Shown: positions 1 to 64,000 of the stretch, one piece after another
Layout: each line of letters opens with the position of its first letter
How positions within the stretch are numbered: the stretch's first letter is position 1
The notes under the pieces: generated by a model
The model's database searches: none
What the model was told of the DNA's origin: nothing
Seen by the model: the letters and a program-made list of their open reading frames with translations, nothing else
NCBI RefSeq assembly: GCF_033441515.1
Contig: NZ_JAWQJT010000002.1
Span: forward strand, 1,860,001 to 1,924,000
Origin: Amycolatopsis solani
GTDB taxonomy: Bacteria > Actinomycetota > Actinomycetes > Mycobacteriales > Pseudonocardiaceae
Reading direction: 5' to 3'
DNA: 64,000 bases
Translations under genes and position numbers: made by a program

Positions 1-213
1 GGCGCCGACCTCCTCGACGACACCCATGGGCTCGTGGCCGAGGATGTCGCCTTCGGTCATGAACGCGCCGAGCACTTCGTAGAGGTGCAGGTCGGAGCCG
101 CAGATGCCGGTGGAGGTCACCCGGATGACGGCGTCGGTGTCCTCCTCGATCTTCGGGTCCGGCACCTCGTCGACGCGGACGTCGCGTTTGCCGTGCCAGG
201 TGACTGCCTTCAT
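1..213 (-). CDS. Zinc-dependent alcohol dehydrogenase, N-terminal part (cut by window edge)
   Basis: Only the first 71 codons lie in the window; the gene runs off the left edge. The translation begins [20 protein letters not shown] and contains ICGSDLHLY, followed by [13 protein letters not shown]. These are the zinc-binding Cys and the GHE motif of medium-chain, GroES-fold dehydrogenases. Members close to this sequence are often annotated as glutathione-independent formaldehyde or general alcohol dehydrogenases, but the substrate cannot be told from this fragment. The ATG at 213 is preceded on the coding strand by a GGGAGGG stretch that can serve as ribosome site. The gene appears monocistronic at its 5' end. 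Confidence 0.9.
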
Positions 214-338
214 GGCCCTCCCTTTTCCGCGGACGGTTCTCGCCCCCGGTTTCCCGGCGGCGGGGAGGGCAAACGCGGGTCAGGTGAGCGGGCCGGCCAC
301 CCGCAACGGGCGAGGAGGTCCTGTCCTGCGGCACCGAC

Positions 339-391
339 GTCTTGAATGAGTCATTCAGGACACCGGAGGTCCTGAATGACTCATTCAAGAC
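339..391. terminator. Long perfect inverted repeat built from two TGAATGA-N-TCATTCA palindromes
   Basis: Two 22-nt arms (339-360 and 370-391) are exact reverse complements around a 9-nt loop. Each arm itself contains a 15-bp palindrome, TGAATGAGTCATTCA (343-357) and TGAATGACTCATTCA (373-387). The element lies 26 nt beyond the stop codon of the phosphate transporter, which reads leftward, so it may terminate that transcript. Its AT-rich core differs sharply from the surrounding sequence. It could also be a protein-binding site or a dispersed repeat. Confidence 0.65.
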
Positions 392-416
392 ACCGCGGGT
401 CCACCCGGCACCCGGG

Positions 417-1412
417 TCAGGTGAGCAGGTCCGCCACCAGGTACACCGCCGCGGCCACCGCGGCGGCCGCCGGGAAGGTCAGGACCCAGCCCAGGACGAT
501 GTCCCTGGCGATGCCCCAGCGCACCGCCGAGAGCCTCCGGGTCGCGCCCACGCCCATGATCGCCGCCGTGATCACGTGGGTCGTCGAGATCGGGGCCTTC
601 ACCGCGAACGCCGTCACGTACAGCACCGACGAGGCCACCGACTCCGCCACGAAGCCGTGCGGCGGGTCCAGCGGGAACACCCGGCGGCCCAGCGTGCGCA
701 TGATCCGCAGACCACCCGAATAGGTGCCCAGCGACAACGCCGCCGCGCACAGGAGCGTCACCCACATCGGGACCGCGAACGTCGACTGCTGGCCCGCCGC
801 CACCAGGGCGAGCACGATCACGCCCATGCCCTTCTGCGCGTCCTGCAGGCCGTGGCCGAGCGCGAGCGCCGAAGCCGAGACGATCTGGAAGCGGCGGAAC
901 ACCCGGCCGCTGCGGTGCGGGTTCGCCCGGCGCAGCAGCCACAGCGCCGCCAGCATCGCCGCGTAGCCCAGGATCAGCCCGAGCAGCGGCGAAGCCACCA
1001 TCGGGATCAGCACCTTCTCGGCGATCCCCGCCCAGTGCACCGTGCTCGCCGCCGCCAGCGCGGCGCCGACCATGCCGCCGATCAGCGAGTGCGATGACGA
1101 CGACGGGAGGCCGAAGTACCACGTGATCAGGTTCCAGGTGATCGCGCCGACCAGCGCGGCGAAGACCACGGTGAGCGCGTCCGGCCCGGCCGGGACGTCG
1201 ATGATGCCCTTGGCCACCGTCGCGGCGATCCCGGTGGACAGCAGCGCGCCGGCCAGGTTCATCACCGCCGCCAGCACCAGCGCGGCCCGCAGGGTCAAGG
1301 CGCGGGTCGACACCGCGCTGGCGATCGCGTTCGCCGCGTCGTGGAAGCCGTTGGTGTAGTCGAAGACGAGCGTCAGCACGATCACCGTGACCAGGGCGGC
1401 CGTCCCCGTCAC
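417..1412 (-). CDS. Inorganic phosphate transporter, Pit family
   Basis: This encodes a 331-residue integral membrane protein that imports phosphate, probably as a neutral metal-phosphate complex with protons. The Pit signature is present near the N-terminus (DYTNGFHDAANAIASAVSTR) and repeated in the C-terminal half (APISTTHVITAAIMGVG). About nine to ten hydrophobic segments are visible, in line with the short actinobacterial Pit proteins. The GTG start at 1412 overlaps the TAG stop of the upstream DUF47 gene by one base, so the two are co-translated. This pairing of a PhoU-like DUF47 protein with Pit is typical of low-affinity phosphate uptake. A longer in-frame extension exists upstream but would cover most of the DUF47 gene. 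Confidence 0.93.
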   Translation of the reverse strand: MTGTAALVTVIVLTLVFDYTNGFHDAANAIASAVSTRALTLRAALVLAAVMNLAGALLSTGIAATVAKGIIDVPAGPDALTVVFAALVGAITWNLITWYFGLPSSSSHSLIGGMVGAALAAASTVHWAGIAEKVLIPMVASPLLGLILGYAAMLAALWLLRRANPHRSGRVFRRFQIVSASALALGHGLQDAQKGMGVIVLALVAAGQQSTFAVPMWVTLLCAAALSLGTYSGGLRIMRTLGRRVFPLDPPHGFVAESVASSVLYVTAFAVKAPISTTHVITAAIMGVGATRRLSAVRWGIARDIVLGWVLTFPAAAAVAAAVYLVADLLT

Positions 1413-2026
1413 TAGGACTCCTTGACCGCGATGGTCTGCACCACGTCGGCCACGTGCTCGAAGGCGTCGGCGGCGAGCTCGAACTGCTCGACGACTTCCT
1501 TGGTCTTCAGCACCTCGAGGGCGTCGCCGCCCGGTTCGAACAGGTGCGCCAGGATCCGGCGGTAGATGCGGTCGGCCTCGTTCTCGAGCTCGTTGACCTC
1601 GATCCAGTACGGCTCGAGGTCGCCGACCTTCGCCAGGCCCGGCATCGACGACGCGGTCAGCTCCGCGCAGCGACACAGCACGCGGACCAGCACGTCCGTG
1701 CCCGGCGGGAACGCCTCGATGCGGTACAGCACCGCCAGGTCGGCCGCGGTGTCCATGAAGTCGAGGACGTCGTCGAGCTTGCCGGCGAGGGCCTGGATGT
1801 CCTCGCGGTCGAACGGCGTCACGAACGAGCTGTTCAGCTCGACCATGATCGTGTGCGTCAGCTCGTCACCCTGGTGTTCGACCTCGTGCAGGCGCTTGGC
1901 GAGCGCTTCCCGGTCTTCGGGACGCGCGGCCACCAGCTCGCGCAGGAGCGCGCTCGCGGTCACCAGGTTTCTCGCGGCATCGGTGAGCAAGTCGAAGAAC
2001 CGCGTACCCCGTGGGGTGAACCGCAT
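1412..2026 (-). CDS. DUF47 family (PhoU-like) Pit accessory protein
   Basis: The product is a 204-residue, all-helical cytoplasmic protein of the DUF47/PhoU-like family, starting MRFTPRGTRFFDLL. Two copies of the PhoU-type E/D-rich helix pattern can be seen, for example LHEVEHQGDELTHTI and NELENEADRIYRRI; in PhoU these coordinate metal ions. Family members bind and restrain the cognate Pit transporter. The gene directly precedes pit and its stop overlaps the pit start. It is divergent from the glycosyltransferase gene at 2123. A possible stress-type promoter (GTTA-N16-GGGTAC) lies just upstream. Confidence 0.92.
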   Translation of the reverse strand: MRFTPRGTRFFDLLTDAARNLVTASALLRELVAARPEDREALAKRLHEVEHQGDELTHTIMVELNSSFVTPFDREDIQALAGKLDDVLDFMDTAADLAVLYRIEAFPPGTDVLVRVLCRCAELTASSMPGLAKVGDLEPYWIEVNELENEADRIYRRILAHLFEPGGDALEVLKTKEVVEQFELAADAFEHVADVVQTIAVKES

Positions 2027-2069
2027 CGCTGGAAATCCCTTCTTCGCCGCCCGGCCGCCCACGAGCCGG

Positions 2070-2095
2070 GTACCCGTGGCGGCCGGACGTTTAAC
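2070..2095 (-). promoter_or_regulatory. Possible stress-sigma promoter for the DUF47-pit operon
   Basis: Read on the minus strand this shows GTTA (2095-2092), a 16-nt spacer and GGGTAC (2075-2070), about 45 nt before the DUF47 start. It resembles the GTTT-N15-GGGTA sites found elsewhere in this window, but the spacer is one base longer and the -35 box is imperfect. Confidence 0.4.
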
Positions 2096-2122
2096 CGGCG
2101 GTGTCCGGGAAACCAGGAGGAC

Positions 2123-3064
2123 ATGACCGATCCCGGCTCCCGGCGCCTGAGAGTACTGCTCTGGCACGTCCACGGCTCGTGGACCGACGCTTTCGTCCGC
2201 GGCCGCCACGAATACCTCTTGCCGGTGTCCCCCGACGGCGCGCCGTGGGGCCTGGGAAAAGCCGGGCGGGACTGGCCGTCGGTGACCGAGGTGCCGCTGG
2301 ACCGGCTGGCCGAGGCCGAGCCCGACGTCGTCGTCCTGCAACGCCCGGAAGAGCTGGACTTGGCCGCGCGGCTGGGCGTGCCGTCCGTCTACGTCGAACA
2401 CAACGCGCCCCGGCCGTACGCCGCGTCGAGCGAGCACCCGCTGGCCGGGCGCTCCGACATCACCGTCGCGCACGTGACGCACTTCAACGCGGCGATGTGG
2501 GACTGCGGGCGCGCGCCGGTCACCGTCGTTCCCCACGGCATTCCGGACCCCGGCGCGCGCTACACCGGGGAGATCGCCGCCGGCGTGTCGATGATCAACG
2601 AGCCCGTGCGCCGCCGGCGCGTCACGGGCTCGGACCTGCTCGGCACGCTCGCCGGCACCGCGCCGGTCGACGTGTTCGGCATGGGCACCGAGGAGCTCGG
2701 CCCGCCGTTGCGCGGGCGGGGCGACGTGCCGGTGCCCCGGCTGCACGACGAGATCGCCCGCCGCCGCGTCTTCCTCCACACCGCGCGCTGGACGTCGCTG
2801 GGCCTGTCCCTGCTGGAGGCGATGCACCTCGCGATGCCGGTCGTCGTCTTCGCCGCCACGGAGGCGGTGGCGGCGGTGCCGCCCGACGCGGGCGTGGTCT
2901 CCACCGACGTTTCGGTGCTGGCCCGCGGATTCCGCGAGCTGCTGCACGAACCCGACTACGCCGTGCTCGCCGGCAAGAACGCCCGCGAGCACGCGCTGAG
3001 GCACCACGGGCTCCGCGCTTTCCTGACCGCTTGGGACCACCTCCTCGCCGAGACGGCCCGCTGA
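2123..3064 (+). CDS. Glycosyltransferase, GT4-like (GT-B fold)
   Basis: This encodes a 313-residue cytoplasmic glycosyltransferase. The C-terminal half carries the nucleotide-sugar-binding region of GT-B enzymes: [20 protein letters not shown], followed by PVVVFAATE, equivalent to the E-x7-E loop of GT4. The N-terminal half is short ([10 protein letters not shown], then [12 protein letters not shown]), and the protein is smaller than the usual 350-400 residues. An AGGAGG ribosome site at 2115-2120 fixes the ATG at 2123. It is followed after 22 nt by a second GT4 gene, and both open the surface-glycan locus. Donor and acceptor are unknown. Confidence 0.85.
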
Positions 3065-3086
3065 CCCCGAGAGGAACGTCGCACCG

Positions 3087-4295
3087 ATGAAGATCGCGAT
3101 GGTGTCCGAGCACGCCAATCCCCTGGCCGCGCTGGGGGAAGCCGACGCCGGCGGCCAGAACGTGCACGTGGCGGAGCTGTCGGCCGCGCTCACGCGGGCC
3201 GGGCACGACGTCACCGTCTACACGCGCCGGGAGAGCCGCGACGAGCCGCCGGAGGTCCGGACCGAGCAGGGGTTCCGCGTCGTGCACGTCCCCGCCGGGC
3301 CGGCGCGCAAGGAGCCGAAGGACCACCTGCTGCCCTACATGGGCGAGTTCGGCGGGTTCCTGCGCGACCGGTGGACGGCCGAGCGGCCGGACCTGGCGCA
3401 CGCGCACTTCTGGATGTCGGGGCTCGCGACCGCCCTCGCGGCGGGCGCGACCGGCACCCCGGTCGCGCAGACCTTCCACGCGCTGGGCGTGGTCAAGAAG
3501 CGCTACCAGGGTGACAAGGACACGAGCCCGGCCGACCGGATCCGGCTCGAGCGGATCATCGGGCGGCAGGCCGGGCGGGTGCTCGCCACCTGCTCGGACG
3601 AGGTCTTCGAACTGTCCCGGCTCGGCGTACCGCGGTCGCGGATCTCGATCGTCCCTTGTGGCGTCGACCTCGGGCGGTTCACCGCGGACGGGCCGGTCGC
3701 CCACCGCCGGGCGCCGCACCGGCTGGTCGCCGTGGGCCGGCTGGTCCCGCGCAAGGGGTTCGACACCGCGATCACCGCGCTCGCGGAGCTGCCCGGCACC
3801 GAGCTCGTCATCGCGGGCGGCCCCGAGCGCGGCCGGCTTTCCCAGGATCCGGAGGCGCGGCGGCTGCGTGAGCTCGCCGACCGCCTCGGCGTCGGCGGCC
3901 GCGTCCGCTGGCCGGGTCAGGTGTCCCGGGCGGACATGCCCGCCCTGCTGCGCTCGGCCGACGCCGTCGTCTGCACGCCGTGGTACGAGCCGTTCGGGAT
4001 CGTGCCGCTGGAAGCGATGGCGTGCGGTGTCCCGGTGGTCGCGACCGCGGTGGGCGGCCTGACCGACACGGTCGTCGACGGCGTCACCGGGCTGCTCGTC
4101 CGCCCGCGCGAGCCGAGGGAGCTCGCGTCCCGGGTACGGCGGCTGCTCGACAACCCGGCGCTCGGCCAGACCTTCGGGGCCGCCGGCCACGACCGCGCGA
4201 GCGCCCGCTACTCGTGGGACCGCGTCGCCGCCGACACGCTGCGGGCTTACCACAAGCTGGTCCCCGAGCCCGCGGCCACCGCCGAGGCCCGCTGA
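3087..4295 (+). CDS. Glycosyltransferase family 4, MshA-like
   Basis: The product is a 402-residue GT-B retaining glycosyltransferase. The N-terminus has the acceptor-domain signature [19 protein letters not shown], which closely resembles MshA and sucrose-phosphate-synthase relatives. The donor site is seen in [14 protein letters not shown] and in [20 protein letters not shown], with the two conserved Glu residues. A PHOR-like patch (GRLVPRKGF) suggests a UDP- or GDP-sugar donor. The neighbouring GT4-like gene ends 22 nt upstream. True MshA would be expected near mycothiol genes or alone; here the context is a polysaccharide locus, so a role in glycan assembly is more likely. Confidence 0.88.
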
Positions 4296-4296
4296 C

Positions 4297-4373
4297 CTGA
4301 AGGGGACGGTGCCGGCATCTGGTGCGCTGAAGGGGACTTTCCTGTCATCACATGACAGGAAAGTCCCCTTCAG
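4297..4373. terminator. Dispersed CTGAAGGGGAC palindromic element, copy 1, between convergent genes
   Basis: The element has a leading half-copy (CTGAAGGGGACGGTGCCGGC, from 4297). This is followed by a perfect hairpin with 22-nt arms at 4327-4348 and 4352-4373, where CTGAAGGGGACTTTCCTGTC is mirrored by its complement. It sits between the converging GT4 (+) and GT2 (-) genes and is likely a bidirectional terminator. The same layout recurs, inverted, at 29390-29468, so this is a family rather than a one-off hairpin. Confidence 0.75.
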
Positions 4374-4378
4374 CACGT

Positions 4379-5269
4379 TCAGCCCACGTAGCGGCGGGCC
4401 TGGGACGCGCGCTGGGGTGCCTCCAGGAGACGCAGGCCGTGCTCGACCTGCGCGGGGACCACGCGGCGCTGGGCGAGCACCCACGGGAGGCCGCGGACTA
4501 CGTCGCCGAGGGCCGCCAGGGTTGCCCGGTCGCGGGGTGCCGAGCGCAGCACGTCCCGGCCGCGGCGGAAGACGGCGGGCCAGGGGCGGCGGAGCAGGAG
4601 CGTCCACAGCGTGTTGCGGATGCCGAGCCGTCGGCGGTGCCGCGGGTCGCGCAGCTTCGACGGCGCGTGGTGGATCACCACGTCCTCCGCCCAGCACATC
4701 CACCAGCCGCGCGCGGCGAGGTCCAAAGCGAACAGTTCTTCCTCCCCGCCGAGCCACATCCGCGGTGAAAAGCCGCCGACCTCGCGGAACGCGCTGACCC
4801 GCACCGCGGTCAGCCCGGCCATGATGCCGAGCAGCGCCGGTCCGGGCAGCCAGTCCGGCCCCGGCACCGGGGACTCGCGCAGCTCCGGCGTGATCGGGTC
4901 CTCGGCCAGGCCCGGCTCGACCAGGCACCGGCCGGTCACCGAACCGAGGCCGGGGTGGGCGTCCAGGATGTCCGCGGCGCGGGTCAGCGAGCCCGGCTGC
5001 CACGTCGTGTCGTCGTCGCAGAAGGCGACGTACGGCGTCGTCACCGCTTCGACGGCGACGTTCCGGGCCACCGCGCCGAGGTTCTCCGCCAGCCGGAACA
5101 GGCAGACGCCGGGGAATTCCCGGGCGACCATGTCCGCCGTGCCGTCCGCGGACCCGTTGTCCGCCAGGAAGATCGGCGGGCTGTCGGGAAGGGACGTCAT
5201 GTGCGCCAACGTTTCCCGCAACTGCGCACAGCGGTTGCAGGTGATGATCACGACCGAGATTCGCGCCAT
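4379..5269 (-). CDS. Glycosyltransferase family 2
   Basis: This encodes a 296-residue GT-A enzyme starting MARISVVIITCNRCAQL. It has the nucleotide-binding start (VVIITCNR), the ADNGSADGTADM loop and the metal-binding AFCDDDTTW motif. GGEEELFALDLAARGW, the ED-type acceptor and base motif, comes later. No transmembrane segment is evident, so it is probably a soluble or peripheral cytoplasmic enzyme. The ATG at 5269 lies inside the 3' end of the next gene upstream (22-nt overlap). Three minus-strand genes (pyruvyl transferase, GT2, this GT2) form one overlapping operon. The sugar transferred is unknown. Confidence 0.9.
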   Translation of the reverse strand: MARISVVIITCNRCAQLRETLAHMTSLPDSPPIFLADNGSADGTADMVAREFPGVCLFRLAENLGAVARNVAVEAVTTPYVAFCDDDTTWQPGSLTRAADILDAHPGLGSVTGRCLVEPGLAEDPITPELRESPVPGPDWLPGPALLGIMAGLTAVRVSAFREVGGFSPRMWLGGEEELFALDLAARGWWMCWAEDVVIHHAPSKLRDPRHRRRLGIRNTLWTLLLRRPWPAVFRRGRDVLRSAPRDRATLAALGDVVRGLPWVLAQRRVVPAQVEHGLRLLEAPQRASQARRYVG

Positions 5270-6114
5270 TCGGCGGTCCTTTCCAGCGTCCGGGCCTGGA
5301 GTTCGACGTGGGCGGGCAGCACGCGGCGGTGCCCGAGCGCCCGCGGCAGCCGGGCCACCGCGCCGAGCACGGCCCGCGGCGCCGCGACGAGCGTCCGCGC
5401 CACCTCCCGGCGGCAGACCCGCGGCGGCCGGCGCAGCACCGCGATGAGCAGCCGGTTGCGCAGTTCGGCGCGGCGGCGCCACGACGACGGCGGCCGCGAC
5501 CGCGACGGGTGGTGGTGGGCCCGCAGGTGCCCGACGTAGCAGACTTCCCAGCCGTGCGCGGCCAGGTCGTAGGCCAGCAGCTGCTCCTCCGCGCCGAAGT
5601 GCAGCAGCGGGCTGAAGCCGCCGGTCTGCAGGTACGCCTTGCGGCGCACGATCGCCGAGCAGGCGAGGAACCCGAGGACCAGTGGCCCGGGCGCGCCGTC
5701 GGGGTGGCCCAGCGGGCTGCGCTCGAGCTCTGGCGTCACCGGGTCGTCCCGGTTTTCCGGGCCGACCAGGGTGCGCGCGGCCAGCAGCCCGGTCCGCGGG
5801 TGCTCGTCGAAGATGCGTTCGGCTTCGGGCAGCGCGTCCGGCGCCCACCACGAATCGTCGTCGCTGAAGGCCACGTAGGGCGTTTCGGCCACGACGACGC
5901 CGAGGGTGCGGGCGGCGGCGGCGAGGTTGCGCGGCAGCCGGATCACGCGCACGTTCGCGTACCCCCCGGCGACCTCGGCGGTCCCGTCCGAGGAAGCGTT
6001 GTCCAGCACGACGACCGGCGGCACGGGGTCCAACGCGGACAGCCGGTCCAGGGTGCGCGCCAGCTCGGCCGCGCGGTCGCGGGTGGCGATGACGACGGTC
6101 GTGCGCGCGCTCAC
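5248..6114 (-). CDS. Glycosyltransferase family 2
   Basis: The product is a 288-residue GT-A glycosyltransferase and a paralogue of its downstream neighbour, with the same length and the same motif order. The motifs are TTVVIATRDRAAEL, LDNASSDGTAEV, AFSDDDSWW, and FGAEEQLLAYDLAAHGW. The GTG start at 6114 overlaps the TGA stop of the pyruvyl transferase gene (GTGA), indicating translational coupling. The pair probably arose by duplication and adds successive residues to the same glycan; this is inference from their similarity and position. Confidence 0.9.
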   Translation of the reverse strand: MSARTTVVIATRDRAAELARTLDRLSALDPVPPVVVLDNASSDGTAEVAGGYANVRVIRLPRNLAAAARTLGVVVAETPYVAFSDDDSWWAPDALPEAERIFDEHPRTGLLAARTLVGPENRDDPVTPELERSPLGHPDGAPGPLVLGFLACSAIVRRKAYLQTGGFSPLLHFGAEEQLLAYDLAAHGWEVCYVGHLRAHHHPSRSRPPSSWRRRAELRNRLLIAVLRRPPRVCRREVARTLVAAPRAVLGAVARLPRALGHRRVLPAHVELQARTLERTAEWRESRS

Positions 6115-6962
6115 CGCTCCCCCACCAGCGCCTCGACGAAACCGGCCAGCGACGGGACGGGCGGGTCGACGGCGGCCTGGCCCGACAGGCACCACTTCAG
6201 CCGGGCGTCGAGCAGTTCGGCGTCGACGGCGTCCTCGGCGGCGAGCACCGGCCAGCCGAGCGCCGCGCCTTGCGCGGTCACCTTCCCGCCGCCGTCGACC
6301 GGGTCGACGGCGACCACCGGCACCCCCGCCTTGAGCCCGAGCACCAGTCCGTGCAGCCGGGTGGTCACCACGGCGTCCATCGCGGACAGTGCGGAAACGA
6401 ACTGGCCGGGCGTCGAACACCGCTCCCAGTCGGCGTGCGCCAGGCGGGTGTCCAGGGGCACGCGGGCGCAGTCGAGCCCGGCGAGCCAGCCGGTCAGCGC
6501 CGCGTGGACCTCGTCGTGGCGGCCCGCGCCGCCGTATTCCGGCTGGTGCGGCGCGAGGACCACGCCGAGCACCGGGGTCTTCGCCACGGAAGCCGCCAGG
6601 GAAAGGTCCGGCGTGCGGCCGTCGTCGCGCGGGAGGACCCGGTGGAACCCGGTCACCGCCGGGTCGTCCGGATCGGGGACGGACACGCCGACGGCGATCC
6701 GGCGGCACCCCGCGTACCGCTCGTGCAGCGAACGCACCTGCGGCCCGTGCACCGGCCCGCAGGCGAACACGAGGTGCGTGTAGTCCGCGGGCGGCGCGTC
6801 CGGCAGGTGCCGGGCGCCGGGGCGGAACCCGGGGCTCCAGGCGACGTCGTAGCCGATCCCCTCCCGCTCGAGCGCGGCCCCCGCCGCGTGCAAGCTGAGG
6901 ACGTCACCCGCGGTCGCTTCGCCGTGCAGGAAACTGGCCCATCCGGTGAGCAGAACTCGCAT
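6111..6962 (-). CDS. Polysaccharide pyruvyl transferase family protein
   Basis: This encodes a 283-residue protein with the GT-B-like fold of the CsaB/PS_pyruv_trans family, which transfers pyruvate from phosphoenolpyruvate to sugars as a ketal. Supporting motifs are HLVFACGPVHGPQV, LGVVLAPHQPEYGG and the family hallmark VVTTRLHGLVLGLKAGVPVV near residues 190-210. It leads the minus-strand operon with two GT2 genes. No Shine-Dalgarno sequence precedes the ATG at 6962, and a GGGTAC -10 box ends 10 nt before it, so its mRNA is probably leaderless. Pyruvylation would add negative charge to the surface glycan. Confidence 0.85.
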   Translation of the reverse strand: MRVLLTGWASFLHGEATAGDVLSLHAAGAALEREGIGYDVAWSPGFRPGARHLPDAPPADYTHLVFACGPVHGPQVRSLHERYAGCRRIAVGVSVPDPDDPAVTGFHRVLPRDDGRTPDLSLAASVAKTPVLGVVLAPHQPEYGGAGRHDEVHAALTGWLAGLDCARVPLDTRLAHADWERCSTPGQFVSALSAMDAVVTTRLHGLVLGLKAGVPVVAVDPVDGGGKVTAQGAALGWPVLAAEDAVDAELLDARLKWCLSGQAAVDPPVPSLAGFVEALVGER

Positions 6963-6972
6963 GGAGCGCCGC

Positions 6973-6997
6973 GTACCCGCTCGCGGTGGCCTTACAC
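6973..6997 (-). promoter_or_regulatory. Stress-sigma-type promoter, minus strand
   Basis: On the minus strand GTGT (6997-6994), a 15-nt spacer and GGGTAC (6978-6973) precede the pyruvyl transferase ATG by 10 nt. Its -35 box lies only 2 nt from the -35 box of the divergent promoter at 7000-7024. Confidence 0.65.
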
Positions 6998-6999
6998 GG

Positions 7000-7024
7000 G
7001 TTTGCCACCGGTACCGCCGGGTAG
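7000..7024 (+). promoter_or_regulatory. Stress-sigma-type promoter, plus strand
   Basis: GTTT (7000-7003), 15 nt, GGGTAG (7019-7024). The epimerase ATG follows after 10 nt, with no ribosome site between. This matches the SigB/SigF-type consensus known from Streptomyces and Mycobacterium. Confidence 0.75.
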
Positions 7025-7034
7025 CCGCCACGGC

Positions 7035-8000
7035 ATGACGAATCCGGGAGTGACCAGGCAGTTCGGACGAGCGGTGGTGACCGGGGGTGCCGGCTTCGTC
7101 GGCGCGCACCTGTGCGAGCTGCTGCTCGGCGAAGGCCTCGAAGTGATCGCCGTGGACAACCTGGCGACGTCCTCGGCGGACACCCTGGACGGCCTGCTCC
7201 GCCACGAGCGGTTCCGGTTCGTGCGCCACGACGTCACCCGGCCGATGCCGTTGAACTGCCGGGCCGACGTCGTTTTCCACCTGGCTTCGGCGGCGTCCCC
7301 GCGCGACTACCTCGCGCTGCCGATCGAGACCCTGCGCGCCGGGTCCCACGGCACCGAGAACGCCCTCGAGCTGGCTCGCCGCGACGGTGCCCGGTTCGTC
7401 CTCGCGTCCACCAGCGAGGTCTACGGCGACCCGCTGGAACACCCGCAGCGCGAGCAGTACTGGGGCAACGTCAACCCGATCGGGCCGCGCAGCGTGTACG
7501 ACGAAGCCAAGCGCTACGCCGAAGCCCTGACGTCGGCCTACCGGCGCGAACACGGCGTCGACACCGGCATCGCGCGGATCTTCAACACCTACGGCCCCGG
7601 CATGCGCGCCCACGACGGCCGGATGATCCCGGCGTTCGTCGACCAGGCGCTCAAGGGCGAGCCGATCACGGTCACCGGTACCGGCGAGCAGACGCGCTCC
7701 ATCTGCTACGTCGAGGACACCGTCCGCGGCCTCCTGGAGCTCGCGCGCTCGGGCCACCCCGGGCCGGTGAACCTCGGCAACCCGCACGAGCTGACCGTCC
7801 GCCAGGTCGCCGAGCGGATCAAGGAGATCACCGGGTCCGGTTCCCCCATCGAGGAGATCGACGCCGTCGTCGACGACCCGAAGCGCCGCTGTCCCGACAT
7901 CTCGCTCGCGCGCGAGGTCCTGGGCTGGGCCCCTAAGGTCGACGCCGACGACGGCCTCCGCCGCACCGCGGCGTGGTTCGGCCGGGCGTCGCTGCGCTGA
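7035..8000 (+). CDS. NAD-dependent sugar epimerase/decarboxylase, UDP-glucuronate decarboxylase-like
   Basis: This encodes a 321-residue extended SDR. The Rossmann motif TGGAGFVGAHL is at the N-terminus, followed by HLASAASPRDY, the catalytic Ser region LASTSEVYGDPLEHPQ and the YxxxK motif SVYDEAKRYAEAL. FNTYGPGM and SICYVEDTVRGL follow. The combination SPRDY / YGDP-HPQ-YWGNVNPIG / RSxYDEAKR is characteristic of UDP-glucuronate decarboxylase, which makes UDP-xylose. With the UDP-glucose dehydrogenase at 13343 it would complete UDP-glucose to UDP-xylose. It could instead act on another NDP-sugar. The start is fixed by a promoter 10 nt upstream, implying a leaderless transcript. Confidence 0.85.
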   Translation: MTNPGVTRQFGRAVVTGGAGFVGAHLCELLLGEGLEVIAVDNLATSSADTLDGLLRHERFRFVRHDVTRPMPLNCRADVVFHLASAASPRDYLALPIETLRAGSHGTENALELARRDGARFVLASTSEVYGDPLEHPQREQYWGNVNPIGPRSVYDEAKRYAEALTSAYRREHGVDTGIARIFNTYGPGMRAHDGRMIPAFVDQALKGEPITVTGTGEQTRSICYVEDTVRGLLELARSGHPGPVNLGNPHELTVRQVAERIKEITGSGSPIEEIDAVVDDPKRRCPDISLAREVLGWAPKVDADDGLRRTAAWFGRASLR

Positions 8001-8021
8001 GTAGCGACGCCCAGGCAATTC

Positions 8022-8046
8022 GTTTATGGGTGACTTCGCCGGGTAG
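8022..8046 (+). promoter_or_regulatory. Stress-sigma-type promoter before the carbamoyltransferase operon
   Basis: GTTT (8022-8025), 15 nt, GGGTAG (8041-8046). It lies in the 100-bp gap between the epimerase and carbamoyltransferase genes and would drive the operon from 8101 onward with a leader of roughly 45 nt. Confidence 0.7.
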
Positions 8047-8100
8047 CGCTATAGGCGAACGCGGGCCGCAGGAGTCCGCACCGGACGCCAGGGCAGGTCG

Positions 8101-9774
8101 ATGCGCATCCTCGGGATCAACGCCGTGTTCCACGACCCGGCCGCCGCGCTGGTCGTGGACGGCGAGGTCGTCGCCGCGGCGGAAGAAGAACGCTTCAGCC
8201 GCCGCAAGCACGGCAAGCAAGCAGTCCCGTTCTCCACCTGGGAACAACCCGCCCAAGCCGCGGCCTGGTGCCTCGAGCGGGCGGGACTGTCCGCGAAGGA
8301 CCTCGACGCGGTCGGCTACTCCTACGACCCCGCGCTGGTCGAGCCGGGCCTGCCCGGCCACGACCCGAGCGGGGAGGAACTGCGGACCGAATTCGCCCGG
8401 CGGGCGCCGCTGTTCCTCAAGTCCGCTCTGCCCGAGCTCGACCCGGGGATCGTCAAGTTCGTCCGGCACCACGTGGCGCACGCCGCCTCGGCCGCGCTCG
8501 CCGCGCCGTTCGGCGACTGCGCCGTGCTCGTCGCCGACGGCCGCGGCGAAAGCACGTCGTACCTGGCAGGCGAATACCGCGACGGGCGGTGCAAAGAGCT
8601 TGCGGCGCAACGGCTTCCGCACTCGCTCGGCCTGCTCTACGAGGACCTGACCGAACACCTCGGCTTCGCCCGCTCCAGCGACGAGTACAAGGTGATGGCG
8701 CTGGCTTCCTACGGCAAGCCCGAATACCTCGACGAACTGTGCGAGCACGTCCACGTCACCGGCGACGGCGGGTTCCGCGCCCACGGCGTGCACCTGGCGG
8801 AGCTGGCCCCGCGCCGCGAAGCGGGCGAGGAGCTGACCCGGCGGCACGCCGATCTCGCCGCGAGCGTCCAAAAGGTCCTCGAAGACGTCCTGCTGGAGCT
8901 CGCGGACTGGCTGCACGACGCCACCGGCCAGCGCGATCTGGCGCTGGCCGGCGGGATCGCCCTCAACTGCGTCGCCAACACCCGCCTGCACGCCGAAGGC
9001 CCGTTCGACCGGATCTGGGTGCAACCCGCCGCCGGGGACGCGGGCACCGCGCTCGGCGCGGCCCTGCAGCTGGCCGCCGAAGCCGGGGAACGCGGCGCGC
9101 CGATGGGCGATGCCGGGCTGGGTCGCGAATGGACCGACGAAGAGCTCGAAGAGATCCTCGTCAAGGCGAAGCTGCCCTACGAACGTCCCGGCGACGTCGC
9201 CGAGACGGTGGCCGAGGCGCTGGCGGACGACCAGGTGATCGCGTGGTTCCAGGGCCGGGCCGAATTCGGCCCGCGGGCGCTCGGGCACCGGTCGCTGCTG
9301 GCCCACCCCGGCCGCGAGGCGAACCTGGAACGCCTCAACGACGTCAAGGGACGCGAGCAGTTCCGCCCGGTGGCGCCGATGGTGCGGGCGGAGCGGGCGG
9401 CCGGGATCTTCACCAGGGGCCCGCTCCCGAGCCCGTACATGCTGTTCGTGCACGACGTCGCCGCGGACTGGCGCGACCGCATCCCGGCGGTCACGCACGT
9501 CGACGGCACGGCCCGCGTGCAGACCGTCGAAGACCGCGAAAACCCGCTGCTGGCCCGGATGCTCGCGGCGTTCGAGCGGCGGACCGGCCTGCCGGTCGTG
9601 ATCAACACCAGTCTCAACACGGCGGGCCGTCCGATGGTCGACTCGCCCCGCGACGCGCTCGAGTGCTTCGGCTCGGCGCCGATCGACCTGCTGGCGCTGG
9701 GGCCGTTCGTGCTCCGCCGCCCGCGTCCGACCCGACCCGGCGCGGCGTCGCCGGCGAAGAAGGAGGTGCCGTGA
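8101..9774 (+). CDS. Carbamoyltransferase, NodU/CmcH family
   Basis: The 557-residue product transfers a carbamoyl group from carbamoyl phosphate, via a carbamoyl-adenylate, to a hydroxyl of a sugar or other acceptor. The N-terminal Kae1/HSP70-like domain starts MRILGINAVFHDPAAAL, with EEERFSRRKHGK, VRHHVAHAASA and VLVADGRGEST. The C-terminal YrdC-like part contains FQGRAEFGPRALGHRSLLA and NTSLNTAGRPMVDSP, which are hallmarks of the family. It begins the operon containing gmhA and hldE and overlaps gmhA by one base. A glycan or heptose unit is therefore the probable acceptor, though the acceptor is not shown by sequence. Confidence 0.9.
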   Translation: MRILGINAVFHDPAAALVVDGEVVAAAEEERFSRRKHGKQAVPFSTWEQPAQAAAWCLERAGLSAKDLDAVGYSYDPALVEPGLPGHDPSGEELRTEFARRAPLFLKSALPELDPGIVKFVRHHVAHAASAALAAPFGDCAVLVADGRGESTSYLAGEYRDGRCKELAAQRLPHSLGLLYEDLTEHLGFARSSDEYKVMALASYGKPEYLDELCEHVHVTGDGGFRAHGVHLAELAPRREAGEELTRRHADLAASVQKVLEDVLLELADWLHDATGQRDLALAGGIALNCVANTRLHAEGPFDRIWVQPAAGDAGTALGAALQLAAEAGERGAPMGDAGLGREWTDEELEEILVKAKLPYERPGDVAETVAEALADDQVIAWFQGRAEFGPRALGHRSLLAHPGREANLERLNDVKGREQFRPVAPMVRAERAAGIFTRGPLPSPYMLFVHDVAADWRDRIPAVTHVDGTARVQTVEDRENPLLARMLAAFERRTGLPVVINTSLNTAGRPMVDSPRDALECFGSAPIDLLALGPFVLRRPRPTRPGAASPAKKEVP

Positions 9775-10334
9775 TGGAGGACCATCTCGCCGCTCTGACC
9801 GAGGCCGCCCGGCGGATCCGGGGATCCGCTCCGAAGATCACCGCGTGGGGACGGCACCTCGCCGGGGTGTTCGAAGCGGACGGACGGCTGCTCGCCTGCG
9901 GCAACGGGGGCAGCGCCGCCGAAGCCCAGCACCTGACGGGCGAGCTCGTCGGCCGGTTCCGCGACGAGCGGCGGCCGCTCTCGGCCATCGCGCTGCACGC
10001 GGACACCTCCGCGGCCACGGCCATCGTCAACGACTACGGCGACCACGAGCTCTTCGCCCGCCAGGTGCACGCGCACGGCCGGCCGGGTGACGTCCTGGTC
10101 TGCCTGTCCACCAGCGGCACCAGCCAGAACGTCGTCGCCGCAGCGAAGGCCGCGCACGAGCTCGGTGTGACGACCTGGGCACTGACCGGTCCCGCGCCGA
10201 ACCCGCTCGCCGCCTTGTGCGACGACGCCGTGACGGTGGAGGCGCCTTCGGTCGCGACCGTCCAGGAAATGCACCTCGTGCTGGTGCACGGCCTGTGCGC
10301 GGCGCTCGACCACGCCCTCGGGGTGACCGCGTGA
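9774..10334 (+). CDS. gmhA: Phosphoheptose isomerase (SIS domain), GmhA
   Basis: This encodes a 186-residue SIS-domain protein that converts sedoheptulose 7-phosphate to D-glycero-D-manno-heptose 7-phosphate. GmhA features are visible: CGNGGSAAEAQHLTGELVGR near residue 45, DYGDHELFARQV, LVCLSTSGTSQNVV, and TVQEMHLVLVHGLC with the conserved Gln/Glu/His group. Length matches the family (about 190). The ATG shares its first base with the preceding TGA stop, and an AAGGAGG site lies just upstream. The next gene is hldE, giving the first two enzymes of ADP-heptose synthesis side by side. Confidence 0.92.
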   Translation: MEDHLAALTEAARRIRGSAPKITAWGRHLAGVFEADGRLLACGNGGSAAEAQHLTGELVGRFRDERRPLSAIALHADTSAATAIVNDYGDHELFARQVHAHGRPGDVLVCLSTSGTSQNVVAAAKAAHELGVTTWALTGPAPNPLAALCDDAVTVEAPSVATVQEMHLVLVHGLCAALDHALGVTA

Positions 10335-11698
10335 AGCCGCTGGTCGTCCTGGGCGACACTTTGCTGGACGTGGACGCCGAAGGCACCGCCGAGCGGCTGT
10401 GCCCCGAGGCGCCGGTGCCGGTCGTCGACCTCACCGCCCGCCGTCGCCGCCCCGGCGGGGCCGGTCTCGCCGCGCTCCTGGCGGCCCGGTCCGCGGCCGA
10501 GGTCGTCCTGATCACGCCGGTGGGCGACGACGAAGGCGGCCACGCGCTCACCGGGCTGCTGGAACCGGACGTCACCGTGCTGCCGCTGCCGCTGCGCGGC
10601 ACGACGGTGTGCAAGACGCGGGTCCGCGCGGGCGGGCAGTCGTTGCTGCGCCTGGATTCCGGCGACGGCACCGCCGGCACCGGCCCGCTGCCCGCCGCGG
10701 CCCGCGAAGCGCTCGCCGAGGCGGGCGCGATCCTCGTCGCCGACTACGGGCGCGGCTTGACGCGCAACCCCCACGTCCGGCGGGTCCTGCGGGAATGTGC
10801 CGGGCACACCCCCGTCGTCTGGGACCCGCACCCGCGCGGGGCCCAGCCGGTGCCGGGCACCGGGCTGGTCACGCCGAACCTCGCCGAGGCGGGCGCGGTG
10901 CTCGCCGGGTACGAGGACCCGGCCGAGCTCGCCAAGCTGCTGCGCGGGCACTGGCTCGTCGACGCGGTCGCCATCACCACCGGCGCCCGCGGCGCGGTGC
11001 TCGCCGACGGCCTCGGCGAAACGAACGTCCCGGTCCCCGCCGAGGCGCGGATCCCGGGCCACAGCGCGCCCGACACGTGCGGCGCGGGCGACCGGTTCGC
11101 CGCCGCGGTCACCGCGGCCCTGCTCGGCGGCGCGGACGTCACCGAAGCCGTCGTGACGGCGGTCGAAGCGGCCGCCCGGTTCGTCGCCGCCGGGGGTGCG
11201 ACGGCACTGTCCACGAACGACGGTCCGGTCGCCGACCCGCAGCCCCCGGCCGACGCGTTCGGGCTCGCCGACCGCATCCGCACCGGCGGCGGCCGCCTGA
11301 TCGCCACCGGCGGCTGCTTCGACCTGCTCCACCCCGGGCACGTCAGCCTGCTGCGGCAGGCCCGCGCGCTGGGCGACGCGCTCGTCGTCTGCTTGAACTC
11401 CGACGAGTCGGTGCGCGCCCTCAAGGGCCCCGGCCGGCCGCTGGTGCGCGACCGCGACCGGGCCCGGCTCCTGACCGCGTTGTCCTTCGTGGACGCGGTC
11501 GCCGTCTTCGACGAGCCCTCCCCCACCGCCGTGCTCGACCGGCTGCGCCCGCACGTGTGGGTCAAAGGCGGCGACTACGCGGCCGCCGACCTGCCCGAAC
11601 GCGCCGTCGTGCAGCGGCACGGCGGCGAGGTCGTCCTCGTCCCGACCGTGCCCGGCTACTCGACGTCCCGGCTGGTCGCCGCCGCGGCCGGTGCCTGA
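10331..11698 (+). CDS. hldE: Bifunctional heptose 7-phosphate kinase / heptose 1-phosphate adenylyltransferase, HldE
   Basis: The protein has 455 residues in two domains. Residues 1 to about 310 form a PfkB/ribokinase-type sugar kinase, with RRRPGGAGLAALLAA, LVADYGRGL and the GxGD catalytic motif PDTCGAGDRFAAAV. Residues from about 325 form a nucleotidyltransferase with ATGGCFDLLHPGHVSLLRQA, which holds the HxGH motif, and VWVKGGDYAAADLPE. This is the full HldE layout known from Gram-negative bacteria. The GTG start at 10331 overlaps the gmhA stop (GTGA). The product would be ADP-D-glycero-D-manno-heptose once the 1,7-bisphosphate has been dephosphorylated by GmhB, supplied by the fusion protein at 17732. 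Confidence 0.93.
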   Translation: MKPLVVLGDTLLDVDAEGTAERLCPEAPVPVVDLTARRRRPGGAGLAALLAARSAAEVVLITPVGDDEGGHALTGLLEPDVTVLPLPLRGTTVCKTRVRAGGQSLLRLDSGDGTAGTGPLPAAAREALAEAGAILVADYGRGLTRNPHVRRVLRECAGHTPVVWDPHPRGAQPVPGTGLVTPNLAEAGAVLAGYEDPAELAKLLRGHWLVDAVAITTGARGAVLADGLGETNVPVPAEARIPGHSAPDTCGAGDRFAAAVTAALLGGADVTEAVVTAVEAAARFVAAGGATALSTNDGPVADPQPPADAFGLADRIRTGGGRLIATGGCFDLLHPGHVSLLRQARALGDALVVCLNSDESVRALKGPGRPLVRDRDRARLLTALSFVDAVAVFDEPSPTAVLDRLRPHVWVKGGDYAAADLPERAVVQRHGGEVVLVPTVPGYSTSRLVAAAAGA

Positions 11699-11722
11699 AA
11701 CCCCGATTCTCCAAGGAGTGCG

Positions 11723-12409
11723 ATGCGACCCCTCGGCAACGTCCTGATCACCGGTGGTGCCTCCGGTCTCGGCGCCGCCACCGTCGACGCCGTCCGCAAG
11801 GCGGGCGGCACCCCGTACGTCCTCGACCGCGTCCGTCCCGAAGACCCGGCGGAATACGTCGAAGCCGACCTGACCGACACCGCCGCGACGGAAGCGGCGG
11901 TGCGGGACCTCGCCGAGCGCGCGGGCGGCCTCGACGGCGTCTTCACCGCCGCCGGGACCGACGCCTGCGGTCCGCTGTCCACCGTGTCCACCGCGGACTG
12001 GGAGCGGGTGGTGAAGGTGAACCTGCTCGGCACCGCGGCCGTCGTCCGCGCCGCGCTCCCGTACCTGGAACGCTCGCGCGGCACGGTCGTCACCGTGGCG
12101 TCCACCCTGGGCATCAAGGCGGTGAGCGACGCGACCGCCTACTGCGCTTCGAAGTTCGGCGTCGTCGGCTTCACCCGCGCGCTCGCCGCGGAACTGGCCG
12201 GCCGCGTCGGCGTCACGCTGCTGATCCCCGGCGGGATGTGGACGCACTTCTTCGACGACCGCACCGACCAGTACAAGCCGCCGCCGGACGCCAAGCTCAA
12301 CCAGCCCGAAAACGTCGCGGCCACCGTCGTCTTCGCGCTGCAGCAGCCGCCCGGCTCGGAAGTCCGCGAGCTGGTCGTCTGCGGATCCGAGGAGGGGTCG
12401 TGGCCGTGA
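11723..12409 (+). CDS. Classical short-chain dehydrogenase/reductase
   Basis: This encodes a 228-residue SDR with the cofactor motif ITGGASGLGAAT, an NAG-equivalent TAAGTD, and the catalytic Ser and YxxxK in VASTLGIKAVSDATAYCASK. It is a classical SDR of about 230 residues and not an extended SDR, so it is not HldD, the 310-residue ADP-heptose 6-epimerase. Its place between hldE and a GT9 gene suggests it oxidises or reduces a sugar or other group of the same glycan. The ATG follows an AAGGAG site at 11713-11718. Confidence 0.85.
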   Translation: MRPLGNVLITGGASGLGAATVDAVRKAGGTPYVLDRVRPEDPAEYVEADLTDTAATEAAVRDLAERAGGLDGVFTAAGTDACGPLSTVSTADWERVVKVNLLGTAAVVRAALPYLERSRGTVVTVASTLGIKAVSDATAYCASKFGVVGFTRALAAELAGRVGVTLLIPGGMWTHFFDDRTDQYKPPPDAKLNQPENVAATVVFALQQPPGSEVRELVVCGSEEGSWP

Positions 12410-13350
12410 GCTCCGCCGTTCTCGTGCTGCGCGCGCTCGGGCTCGGGGACCTGCTGACGGCGGTGCCCGCGCTCCGGGCGCTGCGGGCGGCGCACCCGGA
12501 CGACCGGCTGGTGCTGGCCGCCCCCGAGGGTCTGCGCGACCTGGTGGAGCTGATCGACGCGGTCGACGAGCTGCTGCCGACGCCGGGCCTCGGGGAACTC
12601 GCGTGGCCGGGACCGCCGCCGAAGCTCGCGGTCAACCTGCACGGCAGCGGGCCGGAGAGCCTCCACGACCTCCTGCAGACCGACCCCGCGGAGCTGCTCA
12701 CCCACCACCACCCGGACTTCCCCGACGTGCCCGGACTCGCGTGGCGCGACGACGTGCACGAGGTCGACCGCTGGTGCCGGCTCGTCGAGTACGGCCACCT
12801 CCCGGCCGACCGCTCGGCACTGGCGCTGCCGGTGCCGCCGGGTCCCAGCCCCGCCCCGGGCGCCGTCGTCGTGCACCCGGGCGCGGCGTTCCCCGCCCGG
12901 CGCTGGCCGCCGGAGCGGTTCGCCGTCGTCGTCCGGGCGCTCGCCGCGGCCGGGCACCGCGTCGTGCTCACCGGCGGTCCCGGGGAACGCGACCTGTGCC
13001 GGTCGATCGCCGAACCGGCCGGGCTCGGCGACGACGCCGTGCTGGCCGGGCGGACCGGCCTGGCGGAACTGGCCGCGCTGGTGGCCGGGGCCGCGCTCGT
13101 CGTCTGCGGCGACACGGGCGTCGGGCACCTCGCGACCGCGTTCGGCACGCCGTCGGTCCTGTTGTTCGGGCCGACCCCGCCGCGGTTGTGGGGACCGCCG
13201 CCGTCCGAGCGGCGGCACGTCGTGCTCTGGGCCGGGAACGTCGGCGACCCGCACGGCGAGGAACCCGACGGCGGCCTGCTCCTGCTCGGCGAGGAGCGCG
13301 TGCTCGCCGCCACCCGCTCGGCGCTCGAGGCGCAGGTGGCGCATGGCTGA
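12406..13350 (+). CDS. Glycosyltransferase family 9 (heptosyltransferase-like)
   Basis: This encodes a 314-residue GT-B enzyme of the family that includes the LPS heptosyltransferases WaaC and WaaF. It begins SSAVLVLRALGLGDLLTAVP and has VVVHPGAAFPARRWPPERFA, VVLTGGPGERDL, and VVCGDTGVGHLATAFGTPS with LLFGPTPP. The D-T-G-x-x-H pattern of the donor site is present. Of two in-frame GTG codons, the one at 12406 is chosen because a GAGGAGGGG site lies 8 nt upstream and it forms a GTGA overlap with the SDR stop. Next to gmhA-hldE, ADP-heptose is the likely donor. Confidence 0.9.
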   Translation: MSSAVLVLRALGLGDLLTAVPALRALRAAHPDDRLVLAAPEGLRDLVELIDAVDELLPTPGLGELAWPGPPPKLAVNLHGSGPESLHDLLQTDPAELLTHHHPDFPDVPGLAWRDDVHEVDRWCRLVEYGHLPADRSALALPVPPGPSPAPGAVVVHPGAAFPARRWPPERFAVVVRALAAAGHRVVLTGGPGERDLCRSIAEPAGLGDDAVLAGRTGLAELAALVAGAALVVCGDTGVGHLATAFGTPSVLLFGPTPPRLWGPPPSERRHVVLWAGNVGDPHGEEPDGGLLLLGEERVLAATRSALEAQVAHG

Positions 13351-14659
13351 GCACATCGGGATCGTCGGCGCGGGTTACGTCGGCCTGACGAGCGCCGCGT
13401 GCTTCGCGCGGCTCGGGCACCGGGTGACCTGCGTGGACGCCGACGAGTCCAAAGTGGACGAGCTGGGCCGCGGCGTGGTGTCGATCGCGGAGCCGGGGCT
13501 GGCCGGACTGGTCGCCCAGGGTCTCGGCGACGGCACGCTCACCTTCACCACCGCCCAGGCCGAGCTCCACGGCACTGATCTGGTGTTCCTGTGCCTGCCC
13601 ACGCCGCCCGCCGAAGACGGGCGCCCCGACCTCGGCGTCCTCGAACACGTCGTCCCGCAACTCGGGCGCCTGCTGCGGCCGGGATGCGTGGTGGTCACGA
13701 AGTCGACGGTGCCGGTCGGCACGGCGGCGCGGCTGCCCGGCCTGCTGGGCCGGGGCGACCTGCCGGTGGCCGCCAACCCCGAGTTCCTCCGCGAAGGTCA
13801 CGCCGTCGAGGACTTCCTGCACCCGGACCGGGTGGTGGTCGGCACCGACCCGCCGGGCTCGGCGGCGGCGAAGCGCGTGGCGCGGCTGTACGAGCCGGCC
13901 GGCGCCCCGGTCGTCACCACCGACTCGGCCAGCGCGGAACTCGCGAAGTACGCGAGCAACGCGTTCCTCGCGGTGAAGCTGTCCTACGTGAACGTCCTCG
14001 CCGAACTGTCCGAGTGCTTCGGCGCCGACGTCCGCGAGGTCGCCCGCACCATGGGCCTGGACGCGCGGATCGGCCCGGAGTTCCTCGCCCCCGGCCCCGG
14101 CTGGGGCGGCTCGTGCCTGCCGAAGGACACCTCCGCGCTGCTGCACGCGGCCGAGGCGGCGGGCGTCGACTTCGGCATCCTGCGCGACGCGGTCCGTGTC
14201 AACGCCCGCCAGCGCGCGCGGGCCGTACGGGCGGTCCGGCAGGCGGTGACCGGCTCACCCGCGGGTTCGCTCGCCGGCGCCCGCGTCGGCCTGCTGGGCC
14301 TGGCGTTCAAGGCGGGCACCGGCGACCTGCGGGACTCCCCCGCGCTGGCGGTGGCCGAGGACCTGGTCCGCGCGGGCGCCGAGCTGACCGCGTACGACCC
14401 CGCGGTCGGCAGCGTGCCCGGTGCGGGCGCGATCCAGGTCGTCGACGACCCCTATCTGGTGGCCAAGGACGCCGCCGCGCTGATCGTGCTCACCGAGTGG
14501 CCGGAGTTCCGCGATCTCGACTGGACGCGGCTGGCCGCGTCGGCCGCGCGGCCGGTGGTCGTGGACACCCGCAACCTCCTCGACCCCGCCGCTCTCGCCG
14601 AGGCCGGCTTCGCCCACGTCGGCGTCGGAACGCGAGCGCACCCTACTCCTTTCGGGTGA
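13343..14659 (+). CDS. ugd: UDP-glucose/GDP-mannose dehydrogenase family, UDP-glucose 6-dehydrogenase
   Basis: The 438-residue product oxidises a UDP-hexose C6 alcohol to a uronate using two NAD+. The N-terminal Rossmann motif is IGIVGAGYVGLTSAACFARL. CLPTPPAEDGRPDL, TKSTVPVGT, NPEFLREGHAVEDFLHPDR and SAELAKYASNAFLAVKLSY follow in order. The catalytic cysteine is Cys258 in GWGGSCLPKD, and LAFKAGTGDLRDSP opens the C-terminal domain. The ATG overlaps the GT9 gene by 8 nt. UDP-glucuronate could be used directly or passed to the UDP-xylose-type enzyme at 7035. Confidence 0.93.
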   Translation: MAEHIGIVGAGYVGLTSAACFARLGHRVTCVDADESKVDELGRGVVSIAEPGLAGLVAQGLGDGTLTFTTAQAELHGTDLVFLCLPTPPAEDGRPDLGVLEHVVPQLGRLLRPGCVVVTKSTVPVGTAARLPGLLGRGDLPVAANPEFLREGHAVEDFLHPDRVVVGTDPPGSAAAKRVARLYEPAGAPVVTTDSASAELAKYASNAFLAVKLSYVNVLAELSECFGADVREVARTMGLDARIGPEFLAPGPGWGGSCLPKDTSALLHAAEAAGVDFGILRDAVRVNARQRARAVRAVRQAVTGSPAGSLAGARVGLLGLAFKAGTGDLRDSPALAVAEDLVRAGAELTAYDPAVGSVPGAGAIQVVDDPYLVAKDAAALIVLTEWPEFRDLDWTRLAASAARPVVVDTRNLLDPAALAEAGFAHVGVGTRAHPTPFG

Positions 14660-14675
14660 CAACATTGCTCCGGGC

Positions 14676-14700
14676 GAGTGTGGTCGCGGTCACGGGGTAA
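14676..14700 (+). promoter_or_regulatory. Weak stress-sigma-type promoter candidate
   Basis: GAGT (14676-14679), 15 nt, GGGTAA (14695-14700), 36 nt before a small zinc-ribbon gene. The -10 box and spacer fit the local pattern; the -35 box is poor. Confidence 0.4.
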
Positions 14701-14736
14701 GCGGGCGGAACCTTCGATCCCGTCAGGGGGCGTCCC

Positions 14737-14916
14737 ATGCCGAACCGAGTGCTGATCAGCCGAGACAGCAAGCCCATCCCGTGCGAGGAGTGCGGTCTGC
14801 CCGCCTTGCACGTCGCCCGGCTGGTGTCGGGCGAGGGGGAGCTGCTCGGCCAGACGATGGTGTGCACCGCGTGCCGCCGTCACCGTTCGGAGGCCGACGC
14901 GATCGCGGTGCACTGA
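14737..14916 (+). CDS. Small zinc-ribbon-like protein
   Basis: This is a 59-codon reading frame starting MPNRVLISRDSKPIPCEECG and containing two CxxC pairs, CEEC near residue 16 and CTAC near residue 47. The spacing suggests one structural zinc site. It lies in the gap between the UDP-glucose dehydrogenase and the convergent FUSC gene, with codon use as strongly GC3-biased as its neighbours. A candidate stress promoter precedes it. No clear ribosome site was found (CAGGGGG at 14723-14729 is the best). The function is unknown. Confidence 0.7.
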   Translation: MPNRVLISRDSKPIPCEECGLPALHVARLVSGEGELLGQTMVCTACRRHRSEADAIAVH

Positions 14917-14919
14917 GGA

Positions 14920-16308
14920 TCAGCGGTCTTCGAGCTTCTCCAGCAGCAGGCGCGCGGGGAGGGTCATCGCGCCGAGCCCCAGCCGGGCCGGCACCCCGTC
15001 GTCCTCGGCGGTGACCAGGCGCTGTTCGAGTTCGTGCAGCAGCGCCCGGCACCGGTCGAGTTCGACGGGCTCCCCGACCGCGGCGACGGCTTGGACGGCC
15101 CCGGCGAGGCAGTGCATGAGGTCCGCGAGCGCGTCCCGCGCATCCGGCCACGGGTAGGCGAACGGGTGCTCCTGGCGAGCCGACGTCGTCCGCACGGCGG
15201 CGACGAGCTGGGACAGCGGCGGCCAGACGGTGAGGAGCGTCTGCAGGGGACGCTCGTGCCGCGCCCCGGAGCTCGGGCGGTCCCGGCGCAGGTTGAGCCG
15301 CCGCCCCTCCCGCGTCAGCCCCGCGGCGGCTTCGGCGGCCAGCACCTGGCTGCGCGTGTCGTTCGCCTGGGCGAGCAGGGCGTCGCCGCCTTCGGGTTCG
15401 TCGTGGCGGACGAGGTCGGACGCCGACTCCAGCAGTTCCGCCAGCGCCGTCGCCAGCCGGCCGGCGGCGGTGACGAGCCGTTCGCCGTGCAGCGGCGGGA
15501 AGATCAGGGTGTTGACGGCGACCCCGATGGCGGCCCCGAGCGCGGTTTCGAGCAGGCGGTCGCCGAGCAACACCGGTTCGGTGGCGGTGCCGTAGGAGAC
15601 CACGAGCATGCCGGTCACCCCGACCCACACCCCGGCATCCCCGAACCGCCGCCAGCTCCCGGCGAGCAACCCGGCGAACACGACCACGGCGAGCGCGACG
15701 GCCTGCCACGGGATGAAGTGCCCCGCGACGGCGGCGAGCAGCACGCCGGTGGCCACCGAGCCGACCTGCTGCACCCACCCCCGCAACGACCGGTAGACGG
15801 TCGCCTCGACGAGGAAGACGGCGGCGTAGGGCGCGAGAAACGGCTGCGGCAGGCGAAGCACGAGGGTGGCGAGCAGCCAGGCTCCGGTGGCGGCGAGGGT
15901 GGCTTTGGCGCTCTGGACCAGAACCCGCCGCTCGTGCCCGGGCACGCGAAAGGCCCGCGCGAGCCAGCCGAGCGGCGTGCGGTCGCAGTCGTCGTCGGGC
16001 GAGGGCCCGCTGTTCCCGAGCGCGACGGTGATCCGCCGCTTGAACGGGAACCGCCGCCCGTCGGCCGGGCTGGCTCCGGAGGCGGGGTCGCGGCTCGCGG
16101 ATCGTCCGCGGCGCTGGGGGTCGGCCGCCGGACCGCAGGCGGCGCGCTGACCCGGGCGATTTGGATCCGCCGCGGACCGGGCGCCACCGCCCACCGCCGA
16201 ACCCGCGCCATCCCGCGCAGCCGCCGCCGAGCCGCCGCTCGTGATCTCGCCTGATCGGTCCGCCCCCTCCTGGCCCGCCCGGGATTGCTTGCCCTGCCGG
16301 TCGGTCAT
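14920..16308 (-). CDS. FUSC-family membrane protein (aromatic-acid exporter-like)
   Basis: This encodes a 462-residue membrane protein. Residues 1-100 are polar, low-complexity and probably disordered. From about residue 130 there is a block of six hydrophobic segments (for example ATGAWLLATLVLRL, AVFLVEATVYRSLRGW, AGLLAGSWRRFGDAGVWVG). The FUSC signature ETALGAAIGVAVNTLIFPP is followed by a long cytoplasmic helical domain. FUSC proteins export aromatic acids or related compounds in several bacteria; the substrate here is unknown. The ATG at 16308 overlaps the aldehyde dehydrogenase stop (ATGA), so the two are co-expressed. A later GTG near the basic KRRITVALG stretch is an alternative start. 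Confidence 0.8.
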   Translation of the reverse strand: MTDRQGKQSRAGQEGADRSGEITSGGSAAAARDGAGSAVGGGARSAADPNRPGQRAACGPAADPQRRGRSASRDPASGASPADGRRFPFKRRITVALGNSGPSPDDDCDRTPLGWLARAFRVPGHERRVLVQSAKATLAATGAWLLATLVLRLPQPFLAPYAAVFLVEATVYRSLRGWVQQVGSVATGVLLAAVAGHFIPWQAVALAVVVFAGLLAGSWRRFGDAGVWVGVTGMLVVSYGTATEPVLLGDRLLETALGAAIGVAVNTLIFPPLHGERLVTAAGRLATALAELLESASDLVRHDEPEGGDALLAQANDTRSQVLAAEAAAGLTREGRRLNLRRDRPSSGARHERPLQTLLTVWPPLSQLVAAVRTTSARQEHPFAYPWPDARDALADLMHCLAGAVQAVAAVGEPVELDRCRALLHELEQRLVTAEDDGVPARLGLGAMTLPARLLLEKLEDR

Positions 16309-17642
16309 CCCGGCGGCGCCACGTGCACCAGCTTCGTCTGGGTCAGCTCGTCGAGCAGCTCCGGCCCGTAGCCGTACCCGTTCCCACTCCGGCCGCGGGG
16401 TTGCGCCGCGCCGCCGGGGGCGCCGCCGAAGACGTTGTTGACCTTCACCGTTCCCGCCGGGAGCTCGCGCCACGCGCGCTGGGCGTTGGCCATCGACGCG
16501 GTCAGGACCGTCGCCGCCAGGCCGTAATCGCCCTTCGCCGCCTCGGTCAGGCCGTGCTCGAAGCTCGGCACCACCTGCACCGGCGCCACCGGGCCGAACG
16601 TCTCCTCCGTCATCACCCGCAGCTCCGAAGCACATTCGGCGAGCACCGTGGCCGGGTAGTGCGCGCCCGGTCCGTCCGGGACCGCTCCCCCGGTCAGCAG
16701 CCGGGCGCCCCGGGAAACCGCGTCGGACACGTGCGCATGGACGTGGTCACGGTGCCGCCGGTCCACCAGCGGCGCCAGCGTCCGGGACTCGGCTTCCTTC
16801 ACCAGCGCGTCCAGGAACTCCGAAGCCACCGCCTCGTGCACGTAAATCCGTTCCACCGCAACGCAGATCTGCCCCGAGTTGGCGAACGCCCCCAGCGCCG
16901 CCTGCCCCGCCGCCCACACCGGGTCGACGTCCGAGTCGATCACCAGCGGGTCGTTGCCGCCGTTCTCCAGCAGCGTCTTCGCGCCCGTCGCCGCCGCGCT
17001 CGCCGCGATCGAGCGGCCGGTCGCCGTGCTGCCGACGTGGGCCAGGACGTCGACGTCGTCGCGCATCGCCAGGATCGCGCCCACTCCCCCGTCGCCGTGG
17101 ACGGTCTGCAGCACGCCGCCCGGGAGCACGCCGGCGAGCAGCTCGCCGAGCAGCTGCCCGGTGTGCGGTGCGCGCTCGCTCGGCTTGTGCACCACCGTGT
17201 TCCCGGTGGCCAGCGCGGCGCCGAGCAGTCCGCACGCGACCGCGACCGGGTCGTTCCACGGCGTCAGCGCCACGACGACCCCGCGCGGCTCCGGCACCAT
17301 CAGGTCCGTCGCGCCCGGGTCGCCCAGCAGGCTGCGGCCGCGGTGGACCGGCCCGAGCTCGGCGTACTGGTCCAGGGTGCCCGCCCCGGCGAGCACGCCT
17401 TCGCGGGCTTCCTCGCGCGGCCGCCCGGTTTCCGCTTCGTTCAGCTTCGCCAGCTCGTCCGCTTGGGCGCGCAAGCGCTCCGCGGCCGTGTGCAGCAACG
17501 CGCCGCGCTCGGCGGCCGGCGTCCGCGCCCAGGCGGGCAGGGTCTCGTTCGCCAGCCCCAGCGCGGCGTCGATCTCGTCTTCGCCCGCGGCCGGCACGCT
17601 GCCGACCACGCTGCCGTCGGCCGGGTTCCGGATCTCGATCAT
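16305..17642 (-). CDS. Aldehyde dehydrogenase family protein
   Basis: The 445-residue product is an NAD(P)-dependent aldehyde dehydrogenase. Family motifs are GVVVALTPWNDPVAVACGL, GNTVVHKPSERAP, HVGSTATGRSIAA, LLENGGNDPLVIDSDVD, which contains the general-base Glu, and FANSGQICVAVERIYVHE, which contains the catalytic Cys. TEETFGPVAPVQVV also fits. It is slightly shorter than the usual 480 residues. The ATG at 17642 is preferred over a GTG two codons upstream because GGAGGAGG lies 5 nt before it. A stress-type promoter sits at 17670-17694, back to back with the promoter of the heptose fusion gene. Confidence 0.92.
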   Translation of the reverse strand: MIEIRNPADGSVVGSVPAAGEDEIDAALGLANETLPAWARTPAAERGALLHTAAERLRAQADELAKLNEAETGRPREEAREGVLAGAGTLDQYAELGPVHRGRSLLGDPGATDLMVPEPRGVVVALTPWNDPVAVACGLLGAALATGNTVVHKPSERAPHTGQLLGELLAGVLPGGVLQTVHGDGGVGAILAMRDDVDVLAHVGSTATGRSIAASAAATGAKTLLENGGNDPLVIDSDVDPVWAAGQAALGAFANSGQICVAVERIYVHEAVASEFLDALVKEAESRTLAPLVDRRHRDHVHAHVSDAVSRGARLLTGGAVPDGPGAHYPATVLAECASELRVMTEETFGPVAPVQVVPSFEHGLTEAAKGDYGLAATVLTASMANAQRAWRELPAGTVKVNNVFGGAPGGAAQPRGRSGNGYGYGPELLDELTQTKLVHVAPPG

Positions 17643-17669
17643 CCGCACCTCCTCCGTGTCCCCGGCCGG

Positions 17670-17694
17670 TTACCCGCGGGCGGGCGATCGACAC
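17670..17694 (-). promoter_or_regulatory. Stress-sigma-type promoter, minus strand
   Basis: Minus strand: GTGT (17694-17691), 15 nt, GGGTAA (17675-17670), followed by a 27-nt leader with a strong ribosome site before the aldehyde dehydrogenase start. Confidence 0.65.
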
Positions 17695-17697
17695 GCC

Positions 17698-17722
17698 GTT
17701 TGACGCACCACCCGGCGGGTAG
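17698..17722 (+). promoter_or_regulatory. Stress-sigma-type promoter, plus strand
   Basis: GTTT (17698-17701), 15 nt, GGGTAG (17717-17722). The GTG start of the GT2-GmhB gene follows after 9 nt without a ribosome site. It forms a divergent pair with the promoter at 17670-17694. Confidence 0.75.
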
Positions 17723-17731
17723 CCCGCAGCG

Positions 17732-19204
17732 GTGACACTCGACTACTCCGTGGTGATCCCCACGACGGGCCGGGAGACACTCCGGCCGTTGCTGGAAACC
17801 CTGCTCGGCGGCGAAGGACCGCGCCCGGCGGAGATCCTCGTCGTCGACGACCGCCCCGGCGGGTCCGAGCTCGACCTGCCCGGCGGCGTCCGCGTGCTCC
17901 GCTCCGGCGGGCGCGGCCCGGCGGCGGCCCGCAACCTGGGCTGGCGCACCGCGAAGAGCGAGTGGATCGCCTTCGTCGACGACGACGTCGTGCTCGCCCC
18001 GGACTGGCCCCGGCAGCTCGCCGCGGACCTGCTGCCGCTGCCGCCGGAAGTCGCCGCCTCCCAGGGCCGGATCACCGTGCCGCTGCCGGCGGACCGCCGT
18101 CCCGCCGACGACGAGCGCGGCACCGCGGGCCTCGAGCACGCCCGGTGGATCACCGCCGACATGGCGTACCGCCGCGCCGCGCTGGCCGAGGCCGGCGGCT
18201 TCGACGAACGCTTCCCGCGCGCCTTCCGCGAAGACTCCGACCTGGCTTTGCGCGTCTCCGAAGCCGGGCACCGGATCGGCCGGGGCGAACGGCTGACCAC
18301 GCACCCGGCTCGCCGCGCCGGGTTCCTCTACAGCCTCAAGTCCCAGCGCGGCAACGCCGACAACGCGGTGATGCGCCACAAGCACGGCGCGCTGTGGCGC
18401 CAGCGCACCGGCGCCGGGCCCGGCCGGCTGGGACGGCACGCACTGTCCACTGTGGCCGGACTCGCCGCCATCGTGCTACCCCTGGTGCGGCAGCGGAGAA
18501 AGGCCGTCCTCGCCGCCGCGCTCTGGGCGGGACTGACCGCCGAGTTCGCCACCCGCCGGATCCTGCCGGGCCCGCGCACCCCCGGCGAAATCGCGCGCAT
18601 GGTCGTCACCAGCGCGCTGATCCCGCCCGCCGCCTGCTACCACCGCCTACGCGGGGAGCTCGCGGCGCGGCGGCCCCGGCCGCCGGTCGCCGTCCTGTTC
18701 GACCGCGACGACACGCTGATCGTCGACGTCCCCTACCTCGACGACCCGGCGGGGGTCCGCCCGGTCCCCGGCGCCGTCGACCTGGTGCGGAGACTGCGGG
18801 AAAACGGGATCCCGGTGGGGATCGTGAGCAACCAGTCGGGAGTCGCGAAAGGACTGATCACCCCGGACCGGCTCGCGGCGGTGAATGCCCGCGTCGAAGA
18901 GCTGTTCGGCCCCTTCGGCACCTGGCAGGTCTGCGTCCACGACGACGGCGACGGCTGCGACTGCCGCAAGCCCCGCCCCGGGATGGTGCTGCGCGCCGCC
19001 GGCGAACTGGGCGTCGACCCCGCGTCCTGCGTGGTCATCGGCGACACCGGGGCCGACGTCGAGGCCGCGCTCGCCGCGGGTGCCCGCGCGGTGCTGGTGC
19101 CCACCGCCCGCACGCTCGGCCCCGAGATCGACCGGGCGCGCCGGGACGCCGCCGTGGCCCGCGACCTGGCCGAGGCGCTGCGGGTGGCCGGGGTCGCCGG
19201 ATGA
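17732..19204 (+). CDS. Fusion of GT2 glycosyltransferase and GmhB-type heptose-bisphosphate phosphatase
   Basis: The protein has 490 residues. Residues 1 to about 230 form a GT-A glycosyltransferase, with YSVVIPTTGRETLRPLL, VVDDRPGGSEL, WIAFVDDDVVLAPDW and FREDSDLALRVSEAG. Two hydrophobic stretches follow (about 240-300). From about residue 320 there is a HAD phosphatase: VAVLFDRDDTLIVDVPYL, GIVSNQSGVAKGLI, and VCVHDDGDGCDCRKPRPGM. The last is the zinc-binding Cys/His cluster specific to GmhB and histidinol-phosphatase-type HADs. Given gmhA and hldE nearby, dephosphorylation of heptose 1,7-bisphosphate is the likely role, supplying the missing ADP-heptose step. The GTG at 17732 is chosen because the -10 box ends 9 nt upstream (leaderless). 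Confidence 0.87.
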   Translation: MTLDYSVVIPTTGRETLRPLLETLLGGEGPRPAEILVVDDRPGGSELDLPGGVRVLRSGGRGPAAARNLGWRTAKSEWIAFVDDDVVLAPDWPRQLAADLLPLPPEVAASQGRITVPLPADRRPADDERGTAGLEHARWITADMAYRRAALAEAGGFDERFPRAFREDSDLALRVSEAGHRIGRGERLTTHPARRAGFLYSLKSQRGNADNAVMRHKHGALWRQRTGAGPGRLGRHALSTVAGLAAIVLPLVRQRRKAVLAAALWAGLTAEFATRRILPGPRTPGEIARMVVTSALIPPAACYHRLRGELAARRPRPPVAVLFDRDDTLIVDVPYLDDPAGVRPVPGAVDLVRRLRENGIPVGIVSNQSGVAKGLITPDRLAAVNARVEELFGPFGTWQVCVHDDGDGCDCRKPRPGMVLRAAGELGVDPASCVVIGDTGADVEAALAAGARAVLVPTARTLGPEIDRARRDAAVARDLAEALRVAGVAG

Positions 19205-20223
19205 CCCGGGTGCTCGTCGCCCGCCAGGACAACCTCGGGGACGTCCTGCTCGCCGGGCCCTGCGTCCGCGCGGTGGCCGCGCACGCGTCGCACGTGACGC
19301 TGCTGACCGGTCCGCACGGCCGCGCCGCCGGCGAGCTCCTGCCGGGCGTCGACGACGTGCTCACGTGGCGGGCGCCGTGGATCGACCCCGAGCCACCGCC
19401 GGTGACCGCGGCGGACACCGGCGCGTTCGTCGAGCTGGCTCGCGCCGGGCGCTTCGACCGGGCGCTGGTCCTGACGTCGTTCCACCAGTCGCCGCTGCCG
19501 CTGGCCCTGCTGCTGCGGCAGGCGGGCGTGCCGTGGATCGGCGCCGTTTCCGAGGACTACCCGGGCAGCCTCCTCGACCTGCGCCACCGCGTCGACGGCG
19601 ACCCGCCGGAGCCGGAGCGCATGCTGTCGCTGGCCGAAGCGGCGGGTTTCCCGCTGCCCCCGGACGATCACGGCGCCCTGGCCTTGCGGCGCCCGCTGCC
19701 GGACACCACCCGGCTCACCGGCGGCGGCCCGTACGTCGTGGTGCACCCGGCCGCGTCCGTGCCCGCCCGCCAGCCGTCCGCGGCGTGGAGCAGGCGGCTG
19801 GTGCGCGCCTTGGTCGACGACGGCCACCGCGTGCTCGTGACGGGCGCGCCCGCCGAGCGCGAGCTGACCCGCGGCGTGGCCGGCACGTCGGCGGTGGACC
19901 TCGGCGGCCGGACGACGCTGCCGGAACTGGCCGCGGTGCTGTCCGGCGCGCGGGTCGTGGTCGCGCCCAACACCGGCCCCGCCCACCTCGCCGCGGCCGC
20001 GGGCACGCCGGTGGTGTCGTTGTTCGCGCCGGTGGTCCCGTCCGCGCGGTGGGCGCCCTACGGGGTGCCGACGGTGCTGCTCGGCGACCAGCACGCATCG
20101 TGCCGGGACACCCGGGCGCGGGTTTGCCCCGTGCCCGGCCACCCCTGTCTCGAGACGATCGATCCCGCCGACGTCTGCCGCGCGGTGACGGCACTGGTCC
20201 AGCCCGGCGCCCAGGTGGGATGA
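19201..20223 (+). CDS. Glycosyltransferase family 9 (heptosyltransferase-like)
   Basis: This encodes a 340-residue GT-B enzyme starting MTRVLVARQDNLGDVLLAGP, a classic GT9 opening. VVVHPAASVPARQPSAAWSR, VLVTGAPAERELT, DLGGRTTLPELAAVL and VVAPNTGPAHLAAAAGTP with SLFAPVVP mark the ADP-heptose-type donor domain. The ATG overlaps the stop of the GT2-GmhB fusion (ATGA). It is the second GT9 in the locus, which fits a glycan with two heptose linkages, or one enzyme per acceptor. The acceptor is unknown. Confidence 0.9.
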   Translation: MTRVLVARQDNLGDVLLAGPCVRAVAAHASHVTLLTGPHGRAAGELLPGVDDVLTWRAPWIDPEPPPVTAADTGAFVELARAGRFDRALVLTSFHQSPLPLALLLRQAGVPWIGAVSEDYPGSLLDLRHRVDGDPPEPERMLSLAEAAGFPLPPDDHGALALRRPLPDTTRLTGGGPYVVVHPAASVPARQPSAAWSRRLVRALVDDGHRVLVTGAPAERELTRGVAGTSAVDLGGRTTLPELAAVLSGARVVVAPNTGPAHLAAAAGTPVVSLFAPVVPSARWAPYGVPTVLLGDQHASCRDTRARVCPVPGHPCLETIDPADVCRAVTALVQPGAQVG

Positions 20224-20438
20224 CCGGGTTCCCATGTCCCCATCGGACGGCGACGGGCACCAGGAAGAACCGGGCTCGAGACGTGGTTCCACGTCCCGTC
20301 GGAAGCCACGGCGACGAGCAAACCGCCGCCCCGCTGGAAGATGTGGTTGGTGCGGCGCTCTTCCCGCTCGTCCTGCTGACGACGATGACCTACGTCGTAA
20401 TGCCGGTGGTGACCCGCCTGCTGCGGCGCCGGCTGTGA
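20220..20438 (+). CDS. Small membrane-anchored protein, unknown function
   Basis: This is a 72-codon frame that overlaps the GT9 stop codon (ATGA at 20220). The N-terminal half is polar and basic. The C-terminal half carries one hydrophobic segment, VVGAALFPLVLLTTMTYVV, followed by a basic tail RLLRRRL, as in single-span membrane proteins. An in-frame GTG near 20283 could give a shorter product that keeps the membrane segment. The first part may not be translated. I do not recognise a family. Confidence 0.5.
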   Translation: MTGFPCPHRTATGTRKNRARDVVPRPVGSHGDEQTAAPLEDVVGAALFPLVLLTTMTYVVMPVVTRLLRRRL

Positions 20439-20446
20439 CGACGGGC

Positions 20447-20471
20447 GTTTACCTCCCGGACGAAGTGGTAG
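20447..20471 (+). promoter_or_regulatory. Stress-sigma-type promoter before the SDR gene
   Basis: GTTT (20447-20450), 15 nt, TGGTAG (20466-20471). One base of the -10 box differs from the GGGTA pattern; the position before a stress-type SDR supports it. Confidence 0.6.
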
Positions 20472-20503
20472 CCGCCCGGTAACACAGAGAAAAGGAGATG
20501 CCC

Positions 20504-21328
20504 GTGCCCACTCCGGCCCCCTTGCCCGCCGAAGCCGCTTCGCCGCGGAGTGCCGTCGTGTCCGGCGCCGACTCCGGTATCGGCCGCGCGGTGGCGGTGG
20601 CCCTCGCCGGCGGTGGCCTCGACGTCGGCATCACCTACCACTCCGACGCCGACGGCGCCGAAGAAACGGCCGCGGAGGTCCGTTCGCGCGGCGTGGCCGC
20701 CCACGTCCGGAAGCTCGACCTGACCGAGCTCCCCGGGGCCGCCGACGTCGTCGACGCCTTCGCGGACGACCTCGGCGGCATCGACGTCCTGGTCAACTGC
20801 GCCGGGACCGGCGGCAGCCAGCGTGCGGTGGACCTGGACTACCGGAAGTGGCGCCAAGTCCTCGACGTCGACCTGGACGGCGTGTTCCTCCTTTCGCAGC
20901 GCGCGGCGCGGCACATGATCGACGCCGGGCACGGCGGGCGGATCATCACCATCACCAGCGTCCACGAGCACGTGCCCCGCGTCGGCGCCGCGCCCTACTG
21001 CGCCGCCAAGGCCGGGGCGGGCGCGCTGACCCAGGTCCTCGCGCTGGAGCTGGCCGAGCACGGCATCACCGTGAACTCGGTGGCCCCCGGCGAGATCTCG
21101 ACGCCGATGACCGGGCAGGCCGACGCCGACCCGCGGGAGCAGGACCGGCCCGGCATCCCGCTCGGCCGCCCCGGGCACGCCGCCGAGGTGGCCGCCGCGG
21201 TCGCGTTCCTGGCCACCCCGGCGGCCGGGTACATCACCGGCACCTCGCTGGTCGTCGACGGCGGCCTGCTCCTGATGGGTGCCCAGCTCGGCACCGCGTA
21301 CCGCGAGCACGACTGGCGTTCCCCCTAG
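20504..21328 (+). CDS. Short-chain dehydrogenase/reductase, glucose-dehydrogenase-like
   Basis: This encodes an SDR of 274 residues from this start. Motifs: AVVSGADSGIGRAVAVALA (cofactor loop), DVLVNCAGTGGS, ITITSVHEHVPRVGAAPYCAAKAG (catalytic Ser and YxxxK), NSVAPGEISTPM, and GYITGTSLVVDGGLLLM. The pattern resembles glucose 1-dehydrogenase-type SDRs that are frequent members of actinobacterial stress regulons. An AAGGAG site at 20492-20497 abuts an ATG at 20498 with no spacing but is 6 nt from the GTG at 20504, so the GTG is preferred; the ATG two codons earlier is the alternative. Confidence 0.88.
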   Translation: MPTPAPLPAEAASPRSAVVSGADSGIGRAVAVALAGGGLDVGITYHSDADGAEETAAEVRSRGVAAHVRKLDLTELPGAADVVDAFADDLGGIDVLVNCAGTGGSQRAVDLDYRKWRQVLDVDLDGVFLLSQRAARHMIDAGHGGRIITITSVHEHVPRVGAAPYCAAKAGAGALTQVLALELAEHGITVNSVAPGEISTPMTGQADADPREQDRPGIPLGRPGHAAEVAAAVAFLATPAAGYITGTSLVVDGGLLLMGAQLGTAYREHDWRSP

Positions 21329-21425
21329 ACCAGGGGCCCGCGTCCTGGCTGCAGGGACCGGCGCGGGTCCCGGCGCGGGCCGGACGGCCTCCCCACGATG
21401 GCCGTCCGGCCCCTTCCCTTCCGCC

Positions 21426-21450
21426 GTTTGCCACCCCCGCCGACGGGTAT
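21426..21450 (+). promoter_or_regulatory. Stress-sigma-type promoter before the DUF4383 operon
   Basis: GTTT (21426-21429), 15 nt, GGGTAT (21445-21450), the best match to the SigB/SigF consensus in the window. It is followed by a 27-nt leader with GGAAGGAG. Confidence 0.8.
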
Positions 21451-21477
21451 CCGCTCCCGGAGGGAAGGAGAAACCCC

Positions 21478-21909
21478 ATGTCGTCCACCGAAACCCGCTC
21501 CCGGGCGGCCTGGCTCCGCCCGGTCGTGGCCGGGGTGGGACTGGTCTACCTGGTGCTGGGCGTCGCGGGGTTCCTGACCCCGGAGACCGCGGAGGTCGGG
21601 CACGAGACGACCCGGGCGGTGTGGATCTTCAGCGTGACCCCGCTGCTCAACCTCGTCCACACGGCGGTCGGCGTGCTCGGGCTGCTCGCCGCGACCCGGC
21701 GCACCGGTTCGCTCATCTACTGCTGGGTCCTGTTCGTGGGCTTCGCCGGCATGACGGCGTACGGCGTCCTGGCCACCGCGTTCAGCACCCCCGAAGACCC
21801 GATCAACCTGAACTGGGCGGACAACGTGCTGCACGGGCTCACCGCGCTCGCCGCGCTGGCGCTCGGCATCTTCGCCGCCCGCGCCGTCAACCGGAAGCAC
21901 ACCGCGTGA
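21478..21909 (+). CDS. DUF4383 domain membrane protein
   Basis: The 143-residue product has four hydrophobic segments: VVAGVGLVYLVLGVAGF; VTPLLNLVHTAVGVLGLLA; YCWVLFVGFAGMTAYGVLA; VLHGLTALAALALGIFAA. The order and the polar motifs between them (ETTRAVWIF, NLNWADNVLH) match DUF4383 proteins of actinobacteria. The molecular role is unknown; they are commonly controlled by general-stress sigma factors. GGAAGGAG precedes the ATG. It heads a run of short, closely spaced genes up to 22860. Confidence 0.85.
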   Translation: MSSTETRSRAAWLRPVVAGVGLVYLVLGVAGFLTPETAEVGHETTRAVWIFSVTPLLNLVHTAVGVLGLLAATRRTGSLIYCWVLFVGFAGMTAYGVLATAFSTPEDPINLNWADNVLHGLTALAALALGIFAARAVNRKHTA

Positions 21910-21920
21910 AGGAGGTTCCC

Positions 21921-22088
21921 ATGCACCGCGAAAGCGACCAGCATTCGCCGCGCGAGGACGACGAGCTGAAGGCCGAGCTGCGCGGGACCCTGCAGGGCAA
22001 CGGCCCGTCCCGCGCCGAGGAATGGCGCGACCCCGAAAACGCCCCCGACGACGACACCGACCTCCCGCCGGCCGGCGGCGGCTCATGA
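21921..22088 (+). CDS. Small hydrophilic conserved-type protein
   Basis: This is a 55-residue, strongly acidic and polar protein (MHRESDQHSPREDDELKAEL then PENAPDDDTDLPPAGGGS). A GAAGGAGG site 5 nt before the ATG supports translation. It sits 11 nt after DUF4383 and overlaps the next gene by 4 nt (ATGA). It is probably disordered. It has no recognised domain; position suggests a role in the stress operon. Confidence 0.75.
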   Translation: MHRESDQHSPREDDELKAELRGTLQGNGPSRAEEWRDPENAPDDDTDLPPAGGGS

Positions 22089-22507
22089 CCGCCGGGGTGA
22101 CGGCGGCGGAGACGCCCACCGTCGTGGTGCACCACCGGCTGCACGCGGACTTCGCCGTCCCGTTCCCGTTGCTGCACCGCCTGCTGGGCCCGCGCAGCGG
22201 CTTGGAACTCGACGCCGGCGGCCTGCGCGTCCGGTTCGGTCCGTGGCTGGTCGAAACCCCGCTGGCCAACCTCGCCGGCGCCGAGGCCACCGGCCCGTTC
22301 AGCCCCCTGCGCGCGCTCGGCGTCCGGCTGTCCCTCGCCGACCGCGGCCTGACGTTCGGCACCACCACCCGGGGCGGCGTCTGCCTCCGCTTCCGGGAAC
22401 CGGTCCCCGGCATCGACCCGTGGGGCAAGCTCCGCCACCCGGGCCTGACGGTGACGGTCGCCGAGCCCGAGCTGGTGGCCGCGACGATCAACCGGATCGT
22501 GTCGTGA
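22085..22507 (+). CDS. Conserved hypothetical protein, unknown function
   Basis: This encodes a 140-residue soluble protein with alternating beta-type patterns (VVVHHRLHADFAVPFPLLHR, GPWLVETPLANLAGAEATGP, LTFGTTTRGGVCLRF, LTVTVAEPELVAATINRIV). It looks like a compact beta-rich domain of the kind found in actinobacterial proteins of unknown role. It is translationally coupled at both ends (ATGA with the previous gene, GTGA with the next), so it belongs to the DUF4383 operon. Confidence 0.75.
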   Translation: MTAGVTAAETPTVVVHHRLHADFAVPFPLLHRLLGPRSGLELDAGGLRVRFGPWLVETPLANLAGAEATGPFSPLRALGVRLSLADRGLTFGTTTRGGVCLRFREPVPGIDPWGKLRHPGLTVTVAEPELVAATINRIVS

Positions 22508-22860
22508 CCCGCCTGCTCGCCGTCGCCGTCGACTGCCACAAGCCCGACCTGCTCGCCGAGTTCTGGGCGGCGGCCCTCGGGCACGGCGAAGTCCGCACGT
22601 GGACCGATTCCCACGGCCTGACCTACCGGCAGCTGGACCTCGGCGACGGGCCCGCGCTGCTCTTCCAGGAAGTACCGGAGGACAAGTCCGGCAAGAACCG
22701 GCTGCACCTCGACCTCGCGCCGGAGCAGCTGGACCAGCGGGCGGAGGTGGAACGCCTGGTGCTGCTGGGAGCGAAGGTCCTCGACGACCCGCCGGACGAC
22801 CCGTGGATCGTGCTCGCCGACCCGGAGGGCAACGAGTTCTGCGTCCTCCCGCCCCGCTGA
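22504..22860 (+). CDS. VOC (glyoxalase/bleomycin-resistance) family protein
   Basis: The 118-residue product is a single VOC domain made of paired beta-alpha-beta-beta-beta units. Visible features are AVAVDCHKPDLLAEFWAAAL, LTYRQLDLGDGPALLFQEVP, NRLHLDLAPEQLDQRAEVE and VLADPEGNEFCVLPP, the usual end of VOC proteins. The His in RLHLDL and the Glu in GNEFCV sit at the positions that bind metal in enzymatic members. The substrate is unknown. The GTG start overlaps the previous stop (GTGA). Confidence 0.88.
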   Translation: MTRLLAVAVDCHKPDLLAEFWAAALGHGEVRTWTDSHGLTYRQLDLGDGPALLFQEVPEDKSGKNRLHLDLAPEQLDQRAEVERLVLLGAKVLDDPPDDPWIVLADPEGNEFCVLPPR

Positions 22861-22861
22861 C

Positions 22862-23284
22862 TCAGGCCTGGCCGACCGGATCGGCGGAGTAGGCGGCCAA
22901 GCGGTCCTCGAACCCGTCCGGGGCGCCCGGGGTCCGGAAGCCCGGCGGGTCGGGTTGTCCCGGGTAGTCCTCGCCGTACATGTCCCGCACGAACGCCACG
23001 ACCTCGTCCGGCGACGGCAGGACGTCCACCCCCAGGTAGGCGAGGGCGATGACTTCGTCGCCCGACGGCGATTCGACCGCCGCCGACCAGCCGTCGCGCT
23101 CGTCCCACAGCAGCGCCGCCTCGTGGTCCGGGAAGCGGTCGAGGCGCTGGTCGAGGGCCAGGTAGCCCCCGGCGGGCACGGCGACGTCGCAGAACCAGGC
23201 GGGCACGTCCAGCTTGGCCGCCACGGCCAGCAGGTACTGCCGCAGCCCGCGCGCCGCCACGCCGAGCCCGTCCCGTTCGATCAT
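22862..23284 (-). CDS. DUF6292 family protein
   Basis: This encodes a 140-residue soluble protein with GLRQYLLAVAAKLDVPAWFC, AGGYLALDQRLDRFPDHEAA, LLWDERDGWSAAVES and VIALAYLGVDVLPSP. These patterns match the DUF6292 family that I know mainly from Pseudonocardiales; its function is unknown. It converges on the VOC gene with a 1-bp gap. A GTTG-N15-GGGTAA promoter lies 39 nt upstream of the ATG. Confidence 0.75.
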   Translation of the reverse strand: MIERDGLGVAARGLRQYLLAVAAKLDVPAWFCDVAVPAGGYLALDQRLDRFPDHEAALLWDERDGWSAAVESPSGDEVIALAYLGVDVLPSPDEVVAFVRDMYGEDYPGQPDPPGFRTPGAPDGFEDRLAAYSADPVGQA

Positions 23285-23322
23285 CGCGCCTGCCCATCCC
23301 CGATCGGTGCCCCTGCCGGGTG

Positions 23323-23347
23323 TTACCCCGTCACCCACTCGGTCAAC
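23323..23347 (-). promoter_or_regulatory. Stress-sigma-type promoter before the DUF6292 gene
   Basis: Minus strand: GTTG (23347-23344), 15 nt, GGGTAA (23328-23323), upstream of the start at 23284. Confidence 0.65.
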
Positions 23348-23374
23348 CCGACCTGCCCCGGGCGGAGCAGTGCG

Positions 23375-24025
23375 TCACCGGTCGAGCAGATCCAGCACGT
23401 CTTCGTCCCCGATCTGGTGGAAATCCGCGTACCACTGACCGACGGCGCGGAAGCTCGGCGGTTCGGCGACGCAGACGACGTCGTCGGCTTCGCCCAGCAA
23501 CCGCGCGGCCGCTTCGGGGGCGGCCACCGGGGCGGCGAACACCACCGTCCGCGGCTCCGCCGCGCGTAGTTCGCGCAGGGCCGCTGTCGCGGTGACGCCG
23601 GTCGCCAGCCCGTCGTCGACCACGATGACGTCCCGGCCGGGGAGACGCACCGGCGGCCGGCCGGCGCGGTAGCGCTCGAGCCGGCGGCGCGCTTCCGCCC
23701 GCTCCCGGTCTTCCGCCCGCACCATCCGGGCGGCGGTCAGCTCGAGCGTGCGGAGGATGGCCTCGTCGTAGTACGCGGGGCCGTCCGGCGTCACCGCGCC
23801 GACCCCGTATTCACGCCGCCCCGGCGCGCCGATCTTGCGCGCCACCACGACGTCCAGTTCGGCGCCGAGCCGCCGGGCGACCACGGCGGCCACCGGGACG
23901 CCGCCGCGGGCGAGTCCCAGGACGAGCGGGTCCACCCAGCTCCGGCCGCGGAGCTCGGCGGCCAGCCGCCGGCCGCCGTCGTCGCGGTCGGCGAACACCC
24001 GCGCCGCGCCGTCCCGGGTGACCAT
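23375..24025 (-). CDS. Phosphoribosyltransferase domain protein
   Basis: The 216-residue product has a type I PRTase core. The PRPP-binding loop is DVIVVDDGLATGVTATAALR (residues about 130-150), and LGLARGGVPVAAVVARRLG and VVVARKIGAPGRREYGVGAV supply the PPi loop and flexible loop. This subtype, often encoded near stress genes in actinobacteria, is annotated as a putative phosphoribosyltransferase with unknown base specificity. The ATG at 24025 is preceded by GGAGGGA. The context of stress-type genes fits a salvage or stress role, but none is demonstrated. Confidence 0.87.
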   Translation of the reverse strand: MVTRDGAARVFADRDDGGRRLAAELRGRSWVDPLVLGLARGGVPVAAVVARRLGAELDVVVARKIGAPGRREYGVGAVTPDGPAYYDEAILRTLELTAARMVRAEDRERAEARRRLERYRAGRPPVRLPGRDVIVVDDGLATGVTATAALRELRAAEPRTVVFAAPVAAPEAAARLLGEADDVVCVAEPPSFRAVGQWYADFHQIGDEDVLDLLDR

Positions 24026-24351
24026 GGGTGCTCCCTCCGCGTCCGCCGCCGCTCGGGGTAAGTCTGCGCCTCTTCACCGGCTTCCCGCGCGCCCGGGCTC
24101 AGGTGTTCGCGCGCGAAGCCGGGACCGAGCAGCTCGACAGTCCACAAAGGACGTCAGGGTGGACGGCCCGGGTGCGGCCCCGCCGGGACCGAGCACCACC
24201 TCCGCGGGCGGGCGCCGCCGGGTGCCTGCTCCCGCCGAGTTCCCGCCGCTCGTGAATTCTTGTCCGGAAGCCTGTCCGGCAAAGGACTGGACCAACGATC
24301 TTTCCCTGCTACAAAGGAAAAGGCATCGCCCTTCAGCGCGGAAGGTGACCG
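24026..24351. other. 326-bp intergenic region between divergent genes
   Basis: I see no credible gene here. The left half is GC-rich. The right part carries a direct repeat TGTCCGG at 24261-24267 and 24273-24279 (12-bp period, one helical turn). It is followed by GGACTGGACCAACG, and is a plausible control region for the secreted mannanase gene at 24352. No terminator-like hairpin stood out. Confidence 0.5.
24261..24279 (+). promoter_or_regulatory. TGTCCGG direct repeat, possible operator for the GH76 gene
   Basis: Two identical 7-mers 12 bp apart, about 75 bp before the GH76 start codon. The one-turn spacing suits a dimeric regulator, which I cannot name. Confidence 0.35.
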
Positions 24352-25791
24352 ATGAACTTCCTGGTTCCCCTGCTCAGCATCGTCCTGACCACTACACCGG
24401 CACCCACCCCCTCGCCGTCGCCGGTCGCCCCGCTGGCGGCGATCTGCGACAAGTACTGCGACGCCCGGGATCCCGCCCTCTCCCCCGGCGATCGCGAAGG
24501 CGCTTCGGCGAGCATCGGCGGGCGCCGGCTCTCGCTGCACCTCGACGACGCCGACGACATGGGCTGGGCGGCGATCACCGGCGGTGCGGCCGGCGACCAC
24601 GTCTGGCTGGACCGCTCGTTCGACGCCGGCCGCTCGTGGGCGTCGGGCAGCAAACTCGGCGACACCGCGACGCCGTCGGGCTCGACCGGCTGGCGGACCC
24701 TGATGTACAACGCCGACGACTGGGCGAACAAGGGTGTCGGCCTGCTGCGCGCCTGCGGTCAGCCCGCCGGCTCGGGCAGCGTCGCCTGCACCGGCTGGGC
24801 GCGCCCGACGTGGAATGCGTGGGACCGCCGCACCGCGGCCGCCACCGCGCTGATGGAGCGGTACAACCTCGGCACCGGCCTGTTCGACACGACCGGCTGG
24901 TGGAACTCGGCGAACGCGCTGACCGCGATCATCGACAACGCCCGGATCAGCGGCATGGGCAGCTACCGGTACGCGATCGACGCGACGTACACGAAGAACC
25001 TCGCGGCGCAGGGCGGCCAGTTCCGCAACGACTACCTGGACGACACCGGGTGGTGGGGCCTGGCGTGGGTGGACGCCTACGACCTGACCGGCGACGGCAA
25101 GTACCTGAACACCGCCCGAGCCGACGCGGACCACATGTACGCCTATTGGGACGGCGTCTGCGGCGGCGGGGTCTGGTGGAGCACCGACCGCACCTACAAG
25201 AACGCGATCCCGAATTCGCTGTACATCCAGCTGAACGCGGCGCTGCACAACCGGATCCCGGGCGACACGGTGTACCTGGCGCGCGCCCGCGCGGGGTGGG
25301 CGTGGTTCGCGGGCACCGGGATGATCAACGGCTCGAACCTGGTCAACGACGGCCTGAACTCGGCCTGCGCGAACAACGGCCAGCCGACCTGGACGTACAA
25401 CCAGGGCGTGCCGCTGGCGGCGCTGACGGAGCTGTACCGCGCGACCGGGGACGCGGCCCTGATGACCAAGGCCCGGACGATGGCCAACGCGTCGACGTCG
25501 AGCGGTTCCCTCAACCCGGGCGGCATCCTGCGCGACCCGGGCGAGGCGGCGGGTGGCGGTGGCGCGGACGGCCCGACGTTCAAGGGCGTCTACGTCCGCG
25601 ACCTGGCGGTGCTGAACGCGGCCCTCTCGGACCACCCGTACACGGGTTACCTGCAGCGCCAGGCGAATTCGGCGTACGCCAACGACCGAAACAGCGCGGA
25701 AGCGTACGGACTGCTGTGGGCGGGCCCGTTCGACCAGGCCGACGCCGCCCGCCAGCAGACCGCGCTGGACCTGATGAACGCGGCCCCCTGA
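24352..25791 (+). CDS. Secreted glycoside hydrolase family 76 (endo-alpha-1,6-mannanase-like)
   Basis: This encodes a 479-residue protein with a short hydrophobic N-terminus (MNFLVPLLSIVLTTTPAPTP) that looks like a signal sequence, so it is probably exported. The (alpha/alpha)6 GH76 features are NLGTGLFDTTGWWNSANALT, DYLDDTGWWGLAWVDAYDLT with the catalytic Asp pair at residues 230-231, CGGGVWWSTDRTYKNAIPN and WTYNQGVPLAALTELYRAT. GH76 enzymes cut alpha-1,6-mannan backbones of yeast or of mycobacterial-type lipoglycans. The enzyme could feed on fungal mannan or remodel the cell's own lipomannan. The enzyme converges on htpG across a strong palindrome. Confidence 0.92.
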   Translation: MNFLVPLLSIVLTTTPAPTPSPSPVAPLAAICDKYCDARDPALSPGDREGASASIGGRRLSLHLDDADDMGWAAITGGAAGDHVWLDRSFDAGRSWASGSKLGDTATPSGSTGWRTLMYNADDWANKGVGLLRACGQPAGSGSVACTGWARPTWNAWDRRTAAATALMERYNLGTGLFDTTGWWNSANALTAIIDNARISGMGSYRYAIDATYTKNLAAQGGQFRNDYLDDTGWWGLAWVDAYDLTGDGKYLNTARADADHMYAYWDGVCGGGVWWSTDRTYKNAIPNSLYIQLNAALHNRIPGDTVYLARARAGWAWFAGTGMINGSNLVNDGLNSACANNGQPTWTYNQGVPLAALTELYRATGDAALMTKARTMANASTSSGSLNPGGILRDPGEAAGGGGADGPTFKGVYVRDLAVLNAALSDHPYTGYLQRQANSAYANDRNSAEAYGLLWAGPFDQADAARQQTALDLMNAAP

Positions 25792-25806
25792 CCCGTGCCC
25801 CCGCCG

Positions 25807-25852
25807 GTCGTGAGTGGTAAGTCGGGTTAGAACCCGACTTATCACTCACGAC
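25807..25852. terminator. GTCGTGAGTG palindrome, copy 1, between convergent genes
   Basis: Arms of 22 nt (25807-25828 and 25831-25852) surround a 2-nt loop, with one non-Watson-Crick position that can pair as G-U in RNA. The sequence begins GTCGTGAGTGGTAAGTCGGG. It lies between the ends of the GH76 and htpG genes and probably terminates both. A close relative occurs at 46177-46224. Confidence 0.8.
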
Positions 25853-25873
25853 CCGCGAGCACAGGTCCGGCGG

Positions 25874-27778
25874 TCAGAGCGTCTTCTCCAGGCGGCCGGC
25901 GAGCAGCTTGATGAAGCGCGACGGGTCGGCCAGCTCGCCGCCCTCCGCGAGCAGGGCCATGCCGTAGAGCAGCTCGGCCGTCTCGGCCAGCCCCTCGTCC
26001 TCCGGCCGCGCCGCGTGCGCTTCGCGCAGGCCGGTGACCAGGCCGTGCTCCGGGTTCAGCTCGAGGATGCGCTTGATCGGCGGCAGTTCCTGACCCATCG
26101 CGCGGTACATCTTCTCCAGCGTCGGCGTCAGGTCGTGGGTGTCCCCGACGATGCAGGCCGGCGACGTCGTCAGCCGCGACGAAAGCCGGACCTCCTTGAC
26201 GTCCTCGCCCAGCGCCGTACCCATCCACGACAGCAGGCCCTCGAAGTCCTTGTTCTGCTGCTCGCGGGCGACCTCGGTGGCCTTCTTGTCCTCGTCCGAC
26301 TCCAGGTCGACCTGCCCCTTGGCGATCGACTGGAACTGCTTGCCGTCGAAGCCCGGCACCGCGTCGACCCACATCTCGTCGATCGGGTCGGTCAGCACCA
26401 GCACCTCGAAGCCCTTGGCCCGGAAGGCCTCCATGTGCGGCGAGTTCTCGATGGCCGAGCGCGACTCGCCGGTCATGAAGTAGATGTGTTCCTGGCCGTC
26501 CTTCATCCGCTCGACGTACTCGCGCAGCGAGGTCGGCTTCTCGGCGTCGTGCGTCGAGGCGAACGACGAGATCTCGAGGATGGCTTCGCGGTTCTCGAAG
26601 TCGTCGAGCAGGCCTTCCTTGACCGCCCGGCCGAACTCGCGCCAGAACGTCGCGTACTTCTCGGCGTCGGCGGTCATCATCGTCTTGACCGTCGAGAGCA
26701 CCTTCTTCACCAGGCGGCGGCGGATCAGCTGGATCTGCCGGTCCTGCTGGAGGATCTCGCGCGAGACGTTGAGCGAGAGGTCCTGCGCGTCGACGACCCC
26801 CTTGACGAACCGCAGGTACTCGGGGACGAGCGACTCGCAGTCGTCCATGATGAAGACGCGCTTCACGTACAGCTGCACGCCGCGCTTGCGCTCGCGCAGG
26901 AACAGGTCCATCGGCGCGTGCGAGGGCAGGAACAGCAGCGCCTGGTACTCGAAGGTGCCCTCGGCCTGCAGCCGGATGGTCTCCAGCGGGTCCTGCCAGT
27001 CGTGGCTGACGTGCTGGTAGAACTCGTGGTACTCGTCCTCGGTGACCTCGCTGGACGAGCGCGCCCACAGCGCCTTCATCGAGTTGACGGTCTCGGCCTT
27101 CGGCTCTTCACCCTCGGCGGCCTCGCCGGTCATCCGGATCGGCCAGGTGATGAAGTCCGAGTACTTCTTCACGATCTCCCGGATCTTCGCCGGGGACGTG
27201 TAGTCGTAGAGGTGGTCCTCGGCGTCCTCGGGCTTGAGGTGCAGCGTGACCGCGGTGCCCTGGGGCGCGTCCTCGACCTCCTGGATCGTGTACGTACCCT
27301 CGCCGGTCGACTCCCAGCGCACGCCCTCGGTGGTGCCCGCCTTGCGCGTCACCAGCGTGACCTGGTCCGCGACCATGAAGCTGGCGTAGAACCCGACGCC
27401 GAACTGGCCGATCAGGTCCTGCGACGCGGCCGCGTCCTTCGCTTCCTTCAGCTTGGTCAGGAAGTCGGCGGTGCCCGACTTGGCGATCGTGCCGATGAGG
27501 GCGACGACCTCCTCCCGGGTCATGCCGATGCCGTTGTCGCGCACCGTCAGCGTCCGCGCGGCCGGGTCCGTCTCGAGCGCGATGTGCAGGTCGGACGTGT
27601 CCGCTTCGAGGTCTTTGTCGCGGTAGGACTCCAGCCGCAGCTTGTCCAGTGCGTCGGAGGCGTTGGACACGAGCTCGCGGAGGAAGGTGTCCTTGTTCGA
27701 GTAGATCGAATGGATCATCAGCTGGAGCAGCTGACGCGCTTCCGACTGGAACTCGAGCGTCTCGATCGGGGTGCTCAC
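25874..27778 (-). CDS. htpG: Molecular chaperone HtpG (Hsp90)
   Basis: The 634-residue product is a full-length bacterial Hsp90. The GHKL ATPase domain shows [17 protein letters not shown] (Glu and Asn for Mg-ATP), [25 protein letters not shown] and [15 protein letters not shown]. The middle domain has [14 protein letters not shown] with the conserved Arg, and the C-terminal dimerisation domain follows. The GTG at 27778 is the first codon of the standard N-terminus ([17 protein letters not shown]). It is a single-gene unit, divergent from the esterase gene. Confidence 0.97.
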
Positions 27779-27918
27779 TTCCGGTCCTTTCCGGTTTCTC
27801 GGCCGCAGGGTGGGTCGATCCTACCGATGCACGCCGCGCACTTTATGAACGCAATGTAGGAGGGCCCGCGACCTGGTGTGATGCTGGCCACGCCCCGCTG
27901 CCGATCAAGGAGGATCGA

Positions 27919-28857
27919 GTGCCCGGACGCCTTCCCCGGTGGACCGCCGCGTTCGCCGCGGCCTGTGCCCTGACCACCGCCTTCGCCGCCCCCGCCGCCG
28001 CGGCGGGCGTCGCCGACCACCCCGTCCACACCACCGGCTGCGGGCGCGCCCCGGACCTCCCGGCCGGCGCCACGACGACCCGGCACGTCGTCTCGGGCGG
28101 CTTGGACCGCGAGTACACCGTCCACCTGCCCGCCCGCTACAACCCGCACCGCGCGTACCCGCTCGTGCTGTCGTTCCACGGCCACAAGCGGACGTCGCAG
28201 TACCAGGAGGAGCTGTCCGGGTTCTCGGCGCTGGACGTGATCTCGGTGTACCCCCAGGGCCTGATCGGCACGGACGGCGAGTCGGCGTGGACCGGCGCGC
28301 CCTACTCGGCCGCCGCCGACGACGTCCTCTTCACCAGCGACCTGCTGAACTCGCTGCAGCGCACGCTGTGCGTCGACCCGGGCCGCATCTACGCGGCGGG
28401 CAAGTCCAACGGCGGCGGGTTCGTCGGGGTGCTGGCCTGCCGCCTGGCCGGCCGGATCGCGGCGTTCGCCCCGGTGTCGGGCGCGTTCTACCCGCAGGGC
28501 GGCGCGTGCGACCCGAGCCGCCCGGTGCCGGTGCTGGACTTCCACGGCACCGCCGACACGACCATCCCGTACGACGGCAACCCGGCGAAGGGCCTGCCGG
28601 CCATCCCGGACTGGCTGGCCGCGTGGTCCACAAGGGACGGTTGCCGGCCGGCGCCGGTGTCGTGGACGCCGGTTTCCGGGGTCGTGGCCCAGAAGTGGCT
28701 CGGCTGCGACCGCCGTGGCGCGCTCGAGCACTACCGTGTCGAAGGCGCCGGCCACGTCTGGCCGAGCACCCGGCCGAACAACGATTCGGCGACGCCGACG
28801 GTGATCGACGCGACCCCGGTCATCTGGCGGTTCTTCCGCGCGCATCCCCTGTGGTGA
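27919..28857 (+). CDS. Secreted LpqC-like esterase (PHB depolymerase / feruloyl esterase type)
   Basis: This encodes a 312-residue exported alpha/beta hydrolase. A Sec signal peptide is clear: RWTAAFAAACALTTAFAAPA, ending near AAAA-GVADH. The nucleophile elbow is AAGKSNGGGF (GxSxG-like) near residue 160. PLVLSFHGHKR supplies the oxyanion region, LDFHGTADTTIPY the Asp, and GAGHVWPST the catalytic His. The family includes LpqC, polyhydroxybutyrate depolymerases and CE1 feruloyl/acetyl-xylan esterases, so the substrate is uncertain. AAGGAGGA lies 5 nt before the GTG at 27919. No lipobox is visible. Confidence 0.88.
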   Translation: MPGRLPRWTAAFAAACALTTAFAAPAAAAGVADHPVHTTGCGRAPDLPAGATTTRHVVSGGLDREYTVHLPARYNPHRAYPLVLSFHGHKRTSQYQEELSGFSALDVISVYPQGLIGTDGESAWTGAPYSAAADDVLFTSDLLNSLQRTLCVDPGRIYAAGKSNGGGFVGVLACRLAGRIAAFAPVSGAFYPQGGACDPSRPVPVLDFHGTADTTIPYDGNPAKGLPAIPDWLAAWSTRDGCRPAPVSWTPVSGVVAQKWLGCDRRGALEHYRVEGAGHVWPSTRPNNDSATPTVIDATPVIWRFFRAHPLW

Positions 28858-28870
28858 AACGCGATTGACG

Positions 28871-28916
28871 CACCTCTTTCCCCTCGGCGACGATTTCCGC
28901 CGAGGAGAAAGAGGTG
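28871..28916 (+). promoter_or_regulatory. 19-bp hairpin that contains the ribosome site of the HNH gene
   Basis: Arms 28871-28889 and 28898-28916 pair with one mismatch around an 8-nt loop. The right arm, CGCCGAGGAGAAAGAGGTG, includes the GAGGAG and AGAGGTG purine stretches just before the GTG start at 28921. The structure could terminate the esterase transcript, hide the ribosome site of the HNH gene, or both. Confidence 0.6.
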
Positions 28917-28920
28917 CAAG

Positions 28921-29382
28921 GTGAAGGTGCTCGTCCTGAACGCCGGTTACGAACCGCTCCAGACGGTTTCGGTGCCGCACGCGATCCGCATGCTCGTGCG
29001 GCACGTCGCCGAGATCCACGAAGCCGAAGACGGTCTCGCGTACGGGTTGTTCCCGCGCCCGAAGATCGTGCGGTTGCTGAGGTACGTGGTGATGAAGTGG
29101 CGATATACGCAGCCGCCCCGGTGGAGCCGCCGCGGCGTGCTGACCCGCGACGGCCACCGCTGCGCGTACTGCGGCGCCCGCGCCACGACGATCGACCACG
29201 TGACCCCGCTCAGCCGCGGCGGCGAGCGCACGTCGTGGCTGAACACGGTCGCCGCGTGCGGCGGCACGGCCCGAAGCTGCAACGCGCGGAAGGCGGACAA
29301 GCTGCCGGCGGAGGCGGGCATGAAGCTGAGGTTCACGCCGTACGTCCCGGCGTGGGACCAGCTGCACCGCCTAGGCGCGTGA
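28921..29382 (+). CDS. HNH endonuclease
   Basis: The 153-residue product starts KVLVLNAGYEPLQTVSVPHA, the stereotyped N-terminus of a widespread actinobacterial HNH family. The nuclease core is RDGHRCAYCGARATTIDHVT, then PLSRGGERTSWLNTVAACGG, then CNARKADK. It carries the zinc-binding CxxC, the catalytic His in DHV, and the trailing Cys/Asn. The biological role of this family is not established; it is usually not mobile and is found as a single chromosomal gene. The gene starts with GTG just after a hairpin holding its ribosome site. Confidence 0.88.
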   Translation: MKVLVLNAGYEPLQTVSVPHAIRMLVRHVAEIHEAEDGLAYGLFPRPKIVRLLRYVVMKWRYTQPPRWSRRGVLTRDGHRCAYCGARATTIDHVTPLSRGGERTSWLNTVAACGGTARSCNARKADKLPAEAGMKLRFTPYVPAWDQLHRLGA

Positions 29383-29857
29383 CCCGCTCCCTGAAGGGGA
29401 CTTTCACGGCATGTCATGCGGTGAAAGTCCCCTTCAGGGCGTCAGATGCCGGCAACGTCCCCTTCACGCGCGCCGGCTGGAGGGGTGCCGCGGCCCGCTG
29501 GGGCAGCTGCGGTGCGGCGGACCACCGGCACGCTGCAGACGGCCGCGGTGCGGCGGGCCGCTGGCGTGCAGCGGCCGCCGGAAAGCTGCGGGCCGCCGGG
29601 CTGTCGCGGGCCGCCCGGGGGCGCCGCGGCTGGATTGCGATGGCCGCGACGGAATCCGGCTGCCGCAGCAGGCCTCGGGTGGCCGGCAGGGGCGCCACGA
29701 CCGGCTCCGCGCGACCCACTCCGCCGCGACCGGTCTGCCGGTGCCGTGGTGGCCGTGTGAGCCGGGCCTGCCCGTCGGCACTCCCGCCGCCAGGTCGTTA
29801 AGCTCGAACCGATCGTCCCCCGGATCCGTGTGTTCCGGGGAAGGCCGGGAGGTCGTC
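29383..29857. other. 475-bp intergenic region before the kinase gene
   Basis: The first 86 bp hold copy 2 of the CTGAAGGGGAC element. The rest is very GC-rich with imperfect GCCGG/CTGCGG repeats, open in several frames but without a convincing start, ribosome site or domain. An in-frame extension of the kinase through this stretch is possible on paper but has no family support. Confidence 0.5.
29390..29468. repeat. Dispersed CTGAAGGGGAC palindromic element, copy 2
   Basis: The hairpin arms are 29390-29413 and 29415-29438 (one mismatch), followed by the half-copy CAGATGCCGGCAACGTCCCC (29445 onward). Read as the reverse complement, the order of parts equals that of 4297-4373: half-copy, short linker, hairpin. 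It lies after the HNH gene and may terminate it. Confidence 0.75.
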
Positions 29858-31198
29858 GTGACCGACGCAGGAGAGCTGATCGCCGGGCGCTACCGGCTGG
29901 CCGAACGGATCGGCCAGGGCGCCATGGGTGTCGTCTGGCGGGCGCGTGACGAGCGGCTCGACCGGGTCGTCGCGGTCAAGCAGCTGGACTACGACACCGC
30001 CATCGGGCAGGCCGCCGGGGAGCAGGCGGCCGAGCGCGCGCTGCGGGAAGCCCGGCTCACCGCGCGCCTGCGGCACCCGCACGCCGTCACCGTGCACGAC
30101 GTCGTCGAGCAGGGCGGTGAGCCGTACCTCGTGATGGAGTACCTGCCGTCGCGGAGCCTGGCCGAAATCCTGCTCGACCGCGAGTCCCTGCCCGCCGGAG
30201 AAGTGGCGCGCATCGGCAGGCAAACCGCGTCCGCGCTCGCCGCCGCGCACGCCGAGGGGATCGTGCACCGGGACGTCACGCCCGGCAACGTCCTCATCGG
30301 CGAGGACGGCGTCGCCAAGATCGCCGACTTCGGCATCTCCCGGGCGACCGGCGAAGGCACCGTGACCGGCGGCGGGTTCATCGCGGGTACCCCGGCTTAC
30401 TTGTCCCCCGAAGTCGCCAACGGCCGCGAAGCGGGTTTCCCGGCCGACGTCTTCTCGCTCGGCTCGACGCTTTACCGCGCGCTCGAAGGCACCCCGCCGT
30501 TCGGCACCGACGACAACCCGATCGCCCTGCTCCTGCGCGTCGCCCGCGAGGACGTCACGCCGCCCCGGCACGACGGCCCGCTCGCCGAGGTCCTCACCCG
30601 CCTGCTCCAGCGCGATCCGGACGCGCGCCCGTCGATGGCCGAAGTCCAGCAGCTCTTCGAGGCGGTCACCGAAAACCGGCCGCTGCCGCCCCCGCGTCCC
30701 CGGCCCCGCACGGGGACACGTCTGCTGCGCGTCCGCCGTCCCCGCCGCCGGCTCGTCCTGGCCGCCGCGGCCGGCGCCGTCCTGCTGGCCGCGGGCGTGC
30801 TCATCGGCACAGCATTGGTGCCCGACGCGACCCCGGTGGTCGCCGCCCCGGTCACGTCCGCGCCGCCGCCCACCCCGACGACCGCCGCCGACCTGGGCTG
30901 CGCGGCCCGCTACGAGGTGACGAACTCCTGGCCCGGCGGTTACCAGGTGCAGGTGACGGTGCGCAACGACCACGACGAGAACCTCTCCGGCTGGAGCGTC
31001 CGCTGGTCCCTGCCGGGCGGCCACCGCATCACGGGCCTGTGGAACGGCGACTACACCGTGGACGGCCCGACGGTCACGGTCGACAACGCGGCCTGGAACG
31101 CGAAGCTCGACGCCGGCGGCAGCACGACGTTCGGCTTCATCGCGCTGACCCCGAGCGGCAGCGCCGACCGCCCGGCCGTCACCTGCCGGACGCTCTGA
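29858..31198 (+). CDS. Receptor-like Ser/Thr protein kinase with extracellular CBM2 domain
   Basis: The protein has 446 residues. Residues about 8-270 form a bacterial Hanks-type kinase: RIGQGAMGVVWRARD (P-loop), VAVKQLD (Lys), VHRDVTPGNVLI (catalytic Asp), IADFGISRA (DFG) and GTPAYLSPEVANG (activation segment end). A basic stretch precedes one membrane span, VLAAAAGAVLLAAGVLIGTAL (about 300-322). A Thr/Pro linker leads to residues 345-446, a family-2 cellulose-binding module: CAARYEVTNSWPGGYQVQV, LSGWSVRWSLPGGHRITGLW, AAWNAKLDAGGSTTFGF, and a closing Cys. The Trp residues typical of the CBM2 binding face are present. It would sense or anchor to a polysaccharide outside and phosphorylate proteins inside. 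GTG start chosen for the GGGAGG 5 nt upstream. Confidence 0.88.
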   Translation: MTDAGELIAGRYRLAERIGQGAMGVVWRARDERLDRVVAVKQLDYDTAIGQAAGEQAAERALREARLTARLRHPHAVTVHDVVEQGGEPYLVMEYLPSRSLAEILLDRESLPAGEVARIGRQTASALAAAHAEGIVHRDVTPGNVLIGEDGVAKIADFGISRATGEGTVTGGGFIAGTPAYLSPEVANGREAGFPADVFSLGSTLYRALEGTPPFGTDDNPIALLLRVAREDVTPPRHDGPLAEVLTRLLQRDPDARPSMAEVQQLFEAVTENRPLPPPRPRPRTGTRLLRVRRPRRRLVLAAAAGAVLLAAGVLIGTALVPDATPVVAAPVTSAPPPTPTTAADLGCAARYEVTNSWPGGYQVQVTVRNDHDENLSGWSVRWSLPGGHRITGLWNGDYTVDGPTVTVDNAAWNAKLDAGGSTTFGFIALTPSGSADRPAVTCRTL

Positions 31199-31337
31199 CG
31201 AGCCGGGCCGGCCGAGCTCAGCCTGACCGTGCGTTGTTGATCCGATCGGGGTAATTGGAGAAGTTCGGGAACCCGGCTCAACTCCCCCGGCGTCTGGCCC
31301 GTCGGTAGTGGTGATCAACCACCACAGGGAGGTGCCA

Positions 31338-33452
31338 GTGCGAAGAAATCTTTCGGTGCTCGCGGTTCTGCTCGCGGGCCTGGTGGGGCTCGCCCCGCCG
31401 GCCGTCGCGGCCACGCCGTCGGACACCGTCACGCTGATCACCGGTGACCGGGTCGCGGTCCGGACCACGCCGGACGGCCGGTCGCTGTTCGACGTGCGCC
31501 CGGCGGCGGCCAAGGGCATGGCGCGGGCGCTCGTGCACCTGCGGCTCGGCGACCGGGACTTCGAGGTCCCCGGCACCGCGCTCCCCTACCTGGGACGCGG
31601 CCTCGACCTGAGCCTGTTCGACCTGCAAGCGCTGCGTGCCGGTGCGCCGCTGCCGGCCGACCCGGCTACGTTCGGGACAGCGCTGGCCAAGCAGTTCAAG
31701 GAGGACAACGCACGCGGGCAGTTCGGCGGCGCCGGGCTCTTCGCCGCGGGCAGGACGTTCGCGCTCGCCGGGGCCCGGCCGGCCGCGCGGCCGCGGTCGG
31801 TGATGCGCACGGTTTCGGTCGACGCGAACGACATCGGCGGGAAGCCCGCCGACACCGGCGTCGCGTTCCTGTACAACACCGACGACGGCAACCTGCTCGA
31901 CCCGAACGAAAGCCTCAACTACTTCGCCGGGGGAACGGCGAAGTTCAGCGTGCCGGACGGGAACTACAGCGCGCTCGGCGTGTTCTGGACCGCCGACGCC
32001 GACGGCAACCCGACCGAGGTGCGGTTCAGCGCGCAGCCGGATTTCGCGGTGAAGGCGGACACGGCCGTCCGCGTCGACGCCGCCCGCGCGACCAGCAAGC
32101 TGACCTGGGTGACCCCGCGGCCCGCGCTGCTCGACGACACCGGGTTCCTGTTCCGCCGGGCCGCGAAGACCGGGCCCGCGCTGGTCGTCGACTTCGACGC
32201 CGGGCCGGGCGTGCCGATTTCGGTGTCGCCGACGGCGATCCCGGTGCGCACCGGGGCGTTGCAGACGTACCCGTACAGCCGGCTCGTGTCGCCGCCCGGG
32301 CCGGGCACGCCGTACGAATACGTGCTACAGAAGGCCACCACCGGCCGGATTCCCCAGCAGCGGTACGTGATCACGGCGCAGGACATCGCCACCGTGGACT
32401 CGACCTACTTCAGCGAGTTCTCCTCGCTCGGGCTGCGGCAGCGCAGCGGGATGTTCTCCTTCGAGGACAGCGGCGGCCGGGTGTCGCACCCGATCCCGCT
32501 GCCGCGGAAGCAGACCGAGTACGTCTCGGCGGCGCCGGACCTGCGCTGGTTCGGCGGGTTCTCGAAGTACGTCCTGCCCGGCCCGTTCCCGGGGTGGGCC
32601 GGTGGCCAGTACGAGCCGTTCCACGCCTACCGCGGCGGCACGACGGTCACCGAGGACTGGAACCGGTTCCCGCTGCACCCGGCCGGCGGCGTCGCGTTGC
32701 TGCCGCTCGACGACGCGACCCTGCCGGAGCAACCGGCGGCGACGCGCGCCGGCGACCTGCTGCGGCTGGCGATCACGCCGTTCAGCGACAACCAGCCCGG
32801 CCACACCGGCTTCGGCTTCTACGGCGAGGCCCGGGACACCGTGACCGGGCACTACACCCTGACCCAGGACGGCGTGCCGCTCGCCGAGGGCAGCCCGGTG
32901 GGCGCGACCGAACTCGCGGTGGCGCAGGAGGTCGCGGCCGGGCCGTCGACGCTCGGGCTGACGATCGACGCGGGCCGCACCGGGCCGATGTACCACCAGA
33001 GCACCGCGACGCACACGGAATGGACGTGGCGCTCGCGGCACGTCGAGGGTGCGACGCTCCCGCCGGCGTTGTACTGCGCGCGCGGGCAATCCGGGCCCGA
33101 CCGCGCGTGCGGCGTCGAACCGCTGCTGACGCTGGGGTACGCGGTCGGCGGGCTGCGGCCCGACGGGTCCGCAGTGGCCGGTCCGCAGCGCCTCGACCTG
33201 ACGGTCGGGCACCTGCAGCAGAGCGCCGCGTCGCCGATCTCGGGCGCGACGGTGCAGTACTCGACCGACGGCACGACCTGGCACGACGCGGCGGTCACCG
33301 CCCGCGGCGGCGGGGTCTTCCACGCGGAGTTCCCGGCGGACACGGACTCCTACCGCGGCACCGACGTCTCGCTGCGCGTCACCGCGTCCGACACCGCGGG
33401 CGCGACGATCGCGGAGACGATCACCGCCGCCTACCACGCTTACCTGTCATGA
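31338..33452 (+). CDS. Secreted protein resembling accessory regions of S8 proteases, no catalytic domain
   Basis: This encodes a 704-residue exported protein. The signal peptide is RRNLSVLAVLLAGLVGLAPP, ending AVAA-TPSDT. The segment TVTLITGDRVAVRTTPDG is the start of the propeptide region seen in large actinobacterial subtilases. The rest is a series of beta-rich domains (SVDANDIGGKPADTGVAFLY; FSVPDGNYSALGVFW; a C-terminal VQYSTDGTTWHDAAV Ig-like domain), as in the tails of those proteases. The Asp/His/Ser motifs of a subtilase are absent, although such proteins usually have 1000-1250 residues with the protease in the middle. It may be a non-catalytic relative, an inhibitor, or a wall-associated protein. 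The stop overlaps an ATG near the sedolisin gene. AGGGAGG precedes the GTG at 31338. Confidence 0.75.
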   Translation: MRRNLSVLAVLLAGLVGLAPPAVAATPSDTVTLITGDRVAVRTTPDGRSLFDVRPAAAKGMARALVHLRLGDRDFEVPGTALPYLGRGLDLSLFDLQALRAGAPLPADPATFGTALAKQFKEDNARGQFGGAGLFAAGRTFALAGARPAARPRSVMRTVSVDANDIGGKPADTGVAFLYNTDDGNLLDPNESLNYFAGGTAKFSVPDGNYSALGVFWTADADGNPTEVRFSAQPDFAVKADTAVRVDAARATSKLTWVTPRPALLDDTGFLFRRAAKTGPALVVDFDAGPGVPISVSPTAIPVRTGALQTYPYSRLVSPPGPGTPYEYVLQKATTGRIPQQRYVITAQDIATVDSTYFSEFSSLGLRQRSGMFSFEDSGGRVSHPIPLPRKQTEYVSAAPDLRWFGGFSKYVLPGPFPGWAGGQYEPFHAYRGGTTVTEDWNRFPLHPAGGVALLPLDDATLPEQPAATRAGDLLRLAITPFSDNQPGHTGFGFYGEARDTVTGHYTLTQDGVPLAEGSPVGATELAVAQEVAAGPSTLGLTIDAGRTGPMYHQSTATHTEWTWRSRHVEGATLPPALYCARGQSGPDRACGVEPLLTLGYAVGGLRPDGSAVAGPQRLDLTVGHLQQSAASPISGATVQYSTDGTTWHDAAVTARGGGVFHAEFPADTDSYRGTDVSLRVTASDTAGATIAETITAAYHAYLS

Positions 33453-33466
33453 GGAGACCGTCCACA

Positions 33467-34609
33467 GTGCACAGAAAATGGATCGGCGTGCTGGCCGCCG
33501 TGGTGGCGCTCGTTCCGGCCGCGCCGGCGGCCACCGCGGCACCGGTGTCCCGCGCGGCGTGCCCCGACCCGGGTCCAGGCCTGCTGCGCTGCCTGTCGAC
33601 GTACACCCCGGGCGCGACAAGGGGTTTGACCGACGGCCCGATCGGCTGGGGTGCGGACGACCTGGCGTCGGCCTACCGCCTGCCGTCGACGGCGGGTCCG
33701 GAGACGGTCATCGGCATCTCGATCGCCTACGACGCCCCGAACCTGGAGGCGGACCTGGCCACCTACCGCGCGCAGTACGGCCTCCCGCCGTGCACGACGG
33801 CGAACGGCTGCTTCCGCAAGGTGAACCAGAAAGGCGCCCCGGCCCCGTTGCCCGCCACGAGCTTCGGCTGGGCCCTGGAGTCCACATTGGACGTCTCGAT
33901 GGTCTCGGCGGCGTGCCCGTCGTGCCGCATCCTGGTCGTGGAGGGCGCGTCGCCCGGCTTCGCCGACCTGGCCGAGACGGAGGACACGGCGGTGCGCCTG
34001 GGCGCGAAGGTGGTGTCGAACAGCTACGGCGCCCGCGAAGGCGGCGCGCCCCTGGCGTACGCGAGCCACTACCAGCACCCGGGCGTGACGGTGGTGGCGT
34101 CTTCGGGCGACTCCGGCTTCACGGCGGCGAGCTACCCGGCGGTTCTGGCCTCGACGATCGCGGTCGGCGGCACGACGCTGGCCCGCGACCCGGAGTCCGC
34201 ACGGGGCTGGGCGGAGTCGGCCTGGGAGTACGGCGGCAGCGGGTGTTCGGCGTACATCGCGAAGCCGTCGTGGCAGCGGGACACGCACTGCGGCAAGCGA
34301 ACGGTCGCGGACCTCGCGGCGGTGGCGGACAGCGTGGCGGTGTACTACGCCGAGGTGGGCGGCTGGCTCCCGGTGAGCGGCACCAGCGCGTCGGCCCCGT
34401 TCGTGGCGGGCCTGATCGGCCGCTCGGGCCACCTCCCGGCACCGTCGGACTTGTACGCGCACGCGTCACAGTTCATCGACATCACGACGGGCCACAACGA
34501 CCCGACGGGCGGCGGCAAGAAGTGCGGCGGCGACTACTTGTGCGTCGCGGGCCCGGGCTACGACGCCCCAACCGGCGTAGGCGTACCGAACGGCCTCAGC
34601 GGCTTCTGA
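33467..34609 (+). CDS. Secreted sedolisin-like peptidase (S53)
   Basis: The 380-residue product begins with a signal peptide (HRKWIGVLAAVVALVPAAPA). The catalytic Glu and Asp are residues 138 and 142 in WALESTLDVSMVSAACPSC. The catalytic Ser is residue 307 in VSGTSASAPFVAGL, and the oxyanion Asp lies in VVASSGDSGFTAASYPA. These are sedolisin features. The usual long S53 propeptide is missing, as in many short actinobacterial secreted forms. GAGGAG at 33451-33456 favours the GTG at 33467; the ATG at 33449 would give 386 residues and an ATGA overlap with the previous gene. The calcium-site region near the end (DITTGHNDPTGGGKKCGGDY) is present. Confidence 0.87.
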   Translation: MHRKWIGVLAAVVALVPAAPAATAAPVSRAACPDPGPGLLRCLSTYTPGATRGLTDGPIGWGADDLASAYRLPSTAGPETVIGISIAYDAPNLEADLATYRAQYGLPPCTTANGCFRKVNQKGAPAPLPATSFGWALESTLDVSMVSAACPSCRILVVEGASPGFADLAETEDTAVRLGAKVVSNSYGAREGGAPLAYASHYQHPGVTVVASSGDSGFTAASYPAVLASTIAVGGTTLARDPESARGWAESAWEYGGSGCSAYIAKPSWQRDTHCGKRTVADLAAVADSVAVYYAEVGGWLPVSGTSASAPFVAGLIGRSGHLPAPSDLYAHASQFIDITTGHNDPTGGGKKCGGDYLCVAGPGYDAPTGVGVPNGLSGF

Positions 34610-34630
34610 CCCGCCGCTCCCGGTCTCAAA

Positions 34631-34713
34631 CGCCCCAATGTGGCGTTGGGTGCATCTGACGCACCGAACGCCACATTGGGTGCGTCCAACGCACCCAACG
34701 CCACATTGGGGCG
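34631..34713. terminator. Three-armed palindrome with CCAATGTGGCGTTGGG units between convergent genes
   Basis: The 23-nt arm at 34631-34653 is the exact reverse complement of 34691-34713. A third, nearly identical copy of the second arm lies between them at 34661-34684. The first arm can thus pair with either later copy, giving two mutually exclusive hairpins. The element separates the sedolisin gene (+) from the LuxR gene (-), so bidirectional termination is likely. Confidence 0.75.
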
Positions 34714-34752
34714 CTGTCCGCTCAGCCCGTCCACCAGGTCGACCCGGCCGGC

Positions 34753-35391
34753 TCAGCCTGGACGGCACAGCCCTCGCTCGTAGGCCACCAGTCCGGCCTC
34801 CGTGCGGTGGGCGCAGCCCAGCTTCCGCACCACCCGCGCCACCGACTCGCGCACCGCCGGCTCCGTCAGGCCCAGCTTCTCCGCGATCTCCGCGTTCGTC
34901 AGCGCCGACCCGACCCCGATCAGGACCTCGCGCTCCCGCGTCGACAGCCGGTCCACCCTGGCCAGCCGCTCGTCTCGGGGGCCCGACAGCCGGGTCGCCG
35001 CCGAGATCCAGCGGCGGGAGGCGTCCGGGGAGAGGACCACGTGCCCGTCCGCCGCCAGGCGGACCACCTTCAGCAGCTCGTTCCGCCGCGCCGACCGCAG
35101 GACGAACCCCGCCGCTCCGTCGCGCAGGGCTCGCAGGATGCCCGCGTCGGAATCGAACGTCGCCAGCACCAGCACCGCCGGGCGGCGGGGTACCGGGCCG
35201 AGCGGGGCCAGGCGCAGGTCGAGCAGCACCAGGTCCGGCAGGCGACGGCGGAGAACCGCACGGGCGGCCGTCGCGTCGCCGACCGCGGCGAGCAGCTCGA
35301 CGCCGTCCGCATCGGCGAGGATCGCGCCCAGCCGGTTCCGGACCGTCTCGTCCCGCTCGGCCACCAGGACCCGGACCGGCGGCGCGAGCAC
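34753..35391 (-). CDS. LuxR/NarL-family response regulator
   Basis: The protein has 212 residues. The receiver domain starts VRVLVAERDETVRNRLGAIL and has the phospho-acceptor Asp in LPDLVLLDLRLAP; ATFDSD takes the place of the usual Thr/Ser strand. The C-terminal LuxR helix-turn-helix is LSTREREVLIGVGSALTNAE, then IAEKLGLTEPAVRESVARVV. No sensor kinase is adjacent, so it is an orphan regulator here. The GTG start lies 2 nt after the stop of the gene at 35394-35783, so the two are probably one transcript. Confidence 0.88.
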   Translation of the reverse strand: MLAPPVRVLVAERDETVRNRLGAILADADGVELLAAVGDATAARAVLRRRLPDLVLLDLRLAPLGPVPRRPAVLVLATFDSDAGILRALRDGAAGFVLRSARRNELLKVVRLAADGHVVLSPDASRRWISAATRLSGPRDERLARVDRLSTREREVLIGVGSALTNAEIAEKLGLTEPAVRESVARVVRKLGCAHRTEAGLVAYERGLCRPG

Positions 35392-35393
35392 GC

Positions 35394-35783
35394 TCAGTCC
35401 TGCGGGCGGAGGCGGATCAGCGGCAGGTCGGTCTTCGCCGCGCCGACCAGGTCACGGCCGCCGGGGCCGCGCAGCCGCAGCTCGCGGAACCGCACCGAGG
35501 ACAACTGCGCCGCTTCGATCGGGTAGACGTCGCCGTAGCGCTTGATCTTCTCCACCAGCTCCTTGCCGAGCAGCTCGACCAGCCCCGCGTGCCGGGTCGC
35601 GCCGCCGCCCAGCGGGACGTCCAGCTGCTTGCGCACCTCGGGGAAGCGCTGGTCCAGTTCGACGGCGAGCTGGTGGATCGTGACGTACGCGGGCCCGAAG
35701 TCGCCCGCCTCCGGTCCCGCCGGGATGTCCTTCAGCACCTTGATGAGCTTGTCGTCCATCCCGAGCTTGTCCCACAGGGTCAC
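35394..35783 (-). CDS. Conserved-type hypothetical protein
   Basis: This encodes a 129-residue soluble protein (TLWDKLGMDDKLIKVLKDIP at the start, ending LIRLRPQD). It is mainly helical with a beta segment, and has no motif that I recognise. GGAGGAAAAGC precedes the GTG start at 35783, an unusually good ribosome site. It lies 2 nt upstream of the LuxR regulator and may be functionally linked to it. Confidence 0.75.
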   Translation of the reverse strand: MTLWDKLGMDDKLIKVLKDIPAGPEAGDFGPAYVTIHQLAVELDQRFPEVRKQLDVPLGGGATRHAGLVELLGKELVEKIKRYGDVYPIEAAQLSSVRFRELRLRGPGGRDLVGAAKTDLPLIRLRPQD

Positions 35784-35812
35784 GCTTTTCCTCCTGCCGC
35801 GGCAGCCGTTGT

Positions 35813-37021
35813 CTACCAGAGGACCGGCACGCGGTCCACTCCCCCGGTGACACGGTTCGTCCGGACCCGCAGTTCATCGACGCCGACGGCCAGCCGCAGC
35901 CCCGGGAACCGGCGGAACAGCGAGCCGAACACCACGCGCAGCTCGGTGCGGGCGAGGCTCGCGCCGATGCAGAACCAGCCGCCGTAGGCGAAGGCCACGT
36001 GCGCGTTCGGCTTGCGGCCCGGGTCGAACGCGTCGGGGTCCGGGAACACGGTCTCGTCCCGGTTGGCCGCCGCGATCGCCAGGACGACGGCGTCGCCGCG
36101 GGCGATCCGCACGCCGCCGAGTTCGACGTCGTCGTGGGCGTACCGCAGGACGCCGAGCCCGCTCGGCGCGGACAGCCGCAGGATCTCTTCGACGACGCCG
36201 TGCGTGCGGCCCGCCGGGTCGGCGGCGAGCGCGTCGCGGCGGCCGAGGTCGGTGAGCAGGTAGAGCGCGCCGAGGTCGATCCGGTTGGACGTCGTCTCGT
36301 GGCCGGCGAACAGCAGGCCGGCGGCGAGCCGGGCGAGCTGGTCGTCGTCGAACGAGGGGTCAGCCGCCTGGGCGCGCACCATGTCCGAAACGACGTCCTG
36401 GCCGGGTTCGCGCCGCTTGGCCGCGGCGAGCCGCCCCATGTAGGCGGCGAACTCGTCGAGCGCGGCCTCGGCGCCGGTGCCGATGTCCATCCGGCCCATC
36501 CGCTCCGACAGCACCCGGAACGTGTCGCGGTCCTCGTACGGGACGCCGAGCAGTTCGCAGATCACCAGCACCGGCAGCGGGAAGGAAAGGTGCTCGTGCA
36601 GATCGACCGGCTCGTCGCCGTCGCGAGCCCGTTCCATGGCGTCGAAGCAGCCGTCGGCCAGTTCCTGGACGTGCCCGGCGAGCCGCCGGATCCGGTTGGC
36701 CGAGAAGGCGGGCACGAGCATCTTCCGCATCCGCGCGTGCTCGGTGTGCTCGGTTTCGTGGTCGCCCTGCGGCCGGCTGAGGATGGCGGCTTCCGACAAC
36801 GCCGACGCTTCCTCGGGCGCGGGGTGCGAACGGCCGAAGCGCGGATCGGTGAAGACCGCGCGCACCTGCTCGAACCCGGTGACCAGCCAGGCCGGGTCGC
36901 CCGCCGGCGTGGTCACCTCGACCACCGGCCCCTGCCGCCGCAGCACCGCGAACAGCGGCGCGATCTCCAGGGCGTTCGGCCGTTCGAACGGCAGGCGCGG
37001 CGTGTCCGTGGTGGCGGTCAT
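35813..37021 (-). CDS. Cytochrome P450 with an unusual heme-binding loop
   Basis: The protein has 402 residues, typical of soluble class I bacterial P450s. The I-helix is [13 protein letters not shown], the ExxR motif is EEILR, and the heme ligand is Cys351 in [16 protein letters not shown]. In the loop consensus FGxGxHxCxG the second Gly is Ala and the His is Trp. The rest of the protein, including [31 protein letters not shown] and [14 protein letters not shown], is normal, so a functional enzyme is likely. No ferredoxin or ferredoxin reductase gene is adjacent. The substrate is unknown; relatives hydroxylate natural products and fatty acids. Confidence 0.93.
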
Positions 37022-37165
37022 CGTGGTCCCTCCCGGGTGCGCGGCCGGCCGCGGGGGACGCGGGCGGCCGGTCACCGGCCCCTCCCCCGGCCCCCGCGAT
37101 CCACGGTACTCAGGAACCGCGCTCCCAAGCGGAAAGCGCGATTTCCCGCCCTTTCGGGTCAATCC

Positions 37166-38557
37166 CTACAGCAACTTCCACGCCCGCGTCAGCGTGTCCC
37201 GCAGGATCTGCTCCATCTCGTCGAACTGCGCCTGATCACAGACCAGCGGCGGCGACAGCTGCACCACCGGCTCGGCCCGATCGTCGGCCCGGCAGTACAA
37301 CCCGGCCTCGAACAACGCCTCCGACAGGAACCCCCGCAGCACCCGCTCCGACTCGGCCGCGCTGAACGTCTCCTTCGTCGCCTTGTCCTTCACCAGCTCG
37401 ATCCCGTAGAAGAACCCCGCCCCGCGGACGTCCCCGACGATCGGCAGGTCGGTCAGCTTGTCCAAAGTGGACCGGAACGCCGATTCGCGCGACAGCACGT
37501 GTTCGTAGATCCCCTCGCGCTCCATCAGATCGAGGTTCGCCAGCGCCACCGCGCAGGAAACCGGGTGCCCGCCGTAGGTGGACCCGTGCATGAACGTCGT
37601 TTCCCCGCGGGTGAACGGCTCCATCAGCCGCTCCGAAGCCAGCACCGCGCCCAGCGGCGCGTACCCGGACGTCAGTCCCTTCGCGGTCGTGATGATGTCC
37701 GGCTGGTACCCGTACCGCTTCGCCGCGAAGTCGTACCCGACCCGCCCGAACGCGCAGATCACCTCGTCGGACACCAGCAGCACGTCGTGCTTGTCGCAGA
37801 TCTCCCGCACCCGCGCGAAATACCCGGGCGGCGGCACGAAGCACCCGCCCGTGTTCTGCACCGGTTCGAGGAACACCGCCGCGACCGTGTCGGCCCCCTC
37901 GAACTCGATCGCCTCCTCGATGCGGTCCGCCGCCCAGCGCCCGTAGGCCTCGTAGTCGTCGGCGTGCTCGGGGGCGCGGTAGAAGTTCGTGTTCGGCACG
38001 CGCAGGCTGCTCGGCACGAGCGGCTCGAAGTCCGCCTTCGCACCGGGGATGCCGGTGATCGACAGCGCGCCCTGCGACGTCCCGTGGTAGGCCAGCGCAC
38101 GGCTGATCACCTTGTGCTTGCCCGGTTTCCCGACGAGCTTGAAGTACTGCTTCGCCAGTTTCCACGCCGTCTCGACCGATTCCCCGCCGCTCACCGTGAA
38201 GAACACGCGGTTCAGGTCGCCGGGGGACGCCGAGGCCAGCCGGGTGGCCAGCTCGATCGCCGCCGGGTGGGCGTGGCCCCACAGCGGGAAGTACGCGAGC
38301 TGCTTCGTCTGCCGCGCGGCGGCTTCGGCCAGCTCCTCGCGGCCGTGGCCGACCTGGACCGCGAACAGGCCGGCGAGCCCGTCCAGGTAGCGCTTGCCGC
38401 GGGCGTCCCAGATGTACGGGCCTTCGCCGCGCACGATGACCGGGACGTCGGCCTCGTCGTAGGCCGAGTGGCGGGTGAAGTGCATCCAGAGGTTGCTGCG
38501 GGCGGCCTTGGCGAGGCTCGAAGCGTCGGCGGTGGCGCGGTCGGCGGTTGTGGTCAT
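37166..38557 (-). CDS. Class III omega-aminotransferase (PLP-dependent)
   Basis: This encodes a 463-residue fold-type I aminotransferase. Motifs include GKRYLDGLAGLFAVQVGHGR, FFTVSGGESVETAWKLAKQY, LAYHGTSQGALSITG and AAVFLEPVQNTGGCFVPPPG. LVSDEVICAFGRVG carries the Asp that binds the PLP nitrogen, and ITTAKGLTSGYAPLGAV carries the Schiff-base Lys. This subgroup typically acts on beta-alanine, GABA, putrescine or similar amines with pyruvate. The neighbouring Lrp/AsnC regulator and APC permease suggest uptake and catabolism of an amine or amino acid. The ATG at 38557 was chosen over an upstream in-frame codon by family length. Confidence 0.92.
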   Translation of the reverse strand: MTTTADRATADASSLAKAARSNLWMHFTRHSAYDEADVPVIVRGEGPYIWDARGKRYLDGLAGLFAVQVGHGREELAEAAARQTKQLAYFPLWGHAHPAAIELATRLASASPGDLNRVFFTVSGGESVETAWKLAKQYFKLVGKPGKHKVISRALAYHGTSQGALSITGIPGAKADFEPLVPSSLRVPNTNFYRAPEHADDYEAYGRWAADRIEEAIEFEGADTVAAVFLEPVQNTGGCFVPPPGYFARVREICDKHDVLLVSDEVICAFGRVGYDFAAKRYGYQPDIITTAKGLTSGYAPLGAVLASERLMEPFTRGETTFMHGSTYGGHPVSCAVALANLDLMEREGIYEHVLSRESAFRSTLDKLTDLPIVGDVRGAGFFYGIELVKDKATKETFSAAESERVLRGFLSEALFEAGLYCRADDRAEPVVQLSPPLVCDQAQFDEMEQILRDTLTRAWKLL

Positions 38558-38595
38558 GCCTCGGTTATCGCACGCCCCGGACCACGATGGCAAGC

Positions 38596-38670
38596 GATTC
38601 AGTCGTCCAGCCGAACTTCGACAACTAATTCAAAAGTTCCACAGCGGACAGACCTTCGGATTCAGTCGTC
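38596..38670. promoter_or_regulatory. Cluster of GATTCAGTCGTC-type sites before the aminotransferase gene
   Basis: GATTCAGTCGTC occurs at 38596-38607 and again at 38659-38670. A related inverted site, TTCGACAACTAATTC, lies at 38617-38631. The same sequence type recurs before the APC permease (39253-39264). They are candidate binding sites for the Lrp/AsnC protein encoded between them. Confidence 0.55.
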
Positions 38671-39169
38671 ACGCTCCGCGAGTTCCCCACTGGTAGGTCT
38701 GCTTCCGCAGCTTGAGGTAGACCATCGCCTCCGCGTGCCGGACGCCGGGCAGCGCGCGGATCCGCGTCGAGATCAGCTGCAGCAGGGCCTCGTCGTCCGC
38801 GCAGACCGCCTCGCACAGCAGGTCGTAGCGCCCGGCGCAGAGGATCACGTACGCGATCTCGTCCATTTCGGCCAGCGCGTCGCCGACCGGCTCGAGCGGG
38901 CCGTCCACGGTGATCGCGATCATCGCCTGCCGGAACAGCCCCACCTGCAACGGATCCGAGACGGCGACGATCTGGATGACGCCGGAATCCGACAGCCGCT
39001 GGACCCGCTGCCGGACCGCCGCTTCGGAAAGGCCGACCGCCTTCCCGATCGTCGCGTACGCCCGACGGCCGTCCTCCTGCAGCTGCGCGATGATCTGCCG
39101 GGAGATGTCGTCGAGCACCGGCGGCGCGGGCCGGCTGGGGGTTTCCTGGCTGCTCACGTCCCGGATCAT
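38669..39169 (-). CDS. Lrp/AsnC family transcriptional regulator
   Basis: The 166-residue product has an N-terminal helix-turn-helix (LDDISRQIIAQLQEDGRRAY, then AVRQRVQRLSDSGVI) and a C-terminal RAM ligand-binding domain (AMIAITVDGPLEPVGDALAE, YVILCAGRYDLLCEAVCAD, VRHAEAMVYLKLRKQTY). It lies between the aminotransferase and permease genes and is transcribed with the former. It is probably the local regulator responding to the amine or amino acid. An in-frame GTG five codons downstream of the ATG at 39169 is an alternative start. Confidence 0.92.
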   Translation of the reverse strand: MIRDVSSQETPSRPAPPVLDDISRQIIAQLQEDGRRAYATIGKAVGLSEAAVRQRVQRLSDSGVIQIVAVSDPLQVGLFRQAMIAITVDGPLEPVGDALAEMDEIAYVILCAGRYDLLCEAVCADDEALLQLISTRIRALPGVRHAEAMVYLKLRKQTYQWGTRGA

Positions 39170-39214
39170 CCCCGACCCGCCCGGCGCCGGGCAACCGGCA
39201 CGCCGTCACGGCCC

Positions 39215-39264
39215 GTCACTAAATGCGAAGACGCTTCGCCGACCAGACGACGGATTTAGTCGTC
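39215..39264. promoter_or_regulatory. Candidate Lrp operator before the APC permease
   Basis: GACGAC (39246-39251) and GTCGTC (39259-39264) form a perfect dyad around the AT-rich core GGATTTA. An inverted partial match, GTCACTAAAT, lies at 39215-39224. The core matches the sites upstream of the aminotransferase. The dyad is 72 bp before the permease ATG. Confidence 0.6.
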
Positions 39265-39336
39265 GAAGTGGCGTTGACAACACCGAATCGGTGCTGTTCC
39301 ATCCGTCGCACCTTGCCCCGGCCGGAGGGAACGCCC

Positions 39337-40704
39337 ATGCCCCGCACTCCCGCCCCGCCCGACGTCAGCGCCGCCGTCAAAGCGAAGAAAACCCTCACCC
39401 GCTCCATCGGCGTCGGCGGCGGCACCCTGCTGACGCTCAGCTGCGTGACGCCGGCGTCCTCGCTGTTCGTCCTCGTGCCCCCGCTGTTCGCCGACCTCGG
39501 CACCGGCACCGCGCTCGCCATCGCCCTCGCGGTGCTGCTCTGCGTCGGGATCGCCTTCTGCTACTCCGAACTCGGCACGCTGGTGCCGAGCGCCGGCGGC
39601 GAGTACGCGATGGTCACGACGGTGGCGAACCGGTTCGCCGGCTGGCTGACCTTCATGCTGTCGTTCATCGTCATCCTGGTGGTGCCGCCGATCATCGCGA
39701 TCGGCGTGGCCGACTACCTCGCCGCCGTCGCCGACGTCAGCCCCTCGGTCGCGGGCGCGGTCGTGATGCTCGCGTCGACTGTGATGGGCCTGCTGAACCT
39801 GCGGTCCAACGCCTGGATCACCGGCGTCTTCCTGGTCATCGAGATCGTCGCGATCTTCGCCGTGTCCCTGCTCGGCTTCACGCACACCACGCAGAGCCCG
39901 GCCGTGCTGCTGAAGCCGAGCCTCGGCACGAGCGGGATCGGGCTGATCGCCGTCGTCGCCGGGCTCGCCGTCGCGCTGTTCGTCGTGCAGGGCTTCAGCA
40001 CCGCCGTCTACCTCGCCGAGGAGATGCGGGAACCGCGCCGGACCGTGGCCAGGACGGTGTTCTGGACGCTCGGCATCAGCGCCGTGGTCATCCTGGCCCC
40101 GGTCGTGGCGATCACCCTGGCCGTGCCGGACGCCGCCGCGCTCGCCGGGGTCGACCTCACCGCGCTGGTCACCGCCTGGAGCAGCTCGGCCGTCGGCGCC
40201 GCGATCAGCCTGTGCATCGCGGCGGCCATCGTCAACGCGGTGATCGTCATGGTCATCCAGAACTCGCGCGTGCTCTACGCCTCCGCGCGCGACCAGGCGT
40301 GGCCGACGCCGGTGAACCGCGCGATGAGCGTAGTGAGCGAGCGGTTCGGCGCGCCGTGGGTGGCGACCCTCGTGGTCGGGCTGTCCGAAGCGGTCCTCTG
40401 CTTCGTCCCGGTGGACACGCTCAGCGGCGTCACCGGGGTCGCCGTCGTCGCGCTCTACCTCAGCGTCGCGGCCGCCGCGCTGGGCGCCCGCCGGGCGGCG
40501 CACCGCAAACCGCACGTCTGGCGGATGCCGGCGTGGCCGGTGGTGCCGGTGCTCGCGGCCGGGGTGCTGGCCTACGTCCTGGTCGAGCAGAGCGCGCTCG
40601 ACCTCGGCATCACCGCGGGCGTGCTGGTCGTGTCGGCGCTGTACTGGTGGGGCTACCTGCGCCGCCGTCCCGAGCGCTGGGTCGTGACCGTCCCGCAGGA
40701 CTAG
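39337..40704 (+). CDS. APC-family amino acid/polyamine permease
   Basis: This encodes a 455-residue membrane transporter with about 12 hydrophobic segments. The first is IGVGGGTLLTLSCVTPASSL, the unwound-helix signature of APC transporters. YSELGTLVPSAGGEYAMVTT and STAVYLAEEMREPRRTVART are also typical. The lack of a signal peptide and the size fit the family. It faces the aminotransferase-lrp pair and shares operator-like sites with it. GGAGGGA precedes the ATG. The substrate is probably the amine handled by the aminotransferase. Confidence 0.92.
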   Translation: MPRTPAPPDVSAAVKAKKTLTRSIGVGGGTLLTLSCVTPASSLFVLVPPLFADLGTGTALAIALAVLLCVGIAFCYSELGTLVPSAGGEYAMVTTVANRFAGWLTFMLSFIVILVVPPIIAIGVADYLAAVADVSPSVAGAVVMLASTVMGLLNLRSNAWITGVFLVIEIVAIFAVSLLGFTHTTQSPAVLLKPSLGTSGIGLIAVVAGLAVALFVVQGFSTAVYLAEEMREPRRTVARTVFWTLGISAVVILAPVVAITLAVPDAAALAGVDLTALVTAWSSSAVGAAISLCIAAAIVNAVIVMVIQNSRVLYASARDQAWPTPVNRAMSVVSERFGAPWVATLVVGLSEAVLCFVPVDTLSGVTGVAVVALYLSVAAAALGARRAAHRKPHVWRMPAWPVVPVLAAGVLAYVLVEQSALDLGITAGVLVVSALYWWGYLRRRPERWVVTVPQD

Positions 40705-41264
40705 TCCTTCGGACGGCCCCGCAGCTGGCGGATGCCGACGACGATCACCGCGAGCAGGCCTGCCACCGCGACCAGCACCCACACCCAGGTGGGGATGCCG
40801 ACGGAGTCGAGGGTGGCCGGCGCCGCGGACGTCGGCGCCGCCGGGCTCGAGGCCGCCGTCGGGCTCGACGCTGCCGCCGGCGCGGCGCTCGCCACCGGGG
40901 CGGTCAGGGTGAAGTGCACGTTCCCGGTGACGTTGTCGCCGTCCTTCGCGACCACCTTCCACGTCAGCGTGTAGGCCTGCGCGGGACCGGACGGCGTCAC
41001 GGGCGCCGTCACGACTCCGCCGTCGACCGCCGGGGTACCGACTTTCCAGCTGACGCCGTCGCGGCCGACGACCTCGATCGCGTCCGGCGGCAGCGTGACC
41101 GGCTCGCCGAAGGTCAGCCGGACCTGCGCGGGGGCGGCGTCGAGCGCGGCGCCTTCGGCGGGCGAGCTGGACTCCAGCTCGGTGTGGGCCGACGCGGGCC
41201 CGGCGAGCACGACGAGGCCGGTGAGGGCGGCGAGAACGGCTCCGAAGACACGGCGCGGGATCAT
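40701..41264 (-). CDS. CopC-domain protein with C-terminal membrane anchor
   Basis: The 187-residue product begins with a signal peptide (RRVFGAVLAALTGLVVLAGP) cleaved before HTELESSSPAEGAAL. This leaves the N-terminal His of the CopC copper site. LTFGEPVTLPPDAIEV and YTLTWKVVAKDGDNVTGNV complete the CopC beta-sandwich. An Ala/Pro/Ser linker leads to one membrane span (WVWVLVAVAGLLAVIVVGI) and a basic tail. No CopD or YcnJ gene is adjacent. The gene overlaps the permease end by 4 nt, the two stop codons sharing CTAG. Confidence 0.9.
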   Translation of the reverse strand: MIPRRVFGAVLAALTGLVVLAGPASAHTELESSSPAEGAALDAAPAQVRLTFGEPVTLPPDAIEVVGRDGVSWKVGTPAVDGGVVTAPVTPSGPAQAYTLTWKVVAKDGDNVTGNVHFTLTAPVASAAPAAASSPTAASSPAAPTSAAPATLDSVGIPTWVWVLVAVAGLLAVIVVGIRQLRGRPKD

Positions 41265-41389
41265 CCGGACATCCTGCCCTATCCGCCCGTGCAGTCTTCG
41301 TGTCCACCCGTGCAGCCGCGGCGGGCCTCCTTCTCTTCGCGGCCCGCATTGGTCAGGATGGACGCCTGGGTGGCGAAGGAGAGACGTCC

Positions 41390-41854
41390 ATGGCGACAGT
41401 GCGGGACGAAGCCGACGCGCGGCACCAGCTGCGCTCGGAAGACCGGCTCACGGCGAACCGGCCGCGGGAGAAGGCGGCGGACGTCGCGAAACCCGAGGGC
41501 GGCGGCTCGGCCGCGCTGGTCGCGAGCGCCGACGTCATCGCGCTGGACTACGACGAGGTCGAGCGGGCCAAAGCGGCCATCGACGCGCGCTACCAGGCGC
41601 TTTCCGAACACCTCGGCGCCGCCGCCGAACTCGGCACCCCGCTGGCCGACGGGCACGGCCCGGTGGCGCACTGGATGCGCCGCTCGTTCCGCCTTCGCGG
41701 TGGCGACGACCCCGGCGGCGTGCAGGCCACACTGCGGTCCTACCTGACCGAGCTGGCCTCGTTGCGGCAAGCGCTCGACGACGTCGCCACGACCCACCGG
41801 CGCAACGACGACGAGGCCGCCACGGTCCTCCGGGCGGGGGATACCGATGCCTGA
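41390..41854 (+). CDS. Hypothetical protein of the ESX locus
   Basis: This encodes a 154-residue hydrophilic, helical protein with long charged helices (DYDEVERAKAAIDARYQALS; YLTELASLRQALDDVATTHR). It has neither WXG nor signal peptide. GAAGGAGA precedes the ATG, and it overlaps the PPE-like gene by 8 nt, so it opens an operon of ESX-type genes. Helical shape and position suggest a secreted-complex partner or a WXG100-superfamily relative, which is inference. Confidence 0.75.
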   Translation: MATVRDEADARHQLRSEDRLTANRPREKAADVAKPEGGGSAALVASADVIALDYDEVERAKAAIDARYQALSEHLGAAAELGTPLADGHGPVAHWMRRSFRLRGGDDPGGVQATLRSYLTELASLRQALDDVATTHRRNDDEAATVLRAGDTDA

Positions 41855-42980
41855 ATTCCACTCCTCGCACCACGCGCCGACCGCGCGCGAAAAGCGGAAG
41901 GCGCGGCGCGTCCGGCGGCAGAAAGAGGTCAACAGCCGCGAAGCGTCGTTCGGCAAGATCCACTGGGACAGCTACGACCACCGCGAAATGTGGAACATGG
42001 TCCAGGCGGCCGACCCGCCGAAGCTCGGCGAGCAGGCGCACCGGTGGGCCGAGCTGGCCAAGGGCGTCGACGCGGAGACCGGCGAGGTCCACAAGCTGGT
42101 GCAGAACCTGCTGCTGTCGTGGCGCGGACCGTCCGCCGTCCAGGCCGCGGACTCGATCGGCAAGCTGACGCACTGGGCGAGCACGGCGAGCGCGAACGCC
42201 CGCGAGATCGGCGACGGCCTCGACGCGTACACCTCGGCGATCGGCCAGGCGCGGCGGAACATGCCGGAACCGGTGCACTACTGGGCCGAGCAGTGGTTCC
42301 AGCAGGGGTACGCGGTCAAGCGGCTCGACGGGCCCGAAGGCGCATACATGCTGAACGACCTGCTCGACGACAAGCAGCCGACCAAGAAGCAGGCGGACGA
42401 CGCGAAGGCCGAAGCCGTCCGGGTGATGGAACAGTACGAGAGCGCGAGCCACGACGTCCGCCACCGCCTCCCGACGTTCGACACCGCACCGCAGGTCAGC
42501 GCGAAGGGCGACGTGGTGCACCGCGTGCCGCTGACTCCGACGACCCCGGAGCGGGATCCCGGCGTCGACGACCCGCCCACCGATCCGCGCGTCCCCGGCT
42601 CCTCGTCCGGCTCGTCGCCCAACGACTCGACGTCGACGGCGTCCGCGCTGCCCGCGGCGCTCGGGGCCGGGCTGCCGGGCGGGCTGGACGGCGTGCCGGG
42701 AACGACGGGCGCGGCCGGCCCCGGCTTCTCCGGGCTCATCGGCGCCGGCACGCTCGGCGAAGGCACGCAGGCCGGCACCGGCCGCGTCCCCGGCACCGGG
42801 ACGGCGGGTTTCGGCCCCGGCTCGGCGGGCGCGCGCGGCACGGCCGGCGGGTACGGCATGTACCCGCCGGGCCAGGGCGCGGGGCGCGAGGAGGACACCG
42901 AGCACCGCGACAAGTACGCGTCGGGGTACGACCTGCTCGACGACCTCCCGCCCGCCTACCCGCCGGTGTTCGGCGAATGA
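41847..42980 (+). CDS. PPE-like ESX substrate with Gly/Pro-rich tail
   Basis: The 377-residue product has a basic N-terminus and then a helical hairpin domain of PPE/WXG100 type: IHWDSYDHREMWNMVQAADP, HRWAELAKGVDAETGEVHKL, LLSWRGPSAVQAADSIGKL. The W-x-G turn is SWRG. The second half (residues about 230-350) is disordered, rich in Gly, Pro, Ser and Thr, and ends LLDDLPPAYPPVFGE. Such proteins are exported by type VII secretion with an EspG chaperone, encoded here at 45349. The downstream gene starts within its stop codon. Confidence 0.82.
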   Translation: MPEFHSSHHAPTAREKRKARRVRRQKEVNSREASFGKIHWDSYDHREMWNMVQAADPPKLGEQAHRWAELAKGVDAETGEVHKLVQNLLLSWRGPSAVQAADSIGKLTHWASTASANAREIGDGLDAYTSAIGQARRNMPEPVHYWAEQWFQQGYAVKRLDGPEGAYMLNDLLDDKQPTKKQADDAKAEAVRVMEQYESASHDVRHRLPTFDTAPQVSAKGDVVHRVPLTPTTPERDPGVDDPPTDPRVPGSSSGSSPNDSTSTASALPAALGAGLPGGLDGVPGTTGAAGPGFSGLIGAGTLGEGTQAGTGRVPGTGTAGFGPGSAGARGTAGGYGMYPPGQGAGREEDTEHRDKYASGYDLLDDLPPAYPPVFGE

Positions 42981-43261
42981 CCGGCTTCCACGCCGACCCG
43001 GACGCCCTCGACGCCCTCGCGCGGCAGCTGGCGGACACGGCCGGGGAGTACGCGGCCGCGGTGCCGGAGTCCGACGTGGGCGACCTCGGACCGCCCGCGG
43101 TCTCCGGTGCCCTCGCCGCGCTCGCGAGCGAGTGGGCGGGCCGGATCCGGGTCGTGCACGACGAGTTCGCCGCGTCGGCGGACAGCGTCCGGGCCGCGGC
43201 GAAGGCCTACCGCACCACCGACGCGGCCGCCACCGACGAGCTGGGTCGCACCGATGGCTGA
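42977..43261 (+). CDS. WXG100-like small ESX protein
   Basis: This encodes a 94-residue helical protein, FHADPDALDALARQLADTAG then SGALAALASEWAGRIRVVHD and FAASADSVRAAAKAYRTTDA. The EWAG turn between two helices replaces the canonical WxG, and the length is that of a WXG100 protein. The ATG overlaps the PPE-like stop (ATGA). It may form a heterodimer with one of its neighbours. The 3' end lies inside a 55-bp tandem duplication. Confidence 0.8.
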   Translation: MTGFHADPDALDALARQLADTAGEYAAAVPESDVGDLGPPAVSGALAALASEWAGRIRVVHDEFAASADSVRAAAKAYRTTDAAATDELGRTDG

Positions 43262-43329
43262 CTTCCACGGCCTCGACGCGACCGCCACCGACCAGCCGGA
43301 GCGCGCCGATGGCTGACTTCCGCGGCCTC
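43220..43329 (+). repeat. 55-bp tandem duplication spanning a gene start
   Basis: Two direct copies, 43220-43274 and 43275-43329, differ at 7 of 55 positions. Each contains ATGGCTGACTTCC plus CGGCCTC. The second copy provides the real start of the 230-residue gene; the first copy leaves a 20-codon mini frame with the same start. Confidence 0.85.
43254..43316 (+). CDS. 20-codon mini frame created by tandem duplication
   Basis: The frame reads MADFHGLDATATDQPERADG and stops. Its start overlaps the preceding stop by 8 nt, and its own stop overlaps the next start by 8 nt, in the same ATGGCTGA arrangement. Translating ribosomes could pass from the WXG100-like gene through it to the next gene. It is probably a relic of duplication rather than a functional peptide. 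Confidence 0.4.
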   Translation: MADFHGLDATATDQPERADG

Positions 43330-44001
43330 GGGTTCGACCCGGTGCCCGGCGACCCCGGCGCCGTCGCCGAAGCCGCCCGCCGGTGCGTCGCGGCCGCCAC
43401 GCGCCTGCGGGAGGTCCGGGCGCCGGGCGAGATCCCCGAATGGGCCGGTCCGTCGGCACAGGCGCACGCCGAACGCGCCGGCCGGGCCGTGACCGGGCTC
43501 GCCGCCACGCCGGAAGCCATGGACGCGGCCGCCGGAGTGCTCGAAGGCTGGGCCGGGACCCTGGTCGCGCACCACCGCCGTGCCGAAGAGCTCGACGTCC
43601 GGGCCGGTGCCGCGCGCCGGGCCGTCGTCGACGCCGAGGACGACGTCGAGCGCGCCGCGACCGAAGCGCAGTTCTCGCCCGCCGGAGCGGGAAATCTCGC
43701 GGCCGCCCGCACGCGGCTCGCGCACCGGCGCCAGGACCTCGACCGCGTGCTCACCGAAGCCCGCGACCTCGAACGCCTCCACGCCACCGAAGCGAGCCGC
43801 GTCGCCGGCCGCCTCACCGCGCTCGGCGACGGCACGCCGCTACCGTCCGCACCCGATTTCCGGGGCCTGGCCACGCGGCTCGAGTCGTTCTCGGCCGCCG
43901 GGCGCGAGCTGGGCGTGACCGTCGCGCGCACCCCCGTCGCGCCGGTGACGCCGCCGCCGGGTGCCGTGTCCGCGTTCGCCGCCGCGCTGGGTGGCCGGTG
44001 A
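43309..44001 (+). CDS. Helical ESX-locus protein, WXG100-superfamily-like
   Basis: The 230-residue product is almost entirely helical: AVAEAARRCVAAATRLREVR, IPEWAGPSAQAHAERAGRAV, with a PEWAG turn typical of WXG100-like hairpins near residue 45. Long Ala/Arg/Glu coiled-coil segments follow (RRAVVDAEDDVERAATEAQF, DLDRVLTEARDLERLHATEA). The N-terminal half resembles the WXG part of larger ESX effectors. It is coupled to the genes on both sides. The function is unknown. Confidence 0.75.
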   Translation: MADFRGLGFDPVPGDPGAVAEAARRCVAAATRLREVRAPGEIPEWAGPSAQAHAERAGRAVTGLAATPEAMDAAAGVLEGWAGTLVAHHRRAEELDVRAGAARRAVVDAEDDVERAATEAQFSPAGAGNLAAARTRLAHRRQDLDRVLTEARDLERLHATEASRVAGRLTALGDGTPLPSAPDFRGLATRLESFSAAGRELGVTVARTPVAPVTPPPGAVSAFAAALGGR

Positions 44002-44594
44002 AACTGCCCGCCGTACCGGGGATCACCCCGGTGAACCTGGATTCGGTCGAGCGCACCACGGCCGAGCTGCACGCGCTCATGGCCCGCCTGCGCGGTCCGG
44101 ACGCCGCGCGCGACCTCGGCCTCGAAGCGGCCGCCGTGCAGTCCGCGGAAATCGCCCACGAGCAGCGGGCCGGCCTGTTGGCGCTGGTCGAACACCGCGA
44201 CGCGGACCCGGCGCTGCTGATCGCCGGCGTGGTCCCGGTGGACGGCCCGCTCGAAGAAGCCGCGGACCTGCGACACTTCGTCGCCGACACCACTCCCGGC
44301 CTGCGCGAGACGAGCACCGCGCGGACCGCCCGCGGCTACCCGGTGGTGATCGTCGAGCGGATCGGCCTGTCCGGCGCGCAGCTGCAGGCCGTCGTGCTCG
44401 ACCCGGACCGCCCGCGCGCGGCGGTGTTCACCCTGCACTCCCCCGGCGGCCGGGGCTGGCTCGAGGTCGCCGGGCTGGCCGGGACGCTCGTCGCCGGCGT
44501 CGACCTCACCCCCGCAGCGCCCGCTCCCGGTATTCGCGCGGGGTCCGGCCGGTCGCCCGGCGGAACGTCCGCGAGAAGTGCGGGGCGCTGGTGA
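43998..44594 (+). CDS. ESX-locus hypothetical protein overlapping the AraC gene at its 3' end
   Basis: This encodes a 198-residue soluble protein. Residues 1-172 look structured (TPVNLDSVERTTAELHALMA; LLIAGVVPVDGPLEEAADLR; AVVLDPDRPRAAVFTLHSPG). The last 25 residues (PAPGIRAGSGRSPGGTSARS) are low complexity and are read from the strand opposite the end of the AraC gene, an 89-bp overlap. The stop codon may have been lost and the tail recruited from that overlap. The GTG start overlaps the previous stop. It could serve immunity or chaperone functions, but nothing proves this. Confidence 0.65.
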   Translation: MKLPAVPGITPVNLDSVERTTAELHALMARLRGPDAARDLGLEAAAVQSAEIAHEQRAGLLALVEHRDADPALLIAGVVPVDGPLEEAADLRHFVADTTPGLRETSTARTARGYPVVIVERIGLSGAQLQAVVLDPDRPRAAVFTLHSPGGRGWLEVAGLAGTLVAGVDLTPAAPAPGIRAGSGRSPGGTSARSAGRW

Positions 44595-45309
44595 ACCCGC
44601 AGTCCCGCGCGACTTCCGCGATCCCGCGGCCGGCCTTCGCCGGGTCCGCGAGCACCGCCTTCGCGCGCTCGATCCGCAGGCCCTTGAGCCGTTCGGAGAC
44701 GCCTTGGCCGTCGTCGAACAGCTGGTACAGCCGCCGGCGCGAGATGTACAGCGCTTCGGCGATCCTGTCCGCGGTGAGCGACGGGTCGCCGAGGTGGGAG
44801 CGCATGTACTCCAGCGCCTCGCGCCGCCGGGCCGCGAGCGCGTCGACGCGGTCGAGCTCCACGCGCAGCGCGCTGCGCAACACCAGTTCGGCCAGGCCCA
44901 GCAGGTGGTGGGCCAGCCCGTGCGGGTCGAGCCGCGGCCCGGCCGCGAGGACGTGGGCCACCGCGCTCGCGAACAGGGCCCGCAGCGGCGCGTCCACCCC
45001 GACCGGCCGGAACATCAGCGGCCGCAGCTCGGCGAACGAGATCGACAGCTTCGCCGCCGCGACCGTCAGCATGACGACCCCGCGCTCCGACGGCAGCAGG
45101 TGCAGCGTCGCGTCGGCGAACGTCAGCTTCGCGCCGGACTCGGCGACCGCCCGCGGCACCGGGCAGCGGAGCAGCAGCTGGATGTGCTCGGGGGCACCGG
45201 CGGCGCCGCCGAGGATCGCCGCCCGCGCCGCCGCCGCGCCCGAAGCGCGGACGACGAGGTACCCGCTCGCGGGTACGTCCACCGGGTACGGCTCGGCCAT
45301 CGGCACCAT
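44506..45309 (-). CDS. AraC-family transcriptional regulator
   Basis: The protein has 267 residues. The C-terminal 100 residues hold two helix-turn-helix motifs of the AraC/XylS type: SLTADRIAEALYISRRRLYQ, LFDDGQGVSERLKGLRIERA, IAEVARDCGFTSAPHFSRTF, and the closing GRTPREYR. The N-terminal part is a sensing domain of the AraC-binding type (VAESGAKLTFADATLHLLPS). It is encoded against the ESX genes and is divergent from espG. An in-frame ATG three codons downstream (45300) is equally possible as start. Confidence 0.88.
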   Translation of the reverse strand: MVPMAEPYPVDVPASGYLVVRASGAAAARAAILGGAAGAPEHIQLLLRCPVPRAVAESGAKLTFADATLHLLPSERGVVMLTVAAAKLSISFAELRPLMFRPVGVDAPLRALFASAVAHVLAAGPRLDPHGLAHHLLGLAELVLRSALRVELDRVDALAARRREALEYMRSHLGDPSLTADRIAEALYISRRRLYQLFDDGQGVSERLKGLRIERAKAVLADPAKAGRGIAEVARDCGFTSAPHFSRTFRRATGRTPREYRERALRG

Positions 45310-45348
45310 CGTGCCCGACGGCGGCCGCCCACGACGGGAAGGGGGACC

Positions 45349-46122
45349 ATGGCGCGCCGCACCACGACGACGGCGGGGGTGATCCTGTCGCATCTCGAAT
45401 TCGATCTCCTCTGGGAGGACCTGGGCCCGGGCGGGCCGCCACCGCACCCGTTCGACGTCGCCGCGCACGGCCGCACCCACGCCGAGCGCGACGACCTGGG
45501 CGTGCGCGTGTTCGCGGACCTCGCCGAAGCCGGCCTCACCGACGGCGACGACGTCGCCGGTGAGCTCGCGGACCTGTTCACGGTGCTGGGTTCACCGTCG
45601 CTGAGCGTCGACGCACTGGTGCTCGGCGAAGCACCCTGGCGGCTGCTGGCGGCGGCCCGCGACGCGGCGGGCGTGCTCGCCGTGCTCGACGAACGCGACC
45701 TGGTCCTCGAGCCGGTGCGCCCGGCCGGCCTGGTGCCCGCGGTCGTGCGGATGCTGGGCGAGCAGCCCCCGGGCCCGGGCGACCAGCTCCGCCTCCCGAG
45801 GGCGGTGTACACGGCGGCGATGGACGCGTACGCGAGCAACGGGTACGACGCGTTCGAGCGAGCACTGGGCGCCGCGGGCATCACCGGCCGCGCGGTCCGC
45901 CCGCTGGCGACACTGGCGACGTCGGAGCGCTACGCGGCGGGCCAGCTGGGCGCGACCGGCCCGGCGGGCCGTCCCCCGGTCCTGGCCTGGTTCGACACGG
46001 CGGCGGGCCGCTACGCGCTGACCCAGGAGAACGCGGGCGGCGACCCCTGGGTGATGGTGACCCCGGCGGACAGCACTTGGCTCACCGACCGCGTGACCCG
46101 AATGCTCACCACAACCACCTGA
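45349..46122 (+). CDS. EspG-family ESX secretion chaperone
   Basis: This encodes a 257-residue protein with the EspG pattern: VILSHLEFDLLWEDLGPGGP at the N-terminus, HGRTHAERDDLGVRVFADLA, YASNGYDAFERALGAAGI, and QENAGGDPWVMVTPADSTW at the end. EspG binds the tip of PPE proteins and keeps them soluble before export. The PPE-like protein encoded at 41847 is the probable client. GGGAAGGGGG precedes the ATG. The GTG/ATG-rich gap to the AraC gene contains the divergent promoters. Confidence 0.85.
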   Translation: MARRTTTTAGVILSHLEFDLLWEDLGPGGPPPHPFDVAAHGRTHAERDDLGVRVFADLAEAGLTDGDDVAGELADLFTVLGSPSLSVDALVLGEAPWRLLAAARDAAGVLAVLDERDLVLEPVRPAGLVPAVVRMLGEQPPGPGDQLRLPRAVYTAAMDAYASNGYDAFERALGAAGITGRAVRPLATLATSERYAAGQLGATGPAGRPPVLAWFDTAAGRYALTQENAGGDPWVMVTPADSTWLTDRVTRMLTTTT

Positions 46123-46176
46123 CACCCCTCGCACCGCACAGGCCGAGCCGCCGACCAGACCAGGTGCGGCGCGGGT

Positions 46177-46224
46177 GGTCGTGAGTGTTAAGGCGGGTTC
46201 TAACCCTCCTTAACACTCACGACC
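46177..46224. terminator. GTCGTGAGTG palindrome, copy 2, between convergent genes
   Basis: The 23-nt arms at 46177-46199 and 46202-46224 have one mismatch and a 2-nt loop; the sequence begins GGTCGTGAGTGTTAAGGCGG. It separates the espG gene (+) from the YbaB-like gene (-). It shares GTCGTGAGTG, TAAG and GGGTT at the same places as the element at 25807-25852. Confidence 0.8.
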
Positions 46225-46230
46225 CCCGGG

Positions 46231-46767
46231 TCACGTCGCCCAGGTGACCGGGGCGAAGGAGTCGTCGTCGGGTTCCCGGCGCGGCCGGATCGCCGGGCCC
46301 GCCGCGGCGACCGGCTCGTTCACGGGCGGCGCCCCGATCGTCGGCCCGGCCAAACCGGCCACGCGGTCAGCCACCGGCTCGTTCACGGGCGGCGCCCCGA
46401 TCGTCGGCCCCGCCCAGCCGGCCACGCGATCAGCCACCGGCTCGTTCACCGGCGGCGCCCCGAACACCGGCCCCGCGGCCGGCTCTTCCGGCAGCAGGTC
46501 TCCGAGCAGCTCACGACCCTGCCGCAAAGCCTCCACCCCCGCCTCCGCCGCCAGCCGCCGGATCGCTCCCGCCAGCTCCCCCGGCGACCGGTTCAGCGCC
46601 CACCGCTCGAACCGCAGCTCCACCAGCGCGCCGTGCAGGTCCACCGCCAGCGCCACCCCGTCGTCCGCCGCCTCGGCGCGGATCGCCGCCAGCCGGGCGC
46701 CGTACCCCGGGCCCGGCTCCGCGAAGGCGTCCTCGATCAGCTCCACCGTCGTCCGTTCCCCGCTCAC
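46231..46767 (-). CDS. YbaB-like ESX-associated protein with a 21-residue tandem repeat tail
   Basis: The protein has 178 residues. Residues 1-95 resemble the YbaB/EbfC-like proteins found in ESX loci (VALAVDLHGALVELRFERWA, GELAGAIRRLAAEAGVEAL). The tail consists of three near-identical 21-residue units of the type GAPPVNEPVADRVAGWAGPT, in step with 63-bp DNA repeats. The tail is probably disordered. The GTG start overlaps the stop of the next gene upstream (GTGA). It is the last gene of a four-gene minus-strand operon with two secreted-type hydrolases. Confidence 0.78.
   Translation of the reverse strand: MSGERTTVELIEDAFAEPGPGYGARLAAIRAEAADDGVALAVDLHGALVELRFERWALNRSPGELAGAIRRLAAEAGVEALRQGRELLGDLLPEEPAAGPVFGAPPVNEPVADRVAGWAGPTIGAPPVNEPVADRVAGLAGPTIGAPPVNEPVAAAGPAIRPRREPDDDSFAPVTWAT
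46310..46480 (-). repeat. 63-bp in-frame tandem repeats
   Basis: Direct repeats begin at 46310, 46373 and 46436, each opening with ACCGGCTCGTTCAC followed by a GGCGGCGCCCC block; the third is partial. The 63-bp period keeps the reading frame of the YbaB-like gene. Copy number may vary between strains. Confidence 0.85.
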
Positions 46768-47018
46768 TGCGCCCGCCAGCTTTCCGGCGTCGTCGCTTCC
46801 GCCGCCTCACCCGCCGCGGGCAGGCCGAGCCCGTCCACGCTGTGCCACAACGAGGCCGTCGCGCGCGCCGAAGCGGCCGCCGTCAGCAGCAGGATGCGGC
46901 GGGCGAGCTCGTCCGGTTCCAGCCGCAGCGCCGCGGCCTCCAGGGTCAGCTCCTGCAGCGCCCCGCCGGGCGCGACCTCCACGGCGACCGTGCGGTCGGC
47001 GGCTTTTCCGGTGATCAC
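46764..47018 (-). CDS. Short YbaB-like ESX-associated protein
   Basis: This encodes an 84-residue protein: ITGKAADRTVAVEVAPGGAL, LQELTLEAAALRLEPDELAR, RILLLTAAASARATASLWHS. The alternation of a beta hairpin and helices fits small YbaB/EbfC-like proteins. GGAGGGG lies 7 nt before the GTG at 47018, which also overlaps the CHAP gene stop. It is coupled at both ends to operon neighbours. The function is unknown. Confidence 0.75.
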   Translation of the reverse strand: MITGKAADRTVAVEVAPGGALQELTLEAAALRLEPDELARRILLLTAAASARATASLWHSVDGLGLPAAGEAAEATTPESWRAQ

Positions 47019-48013
47019 GGGTGCACCCCTCCGTAGAACGTCGACGCCGAGAGCGTGTGCGTGTTCCGGCGGACGGCGTCCCCGGAATTGCCCTCGATCA
47101 TCGTGACCTTGTTCCCCTCGACCTTTTCGACGATGCCGATGTGCGTGCTCGTCGACGTGTTCTGCGGCCCGGTGCCGAAGATCAGCACGTCCCCCGGCCG
47201 CGCGTCGTGCAGCGAGTTCTTGCCGTAGGCGTGCCCGTTGCGCTGTCCCCAATGGAAGACGTCGCCGCTGAACGGCAGGACCGGGATCTTCACGCCGGCC
47301 TTGCGCCACATCGCCGTGGCGAACGACGAGCACCACGCGGCGGTCGGCCCGTACGGGTTGCGGTTGCTGCCCGGCGGGTTCTCGCGCGTGCCGAGCTCCT
47401 TGCGCGCGGCGTGGACGATCTCCTTGCCCCGCCCGGAAACCCGGCTCGCGTGCGTCGCCTTGTCCACGACGCCGTCGTGGGTCAGGTCCTTCCGCAGCGC
47501 GTGGAGTTTCTTCGCCGCCGCCTCGAGTTCGGCGTGGACGTGCCGCAACGTCGAAGCGGACTGCCGCGTGTACTGCGGCGCCAGGTCGGCGACGTGCCCG
47601 ACGGCCCGCATCAGCGCGGCCTGCGTCCCGGTGGCGACGCCGGCGTCGAGGACCTGCTTGGCCTTGGCGGTGTATTCGTCGACCAGCCGCTGCACGGCGA
47701 TGTGCCCGCTGTCCACTGTGGACGCTACGTGCGCGACGATCTTCTCCGCGGCGGCGCCGGCCGCGCCGGTGACCTTCAGCTCCTTCGTCAGTTTCGCGCT
47801 GGTGTGGCGGAAACCGTCGGCGCCGTGGCCGTGCCACTCGCCGAGCACGGCAGTGCTTTCCTTGTGGTAGGCGTCGTGCTGGTCGTCCAGCGCGGTGGCC
47901 ACCTGGTGCAGGGCGTACTCGGCGCGGACGGCGTCCTCGGCCTTGCCGGCGAGCTTGTTCCGGTGCGCGATGAGGTCCTTCGCGAAGGAATGCGCGAGTG
48001 CGGCGGTGTCCAT
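47015..48013 (-). CDS. ESX effector-like protein: WXG100-type helical region plus CHAP hydrolase
   Basis: The protein has 332 residues. Residues 1-190 are helical and of WXG100/LXG character (AEYALHQVATALDDQHDAYH; LGEWHGHGADGFRHTSAKL with a WHG turn). Residues about 200-332 form a CHAP amidase/endopeptidase: GPTAAWCSSFATAMWRKAG contains the catalytic Cys, and STSTHIGIVEKVEGNKVTM the catalytic His. CHAP domains cut peptidoglycan. There is no Sec signal, so export by the ESX system is likely. The ATG at 48013 lies 1 nt after the lysozyme-like gene stop. Confidence 0.88.
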   Translation of the reverse strand: MDTAALAHSFAKDLIAHRNKLAGKAEDAVRAEYALHQVATALDDQHDAYHKESTAVLGEWHGHGADGFRHTSAKLTKELKVTGAAGAAAEKIVAHVASTVDSGHIAVQRLVDEYTAKAKQVLDAGVATGTQAALMRAVGHVADLAPQYTRQSASTLRHVHAELEAAAKKLHALRKDLTHDGVVDKATHASRVSGRGKEIVHAARKELGTRENPPGSNRNPYGPTAAWCSSFATAMWRKAGVKIPVLPFSGDVFHWGQRNGHAYGKNSLHDARPGDVLIFGTGPQNTSTSTHIGIVEKVEGNKVTMIEGNSGDAVRRNTHTLSASTFYGGVHP

Positions 48014-48014
48014 G

Positions 48015-48740
48015 TCAGCTCCGTCGGACGTGGTCGTCGAGCGCGGCCGCGGTGGCCGTCTCGTGCTCGCGGTAGGTCTTGGCGGCCTTCTGCGCGGCCG
48101 AGGCCAGCCCGTCGGCGTGCGTGCCCACGCCCTTGACCTGCCGCTGCAGCGCCAGCCCGAAGCCGGCCAGCGCGCCGGCGAACCCCGAATCCTTGCCGAT
48201 CCGGCCGAAGCTGTCCTCGGCGATGTCCCGGACGTCCCGCAGCTGCCCGGTGGCGCCGCCCAGCGCGTCGGCGACGTGCCGGGTCCGCCGCACGTAGCCG
48301 TGCAGCACGGCGTCGTCCACCTTCAGCGCCCCGCCGCCACCGCTCTGCGCGGGCGGCTTGCCGTGGTGCGCGGTGACGTCCTTCGCGGCCTTGCGCGCCG
48401 CGGCGAGGTGGTCCTTGTAGGCGCCGTTCGTGTACGTCGACCAGGGTGTGAAGTCGTGCCCGTCGTTCGAGATGCGGTTCGCGACGCGGGCGTTGGTGGC
48501 CGGGTCGAACAGCTGGTCGTTCGACTTCAGGTGGTACTCGTGGCGCCGCTCGGGCCCCAGCGCGCCCAGCATGTTGATCTGCCACAGGCCGTAGGAGTTG
48601 TCCGGCGGGGTGGCGTTGTGCGCGGTCGTCCGCCCGCCGGACTCGGCCAGCGCGACCGCCACCGCGGTGGTGAGGCCCTGCCCCCGGAACCCGGCCGCGT
48701 AGGCGTGCCGGGCGATCTGCTCGGCGCTCAGCTTGGTCAT
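48015..48740 (-). CDS. Lysozyme-like (transglycosylase) protein with WXG100-type tail
   Basis: The 241-residue product starts TKLSAEQIARHAYAAGFRGQ and has the SLT/lysozyme-fold core TTAVAVALAESGGRTTAHNA, then NSYGLWQINMLGAL and FTPWSTYTNGAYKDHLAAAR. The catalytic Glu is in LAESGG. Residues 150-241 form helices (VADALGGATGQLRDVRDIAE, HETATAAALDDHVRRS) like WXG100 proteins. No signal peptide is present. It is the first gene of an operon with the CHAP protein, so the pair may cut glycan strands and cross-links in concert after ESX export. Confidence 0.87.
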   Translation of the reverse strand: MTKLSAEQIARHAYAAGFRGQGLTTAVAVALAESGGRTTAHNATPPDNSYGLWQINMLGALGPERRHEYHLKSNDQLFDPATNARVANRISNDGHDFTPWSTYTNGAYKDHLAAARKAAKDVTAHHGKPPAQSGGGGALKVDDAVLHGYVRRTRHVADALGGATGQLRDVRDIAEDSFGRIGKDSGFAGALAGFGLALQRQVKGVGTHADGLASAAQKAAKTYREHETATAAALDDHVRRS

Positions 48741-48879
48741 GGTTCGACCTTGACCGTCCGGGTACCCGCGCCGGTAGCCGCGCTGCACGCTGGGACAACC
48801 CGCGTGCACGCCCGGCGCAACCTTCGGGGCCGCTCAGCCGTACTGCTCCCCGGGAGGACCTTCGACGAGGGGATGGCGG

Positions 48880-49374
48880 ATGCGCGGCACCGGGGTGCTG
48901 ACCCTGCTGGGGTTGACGCTGGTCACGGCGGCTTGTTCGGCACCGCGCACGACCACGCCGAGCCCGATCGCGGAGCCGGTGCCGCTGGCCCGCACGACCA
49001 CCCCCGCCACCACCACCGCGCCACCCGCGCGGGTCTGCGCCGTCACGACCGGCGCCTGCGTGAGCCTGGCGCAGCGGCTGGCCTGGCTGCTGCGCGACGG
49101 CCGGGTTGTGCGCGGCCCGGTCCCGGCCGGGTTCGGGCCACCCGATCAGGCGACTCCCGCCGGGGCGTTCCACGTCGTGTGGAAGGACCGCGAGCACCGC
49201 AGCAGCGTCTACGGCACCGACATGCCCAATTCGGTGTTCTTCGCGGCGGGCGGCATCGCCTTCCACGAGGGACCGCTCGACGCGCCTTCGCACGGCTGCG
49301 TCCACCTGACCGGCGCCGATTCGGCGGCGTTCTTCGACGGCCTGAACGTCGGGGACGCGGTGGAGGTCCGGTAG
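48880..49374 (+). CDS. Lipoprotein L,D-transpeptidase-like protein (YkuD)
   Basis: This encodes a 164-residue protein with a lipoprotein signal ending in the lipobox VTAAC (Cys19) and a Thr/Pro linker. The YkuD domain has the active-site motif SHGCVHLTGAD near residue 137, with AFHVVWKDREHRSSVYGTDM and GGIAFHEGP before it. It is shorter than Ldt proteins of mycobacteria and lacks their Ig-like domains. It forms 3-3 cross-links or anchors proteins in known relatives. It lies divergently beside the wall-hydrolase operon. Confidence 0.9.
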   Translation: MRGTGVLTLLGLTLVTAACSAPRTTTPSPIAEPVPLARTTTPATTTAPPARVCAVTTGACVSLAQRLAWLLRDGRVVRGPVPAGFGPPDQATPAGAFHVVWKDREHRSSVYGTDMPNSVFFAAGGIAFHEGPLDAPSHGCVHLTGADSAAFFDGLNVGDAVEVR

Positions 49375-49386
49375 GCTCCGTCCCCG

Positions 49387-50151
49387 GTGGACACTTCATC
49401 CGTCATCTCCCGCTTGCGCGCCGCCGGCTGCGTGTTCGCCGAGGACGAGGCCGCGCTGCTCGTCGACGCCGCCGCGACGCCGGCCGAGCTCGAGTCCCTC
49501 GTCGCCCGCCGGGTCGCCGGGCTCCCGCTGGAGCACCTGCTCGGCTGGGCGGAGTTCCACGGCCTGCGCGTGCGCGTGCGGCCCGGGGTGTTCGTGCCGC
49601 GGCACCGCACCGAATTCCTCGTCGACGTCGCCGTTTCGCTCGCCCCGCCGGATCCGGTGGTGCTCGACCTGTGCTGCGGGTCCGGTGCGCTCGGCGCGGC
49701 GTTCACGGCGGCGGTGCGGCCGCGTGAGCTGCACGCGGCGGACGTCGAGCCCGCGGCCGTCGCCTGCGCCCGGGACAACCTGCCGGGCGCGCACGTCCAC
49801 CAGGGCGATCTCTACGACGCCCTGCCGCCGTCGCTGCGCGGCCGGGTCGACGTCCTGCTGGCGAACGTGCCGTACGTGCCTTCGGACGCCGTCGCGACCA
49901 TGCCGCCCGAGGCGCGCCTGCACGAACCGCGTGCCGCCCTCGACGGCGGGTCGGACGGACTCGATCTCGCCCGCCGGGTCGCCGCGGGCGCGCCGTCCTG
50001 GCTGGCACCGGGCGGGACCGTGCTGGTGGAATCGAGTGAGCGGCAGGCACCGGTGCTGGCGGGCGTGTTCACGGCGGCCGGGCTGACGCCGGAGGTGCAC
50101 TCGGCCGACGAGCTGGGCGCGACCGTCGTCACCGGTACCCCGAAGGAGTGA
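49387..50151 (+). CDS. HemK/PrmC-like N5-glutamine methyltransferase
   Basis: The 254-residue product is a class I SAM-dependent methyltransferase. VVLDLCCGSGALGAAFTAAV is the SAM loop, and ADVEPAAVACARDNLPGAHV is motif II. The substrate-binding motif is LLANVPYVPSDAV, where the canonical NPPY has Val in place of the first Pro. An N-terminal helical domain (SRLRAAGCVFAEDEAALLVD) and GVFVPRHRTEFLVD resemble PrmC. The main PrmC for release factors is normally encoded next to prfA, so this is probably a paralogue. The gene for the sigma factor starts after its stop. Confidence 0.85.
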   Translation: MDTSSVISRLRAAGCVFAEDEAALLVDAAATPAELESLVARRVAGLPLEHLLGWAEFHGLRVRVRPGVFVPRHRTEFLVDVAVSLAPPDPVVLDLCCGSGALGAAFTAAVRPRELHAADVEPAAVACARDNLPGAHVHQGDLYDALPPSLRGRVDVLLANVPYVPSDAVATMPPEARLHEPRAALDGGSDGLDLARRVAAGAPSWLAPGGTVLVESSERQAPVLAGVFTAAGLTPEVHSADELGATVVTGTPKE

Positions 50152-50153
50152 CC

Positions 50154-50180
50154 TCACGTTCCGGCCGCCCCGGACGTCTT
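50154..50180 (+). promoter_or_regulatory. ECF-type promoter, probably self-regulated by the sigma factor
   Basis: TCACGTTCCG (50154-50163) and CGTCTT (50175-50180) have 14 nt between ACGTT and CGTCT. The promoter at 51264-51290 has the same boxes and the same spacing. The GTG at 50187 follows the -10 box by 6 nt, so the transcript is probably leaderless. Confidence 0.75.
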
Positions 50181-50186
50181 CAAGGT

Positions 50187-50663
50187 GTGATCGTGAAACC
50201 GTTCGAGCAGATCGTGGCCGAGCACGGGCCGATGGTGCTCCGCGTCTGCCGGGCCGTCCTCGGCCCCGCCGACGCCGAGGACGCCTGGTCGGAGACCTTC
50301 CTGTCGGCGTTGAGGGCGTACCCGGAACTGCCGGCGGACGCGAACGTCCAGGCGTGGCTCGTCACGATCGCGCACCGCAAGGCCATCGACGTCACCCGCG
50401 CGCAAGCCCGCCGCCCACTGCCGGTCGGGGAAATCCCGGACCGGCCGGGCCGCGCGGAGACGTTCACCGGCGACCTGTGGGACGCGCTGGCGAGGTTGCC
50501 GGACAAGCAACGCCTCGCCGTCGCCTACCACTATCTGGCCGGGCTGCCGTACCGCGAAATCGCGGAGATCACCGGGGGCACCGCGGACGCCGCACGCCGC
50601 GCCGCCGCCGACGGCGTCAAGGCACTGCGCAGCACTTACCCCTTGGAAGGAGCGCACTCATGA
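50187..50663 (+). CDS. ECF-type RNA polymerase sigma factor
   Basis: The protein has 158 residues. Region 2 is seen in IVAEHGPMVLRVCRAVLGPA and AEDAWSETFLSALRAYPELP, with ANVQAWLVTIAHRKAIDVTR. Region 4 is WDALARLPDKQRLAVAYHYL then YREIAEITGGTADAARRAAA. No anti-sigma gene is adjacent. The GTG at 50187 is chosen because it aligns exactly with the ATG of the oxygenase gene relative to the shared promoter; a GTG at 50193 or at 50148 would also be in frame. It is co-transcribed with the alkyltransferase, so control of alkylation repair is likely. Confidence 0.9.
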   Translation: MIVKPFEQIVAEHGPMVLRVCRAVLGPADAEDAWSETFLSALRAYPELPADANVQAWLVTIAHRKAIDVTRAQARRPLPVGEIPDRPGRAETFTGDLWDALARLPDKQRLAVAYHYLAGLPYREIAEITGGTADAARRAAADGVKALRSTYPLEGAHS

Positions 50664-51253
50664 CGGACATCTTCTTCGCTGCTCCAGAGCTCTACCAGCT
50701 CGACCCGAACCCCCTGCACGCCCAGCTCGCCGCCGCCGCCGACCGCGAAGGCCTGCTGGACGTCGCCTACCGGACACTCGACACCCCGGTCGGCTCCCTG
50801 CTGCTCGCCGCGACGAAGCAGGGACTGGTCAAGGTGGCGTTCGACCGCCAAGACCACGACGCGGTGCTGGCCGAGCTGGCCTCGCTCATCAGCCCCCGGA
50901 TCCTCCACGCCCCGGCCCGCCTCGACCCGGTCGTCCGCCAGCTCGACGAGTACTTCGCCGGCGGACGCCACTCCTTCGACGTCCCCCTCGACTTCCGGCT
51001 CGCCCGCGGATTCCGCCTGTCCGTGCTGGAGCACCTGCCGGAGATCACGTACGGCCACACAGAGAGCTACGCCCAGGTCGCCGCGGCGGCGGGCAGCCCG
51101 AAGGCCGTCCGCGCGGTCGGCACGGCATGCGCGCTGAACCCGCTGCCGCTGGTGGTGCCCTGCCACCGAGTCGTCCGCTCCGACGGCTCGTACGGCCAGT
51201 ACGCCGGCGGCGAGGAGGCGAAGCGGCTGCTGCTCACGATGGAAGCAGCTTGA
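50660..51253 (+). CDS. Methylated-DNA-[protein]-cysteine S-methyltransferase
   Basis: The 197-residue product removes alkyl groups from O6-alkylguanine in DNA by transferring them to its own cysteine. The acceptor is Cys168 in LVVPCHRVVRSDGSYGQYAG. EITYGHTESYAQVAAAAGSP carries the DNA-recognition helix. An N-terminal extension of about 35 residues (FFAAPELYQLDPNPLHAQLA) is longer than in Ogt. The ATG overlaps the sigma-factor stop (ATGA) after GGAAGGAG, so enzyme and regulator are co-translated. Confidence 0.93.
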   Translation: MTDIFFAAPELYQLDPNPLHAQLAAAADREGLLDVAYRTLDTPVGSLLLAATKQGLVKVAFDRQDHDAVLAELASLISPRILHAPARLDPVVRQLDEYFAGGRHSFDVPLDFRLARGFRLSVLEHLPEITYGHTESYAQVAAAAGSPKAVRAVGTACALNPLPLVVPCHRVVRSDGSYGQYAGGEEAKRLLLTMEAA

Positions 51254-51263
51254 GGTTCCGATC

Positions 51264-51290
51264 TCACGTTTCGCTCCGCCGCAGCGTCTA
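51264..51290 (+). promoter_or_regulatory. ECF-type promoter of the 2OG-Fe(II) oxygenase gene
   Basis: TCACGTTTCG (51264-51273) and CGTCTA (51285-51290), the same boxes and spacing as before the sigma gene. The ATG at 51297 follows after 6 nt, implying a leaderless mRNA. Confidence 0.78.
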
Positions 51291-51296
51291 CCAGGT

Positions 51297-52010
51297 ATGA
51301 GCACTTTCGAGAAACGCGTCGCCGCGGCCGACTGGGCCGCGGTGGCGGCGGAGGTCGACGACTACGGCTGCGCGCTCCTGCCCCAGCTGCTCACGCCGGC
51401 GGACTGCGCGCAGCTGGTGGCGTTGTGGGACGAACCATCGCACTTCCGGGCGACGGTGAACCTGCGCCGCCACCGCTTCGGGGACAACGGCGACTACCAC
51501 TACTTCGCCGCGCCGTTCCCGGAGCCCGTCCAGCGGCTGCGGCAGGCGCTCTACCCGCGGCTGCTGCCGATCGCGCGGGACTGGTCCGCGCGGCTGGGCC
51601 GGGAGGCGGAGTGGCCGTCCACTTTGGACGAGTGGCTCGCGATCTGCCACGCGGCGGGCCAACGGCGCCCGACACCGATCCTGCTGCGCTACGAGACAGG
51701 CGGCTGGAACGCCCTGCACCGTGACCTCTACGGCGACAAGGTGTTCCCCCTCCAGGTGGTGATCAACCTGAACAACCCGGGCACCGACCACACCGGCGGC
51801 GAGTTCCTCTTGGTGGAGCAGCGCCCGCGAGCACAATCCCGCGGCACGGCAACGCTCATCCCGCAGGGCCACGGCCTGGTCTTCACCACCCGCGACCGCC
51901 CGGTCCGCTCCGCCCGCGGCTGGTCGGCAGCCCCAGTCCGCCACGGCGTATCAGCAGTCCGCACCGGCCGCCGCCACACCCTGGGCCTCGTCTTCCACGA
52001 CGCGGCATGA
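51297..52010 (+). CDS. 2OG-Fe(II) oxygenase (prolyl-hydroxylase-like fold)
   Basis: This encodes a 237-residue dioxygenase. The iron ligands are His141 and Asp143 in GGWNALHRDLYGDKVFPLQV; the distal His and the 2OG-binding Arg are in the C-terminal VRHGVSAVRTGRRHTLGLVF. FHDAA ends the protein. DYGCALLPQLLTPADCAQLV is the typical N-terminal region. It is a separate transcription unit sharing the sigma-factor promoter pattern, so a repair role such as AlkB-like oxidative dealkylation or a related stress role is likely. A protein substrate cannot be excluded. Confidence 0.88.
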   Translation: MSTFEKRVAAADWAAVAAEVDDYGCALLPQLLTPADCAQLVALWDEPSHFRATVNLRRHRFGDNGDYHYFAAPFPEPVQRLRQALYPRLLPIARDWSARLGREAEWPSTLDEWLAICHAAGQRRPTPILLRYETGGWNALHRDLYGDKVFPLQVVINLNNPGTDHTGGEFLLVEQRPRAQSRGTATLIPQGHGLVFTTRDRPVRSARGWSAAPVRHGVSAVRTGRRHTLGLVFHDAA

Positions 52011-52014
52011 CACC

Positions 52015-52247
52015 CGAGGCCCCGCCATCCGGCCGGCCTCGCAACCCACGCCCCTAGCGCACCACCCCACGGCTGGCCCGCACCCACTTCCCGAAGCACC
52101 GCCACCCGGCCGGCCTCGCAACCCCGCGCCCCTGGCGCACCACCCCACAGCCGACCCACACCCACTTCCCGAGGCACCGCCACCCGGCCGGCCTCGCAAC
52201 CCCGCGCCCCTGGCGCACCACCCCACAGCCGACCCACACCCACCTCC
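52015..52247. repeat. 78-bp tandem repeat array downstream of the oxygenase gene
   Basis: Three adjacent copies start at 52015 (77 bp), 52092 and 52170 (78 bp each), followed by a partial copy from 52248. Each copy has CACCCGGCCGGCCTCGCAAC or a close variant, then GCGCACCACCCCAC. Copies two and three are nearly identical. The unit keeps reading frames open on both strands, which makes spurious frames here. Confidence 0.85.
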
Positions 52248-52506
52248 CGAGGCACCGCCACCCTCCGACCCCGCACCACAGCGCGACAACCCACGACCCG
52301 AGCACCCGGCCCGCCCCGCACCCCACTCCCGCGCGCCACCAACACCCGGCCCGCCCCGCACCACAGCGCGACAGCCCGCGAACCCAGGCACCGTCAAGCC
52401 ACCGGCCCCACTCCCCAAGACACAGCACGACAACCGCGAACCCGGAGGCGCGCGTGAACCCCTCACCCCACCGTCAGCCCGCCGGCCCGGCACTCCTCAC
52501 CACAGC
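52248..52506. other. Degenerate C-rich repeats before the next operon
   Basis: This stretch has shorter imperfect repeats, for example CCCCGCACCACAGCGCGACA twice, and is C-rich on the plus strand. I see no gene, no ECF-type promoter like those at 50154 and 51264, and no clear ribosome site before the ATG at 52507. Confidence 0.5.
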
Positions 52507-52887
52507 ATGACCGGCGCCGAACTCGAGGCGCTCGTGGCCCTGATCGGCCGCGCCCGCCACATCGTGGTCGGCACCGCCGCCGATCCGACTTCGCGCACCG
52601 ACGGTGCCCGAATCGCCGCAACATGGGGCGGCCTCGTGCTCGCCACGGTGGCGTGGCCGGAAACGGCGGCGTCATGGCTGCGCCACGCCCGGCGCTTCGC
52701 CACCCCGGCCCCGGACCTCTGGGTGGTCAGCGCCACCCCGGCGGGCTGGGCCGGAATGGTGAAACGGCTCCAGCTCTCGACATCCTGGAGTCCACACCGG
52801 ACAGTCACCACCTCCACGCTCGCGGACTTCGCGTTGCCCGGACTACGCGGCACCCGAGCAGACGGCACAACCTGGGAGAGCAGATGA
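52507..52887 (+). CDS. Conserved-type hypothetical protein coupled to an alkyltransferase
   Basis: The 126-residue product has an alternating beta-alpha pattern: LVALIGRARHIVVGTAADPT, GLVLATVAWPETAASWLRHA, LWVVSATPAGWAGMVKRLQL. It has no motif I recognise. The TGA overlaps the ATG of the second alkyltransferase gene, so the two are co-translated. It may serve alkylation repair or be a small Rossmann-like binding protein; neither is shown. Confidence 0.65.
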   Translation: MTGAELEALVALIGRARHIVVGTAADPTSRTDGARIAATWGGLVLATVAWPETAASWLRHARRFATPAPDLWVVSATPAGWAGMVKRLQLSTSWSPHRTVTTSTLADFALPGLRGTRADGTTWESR

Positions 52888-53372
52888 AACACCTCGCACT
52901 GGATTCCCCCATCGGCACCCTGACCCTGGTCGGCACCGACGACGTCGTGACGGGCGTGTACTTCCCGAACCACTGGACCCGCCCGGACCGCACCGCCTTC
53001 GGAGAACGGGATGACACCGCCTTCCCGGACGCCGTCCACCAGCTGAAGGAGTACTTCGCCGGCCAGCGCACCGCGTTCGACGTCCCGACGCAGGCAGCCG
53101 GCCCCGCCTTCGACCGCGCGGTCTGGGCCGAGATCGCCAAAATCCCGTACGGCACCACGGCGACGTACGGCGACCTGGCCCAAGCCGTCGGCGGGCTCCC
53201 CCACGAGGTCGGCGCGGCCGTGGGCCGCAACCCGCTGAGCATCTTCGTCGCGTGCCACCGGGTCGTCGGCAAGAACGGCAAGCTGACCGGGTACGCGGGC
53301 GGCCTGAAACGGAAGGAGTTCCTGCTGGAACTGGAGCGCCCGCCGGCCACCGAACGCGGGCAGCTCTGGTGA
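52884..53372 (+). CDS. ogt: Methylated-DNA-[protein]-cysteine S-methyltransferase, Ogt type
   Basis: The 162-residue product is an Ogt/MGMT protein. The N-terminus is HLALDSPIGTLTLVGTDDVV, the DNA-binding helix is EIAKIPYGTTATYGDLAQAV, and the acceptor is Cys124 in SIFVACHRVVGKNGKLTGYA. The usual Pro before Cys (PCHR) is Ala here. GLKRKEFLLELE is the normal ending. It is the second alkyltransferase within 2.5 kb, with a separate promoter region, so basal and inducible forms may be divided between them. Confidence 0.92.
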   Translation: MKHLALDSPIGTLTLVGTDDVVTGVYFPNHWTRPDRTAFGERDDTAFPDAVHQLKEYFAGQRTAFDVPTQAAGPAFDRAVWAEIAKIPYGTTATYGDLAQAVGGLPHEVGAAVGRNPLSIFVACHRVVGKNGKLTGYAGGLKRKEFLLELERPPATERGQLW

Positions 53373-53373
53373 C

Positions 53374-53976
53374 CTAAACCCGGCTGAGCAGCATCGTCAC
53401 GCCCAGCCCCGTCATCGTCACGGCGATCACGACGTCCAGCACGCGCCACGCGACGGGCTTGGCGAACACCCCGGCGAGCCGCTTGGCCCCGAACCCGAGC
53501 GCGCTGAACCAGACGGCGCTGGCGATCCCGGCCCCCACGCCGAACAGCCACCGTCCGTCTCCGTGGGCGACGGCGACCGAGCCGAGCAGCAGGACGGTGT
53601 CCAGGTAGACGTGCGGGTTGAGCCAGGTGAAGGCCACGCACGCCAGCACGGCCTTCCGCAGCGGCGTCGTGTCGTCTCCGACCGTCATGACCGACGGCCG
53701 GAACGCCCGCCGGGCCGCTAAGACGCCGTAGCCGAGCAGGAACGCCCCGCCGCCGACGGCGATGACCCCGATGGCGGTGGGCCACCGCTCCAGCACCGCC
53801 CCGATCCCGCTCACCCCGAGCCCGATCAGCACCAGATCGGAGACAGCGCAGATGACGACCAGCGGCGCCACCGCACCCCCGCGCAGCCCTTGCTGCAAGA
53901 GAAAGGCGTTCTGTGAACCGATCGCGACGATGAGGGACAGCCCGGTCCCGAACCCGGCCAGGAGAAGCGTGAACAC
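53374..53976 (-). CDS. LysE/ArgO-family amino acid exporter
   Basis: This encodes a 200-residue membrane protein with six hydrophobic segments. The family signature GSQNAFLLQQGLRGG follows the first span, and FTWLNPHVYLDTVLLLGSVA is the second signature. Relatives export arginine or lysine. It is divergent from a LysG/ArgP-type LysR gene, the standard pairing for such exporters. It starts with GTG at 53976 and converges on the ogt gene with a 1-bp gap. Confidence 0.93.
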   Translation of the reverse strand: MFTLLLAGFGTGLSLIVAIGSQNAFLLQQGLRGGAVAPLVVICAVSDLVLIGLGVSGIGAVLERWPTAIGVIAVGGGAFLLGYGVLAARRAFRPSVMTVGDDTTPLRKAVLACVAFTWLNPHVYLDTVLLLGSVAVAHGDGRWLFGVGAGIASAVWFSALGFGAKRLAGVFAKPVAWRVLDVVIAVTMTGLGVTMLLSRV

Positions 53977-54000
53977 GCAGTCACGGTACGGCCGTCCGGC

Positions 54001-54042
54001 TGGGTTACTCCAGCTAAAGATTCTTACGTAACATTAGCGCTC
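54001..54042. promoter_or_regulatory. Operator region between the exporter and LysR genes
   Basis: The 69-bp gap holds an AT-rich stretch unlike its surroundings, with the palindrome TTACGTAA (54024-54031) and a T-N11-A type arrangement expected of LysR sites. It is the probable target of the adjacent regulator and includes both promoters. Confidence 0.55.
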
Positions 54043-54045
54043 GTG

Positions 54046-54921
54046 ATGTCCGATCTCCCACTCGACCAGGTCCGCACGCTGCTGGCCGTCGTGGACGAGC
54101 AAAGCTTCGACGCCGCGGCGGCGGTCCTGCACGTAACGCCCTCGGCGGTCAGCCAGCGCGTCAAAGCTCTCGAGCAGCGCACCGGCCGGGTGCTGCTCCT
54201 GCGCACCAAGCCGATCCAGCTGACGGCGTCGGGCCAGGTTCTGGTCCGGTTCGCGCGGTCACTGGCGCAGCTGGAGCAGGACGCGCTGTCCGAACTGGGC
54301 CTCGGCTCGTCGGTCCGCACCCTCTCGATCGCGGTCAACGCGGACTCCCTGGCCACCTGGTTCCTGCCGGCACTGGCCGAAGTCCCCGACGCCATCTGCT
54401 TCGACCTCCAACGAGAAGACCAGGACCACACCGCGGCCCTGCTCCGCGAAGGCCTTGTGATGGCCGCGGTAACGGCGTCGCCCCAACCGGTCCAGGGCTG
54501 CACGTCGGTGCGGCTGGGCCGCATGCGCTACCGGGCGATGGCGTCGCCGGCGTTCGTCGCCAAGTGGCTGTCGGCGGCTCCCCTGCCGTCGGCCCTCCCC
54601 ACCGCGCCGGTGATCGTGTTCGACCGCAAGGACGACCTGCAGGACCGCTTCCTCCGCGGCCTGACGCGCCGCCGGAGCTTCACGCTGGTCTGCCACCACA
54701 TCCCGGCTTCGGAATCCTTCGTGGACGCCGTCGCCGCGGGACTCGGCTGGGGCATGGTGCCGGAGATCCAAGCGGCCACGCGGGGTGCGGCGCTCGTGGA
54801 CCTCGCTCCGGACCGGCCGCTCGACGTGCCGCTGCACTGGCAGCAGTGGAAGCTGGACTCCCCCGCACTGGCCGCGGTGGCCGGTGCGGTGGCCCGGGGC
54901 GCGCGGGCATCCCTTCGCTGA
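54046..54921 (+). CDS. LysR-family regulator, LysG/ArgP type
   Basis: The protein has 291 residues. The N-terminal winged helix is LDQVRTLLAVVDEQSFDAAA, VLHVTPSAVSQRVKALEQRT. The effector domain has SIAVNADSLATWFLPALAEV and PQPVQGCTSVRLGRMRYRAM, close to LysG/ArgP proteins that sense lysine or arginine. It is divergent from the LysE-type exporter and should activate it when basic amino acids accumulate. A GTG one codon earlier (54043) is an alternative start. Confidence 0.93.
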   Translation: MSDLPLDQVRTLLAVVDEQSFDAAAAVLHVTPSAVSQRVKALEQRTGRVLLLRTKPIQLTASGQVLVRFARSLAQLEQDALSELGLGSSVRTLSIAVNADSLATWFLPALAEVPDAICFDLQREDQDHTAALLREGLVMAAVTASPQPVQGCTSVRLGRMRYRAMASPAFVAKWLSAAPLPSALPTAPVIVFDRKDDLQDRFLRGLTRRRSFTLVCHHIPASESFVDAVAAGLGWGMVPEIQAATRGAALVDLAPDRPLDVPLHWQQWKLDSPALAAVAGAVARGARASLR

Positions 54922-54931
54922 CGGGGAGTGC

Positions 54932-54983
54932 TGAGCAATGCCTGAGTAGCGCCCGGCTCCCGCAGTTGAGTAGCGATTGCTCA
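54932..54983. promoter_or_regulatory. Paired TGAGTAGCG direct repeats within an inverted repeat
   Basis: TGAGTAGCG occurs at 54943-54951 and 54967-54975, 24 bp apart. They are framed by TGAGCAAT (54932-54939) and its complement ATTGCTCA (54976-54983). The block lies about 90 bp upstream of the five-gene peptidase locus and may be its operator. Confidence 0.5.
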
Positions 54984-55068
54984 CGACGTGCGCGGCCGTG
55001 ACGGCGATCCTGGATCGCACCGCCGAGACCGGCGGGTCACTGTGGTCCCACGGCGAGGGAGGCCAGTC

Positions 55069-56202
55069 ATGGCATGGCGAGTCGCACGATCGCTCGAAGT
55101 CCTGCGGGCCCAGCTGAACACGATCGCGCCGGGCCGCGACCGCTCGAGCGACGGCGGGATCGGCGACGCCGCGCACGCTTCGCGCGACAGCGACCACAAC
55201 CCCTGGTTCCACCTGCCCGGTGACCCGACCGGAATCGTCACCGCGCGGGACTTCACGCACGACCCGGCGGGCGGGCTCGACGGGCAGCGGCTCGCCGACA
55301 CCCTCGAACAAGGGCGTGACCGGCGGATCAAGTACGTCATCTGGAACCGGCGGATCATGGCGGGGGACGCCGGCCCGTCGCCGTGGGAGTGGCGGACCTA
55401 CCGCGGCGCCAACCCGCACACGAAACACCTGCACCTGTCCGTGCTCGCCGACGCGACCTGCGACGACACCACGGAATGGGCACTGGTCGGCCTGGCCAGG
55501 CCGAGCGCCGCCGAATGGGCCGAGTTCGCGAACACCCCGTTCGAATGGGTCACCGACGACGAGTCCGAGCCCTTCCTGTTCATCGAGGAGTTCCCGGACC
55601 AGGAAGACGTCGGGAAGTTCCTCGCCGGGCTGGGTGCGGGCGCCGCCACCGGCGCGGCCACGGGTGCCGCGGCCGGTCCGTGGGGAGCGCTGATCGGCGC
55701 CGGGATCGGCGCCGGCCTTTCGGCGATCTCCCAGGCGACCGCCCCGCAGCCACCGGCGCGCCCGCCCGCCCCGCCCCGGCCGCGGCCCCCGGCACCGGCG
55801 CCCGCACCCGCGCCGACGCCCGCACCCGCGCCCGCCGTGGTTTCCCCGCCCGCGCCGGGAGGCCGCCCCGCGCCGTTGCCTCGGCCGATCGCACCGGTTC
55901 CGACTGTCCGGCCCGGGGTCGTGCCACCGCAGGCACCGGCGCAAGACGGGACCGCGCTACAGCTGGCTCTGCTCCTGCCCGCGCTGGCGCAGCTCGTGCA
56001 GTCCATGGCGGCGCAGCCGGGAGCCGCACCGCCGGCCCCGGCGGTCGACCGGTCGGATCCGGCCACCGACGACGCGGCCTGGGAGGACTTCGCCGAGTAC
56101 GAGACGTCCTACTACGGCCCGACCGGCGAGTACGGCGAATTCGACGAACGCCGGGCCGGGCCGCCACCCGAACTCGGCGACGAGCCGATCGAGGGGTGCT
56201 GA
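55069..56202 (+). CDS. M15-like peptidase with glycine zipper and proline-rich tail
   Basis: The protein has 377 residues. Residues about 25-130 show a Hedgehog/DD-peptidase (M15-like) pattern: ASRDSDHNPWFHLP, GIVTARDFTHDP and PHTKHLHLSVLAD, giving His, Asp and His candidates for a zinc site. Residues about 185-225 are a glycine zipper (FLAGLGAGAATGAATGAAAG, then ALIGAGIGAGLSAI) that could insert in membranes. Then comes a Pro/Ala-rich linker, a hydrophobic stretch (LQLALLLPALAQLVQSM) and an acidic Tyr/Glu tail. No Sec signal is visible. It is the first gene of the five-gene locus and has GGGAGG before the ATG. The role of the enzyme domain is inferred only. Confidence 0.8.
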   Translation: MAWRVARSLEVLRAQLNTIAPGRDRSSDGGIGDAAHASRDSDHNPWFHLPGDPTGIVTARDFTHDPAGGLDGQRLADTLEQGRDRRIKYVIWNRRIMAGDAGPSPWEWRTYRGANPHTKHLHLSVLADATCDDTTEWALVGLARPSAAEWAEFANTPFEWVTDDESEPFLFIEEFPDQEDVGKFLAGLGAGAATGAATGAAAGPWGALIGAGIGAGLSAISQATAPQPPARPPAPPRPRPPAPAPAPAPTPAPAPAVVSPPAPGGRPAPLPRPIAPVPTVRPGVVPPQAPAQDGTALQLALLLPALAQLVQSMAAQPGAAPPAPAVDRSDPATDDAAWEDFAEYETSYYGPTGEYGEFDERRAGPPPELGDEPIEGC

Positions 56203-56206
56203 GCGG

Positions 56207-56692
56207 ATGAACCCGGCGATGATGGCGCTGCTCACCAAGCAGCTGGCCGCGCAGAACGGCGGCGGTTCCGCCGAAACCGCCGGCGGTGACGGGCCGGCCA
56301 TGGACCCGCTGATGTCGACCCTGCTCAGCCAGATGGCCGGCTCCGGCGGCGAAAGCGAGCAAGAGAAACGGGTCGAAGAACTCGAGAACCGGCTCGCCGC
56401 GGCCAAACGGCGGATCGGTTCGCTGCGAGCCGCGTTGAGCGTCTCCGAGGAAATGATCGAGTTCGTGGCAGAAACCCTCGGCGCCTGCCGGGAGTGCTGG
56501 GGCCTGAACCAGCTGTGCCGTCGGTGCCACGGTGCCGGTGGCCCCGGCTGGCGGCACCCGAGCACCGAAGAACTCCTGCTGTGGATCGAACCGGCGCTCG
56601 CCCGTTCCGGTCTTCGAGTGCTGCAGCGCACCACGCACGCGATCGAGGAAGGAGCGGATCCGGAGCGCATCGGTCAACACCGGGCGAGTTGA
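56207..56692 (+). CDS. Coiled-coil protein with a DnaJ-type zinc finger
   Basis: The 161-residue product has an N-terminal Gly/Met-rich part, a coiled coil ([20 protein letters not shown]) and a zinc-finger cluster, CRECWGLNQLCRRCHGAGGP. It thus has the spacing CxxC-x7-CxxCxG of a DnaJ zinc-finger repeat unit. The C-terminal part is helical. It starts 4 nt after the M15-like gene and is surely co-transcribed. A chaperone- or assembly-type role within the locus is possible but unproven. Confidence 0.78.
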   Translation: MNPAMMALLTKQLAAQNGGGSAETAGGDGPAMDPLMSTLLSQMAGSGGESEQEKRVEELENRLAAAKRRIGSLRAALSVSEEMIEFVAETLGACRECWGLNQLCRRCHGAGGPGWRHPSTEELLLWIEPALARSGLRVLQRTTHAIEEGADPERIGQHRAS

Positions 56693-56735
56693 GTGAATTT
56701 CGGGCAGCGACGAGGAACGACCAACGGAGAACACG

Positions 56736-57437
56736 ATGCCGGTCATGCACGAGAACGACGAAGACACCTTCGAATCCGATTGGGACGAGGCCTTCGACGA
56801 GTTGGAATCCGACGACGAAGGGCTCTACGACGACGAAGCCGCGCCCTCGGCGCAGTTCCGCGGCGGGTTCGCTCCGCTGCGGCGCAGCCCGCTCGGCCGC
56901 GTCACCACACCGACCGGCAGCGGGGTTTCCGCCGCCGTGCTCGCGACCCCGCAGGGGCAGGCGAGGATGCAGCTCTCGCAGAGCGTCGTCAGCAAGACCG
57001 ACTTCGACTCGACGATCACCGCACTGCGCAACGGGCTCAACCGCAACACCGATCGGCTGAACACCGTCCAGCGGGACGTCGCCGGCCTCTCCAGCCGCGT
57101 CACCGCGGTCTTCAACGCCGATCAGCGCCAGCGCCGGGAACTGGCGAAACTGCGCGCCCAGACGACGAAGTGGCAGAAGGCGAACACGACGGCGATCACC
57201 AAGGCGCGCCGGGAATCGCAGAACACGACCATGCTGTTCGTGCTGCTGACCGTGCTCGGGCAGAGCAGTTCGGGCACCACCAACAACAACGCGTTGATCC
57301 TGCTCCCCCTCCTGCTGCTCGGTGGGCTGGGCGGAGACGGTGGCGGCAGTGGCGGCGGCGATGCCAACAACAACATGATGACCATGCTGATCCTCGTCCT
57401 CGTGCTGACCGGGAGCCTGGGCACCAAGACCGCCTAG
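56736..57437 (+). CDS. Acidic coiled-coil protein with two hydrophobic segments
   Basis: The protein has 233 residues. Residues 1-38 are very acidic (ENDEDTFESDWDEAFDELES), and residues about 95-160 form a coiled coil (LRNGLNRNTDRLNTVQRDVA). Residues about 165-233 hold hydrophobic stretches, MLFVLLTVLGQ, ALILLPLLLLGGLG and MMTMLILVLVLTG, separated by Gly/Asn-rich loops. No signal peptide is present. It may be a membrane-active or self-assembling structural part. I do not recognise a family. Confidence 0.75.
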   Translation: MPVMHENDEDTFESDWDEAFDELESDDEGLYDDEAAPSAQFRGGFAPLRRSPLGRVTTPTGSGVSAAVLATPQGQARMQLSQSVVSKTDFDSTITALRNGLNRNTDRLNTVQRDVAGLSSRVTAVFNADQRQRRELAKLRAQTTKWQKANTTAITKARRESQNTTMLFVLLTVLGQSSSGTTNNNALILLPLLLLGGLGGDGGGSGGGDANNNMMTMLILVLVLTGSLGTKTA

Positions 57438-57459
57438 ACCCGACGGGGAGGAGACGATC

Positions 57460-57894
57460 ATGTACAACGAATCGCTGATCCCGATCATCCTGCTGCTCTC
57501 CAGCGGCAAGGAGGTGCAGCGGCGCAGCCAGCAGGCGGTCCTGCTGAACACCATCCCGATCGCCTCGAACATGCGGGGCACGATCGGCGCGCTGGGCGCC
57601 GTCCAGCAGGCGAAGCAGTCGCTCGTCGACGAGGCGCAGGCGGTCAACGCGGCCGCGGACCTGCTCCTCGACGTCATCCAGGGCGGCGGCACGATCGACC
57701 TCGCCCGGCTGCAGGCCGACGCGGTGCTCCAGCGGATCGCTTCGCAGGAGATCGCGGACAAGCTGCAGGCGATAGTGGACTTGGCGACGTCGATGCCGGA
57801 CGGCGGCAAGGCCGTCACCGAACGGGCCCGGCCCAACGGCGAGGAGTCCGCGAGCACCCGGAGGAAGGCCGTCGCCGCCGGTCCGGCGAAGTGA
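57460..57894 (+). CDS. Small helical protein of the peptidase locus
   Basis: This encodes a 144-residue protein that starts with a short hydrophobic segment (YNESLIPIILLLSSGKEVQR) and continues as long helices (VQQAKQSLVDEAQAVNAAAD; IASQEIADKLQAIVDLATSM). GGGGAGGAG precedes the ATG. The hydrophobic start resembles the ILLPLLLL stretch of the previous protein. The short tail is basic and polar. The function is unknown; a partner of the preceding membrane-active protein is conceivable. Confidence 0.72.
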   Translation: MYNESLIPIILLLSSGKEVQRRSQQAVLLNTIPIASNMRGTIGALGAVQQAKQSLVDEAQAVNAAADLLLDVIQGGGTIDLARLQADAVLQRIASQEIADKLQAIVDLATSMPDGGKAVTERARPNGEESASTRRKAVAAGPAK

Positions 57895-57964
57895 CGGCGC
57901 ACGGGCAACCGGGCCGTCCGGACGCGGCGATCCGCGTCCGGACGGCGATGGGAGGCGAGTCTTC

Positions 57965-60900
57965 GTGACCGGAACGCCGCAGTTCGATCCCGCGCTCAAA
58001 GCGCACCTGCTCGCCGGAGCCGGGACCGCGCCGGGCACGGAACTGGCCGTCATCGCGCGGCTGCACGACCGGGCCACCGCGGTCCAGGACCTGCGGGTGG
58101 TCGCCCGGTTCGGGGACGTCGTCACGGCCCGGGTGCCACTCGAGCGGCTGCTGGCCGTGCGGGCGGACCCGAACGTGGCCAGCCTGAAAGCGGGCCGCAC
58201 GTACGCGCCGACGCTGGCCCGGTCCGTGCCGGCGCTCGGTGCGTCCCCGGAGCAGCTCCGCGTCGTCGGCCTGCCCGAGGGGATCGACGGCAGCGGCACG
58301 CTGCTCGGCGTCGTCGACTGGGGTGTCGACGCCGGGCACGCGAACTTCCGCGACGGCAACGGCGGCACCCGGCTGCTGCGGCTGTGGGACCAGCGGGGCG
58401 CGGAAACACCGTCCAGCCCGGCGCCGTTCGGCTACGGCCGGGTCTTCACCCGCGAACAGATCGACGCGGCGCTCGTCACCGGCGACGTCTACACCGCGCT
58501 CGGCTACGACCCCGCCGACGCCGACCCCACGCGCACCGGGACGCACGGCACCCACGTGCTCGACATCGCCGCCGGCAGCGGCCGCGCCCCGGGCGCGGCT
58601 CCCGGCGTGGCCCCCGGTGCCGACCTCGTTTTCGTGCACCTGAAGGCAGACGACACGCGGGTCGAGGACACCCTCGGGGACTCGGTCCGGATCCTGGAAG
58701 CCATCCGGTACGTCACCGACGTGGCCGACGAACTCGACCGGCCGGTGGTGATCGGGTGCTCGTTCGGGCGGACGGGCGGCCCGAAGGACCAGAGCCCGCT
58801 GGTCGTGCAAGGCATCGACGCGCTGCTCGCCGAGAAGCCCGGCCGCCAGGTCGTGGTCAGCGCCGGCAACTACTTCGACGCCCGGCTGCACGCGGCCGGC
58901 CGGATCCGCGCCGGCGACGTGCTCAGCCTGCCGTGGATCCTGCCGGAGCGCGGCCACGGCGTCGCCGAGATCGAGGTCTGGTACCCCGGCGAGGACCGGC
59001 TCGACGTCGAGCTGCTCGATCCGGCCGGCACCCGGGTCGCCGGCGCGGCACTGGGCGACGACGACGTCGCCACCGACGAGCGGGGCACGCTGGCCGCGCT
59101 GTTCCACCGGCGGTGGGACCCCAACAACGGCGACAACCTGATCAACGCGCTGGTGCAGCCGAGGGCCCCGGCGGGAACGTGGACGCTGCGCCTGCGCGGC
59201 GACCGCGTTTCCGACGGCGCGTGGCACGCCTGGATCGAGCGGGCGTCCGTGCGGGCGCAGTCACGGTTCCCCGGCGCGGTCGCCAACCCGGCCACCACGA
59301 TCGGCACGATCGCCGGCGGCGAGCGCAGCATCGCGGTCGCGGCCCTCGACCTGGAGCGCGGCGCGCCCGCGGCGTTCAGCAGCGCCGGCCCGACCCGCGA
59401 CGGCAGGCTCAAGCCCGACCTCGCCGCGCCCGGTTACGCGATCAAGGCGGCGAAGTCGAGTACGCGCACCGAAACCGGCCGGACGTCCGACGAGCTGACG
59501 GTCAAGAGCGGCACCAGCATGGCGACCCCGCACGTCGCGGGCACGATCGCGCTGATGAACCAGGCTGCGGCACCGCGGCGCCTGACGGCGGAGGAGACCC
59601 TGCGCATCCTGCGCCACACGGCCCTCCGCGACCCGGCGGCCAACCAGCCGGAGCTGCTGCGCTTCGGGTCGGGCCGCGTCAACGCGGCGGCCGCCTGCCG
59701 GGCCGCTGCCGCGCTGGCCCGAGGTGGGCGGCCGGCGGCGGAGTCCGAGGCTGCGGAGGCGACCTTCGCGCCCGACGAGAGCGTGGCGGAACCGGACGAG
59801 GCGGTGCGGCGCTCGAGACGGGGACGCCGGGCCCCTTCACGGCCGACGCGCCCGGGAACCGGCGGCGCAACAACACAACCCGCGCCGGCCACCACTCAAC
59901 CGGGCGGGGCCACCAGTCCGCCGGGCGGGGCGACGCCGGCCATTCCACCGGGCGGCGCCACCACTCCGCCGGGCGGGGCCACGCCAGCCACTCCACCGGG
60001 CGCGGCCACACCTGACACTCCAGCGGGCGTGGGCGCGCCGACCCCGGCCCCACCGACCGCTTCCGCTCCGGCCACGCCGACCGGCGACTTGCCCGGCCTC
60101 CTGCCCTTGGACCCGCCACCCGCACCGACGACCCCGGCAATCGCGCCCCCACCACCCCCGGCGGCCGTGGCGGCGCCCCCCGCCGAACCCGCACCGCCGA
60201 CCGCACCACCCGCCGGGCTGACGTCGCCGACCGCTCCCACCAGTCCCGCCGCCGGCGACTTGCCCGGTCTCGTGGCGCTCGAACCACCACCGGCGCCCCC
60301 TGCGGTCACGACCGCGCCACCAGCCCGCCCCACCGCACCGCCGCCGACCGCTGCCCCGGTCGCACCCGCCGGCGACTTGCCCGGCCTCCTACCGCTCGAT
60401 CCCCCAGCCCCACCGACGACACCGGCGGTCGCAACCACGCCACCAGCCCAACCCACCGCACCACCGCCACCTGCCACCACCGCGGCAGCCGCACCACCGC
60501 CACCCGCCGCCACCACTGCGGCAGTCGCGCCCGGCGGTGACCTGCCCGGCCTCCTGCCCCTCGATCCCCCAGCCACAGCGGCGACCCCGACGCTCACGAC
60601 CGCGCCGGCAGCCCAATCCGCCGCACCACCGCCGACCGCCGCCCCGGTCGCACCCGCCGGTGACCTGCCCGGCCTCCTACCCCTCGACCCCCCATCCCCG
60701 CCGACGACCCCGGCGGTCGTCACCGCCGCACCGCAAGCCCAGCCGGGTGCTGCCGGGGAGTTGGCCGGTCTCCCGGACCCCGCACCGCATGTGCCGAGCA
60801 AAGGACAGCCGCTCATGACGTCGTCACTGGTCGTCTCCGATGAGTTTGCCGAAGACACCCACGGGCGGGTTCCCGACTGGCCCGGTGCGACCCCCGACCA

Positions 60901-63295
60901 GCTCCGGTTCATGGCCGAGGTCTTCGCCCGGCACGTGGCGAACTCCGAACGGATCCGGCCCTACGTCGCCGATGTGCCCGCCTCCGAACTGTCCACTGTG
61001 GAAGGTGGGCACCAGCTCCGGACGGCCGCCGCCGCGGATGCGGTGGCCATGCTCGCCGCGGCGCGGGGGGAGCTCGGGGGGCGGAGCCGGGTCGGCGTGG
61101 TGTCCGGTTATCGGTCCGCGTCGCGGCAGTTCTCGCTGTGGCAGCAAGGCTTTCCGCGGTATTACCGGGAAACCGAAGACAGCCGCGCCGCGCTTCCCGG
61201 TGGGGTGCACGGGAGTGCCGCCGCCGACTCCCTCGCCAGGGAGATCGGGCGGTGGCTCGGCGCTCCCGGGCACAGCCTGCACAACGACGGCCGGGCGCTC
61301 GACCTCGGCGTCACCGAAGACGGCGTCCGGCTCAGCGCCCGCCGGGGCGACAACCCGCGCTGGCTGACTTCGCGCCTGTTCGCGTGGCTGTCGGCCAACG
61401 CCGCCCGGTTCCACTTCGAACAGGACCCCTCGATCACCGAGTACTGGCACTGGCGCCACACCGGGGCCACCGAGTCGTCCCCGGAAGAGAGCGTCGCGCT
61501 CCCGGCGGGCGAGCTCGTGCTGAACGACGTCGAACTGCTGCGTCCGCACCGCGGCACCCCGCCCGATCTGCTGATCCGGTGGAACGAACTGCCGGCCGGG
61601 ACGCAGTCGGCCGACGTCGTCGTGCACTTCCACGGCTACTCCGGGCGGCGGTCCGCCATGGACATCGTCCGGGACAAGGCCCCGAACAGCGGGCTCGACT
61701 TCGCCGATCCCGACGGCGGCGCCGACGCGGCCCGCCGGACCCGGCCGACGATCGGCCTGCTGCCCCGGGGGAACCACTTCGGCGGACGCAGCGGGAACGG
61801 CTACGACTTCCCGCAGCTCATGGCGCCCGGGAAGCTGACCGAGCTGATTTCGCTGGCGCTGGCCGCGGTGGCCGAACGCGCCGGCTCGCCCGGGATCACC
61901 GCGGGACGGCTCATCCTCACCGCGCATTCGGGCGGGGGCACGGCGTTGACGCGGGTGCTGGCGCACACCGATCCGGACGAAATCCAGACCTTCGACGCGC
62001 TGTACGGCCCGGTCGGACCGCTCGTCAGCTGGGTCCGCCGCCGGATCGAGCTCGACCGCACCGACCCCGGCCGGCGGGGTTCGCTGCGGGTCTTCTTCCG
62101 GCGCCACGAAGGAACCGAACGCGGCAGCGTCACCGTCGCGGAAGCCCTGCGGACCGCGCTGGCCGGCTCGCCGGTGGCGTCGCGCTACCGGGTCGAGGCC
62201 ACCACGCTCGCGCACGGCGCCATCCCCCGTGCCTACGGCTGGCGGATGCTGGCCGACCCCGGCGCCGACGTCCCGCACGTCGCCCGCGCGGACCAGGCGG
62301 GCGAGGCCGAGTGGTGGCCGTTCCCGCTGCCGGTGCCGCCGGCCGACCCGCTCGTCCCCGACATCGTCCGCGCGATCGCGCAGCACGAAACCGGCGAGCG
62401 GGCTGTGGAATCGTCGATGCACACGAGCGCCGGCGTCCGGGCCAGCATGGCCAGCCAGGTGCAGGCCACCACGCCCTGGGCGATCGACGCCCTCCTCGCG
62501 CTAGACGACGCGGCGCTGACCGGCTTCGGGCTGACCCGGCCGGAACTCACCTCGGCCCGGGACGTCGCGGCCGCGACGCGACGGCTGTGGGGACGGATCC
62601 ACGCCAACGCACCGGGCGCCGACCCGGCCGCGTTCGCCGCCGACCCGGCCAACCAGCCGTTGCTCACCGCCACCGGCTTCGGCCTGACGGAGGTCACGAC
62701 GATGTTCGACTTCCGGGAACTGCGCGCGGAAACCGGCACGGCGGTCGCGGTCCGGCTCGGGCAGCTGCAGGCGCTCGGCCAGGCTCAGCTGTTCGCCCGC
62801 GCGGACGCGGCGGACCGCCGGTTCGCGGGGGTGTCGGCCGCGGGCCAGCTGGCGGACGCGCAGCGCCGGGCGACGCTGGAACGCCGCGTCTCCGCGCGGG
62901 AGGGGGCGGCCGACGTCATGACGGCCTCGGCCCGGCCCGCGCGGCTCGGGATCCGCGAAACCGACCTGTTCGCCTACGCGCGCGGCAACTGGGGCGAGGA
63001 CGGCGCGGCGTGGCAACGGCTCGCGGTGAGCAGGCAGCCGGCCGGTCCCCGGATCGAGGCCGCGGCGACCGCCGACCAGGGGCTCGAGCTCGGCCGCGCG
63101 CGGGTCCGCCGGATCGTCGACGCCTTCCGCGCCGACCCGGCCACCGCGTCGGCCACCGACGAACGCGTCTGCGCGCACGTCGCCTCCCGGCACAACCCCG
63201 GCGCCGGCGACCGGTACCGCGACGACGTGGTGGCGCACTTCCTCGCCCTGCGCGGAAGTACCGGACAGCGGTGCAGCAACCACGGCCGGCTCTGA
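57965..63295 (+). CDS. Giant multidomain protein: subtilase, Pro-rich linker, VanY-type carboxypeptidase, alpha/beta hydrolase
   Basis: The protein has 1776 residues. Residues about 100-600 form an S8 subtilase with Asp118 (LGVVDWGVDAGH), His194 (GTHGTHVLDIAAG) and Ser518 (KSGTSMATPHVAG). Residues about 610-945 are Pro/Ala/Thr-rich with five copies of a GDLPGLLPLDPP-type motif. Residues about 975-1165 form an M15B D,D-carboxypeptidase, with GYRSASRQ, His1106 and Asp1113 (HSLHNDGRALDLGV), and Glu1159 and His1162 (EYWHWRH). Residues about 1185-1435 look like an alpha/beta hydrolase, VVHFHGYSGRR and nucleophile Ser1322 in TAHSGGGTAL. The remaining 340 residues are helical. No signal peptide or membrane span is seen. 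GGGAGG lies before the GTG. Three putative hydrolases in one chain suggest a toxin- or scavenging-type machine; this is inference. Confidence 0.85.
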   Translation: MTGTPQFDPALKAHLLAGAGTAPGTELAVIARLHDRATAVQDLRVVARFGDVVTARVPLERLLAVRADPNVASLKAGRTYAPTLARSVPALGASPEQLRVVGLPEGIDGSGTLLGVVDWGVDAGHANFRDGNGGTRLLRLWDQRGAETPSSPAPFGYGRVFTREQIDAALVTGDVYTALGYDPADADPTRTGTHGTHVLDIAAGSGRAPGAAPGVAPGADLVFVHLKADDTRVEDTLGDSVRILEAIRYVTDVADELDRPVVIGCSFGRTGGPKDQSPLVVQGIDALLAEKPGRQVVVSAGNYFDARLHAAGRIRAGDVLSLPWILPERGHGVAEIEVWYPGEDRLDVELLDPAGTRVAGAALGDDDVATDERGTLAALFHRRWDPNNGDNLINALVQPRAPAGTWTLRLRGDRVSDGAWHAWIERASVRAQSRFPGAVANPATTIGTIAGGERSIAVAALDLERGAPAAFSSAGPTRDGRLKPDLAAPGYAIKAAKSSTRTETGRTSDELTVKSGTSMATPHVAGTIALMNQAAAPRRLTAEETLRILRHTALRDPAANQPELLRFGSGRVNAAAACRAAAALARGGRPAAESEAAEATFAPDESVAEPDEAVRRSRRGRRAPSRPTRPGTGGATTQPAPATTQPGGATSPPGGATPAIPPGGATTPPGGATPATPPGAATPDTPAGVGAPTPAPPTASAPATPTGDLPGLLPLDPPPAPTTPAIAPPPPPAAVAAPPAEPAPPTAPPAGLTSPTAPTSPAAGDLPGLVALEPPPAPPAVTTAPPARPTAPPPTAAPVAPAGDLPGLLPLDPPAPPTTPAVATTPPAQPTAPPPPATTAAAAPPPPAATTAAVAPGGDLPGLLPLDPPATAATPTLTTAPAAQSAAPPPTAAPVAPAGDLPGLLPLDPPSPPTTPAVVTAAPQAQPGAAGELAGLPDPAPHVPSKGQPLMTSSLVVSDEFAEDTHGRVPDWPGATPDQLRFMAEVFARHVANSERIRPYVADVPASELSTVEGGHQLRTAAAADAVAMLAAARGELGGRSRVGVVSGYRSASRQFSLWQQGFPRYYRETEDSRAALPGGVHGSAAADSLAREIGRWLGAPGHSLHNDGRALDLGVTEDGVRLSARRGDNPRWLTSRLFAWLSANAARFHFEQDPSITEYWHWRHTGATESSPEESVALPAGELVLNDVELLRPHRGTPPDLLIRWNELPAGTQSADVVVHFHGYSGRRSAMDIVRDKAPNSGLDFADPDGGADAARRTRPTIGLLPRGNHFGGRSGNGYDFPQLMAPGKLTELISLALAAVAERAGSPGITAGRLILTAHSGGGTALTRVLAHTDPDEIQTFDALYGPVGPLVSWVRRRIELDRTDPGRRGSLRVFFRRHEGTERGSVTVAEALRTALAGSPVASRYRVEATTLAHGAIPRAYGWRMLADPGADVPHVARADQAGEAEWWPFPLPVPPADPLVPDIVRAIAQHETGERAVESSMHTSAGVRASMASQVQATTPWAIDALLALDDAALTGFGLTRPELTSARDVAAATRRLWGRIHANAPGADPAAFAADPANQPLLTATGFGLTEVTTMFDFRELRAETGTAVAVRLGQLQALGQAQLFARADAADRRFAGVSAAGQLADAQRRATLERRVSAREGAADVMTASARPARLGIRETDLFAYARGNWGEDGAAWQRLAVSRQPAGPRIEAAATADQGLELGRARVRRIVDAFRADPATASATDERVCAHVASRHNPGAGDRYRDDVVAHFLALRGSTGQRCSNHGRL

Positions 63296-63322
63296 CCGCG
63301 CGGGGCGGCCCACCCCGCGCGG
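63296..63322. terminator. GC-rich hairpin after the giant gene
   Basis: A perfect 10-bp stem, CCGCGCGGGG (63296-63305) and CCCCGCGCGG (63313-63322), with a 7-nt loop starts directly after the stop codon. A second GGCCCACCCCGCGCG copy follows near 63378. It lies between convergent genes. Confidence 0.7.
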
Positions 63323-63419
63323 AACCGCCGAGCCGCGGGACAGCCACCACGACCGGCTCCAACCACCCCGCCGCGGCCCACCCCGCGCGCGGAACCGCGG
63401 CGCCGCAATCACCGCCGGC

Positions 63420-64000
63420 TCACCAGTGGACCCGGCCGGCGAGGGCGCCGGTCAGCTCGTCTCGGCCGGTGATGCCCAGCTTCAGGTAGATCCGGTGCAG
63501 GTGGTTGTCCACCGTCCGCACGGACAACGTCAACCGGTCCGCGATCGCCCGGCTCGGGCGTCCCTCGGCGGCGAGCAAAGCGATCTCGCGCTCCCGGGCC
63601 GTCAGCGGCGCGGCCGGTGCGGCGGCCGCCACCAGCCCCGGCGTACGGGCGCCCGCGCAGGACTGGGCCAGTGTCTGGCCGAGCGCGGCGGCCTTGACGG
63701 CGTCCCCGGTCCGCCCGCTCCGCCGGTGGATCGCGCTCGCCCGGACGGCGGCCTCGGCCGCATACAGGAGAAAACCCCGGTCCGCGAACCACTCGGAAGT
63801 CCGCTCCAGCCACCAAGCGTCCCCGACGACGACCGCGGCGGCGTGCTCGGCGAGCGTCGAAACCAGTGTGCCGTCGACCCCGTGGGTCAGCCGGGCCAGC
63901 CGGTCTTCCGCCCGCCCGAGCTCGCGTTGGGGCCCGCCCAGGCGGACGACGTCGTGCCAGGCCAGCATTTCGAAGCCGGCCGCCCCGGCCTCGGCCGCCT
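63420..64000 (-). CDS. LuxR-family regulator, C-terminal part (cut by window edge)
   Basis: At least 193 codons are visible and the frame continues past the right edge. The C-terminal 65 residues form a LuxR helix-turn-helix: PLTAREREIALLAAEGRPSR, AIADRLTLSVRTVDNHLHRI, YLKLGITGRDELTGAL. The preceding part is helical, TPR-like (LSTLAEHAAAVVVGDAWWLE in type), as in large ATP-binding LuxR (LAL) proteins. It converges on the giant peptidase gene. An internal ATG at 63968 is probably not the start. It could regulate the adjacent locus. Confidence 0.85.
   Translation of the reverse strand, partial: AAEAGAAGFEMLAWHDVVRLGGPQRELGRAEDRLARLTHGVDGTLVSTLAEHAAAVVVGDAWWLERTSEWFADRGFLLYAAEAAVRASAIHRRSGRTGDAVKAAALGQTLAQSCAGARTPGLVAAAAPAAPLTAREREIALLAAEGRPSRAIADRLTLSVRTVDNHLHRIYLKLGITGRDELTGALAGRVHW

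Follow-up and report, generated by a model that had tools for sequence, protein, structure and literature searches.

What might five consecutive genes do together when two of their products carry cutting-type domains and none of the five starts with a Sec-like signal? We addressed this question for a locus of Amycolatopsis solani, which is located in a 64,000-bp stretch of genomic DNA that was analyzed as a whole (the window, to which all unlabeled coordinates refer). A first-pass annotation had described five consecutive plus-strand genes and suggested that they build one antibacterial or defense complex that is delivered by a non-Sec route or released by lysis. The five ORFs were confirmed, and they share order, starts, and constraint with a second Amycolatopsis genome (G003). 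We refer to them as A to E:

Gene A, 55069..56202, + strand: 377 aa; M15-like zinc peptidase domain, glycine-zipper stretch, Pro-rich linker, acidic-aromatic tail.
Gene B, 56207..56692, + strand: 161 aa; coiled-coil-like part (by eye) and a four-cysteine CxxC-x6-CxxC finger.
Gene C, 56736..57437, + strand: 233 aa; acidic N-terminus, coiled-coil-like middle (by eye), two hydrophobic Gly-rich C-terminal segments.
Gene D, 57460..57894, + strand: 144 aa; short hydrophobic start without positive charge, the rest probably helical (by eye).
Gene E, 57965..63295, + strand: 1,776 aa; subtilase region, Pro-rich repeat linker, VanY/M15, alpha/beta-hydrolase, unique tail.

Five constrained genes at a variable site

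The gaps between A and B, B and C, C and D, and D and E are 4, 43, 22, and 70 bp, respectively. The best start of gene A is the ATG at 55069, which is the point where similarity to G003 begins. In G003, in which the E orthologue is P0001 (named Amycolatopsis sp. cg9), the order and the start codons of the five genes are unchanged, and the amino acid identity is 85 to 93%. The corresponding dN/dS values are 0.235 (A), 0.227 (B), 0.265 (C), 0.455 (D), and 0.252 (E). Because order and start codons are kept in G003 and dN/dS lies between 0.23 and 0.46, A to E are real, constrained genes and not chance ORFs, and purifying selection acts on all five.

DNA matches to positions 53300-64000 were present in 80 of 80 Amycolatopsis genomes, and most of them map to the left flank:

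Left flank common to relatives, 53374..54921: LysE-type gene on the − strand and LysR-type gene on the + strand; similarity ends at the LysR stop codon.

Among the matches listed, strong matches to this flank were found in at least 68 of the 80 genomes, and 16 matches extend no further than the LysR stop codon (54921). The LysE-type and LysR-type genes are separated in several Amycolatopsis genomes. Unbroken DNA similarity across all five genes was found in G003 only. In G444 and G457, LysR and the right flank are 4.1 kb apart, with another gene between them, versus 11.3 kb in the window. In relatives (L041 and L042), the gene after LysR is a single gene of ~1,347 codons that by eye encodes an NB-ARC/TPR-like regulator, and its counterpart in the window is the five-gene block together with a LuxR-type gene; this site is, therefore, variable. 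We note that the region to its left (51297-53372) contains DNA-alkylation repair genes (Oxygenase-NA domain, O6-methylguanine methyltransferase).

A whole M15-esterase part of E was found in 2 of the 80 Amycolatopsis genomes, and the only other match, in a third genome, covers the esterase only. Similarly, B has strong matches in 2 of 390 genomes of the family, which are the same two, and any match in 4; the matches in two other genera (9.5e-4 and 9.8e-4) are marginal and were taken as chance or uncertain. These data support that the five genes were gained as a block by two Amycolatopsis species. Because the block represents a single acquisition, the co-occurrence of the five genes is without independent replication.

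Domains of the A to E proteins and the E family

The subtilase-VanY-hydrolase fusion proposed for E in the first-pass annotation was borne out, with S518, H1162, and S1322 all placed in triad or metal-ligand-like motifs:

E residues 1-600, 57965..59764, + strand: subtilase region; D118, H194, S518; Pfam Peptidase_S8 2.3e-32.
E residues 601-960, 59765..60844, + strand: Pro-rich linker; five copies of a GDLPGLLPLDPP-type motif.
E residues 972-1176, 60878..61492, + strand: VanY/M15 peptidase; Pfam VanY 8.7e-13; H1106/D1113/H1162.
E residues 1179-1441, 61499..62287, + strand: predicted feruloyl-esterase/CE1-like alpha/beta hydrolase; S1322/D1344/H1417.
E residues 1446-1776, 62300..63292, + strand: tail; matched in 1 of 29 listed homologues (the orthologue).

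E has the profile match as well as the D/H/S motifs of S8 subtilases (PF00082), and its subtilase region is 39 to 42% identical to nine distant proteins and 94% identical to the orthologue; by eye, the N-terminal segment that precedes it is propeptide-like. The best NCBIfam profiles are CspBA/CspC (CspBA, 2.2e-32), but E scores 111.7 versus a CspBA cut-off of 1,250 bits, which is far below, and E differs from S8 subtilases in being fused to wall-cutting modules and in having no Sec-like start. Likewise, E matches the VanY-type D,D-carboxypeptidases (PF02557) by profile and has their metal-ligand-like His/Asp/His motifs, but it scores 23.5 versus a cut-off of 400 with the VanY-B/G model, and its VanY domain is the middle module of a giant protein. 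A structure model of residues 972-1441 has a mean pLDDT of 88.9, and its esterase part matches the fold of feruloyl esterases, acetyl-xylan esterases, and antigen 85, in a comparison that rests on the VIA-align list and barely probes the M15 part. S1322/D1344/H1417 are invariant in 28 aligned rows (the E part and 27 of the 29 listed homologues, with P0008 and P0016 left out). Based on fold and S-D-H triad, residues 1179-1441 are predicted to be an Esterase D/CE1-like alpha/beta hydrolase, which differs from known members of the feruloyl esterase/CE1/S-formylglutathione hydrolase/antigen 85 fold in its identity of only 11%, in having no Pfam family, and in its fusion to peptidases. The GDLPGLLPLDPP repeat of the linker, which is absent from the first-pass annotation, is partly tandem at the DNA level, and 0 of 2,000 linker shuffles showed the same repetition. 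A guess from the sequence that the tail is lysozyme-like was unsupported by sequence matches; its best PDB match is 0.14 (a CdiA-CT chain), and Pfam CdiA_helical gave 0.029.

Searching with E residues 1000-1776 (E ≤ 0.001; 7,988 scored candidates), we identified at least 29 homologous proteins, the named sources of which include Amycolatopsis, Sphingomonas, Allosphingosinicella, Arthrobacter, Rhodococcus, and Longimicrobium. All 29 listed homologues carry the esterase domain; an E-type subtilase is present in 10, always N-terminally, and an E-type M15 domain in 8, on either side of the esterase. Other modules recognized by Pfam include N-acetylmuramidase, glucosaminidase, phage-type lysozyme, and PG-binding. 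The modules are shuffled, in differing order, across this family. The N-terminal subtilase is common to 10 of the 29, the downstream modules vary, and the tail is found in the orthologue only. In its large size, modularity, and variable C-terminal part, E resembles polymorphic toxins; it differs from these toxins in having no recognized trafficking domain or immunity gene and in carrying several catalytic modules per chain. Among 396 sampled Actinomycetota, strong matches were limited to the genome of the window, with any match in 3, and the family is, therefore, patchy; the partial esterase matches in two of these genomes (1.2e-4 and 2.2e-4) are marginal and were taken as chance or uncertain. 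The esterase domain had zero plasmid matches, and none of the 18 and 111 pattern matches in viral contigs was a relative of the M15-esterase part of E or of B. Two candidates were set aside, i.e. three genome-contig matches to whole E, which look like ordinary subtilases, and an E.PF motif present near the N-terminus in 5 of the 29 listed homologues and nowhere in A to E. The kinds of components are known, and we found no description of such an assembly in the open-access PMC literature.

For A, the proposed M15-like peptidase assignment is supported by PHROG profile 32486 (2.7e-15) and by related plasmid-encoded proteins of Caulobacter, Sinorhizobium, and Microvirga (47 to 53% identity), but not by Pfam, which gave no M15 match at E ≤ 1. 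Plasmid loci that carry the A domain also encode CHAT, trypsin-like, and S8 proteases. The A domain also occurs apart from the block, with DNA matches in at least 16 other Amycolatopsis genomes among the matches listed. The Pfam glycine-zipper match of A is weak (0.0067) and below the cut-off. The DnaJ-type zinc finger proposed for B did not hold up, in that no DnaJ match was obtained in Pfam at E ≤ 1; the four cysteines (CxxC-x6-CxxC) are invariant in four sequences. Besides the G003 orthologue, B has three protein-database homologues at E ≤ 0.01 (169 candidates), on contigs of 1.0 to 2.8 kb. B, C, and D had no convincing family match in Pfam, NCBIfam, PHROG, or the defense profiles and zero plasmid matches. 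An acidic-aromatic motif, which was picked after inspecting the sequences, is enriched in A (8 observed versus 1.5 in shuffles) and C (4 versus 0.4), absent from B and D, and not enriched in E; at p ≤ 0.01, it was found in 0 of the 44 other ORFs of the window and in 4 of the 29 listed E homologues.

A second esterase gene and a sigma-54/glycine-zipper operon

The genome of the window (G000) encodes a second esterase protein, which combines the esterase with DUF2272 and a phage tail lysozyme domain. The esterase domain of E is ~50% identical to that encoded by a gene inside a sigma-54/glycine-zipper operon. Near the second esterase gene are genes for a sigma-54 activator (5.7e-56), an amidohydrolase-like protein, a Tyr/Glu-rich glycine-zipper protein and, in the G003 version, two genes without a Pfam match:

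Sigma-54 (RpoN) factor beside its own activator and a glycine-zipper operon, L030:15632-16867, L032:1800-3398, L013:111-356 (in the genome of the window, G000:C2:457936-458352).

Overlapping gene sets are present in G003, G444, G469, and a Rhizobium megaplasmid; the stretches read of the G469 and Rhizobium versions contain no esterase gene, and that of Rhizobium also no amidohydrolase. The glycine-zipper protein is present in 4 of 80 Amycolatopsis genomes, and sigma-54 is present in the same 4, adjoining the glycine-zipper gene; one further sigma-54 match, in G470 (5.0e-4), is marginal and was considered chance or uncertain, though it is formally above the family cut-off. For the versions of G003 and G469, Pfam matches confirm the sigma-54 factor. 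The lone glycine-zipper-family match in G000 is located 1.46 Mb from the locus of the window. More broadly, the glycine-zipper family had at least 1,082 matches at E ≤ 0.001 among 7,996 scored candidates, 120 of which were listed; the named ones among these are mostly annotated as "hypothetical protein."

A sigma-54 match was found in 21 of 396 Actinomycetota (18 above the cut-off), and all of these except the genome of the window are labeled merely as "same phylum"; sigma-54 is, therefore, present in the phylum and looks rare among the closer kin of the window. Two papers state that this system is missing from Actinobacteria/Actinomycetota; the second of them, which holds that the phylum has in effect no functional RpoN, names a few exceptions such as Alloactinosynnema (PMC12316311). 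An Amycolatopsis sigma-54 factor with an activator and promoter-like sites bears on this printed view.

With a strict −24/−12 pattern, which was chosen after a looser scan, we detected 12 occurrences in 8 of 9 stretches of these loci, several of which are orthologous copies, versus 0 in 156,001 comparison bases that include the window and two overlapping stretches. Because most of the sites fall within longest-ORF calls and immediately precede more likely starts of the genes for RpoN, the glycine-zipper protein, and the esterase-lysozyme protein, we refer to them as putative promoters. In the window, the looser pattern was found 43 times versus 55 expected, i.e. at or below chance, and no −24/−12 promoter precedes gene A. 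The window operon thus appears to be outside the sigma-54 regulon, and the idea that it belongs to this regulon found no support. Also unsupported was the idea that the zipper of A belongs to the glycine-zipper family (hhalign probability 8.9). The acidic-aromatic motif was enriched (p ≤ 0.01) in 84 of the 120 listed glycine-zipper relatives and was not enriched in the glycine-zipper and second esterase proteins of G000 itself (p 0.42 and 0.80, respectively).

We made two further observations on these gene sets. The megaplasmid of Rhizobium sp. CCGE532 carries two tandem genes for glycine-zipper Glu-rich proteins (L014:14662-16417) and a divergent gene for a long hydrophobic protein (13077-14384), and a perfect −24/−12 site precedes each of the first tandem gene (14703) and the divergent gene (14431). 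In addition, the G469 operon contains a gene for a BioF-like PLP enzyme (L031:2783-3862; bioF 1.2e-16, below the cut-off), which by eye has a look-alike in Rhizobium (L014 near 19733).

Export, delivery, and possible function

Using a simple rule for Sec-like starts (10-residue hydropathy ≥2.0 and a preceding K/R), we found none in A to E; the start of D is hydrophobic enough (2.55) and has no K/R before it. By this rule, 28 of the 29 listed E homologues also have no Sec-like start, the exception, P0020, barely passing. The first-pass annotation had pointed to cutting-type domains in proteins without Sec signals, and both observations were confirmed, the domains being of protein-, wall-, and ester-cutting types. 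Inspection of the locus and its immediate surroundings revealed no delivery gene, and an immunity gene was not recognized either. The CIS effector core domain (eCIS core, DUF4157) was not among the Pfam matches of A to E at E ≤ 1. Contractile-injection genes were sought elsewhere in the genome, and G000 has three phage-sheath matches, but the nearest is 0.41 Mb from the locus, and among 12 chosen genomes, all 4 that carry the glycine-zipper gene had such matches, as did 5 of the 8 that lack the glycine-zipper/esterase genes. Separately, a G003 protein of at least 1,400 aa (L023:1-4203), encoded ~8 kb from the esterase-lysozyme gene, has a GNQAV-like stretch and by eye resembles CIS-associated proteins; it has no Pfam match. 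The proposal of a single non-Sec complex is in part sustained by the block gain and the missing Sec-like starts, also of the E homologues, but as one system it is weakened by the single acquisition, by a set that was not seen to recur independently, and by the A and esterase domains that occur apart from B, C, and D.

The simplest reading would be envelope digestion by proteins released without Sec. Specifically, we tentatively favor as plausible that the products of the operon gained by two Amycolatopsis species include two enzymes, A and E, which would leave the producer by a non-Sec route, such as lysis or contractile injection, and would break down the envelopes of other bacteria or of dying sister bacteria. 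E would act as a multi-tool composed of the subtilase, a flexible Pro-rich tether with a docking-like repeat motif, the VanY-type carboxypeptidase, which would trim peptidoglycan stems, and the CE1-like esterase, which would free wall or surface polymers of ester-linked groups. A would contribute another peptidase, of M15-like type, whose glycine zipper is membrane-prone. The putative partners B, C, and D may serve in assembly, in tethering, or at the membrane.

The proposed antibacterial or defense role gained little from the defense profiles, which gave a generic match of the E subtilase to the defense protease IetS (2e-08) and weak matches for C (PDC-S66, 0.0094), D (Cmr5, 0.0041), and A (LeoBC, 0.087). 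An intracellular defense or programmed-death cassette, in which a signal-activated subtilase kills the producer cell, would accommodate the IetS similarity and the protease loci in which the A domain sits on plasmids. However, the IetS match spans residues 431-537 only, and wall- and ester-cutting domains are a poor fit for an intracellular effector and thus make this explanation less likely. NTPase-centered conflict systems have a STAND/AAA-type NTPase in the locus, whereas none was among the Pfam and NCBIfam matches of A to E, and no sensor gene was recognized; altogether, we consider intracellular defense improbable. That A to E are co-transcribed neighbors without a joint function, i.e. 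saprophytic or wall-recycling enzymes acquired together, would agree with the A domain being widespread apart from the block, with the esterase domain in other settings, and with B, C, and D being without a known role. The tight spacing, the order kept in two species, and the purifying selection on all five genes count against mere neighbors and leave this explanation improbable.

Two alternatives, both unlikely in our view, retain a delivered function. In one, A and E are cargo loaded into contractile-injection or tail-like particles encoded by the genome, in which C and D would act as hydrophobic, tape-measure-like components. Giant hydrolases without a signal fit such cargo, the genome has the three sheath matches, and a study of the actinobacterial CIS effectors Sle1/Sle2 describes effectors related to tape-measure proteins (PMC13277306). 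A and E are like Sle1/Sle2 in being actinobacterial, in having no ordinary export, and in a possible tail-related route, but they differ in that no effector core domain was found in A to E and in having no sheath gene within 0.41 Mb, and the sheath matches do not separate glycine-zipper carriers from other genomes. The other alternative sees the operon as a satellite that supplies extra hydrolases to the machinery of the sigma-54/glycine-zipper system. This link is based on the shared esterase domain, the co-presence of both gene sets in the two E-bearing genomes, and the acidic-aromatic motif, which A and C share with most listed glycine-zipper relatives; it is opposed by the missing −24/−12 promoter, by the zipper of A, which is not demonstrably of the glycine-zipper family, by the lack of motif enrichment in the G000 proteins of that system, and by G444 and G469, which have the sigma-54 operon without the block of the window.

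Envelope digestion by A and E after non-Sec release is the reading that we tentatively retain. It is conceivable, though doubtful, that esterase-centered, signal-less multi-hydrolases make up an unrecognized class of weapons, spread across phyla, that are delivered to digest envelopes. They would be served by a machinery for export or lysis that is as yet undescribed and of which the sigma-54/glycine-zipper operon would be one version; the five-gene block would then be a cassette of Amycolatopsis that connects to this machinery through B, C, and D as its adaptors. A family of signal-less multi-enzymes of wall- and protein-cutting types, which recurs in Actinobacteria, Sphingomonas relatives, and Longimicrobium, raises the question of how these proteins reach the wall, and the block of A to E is a compact and discrete gene set with which this route could be probed.
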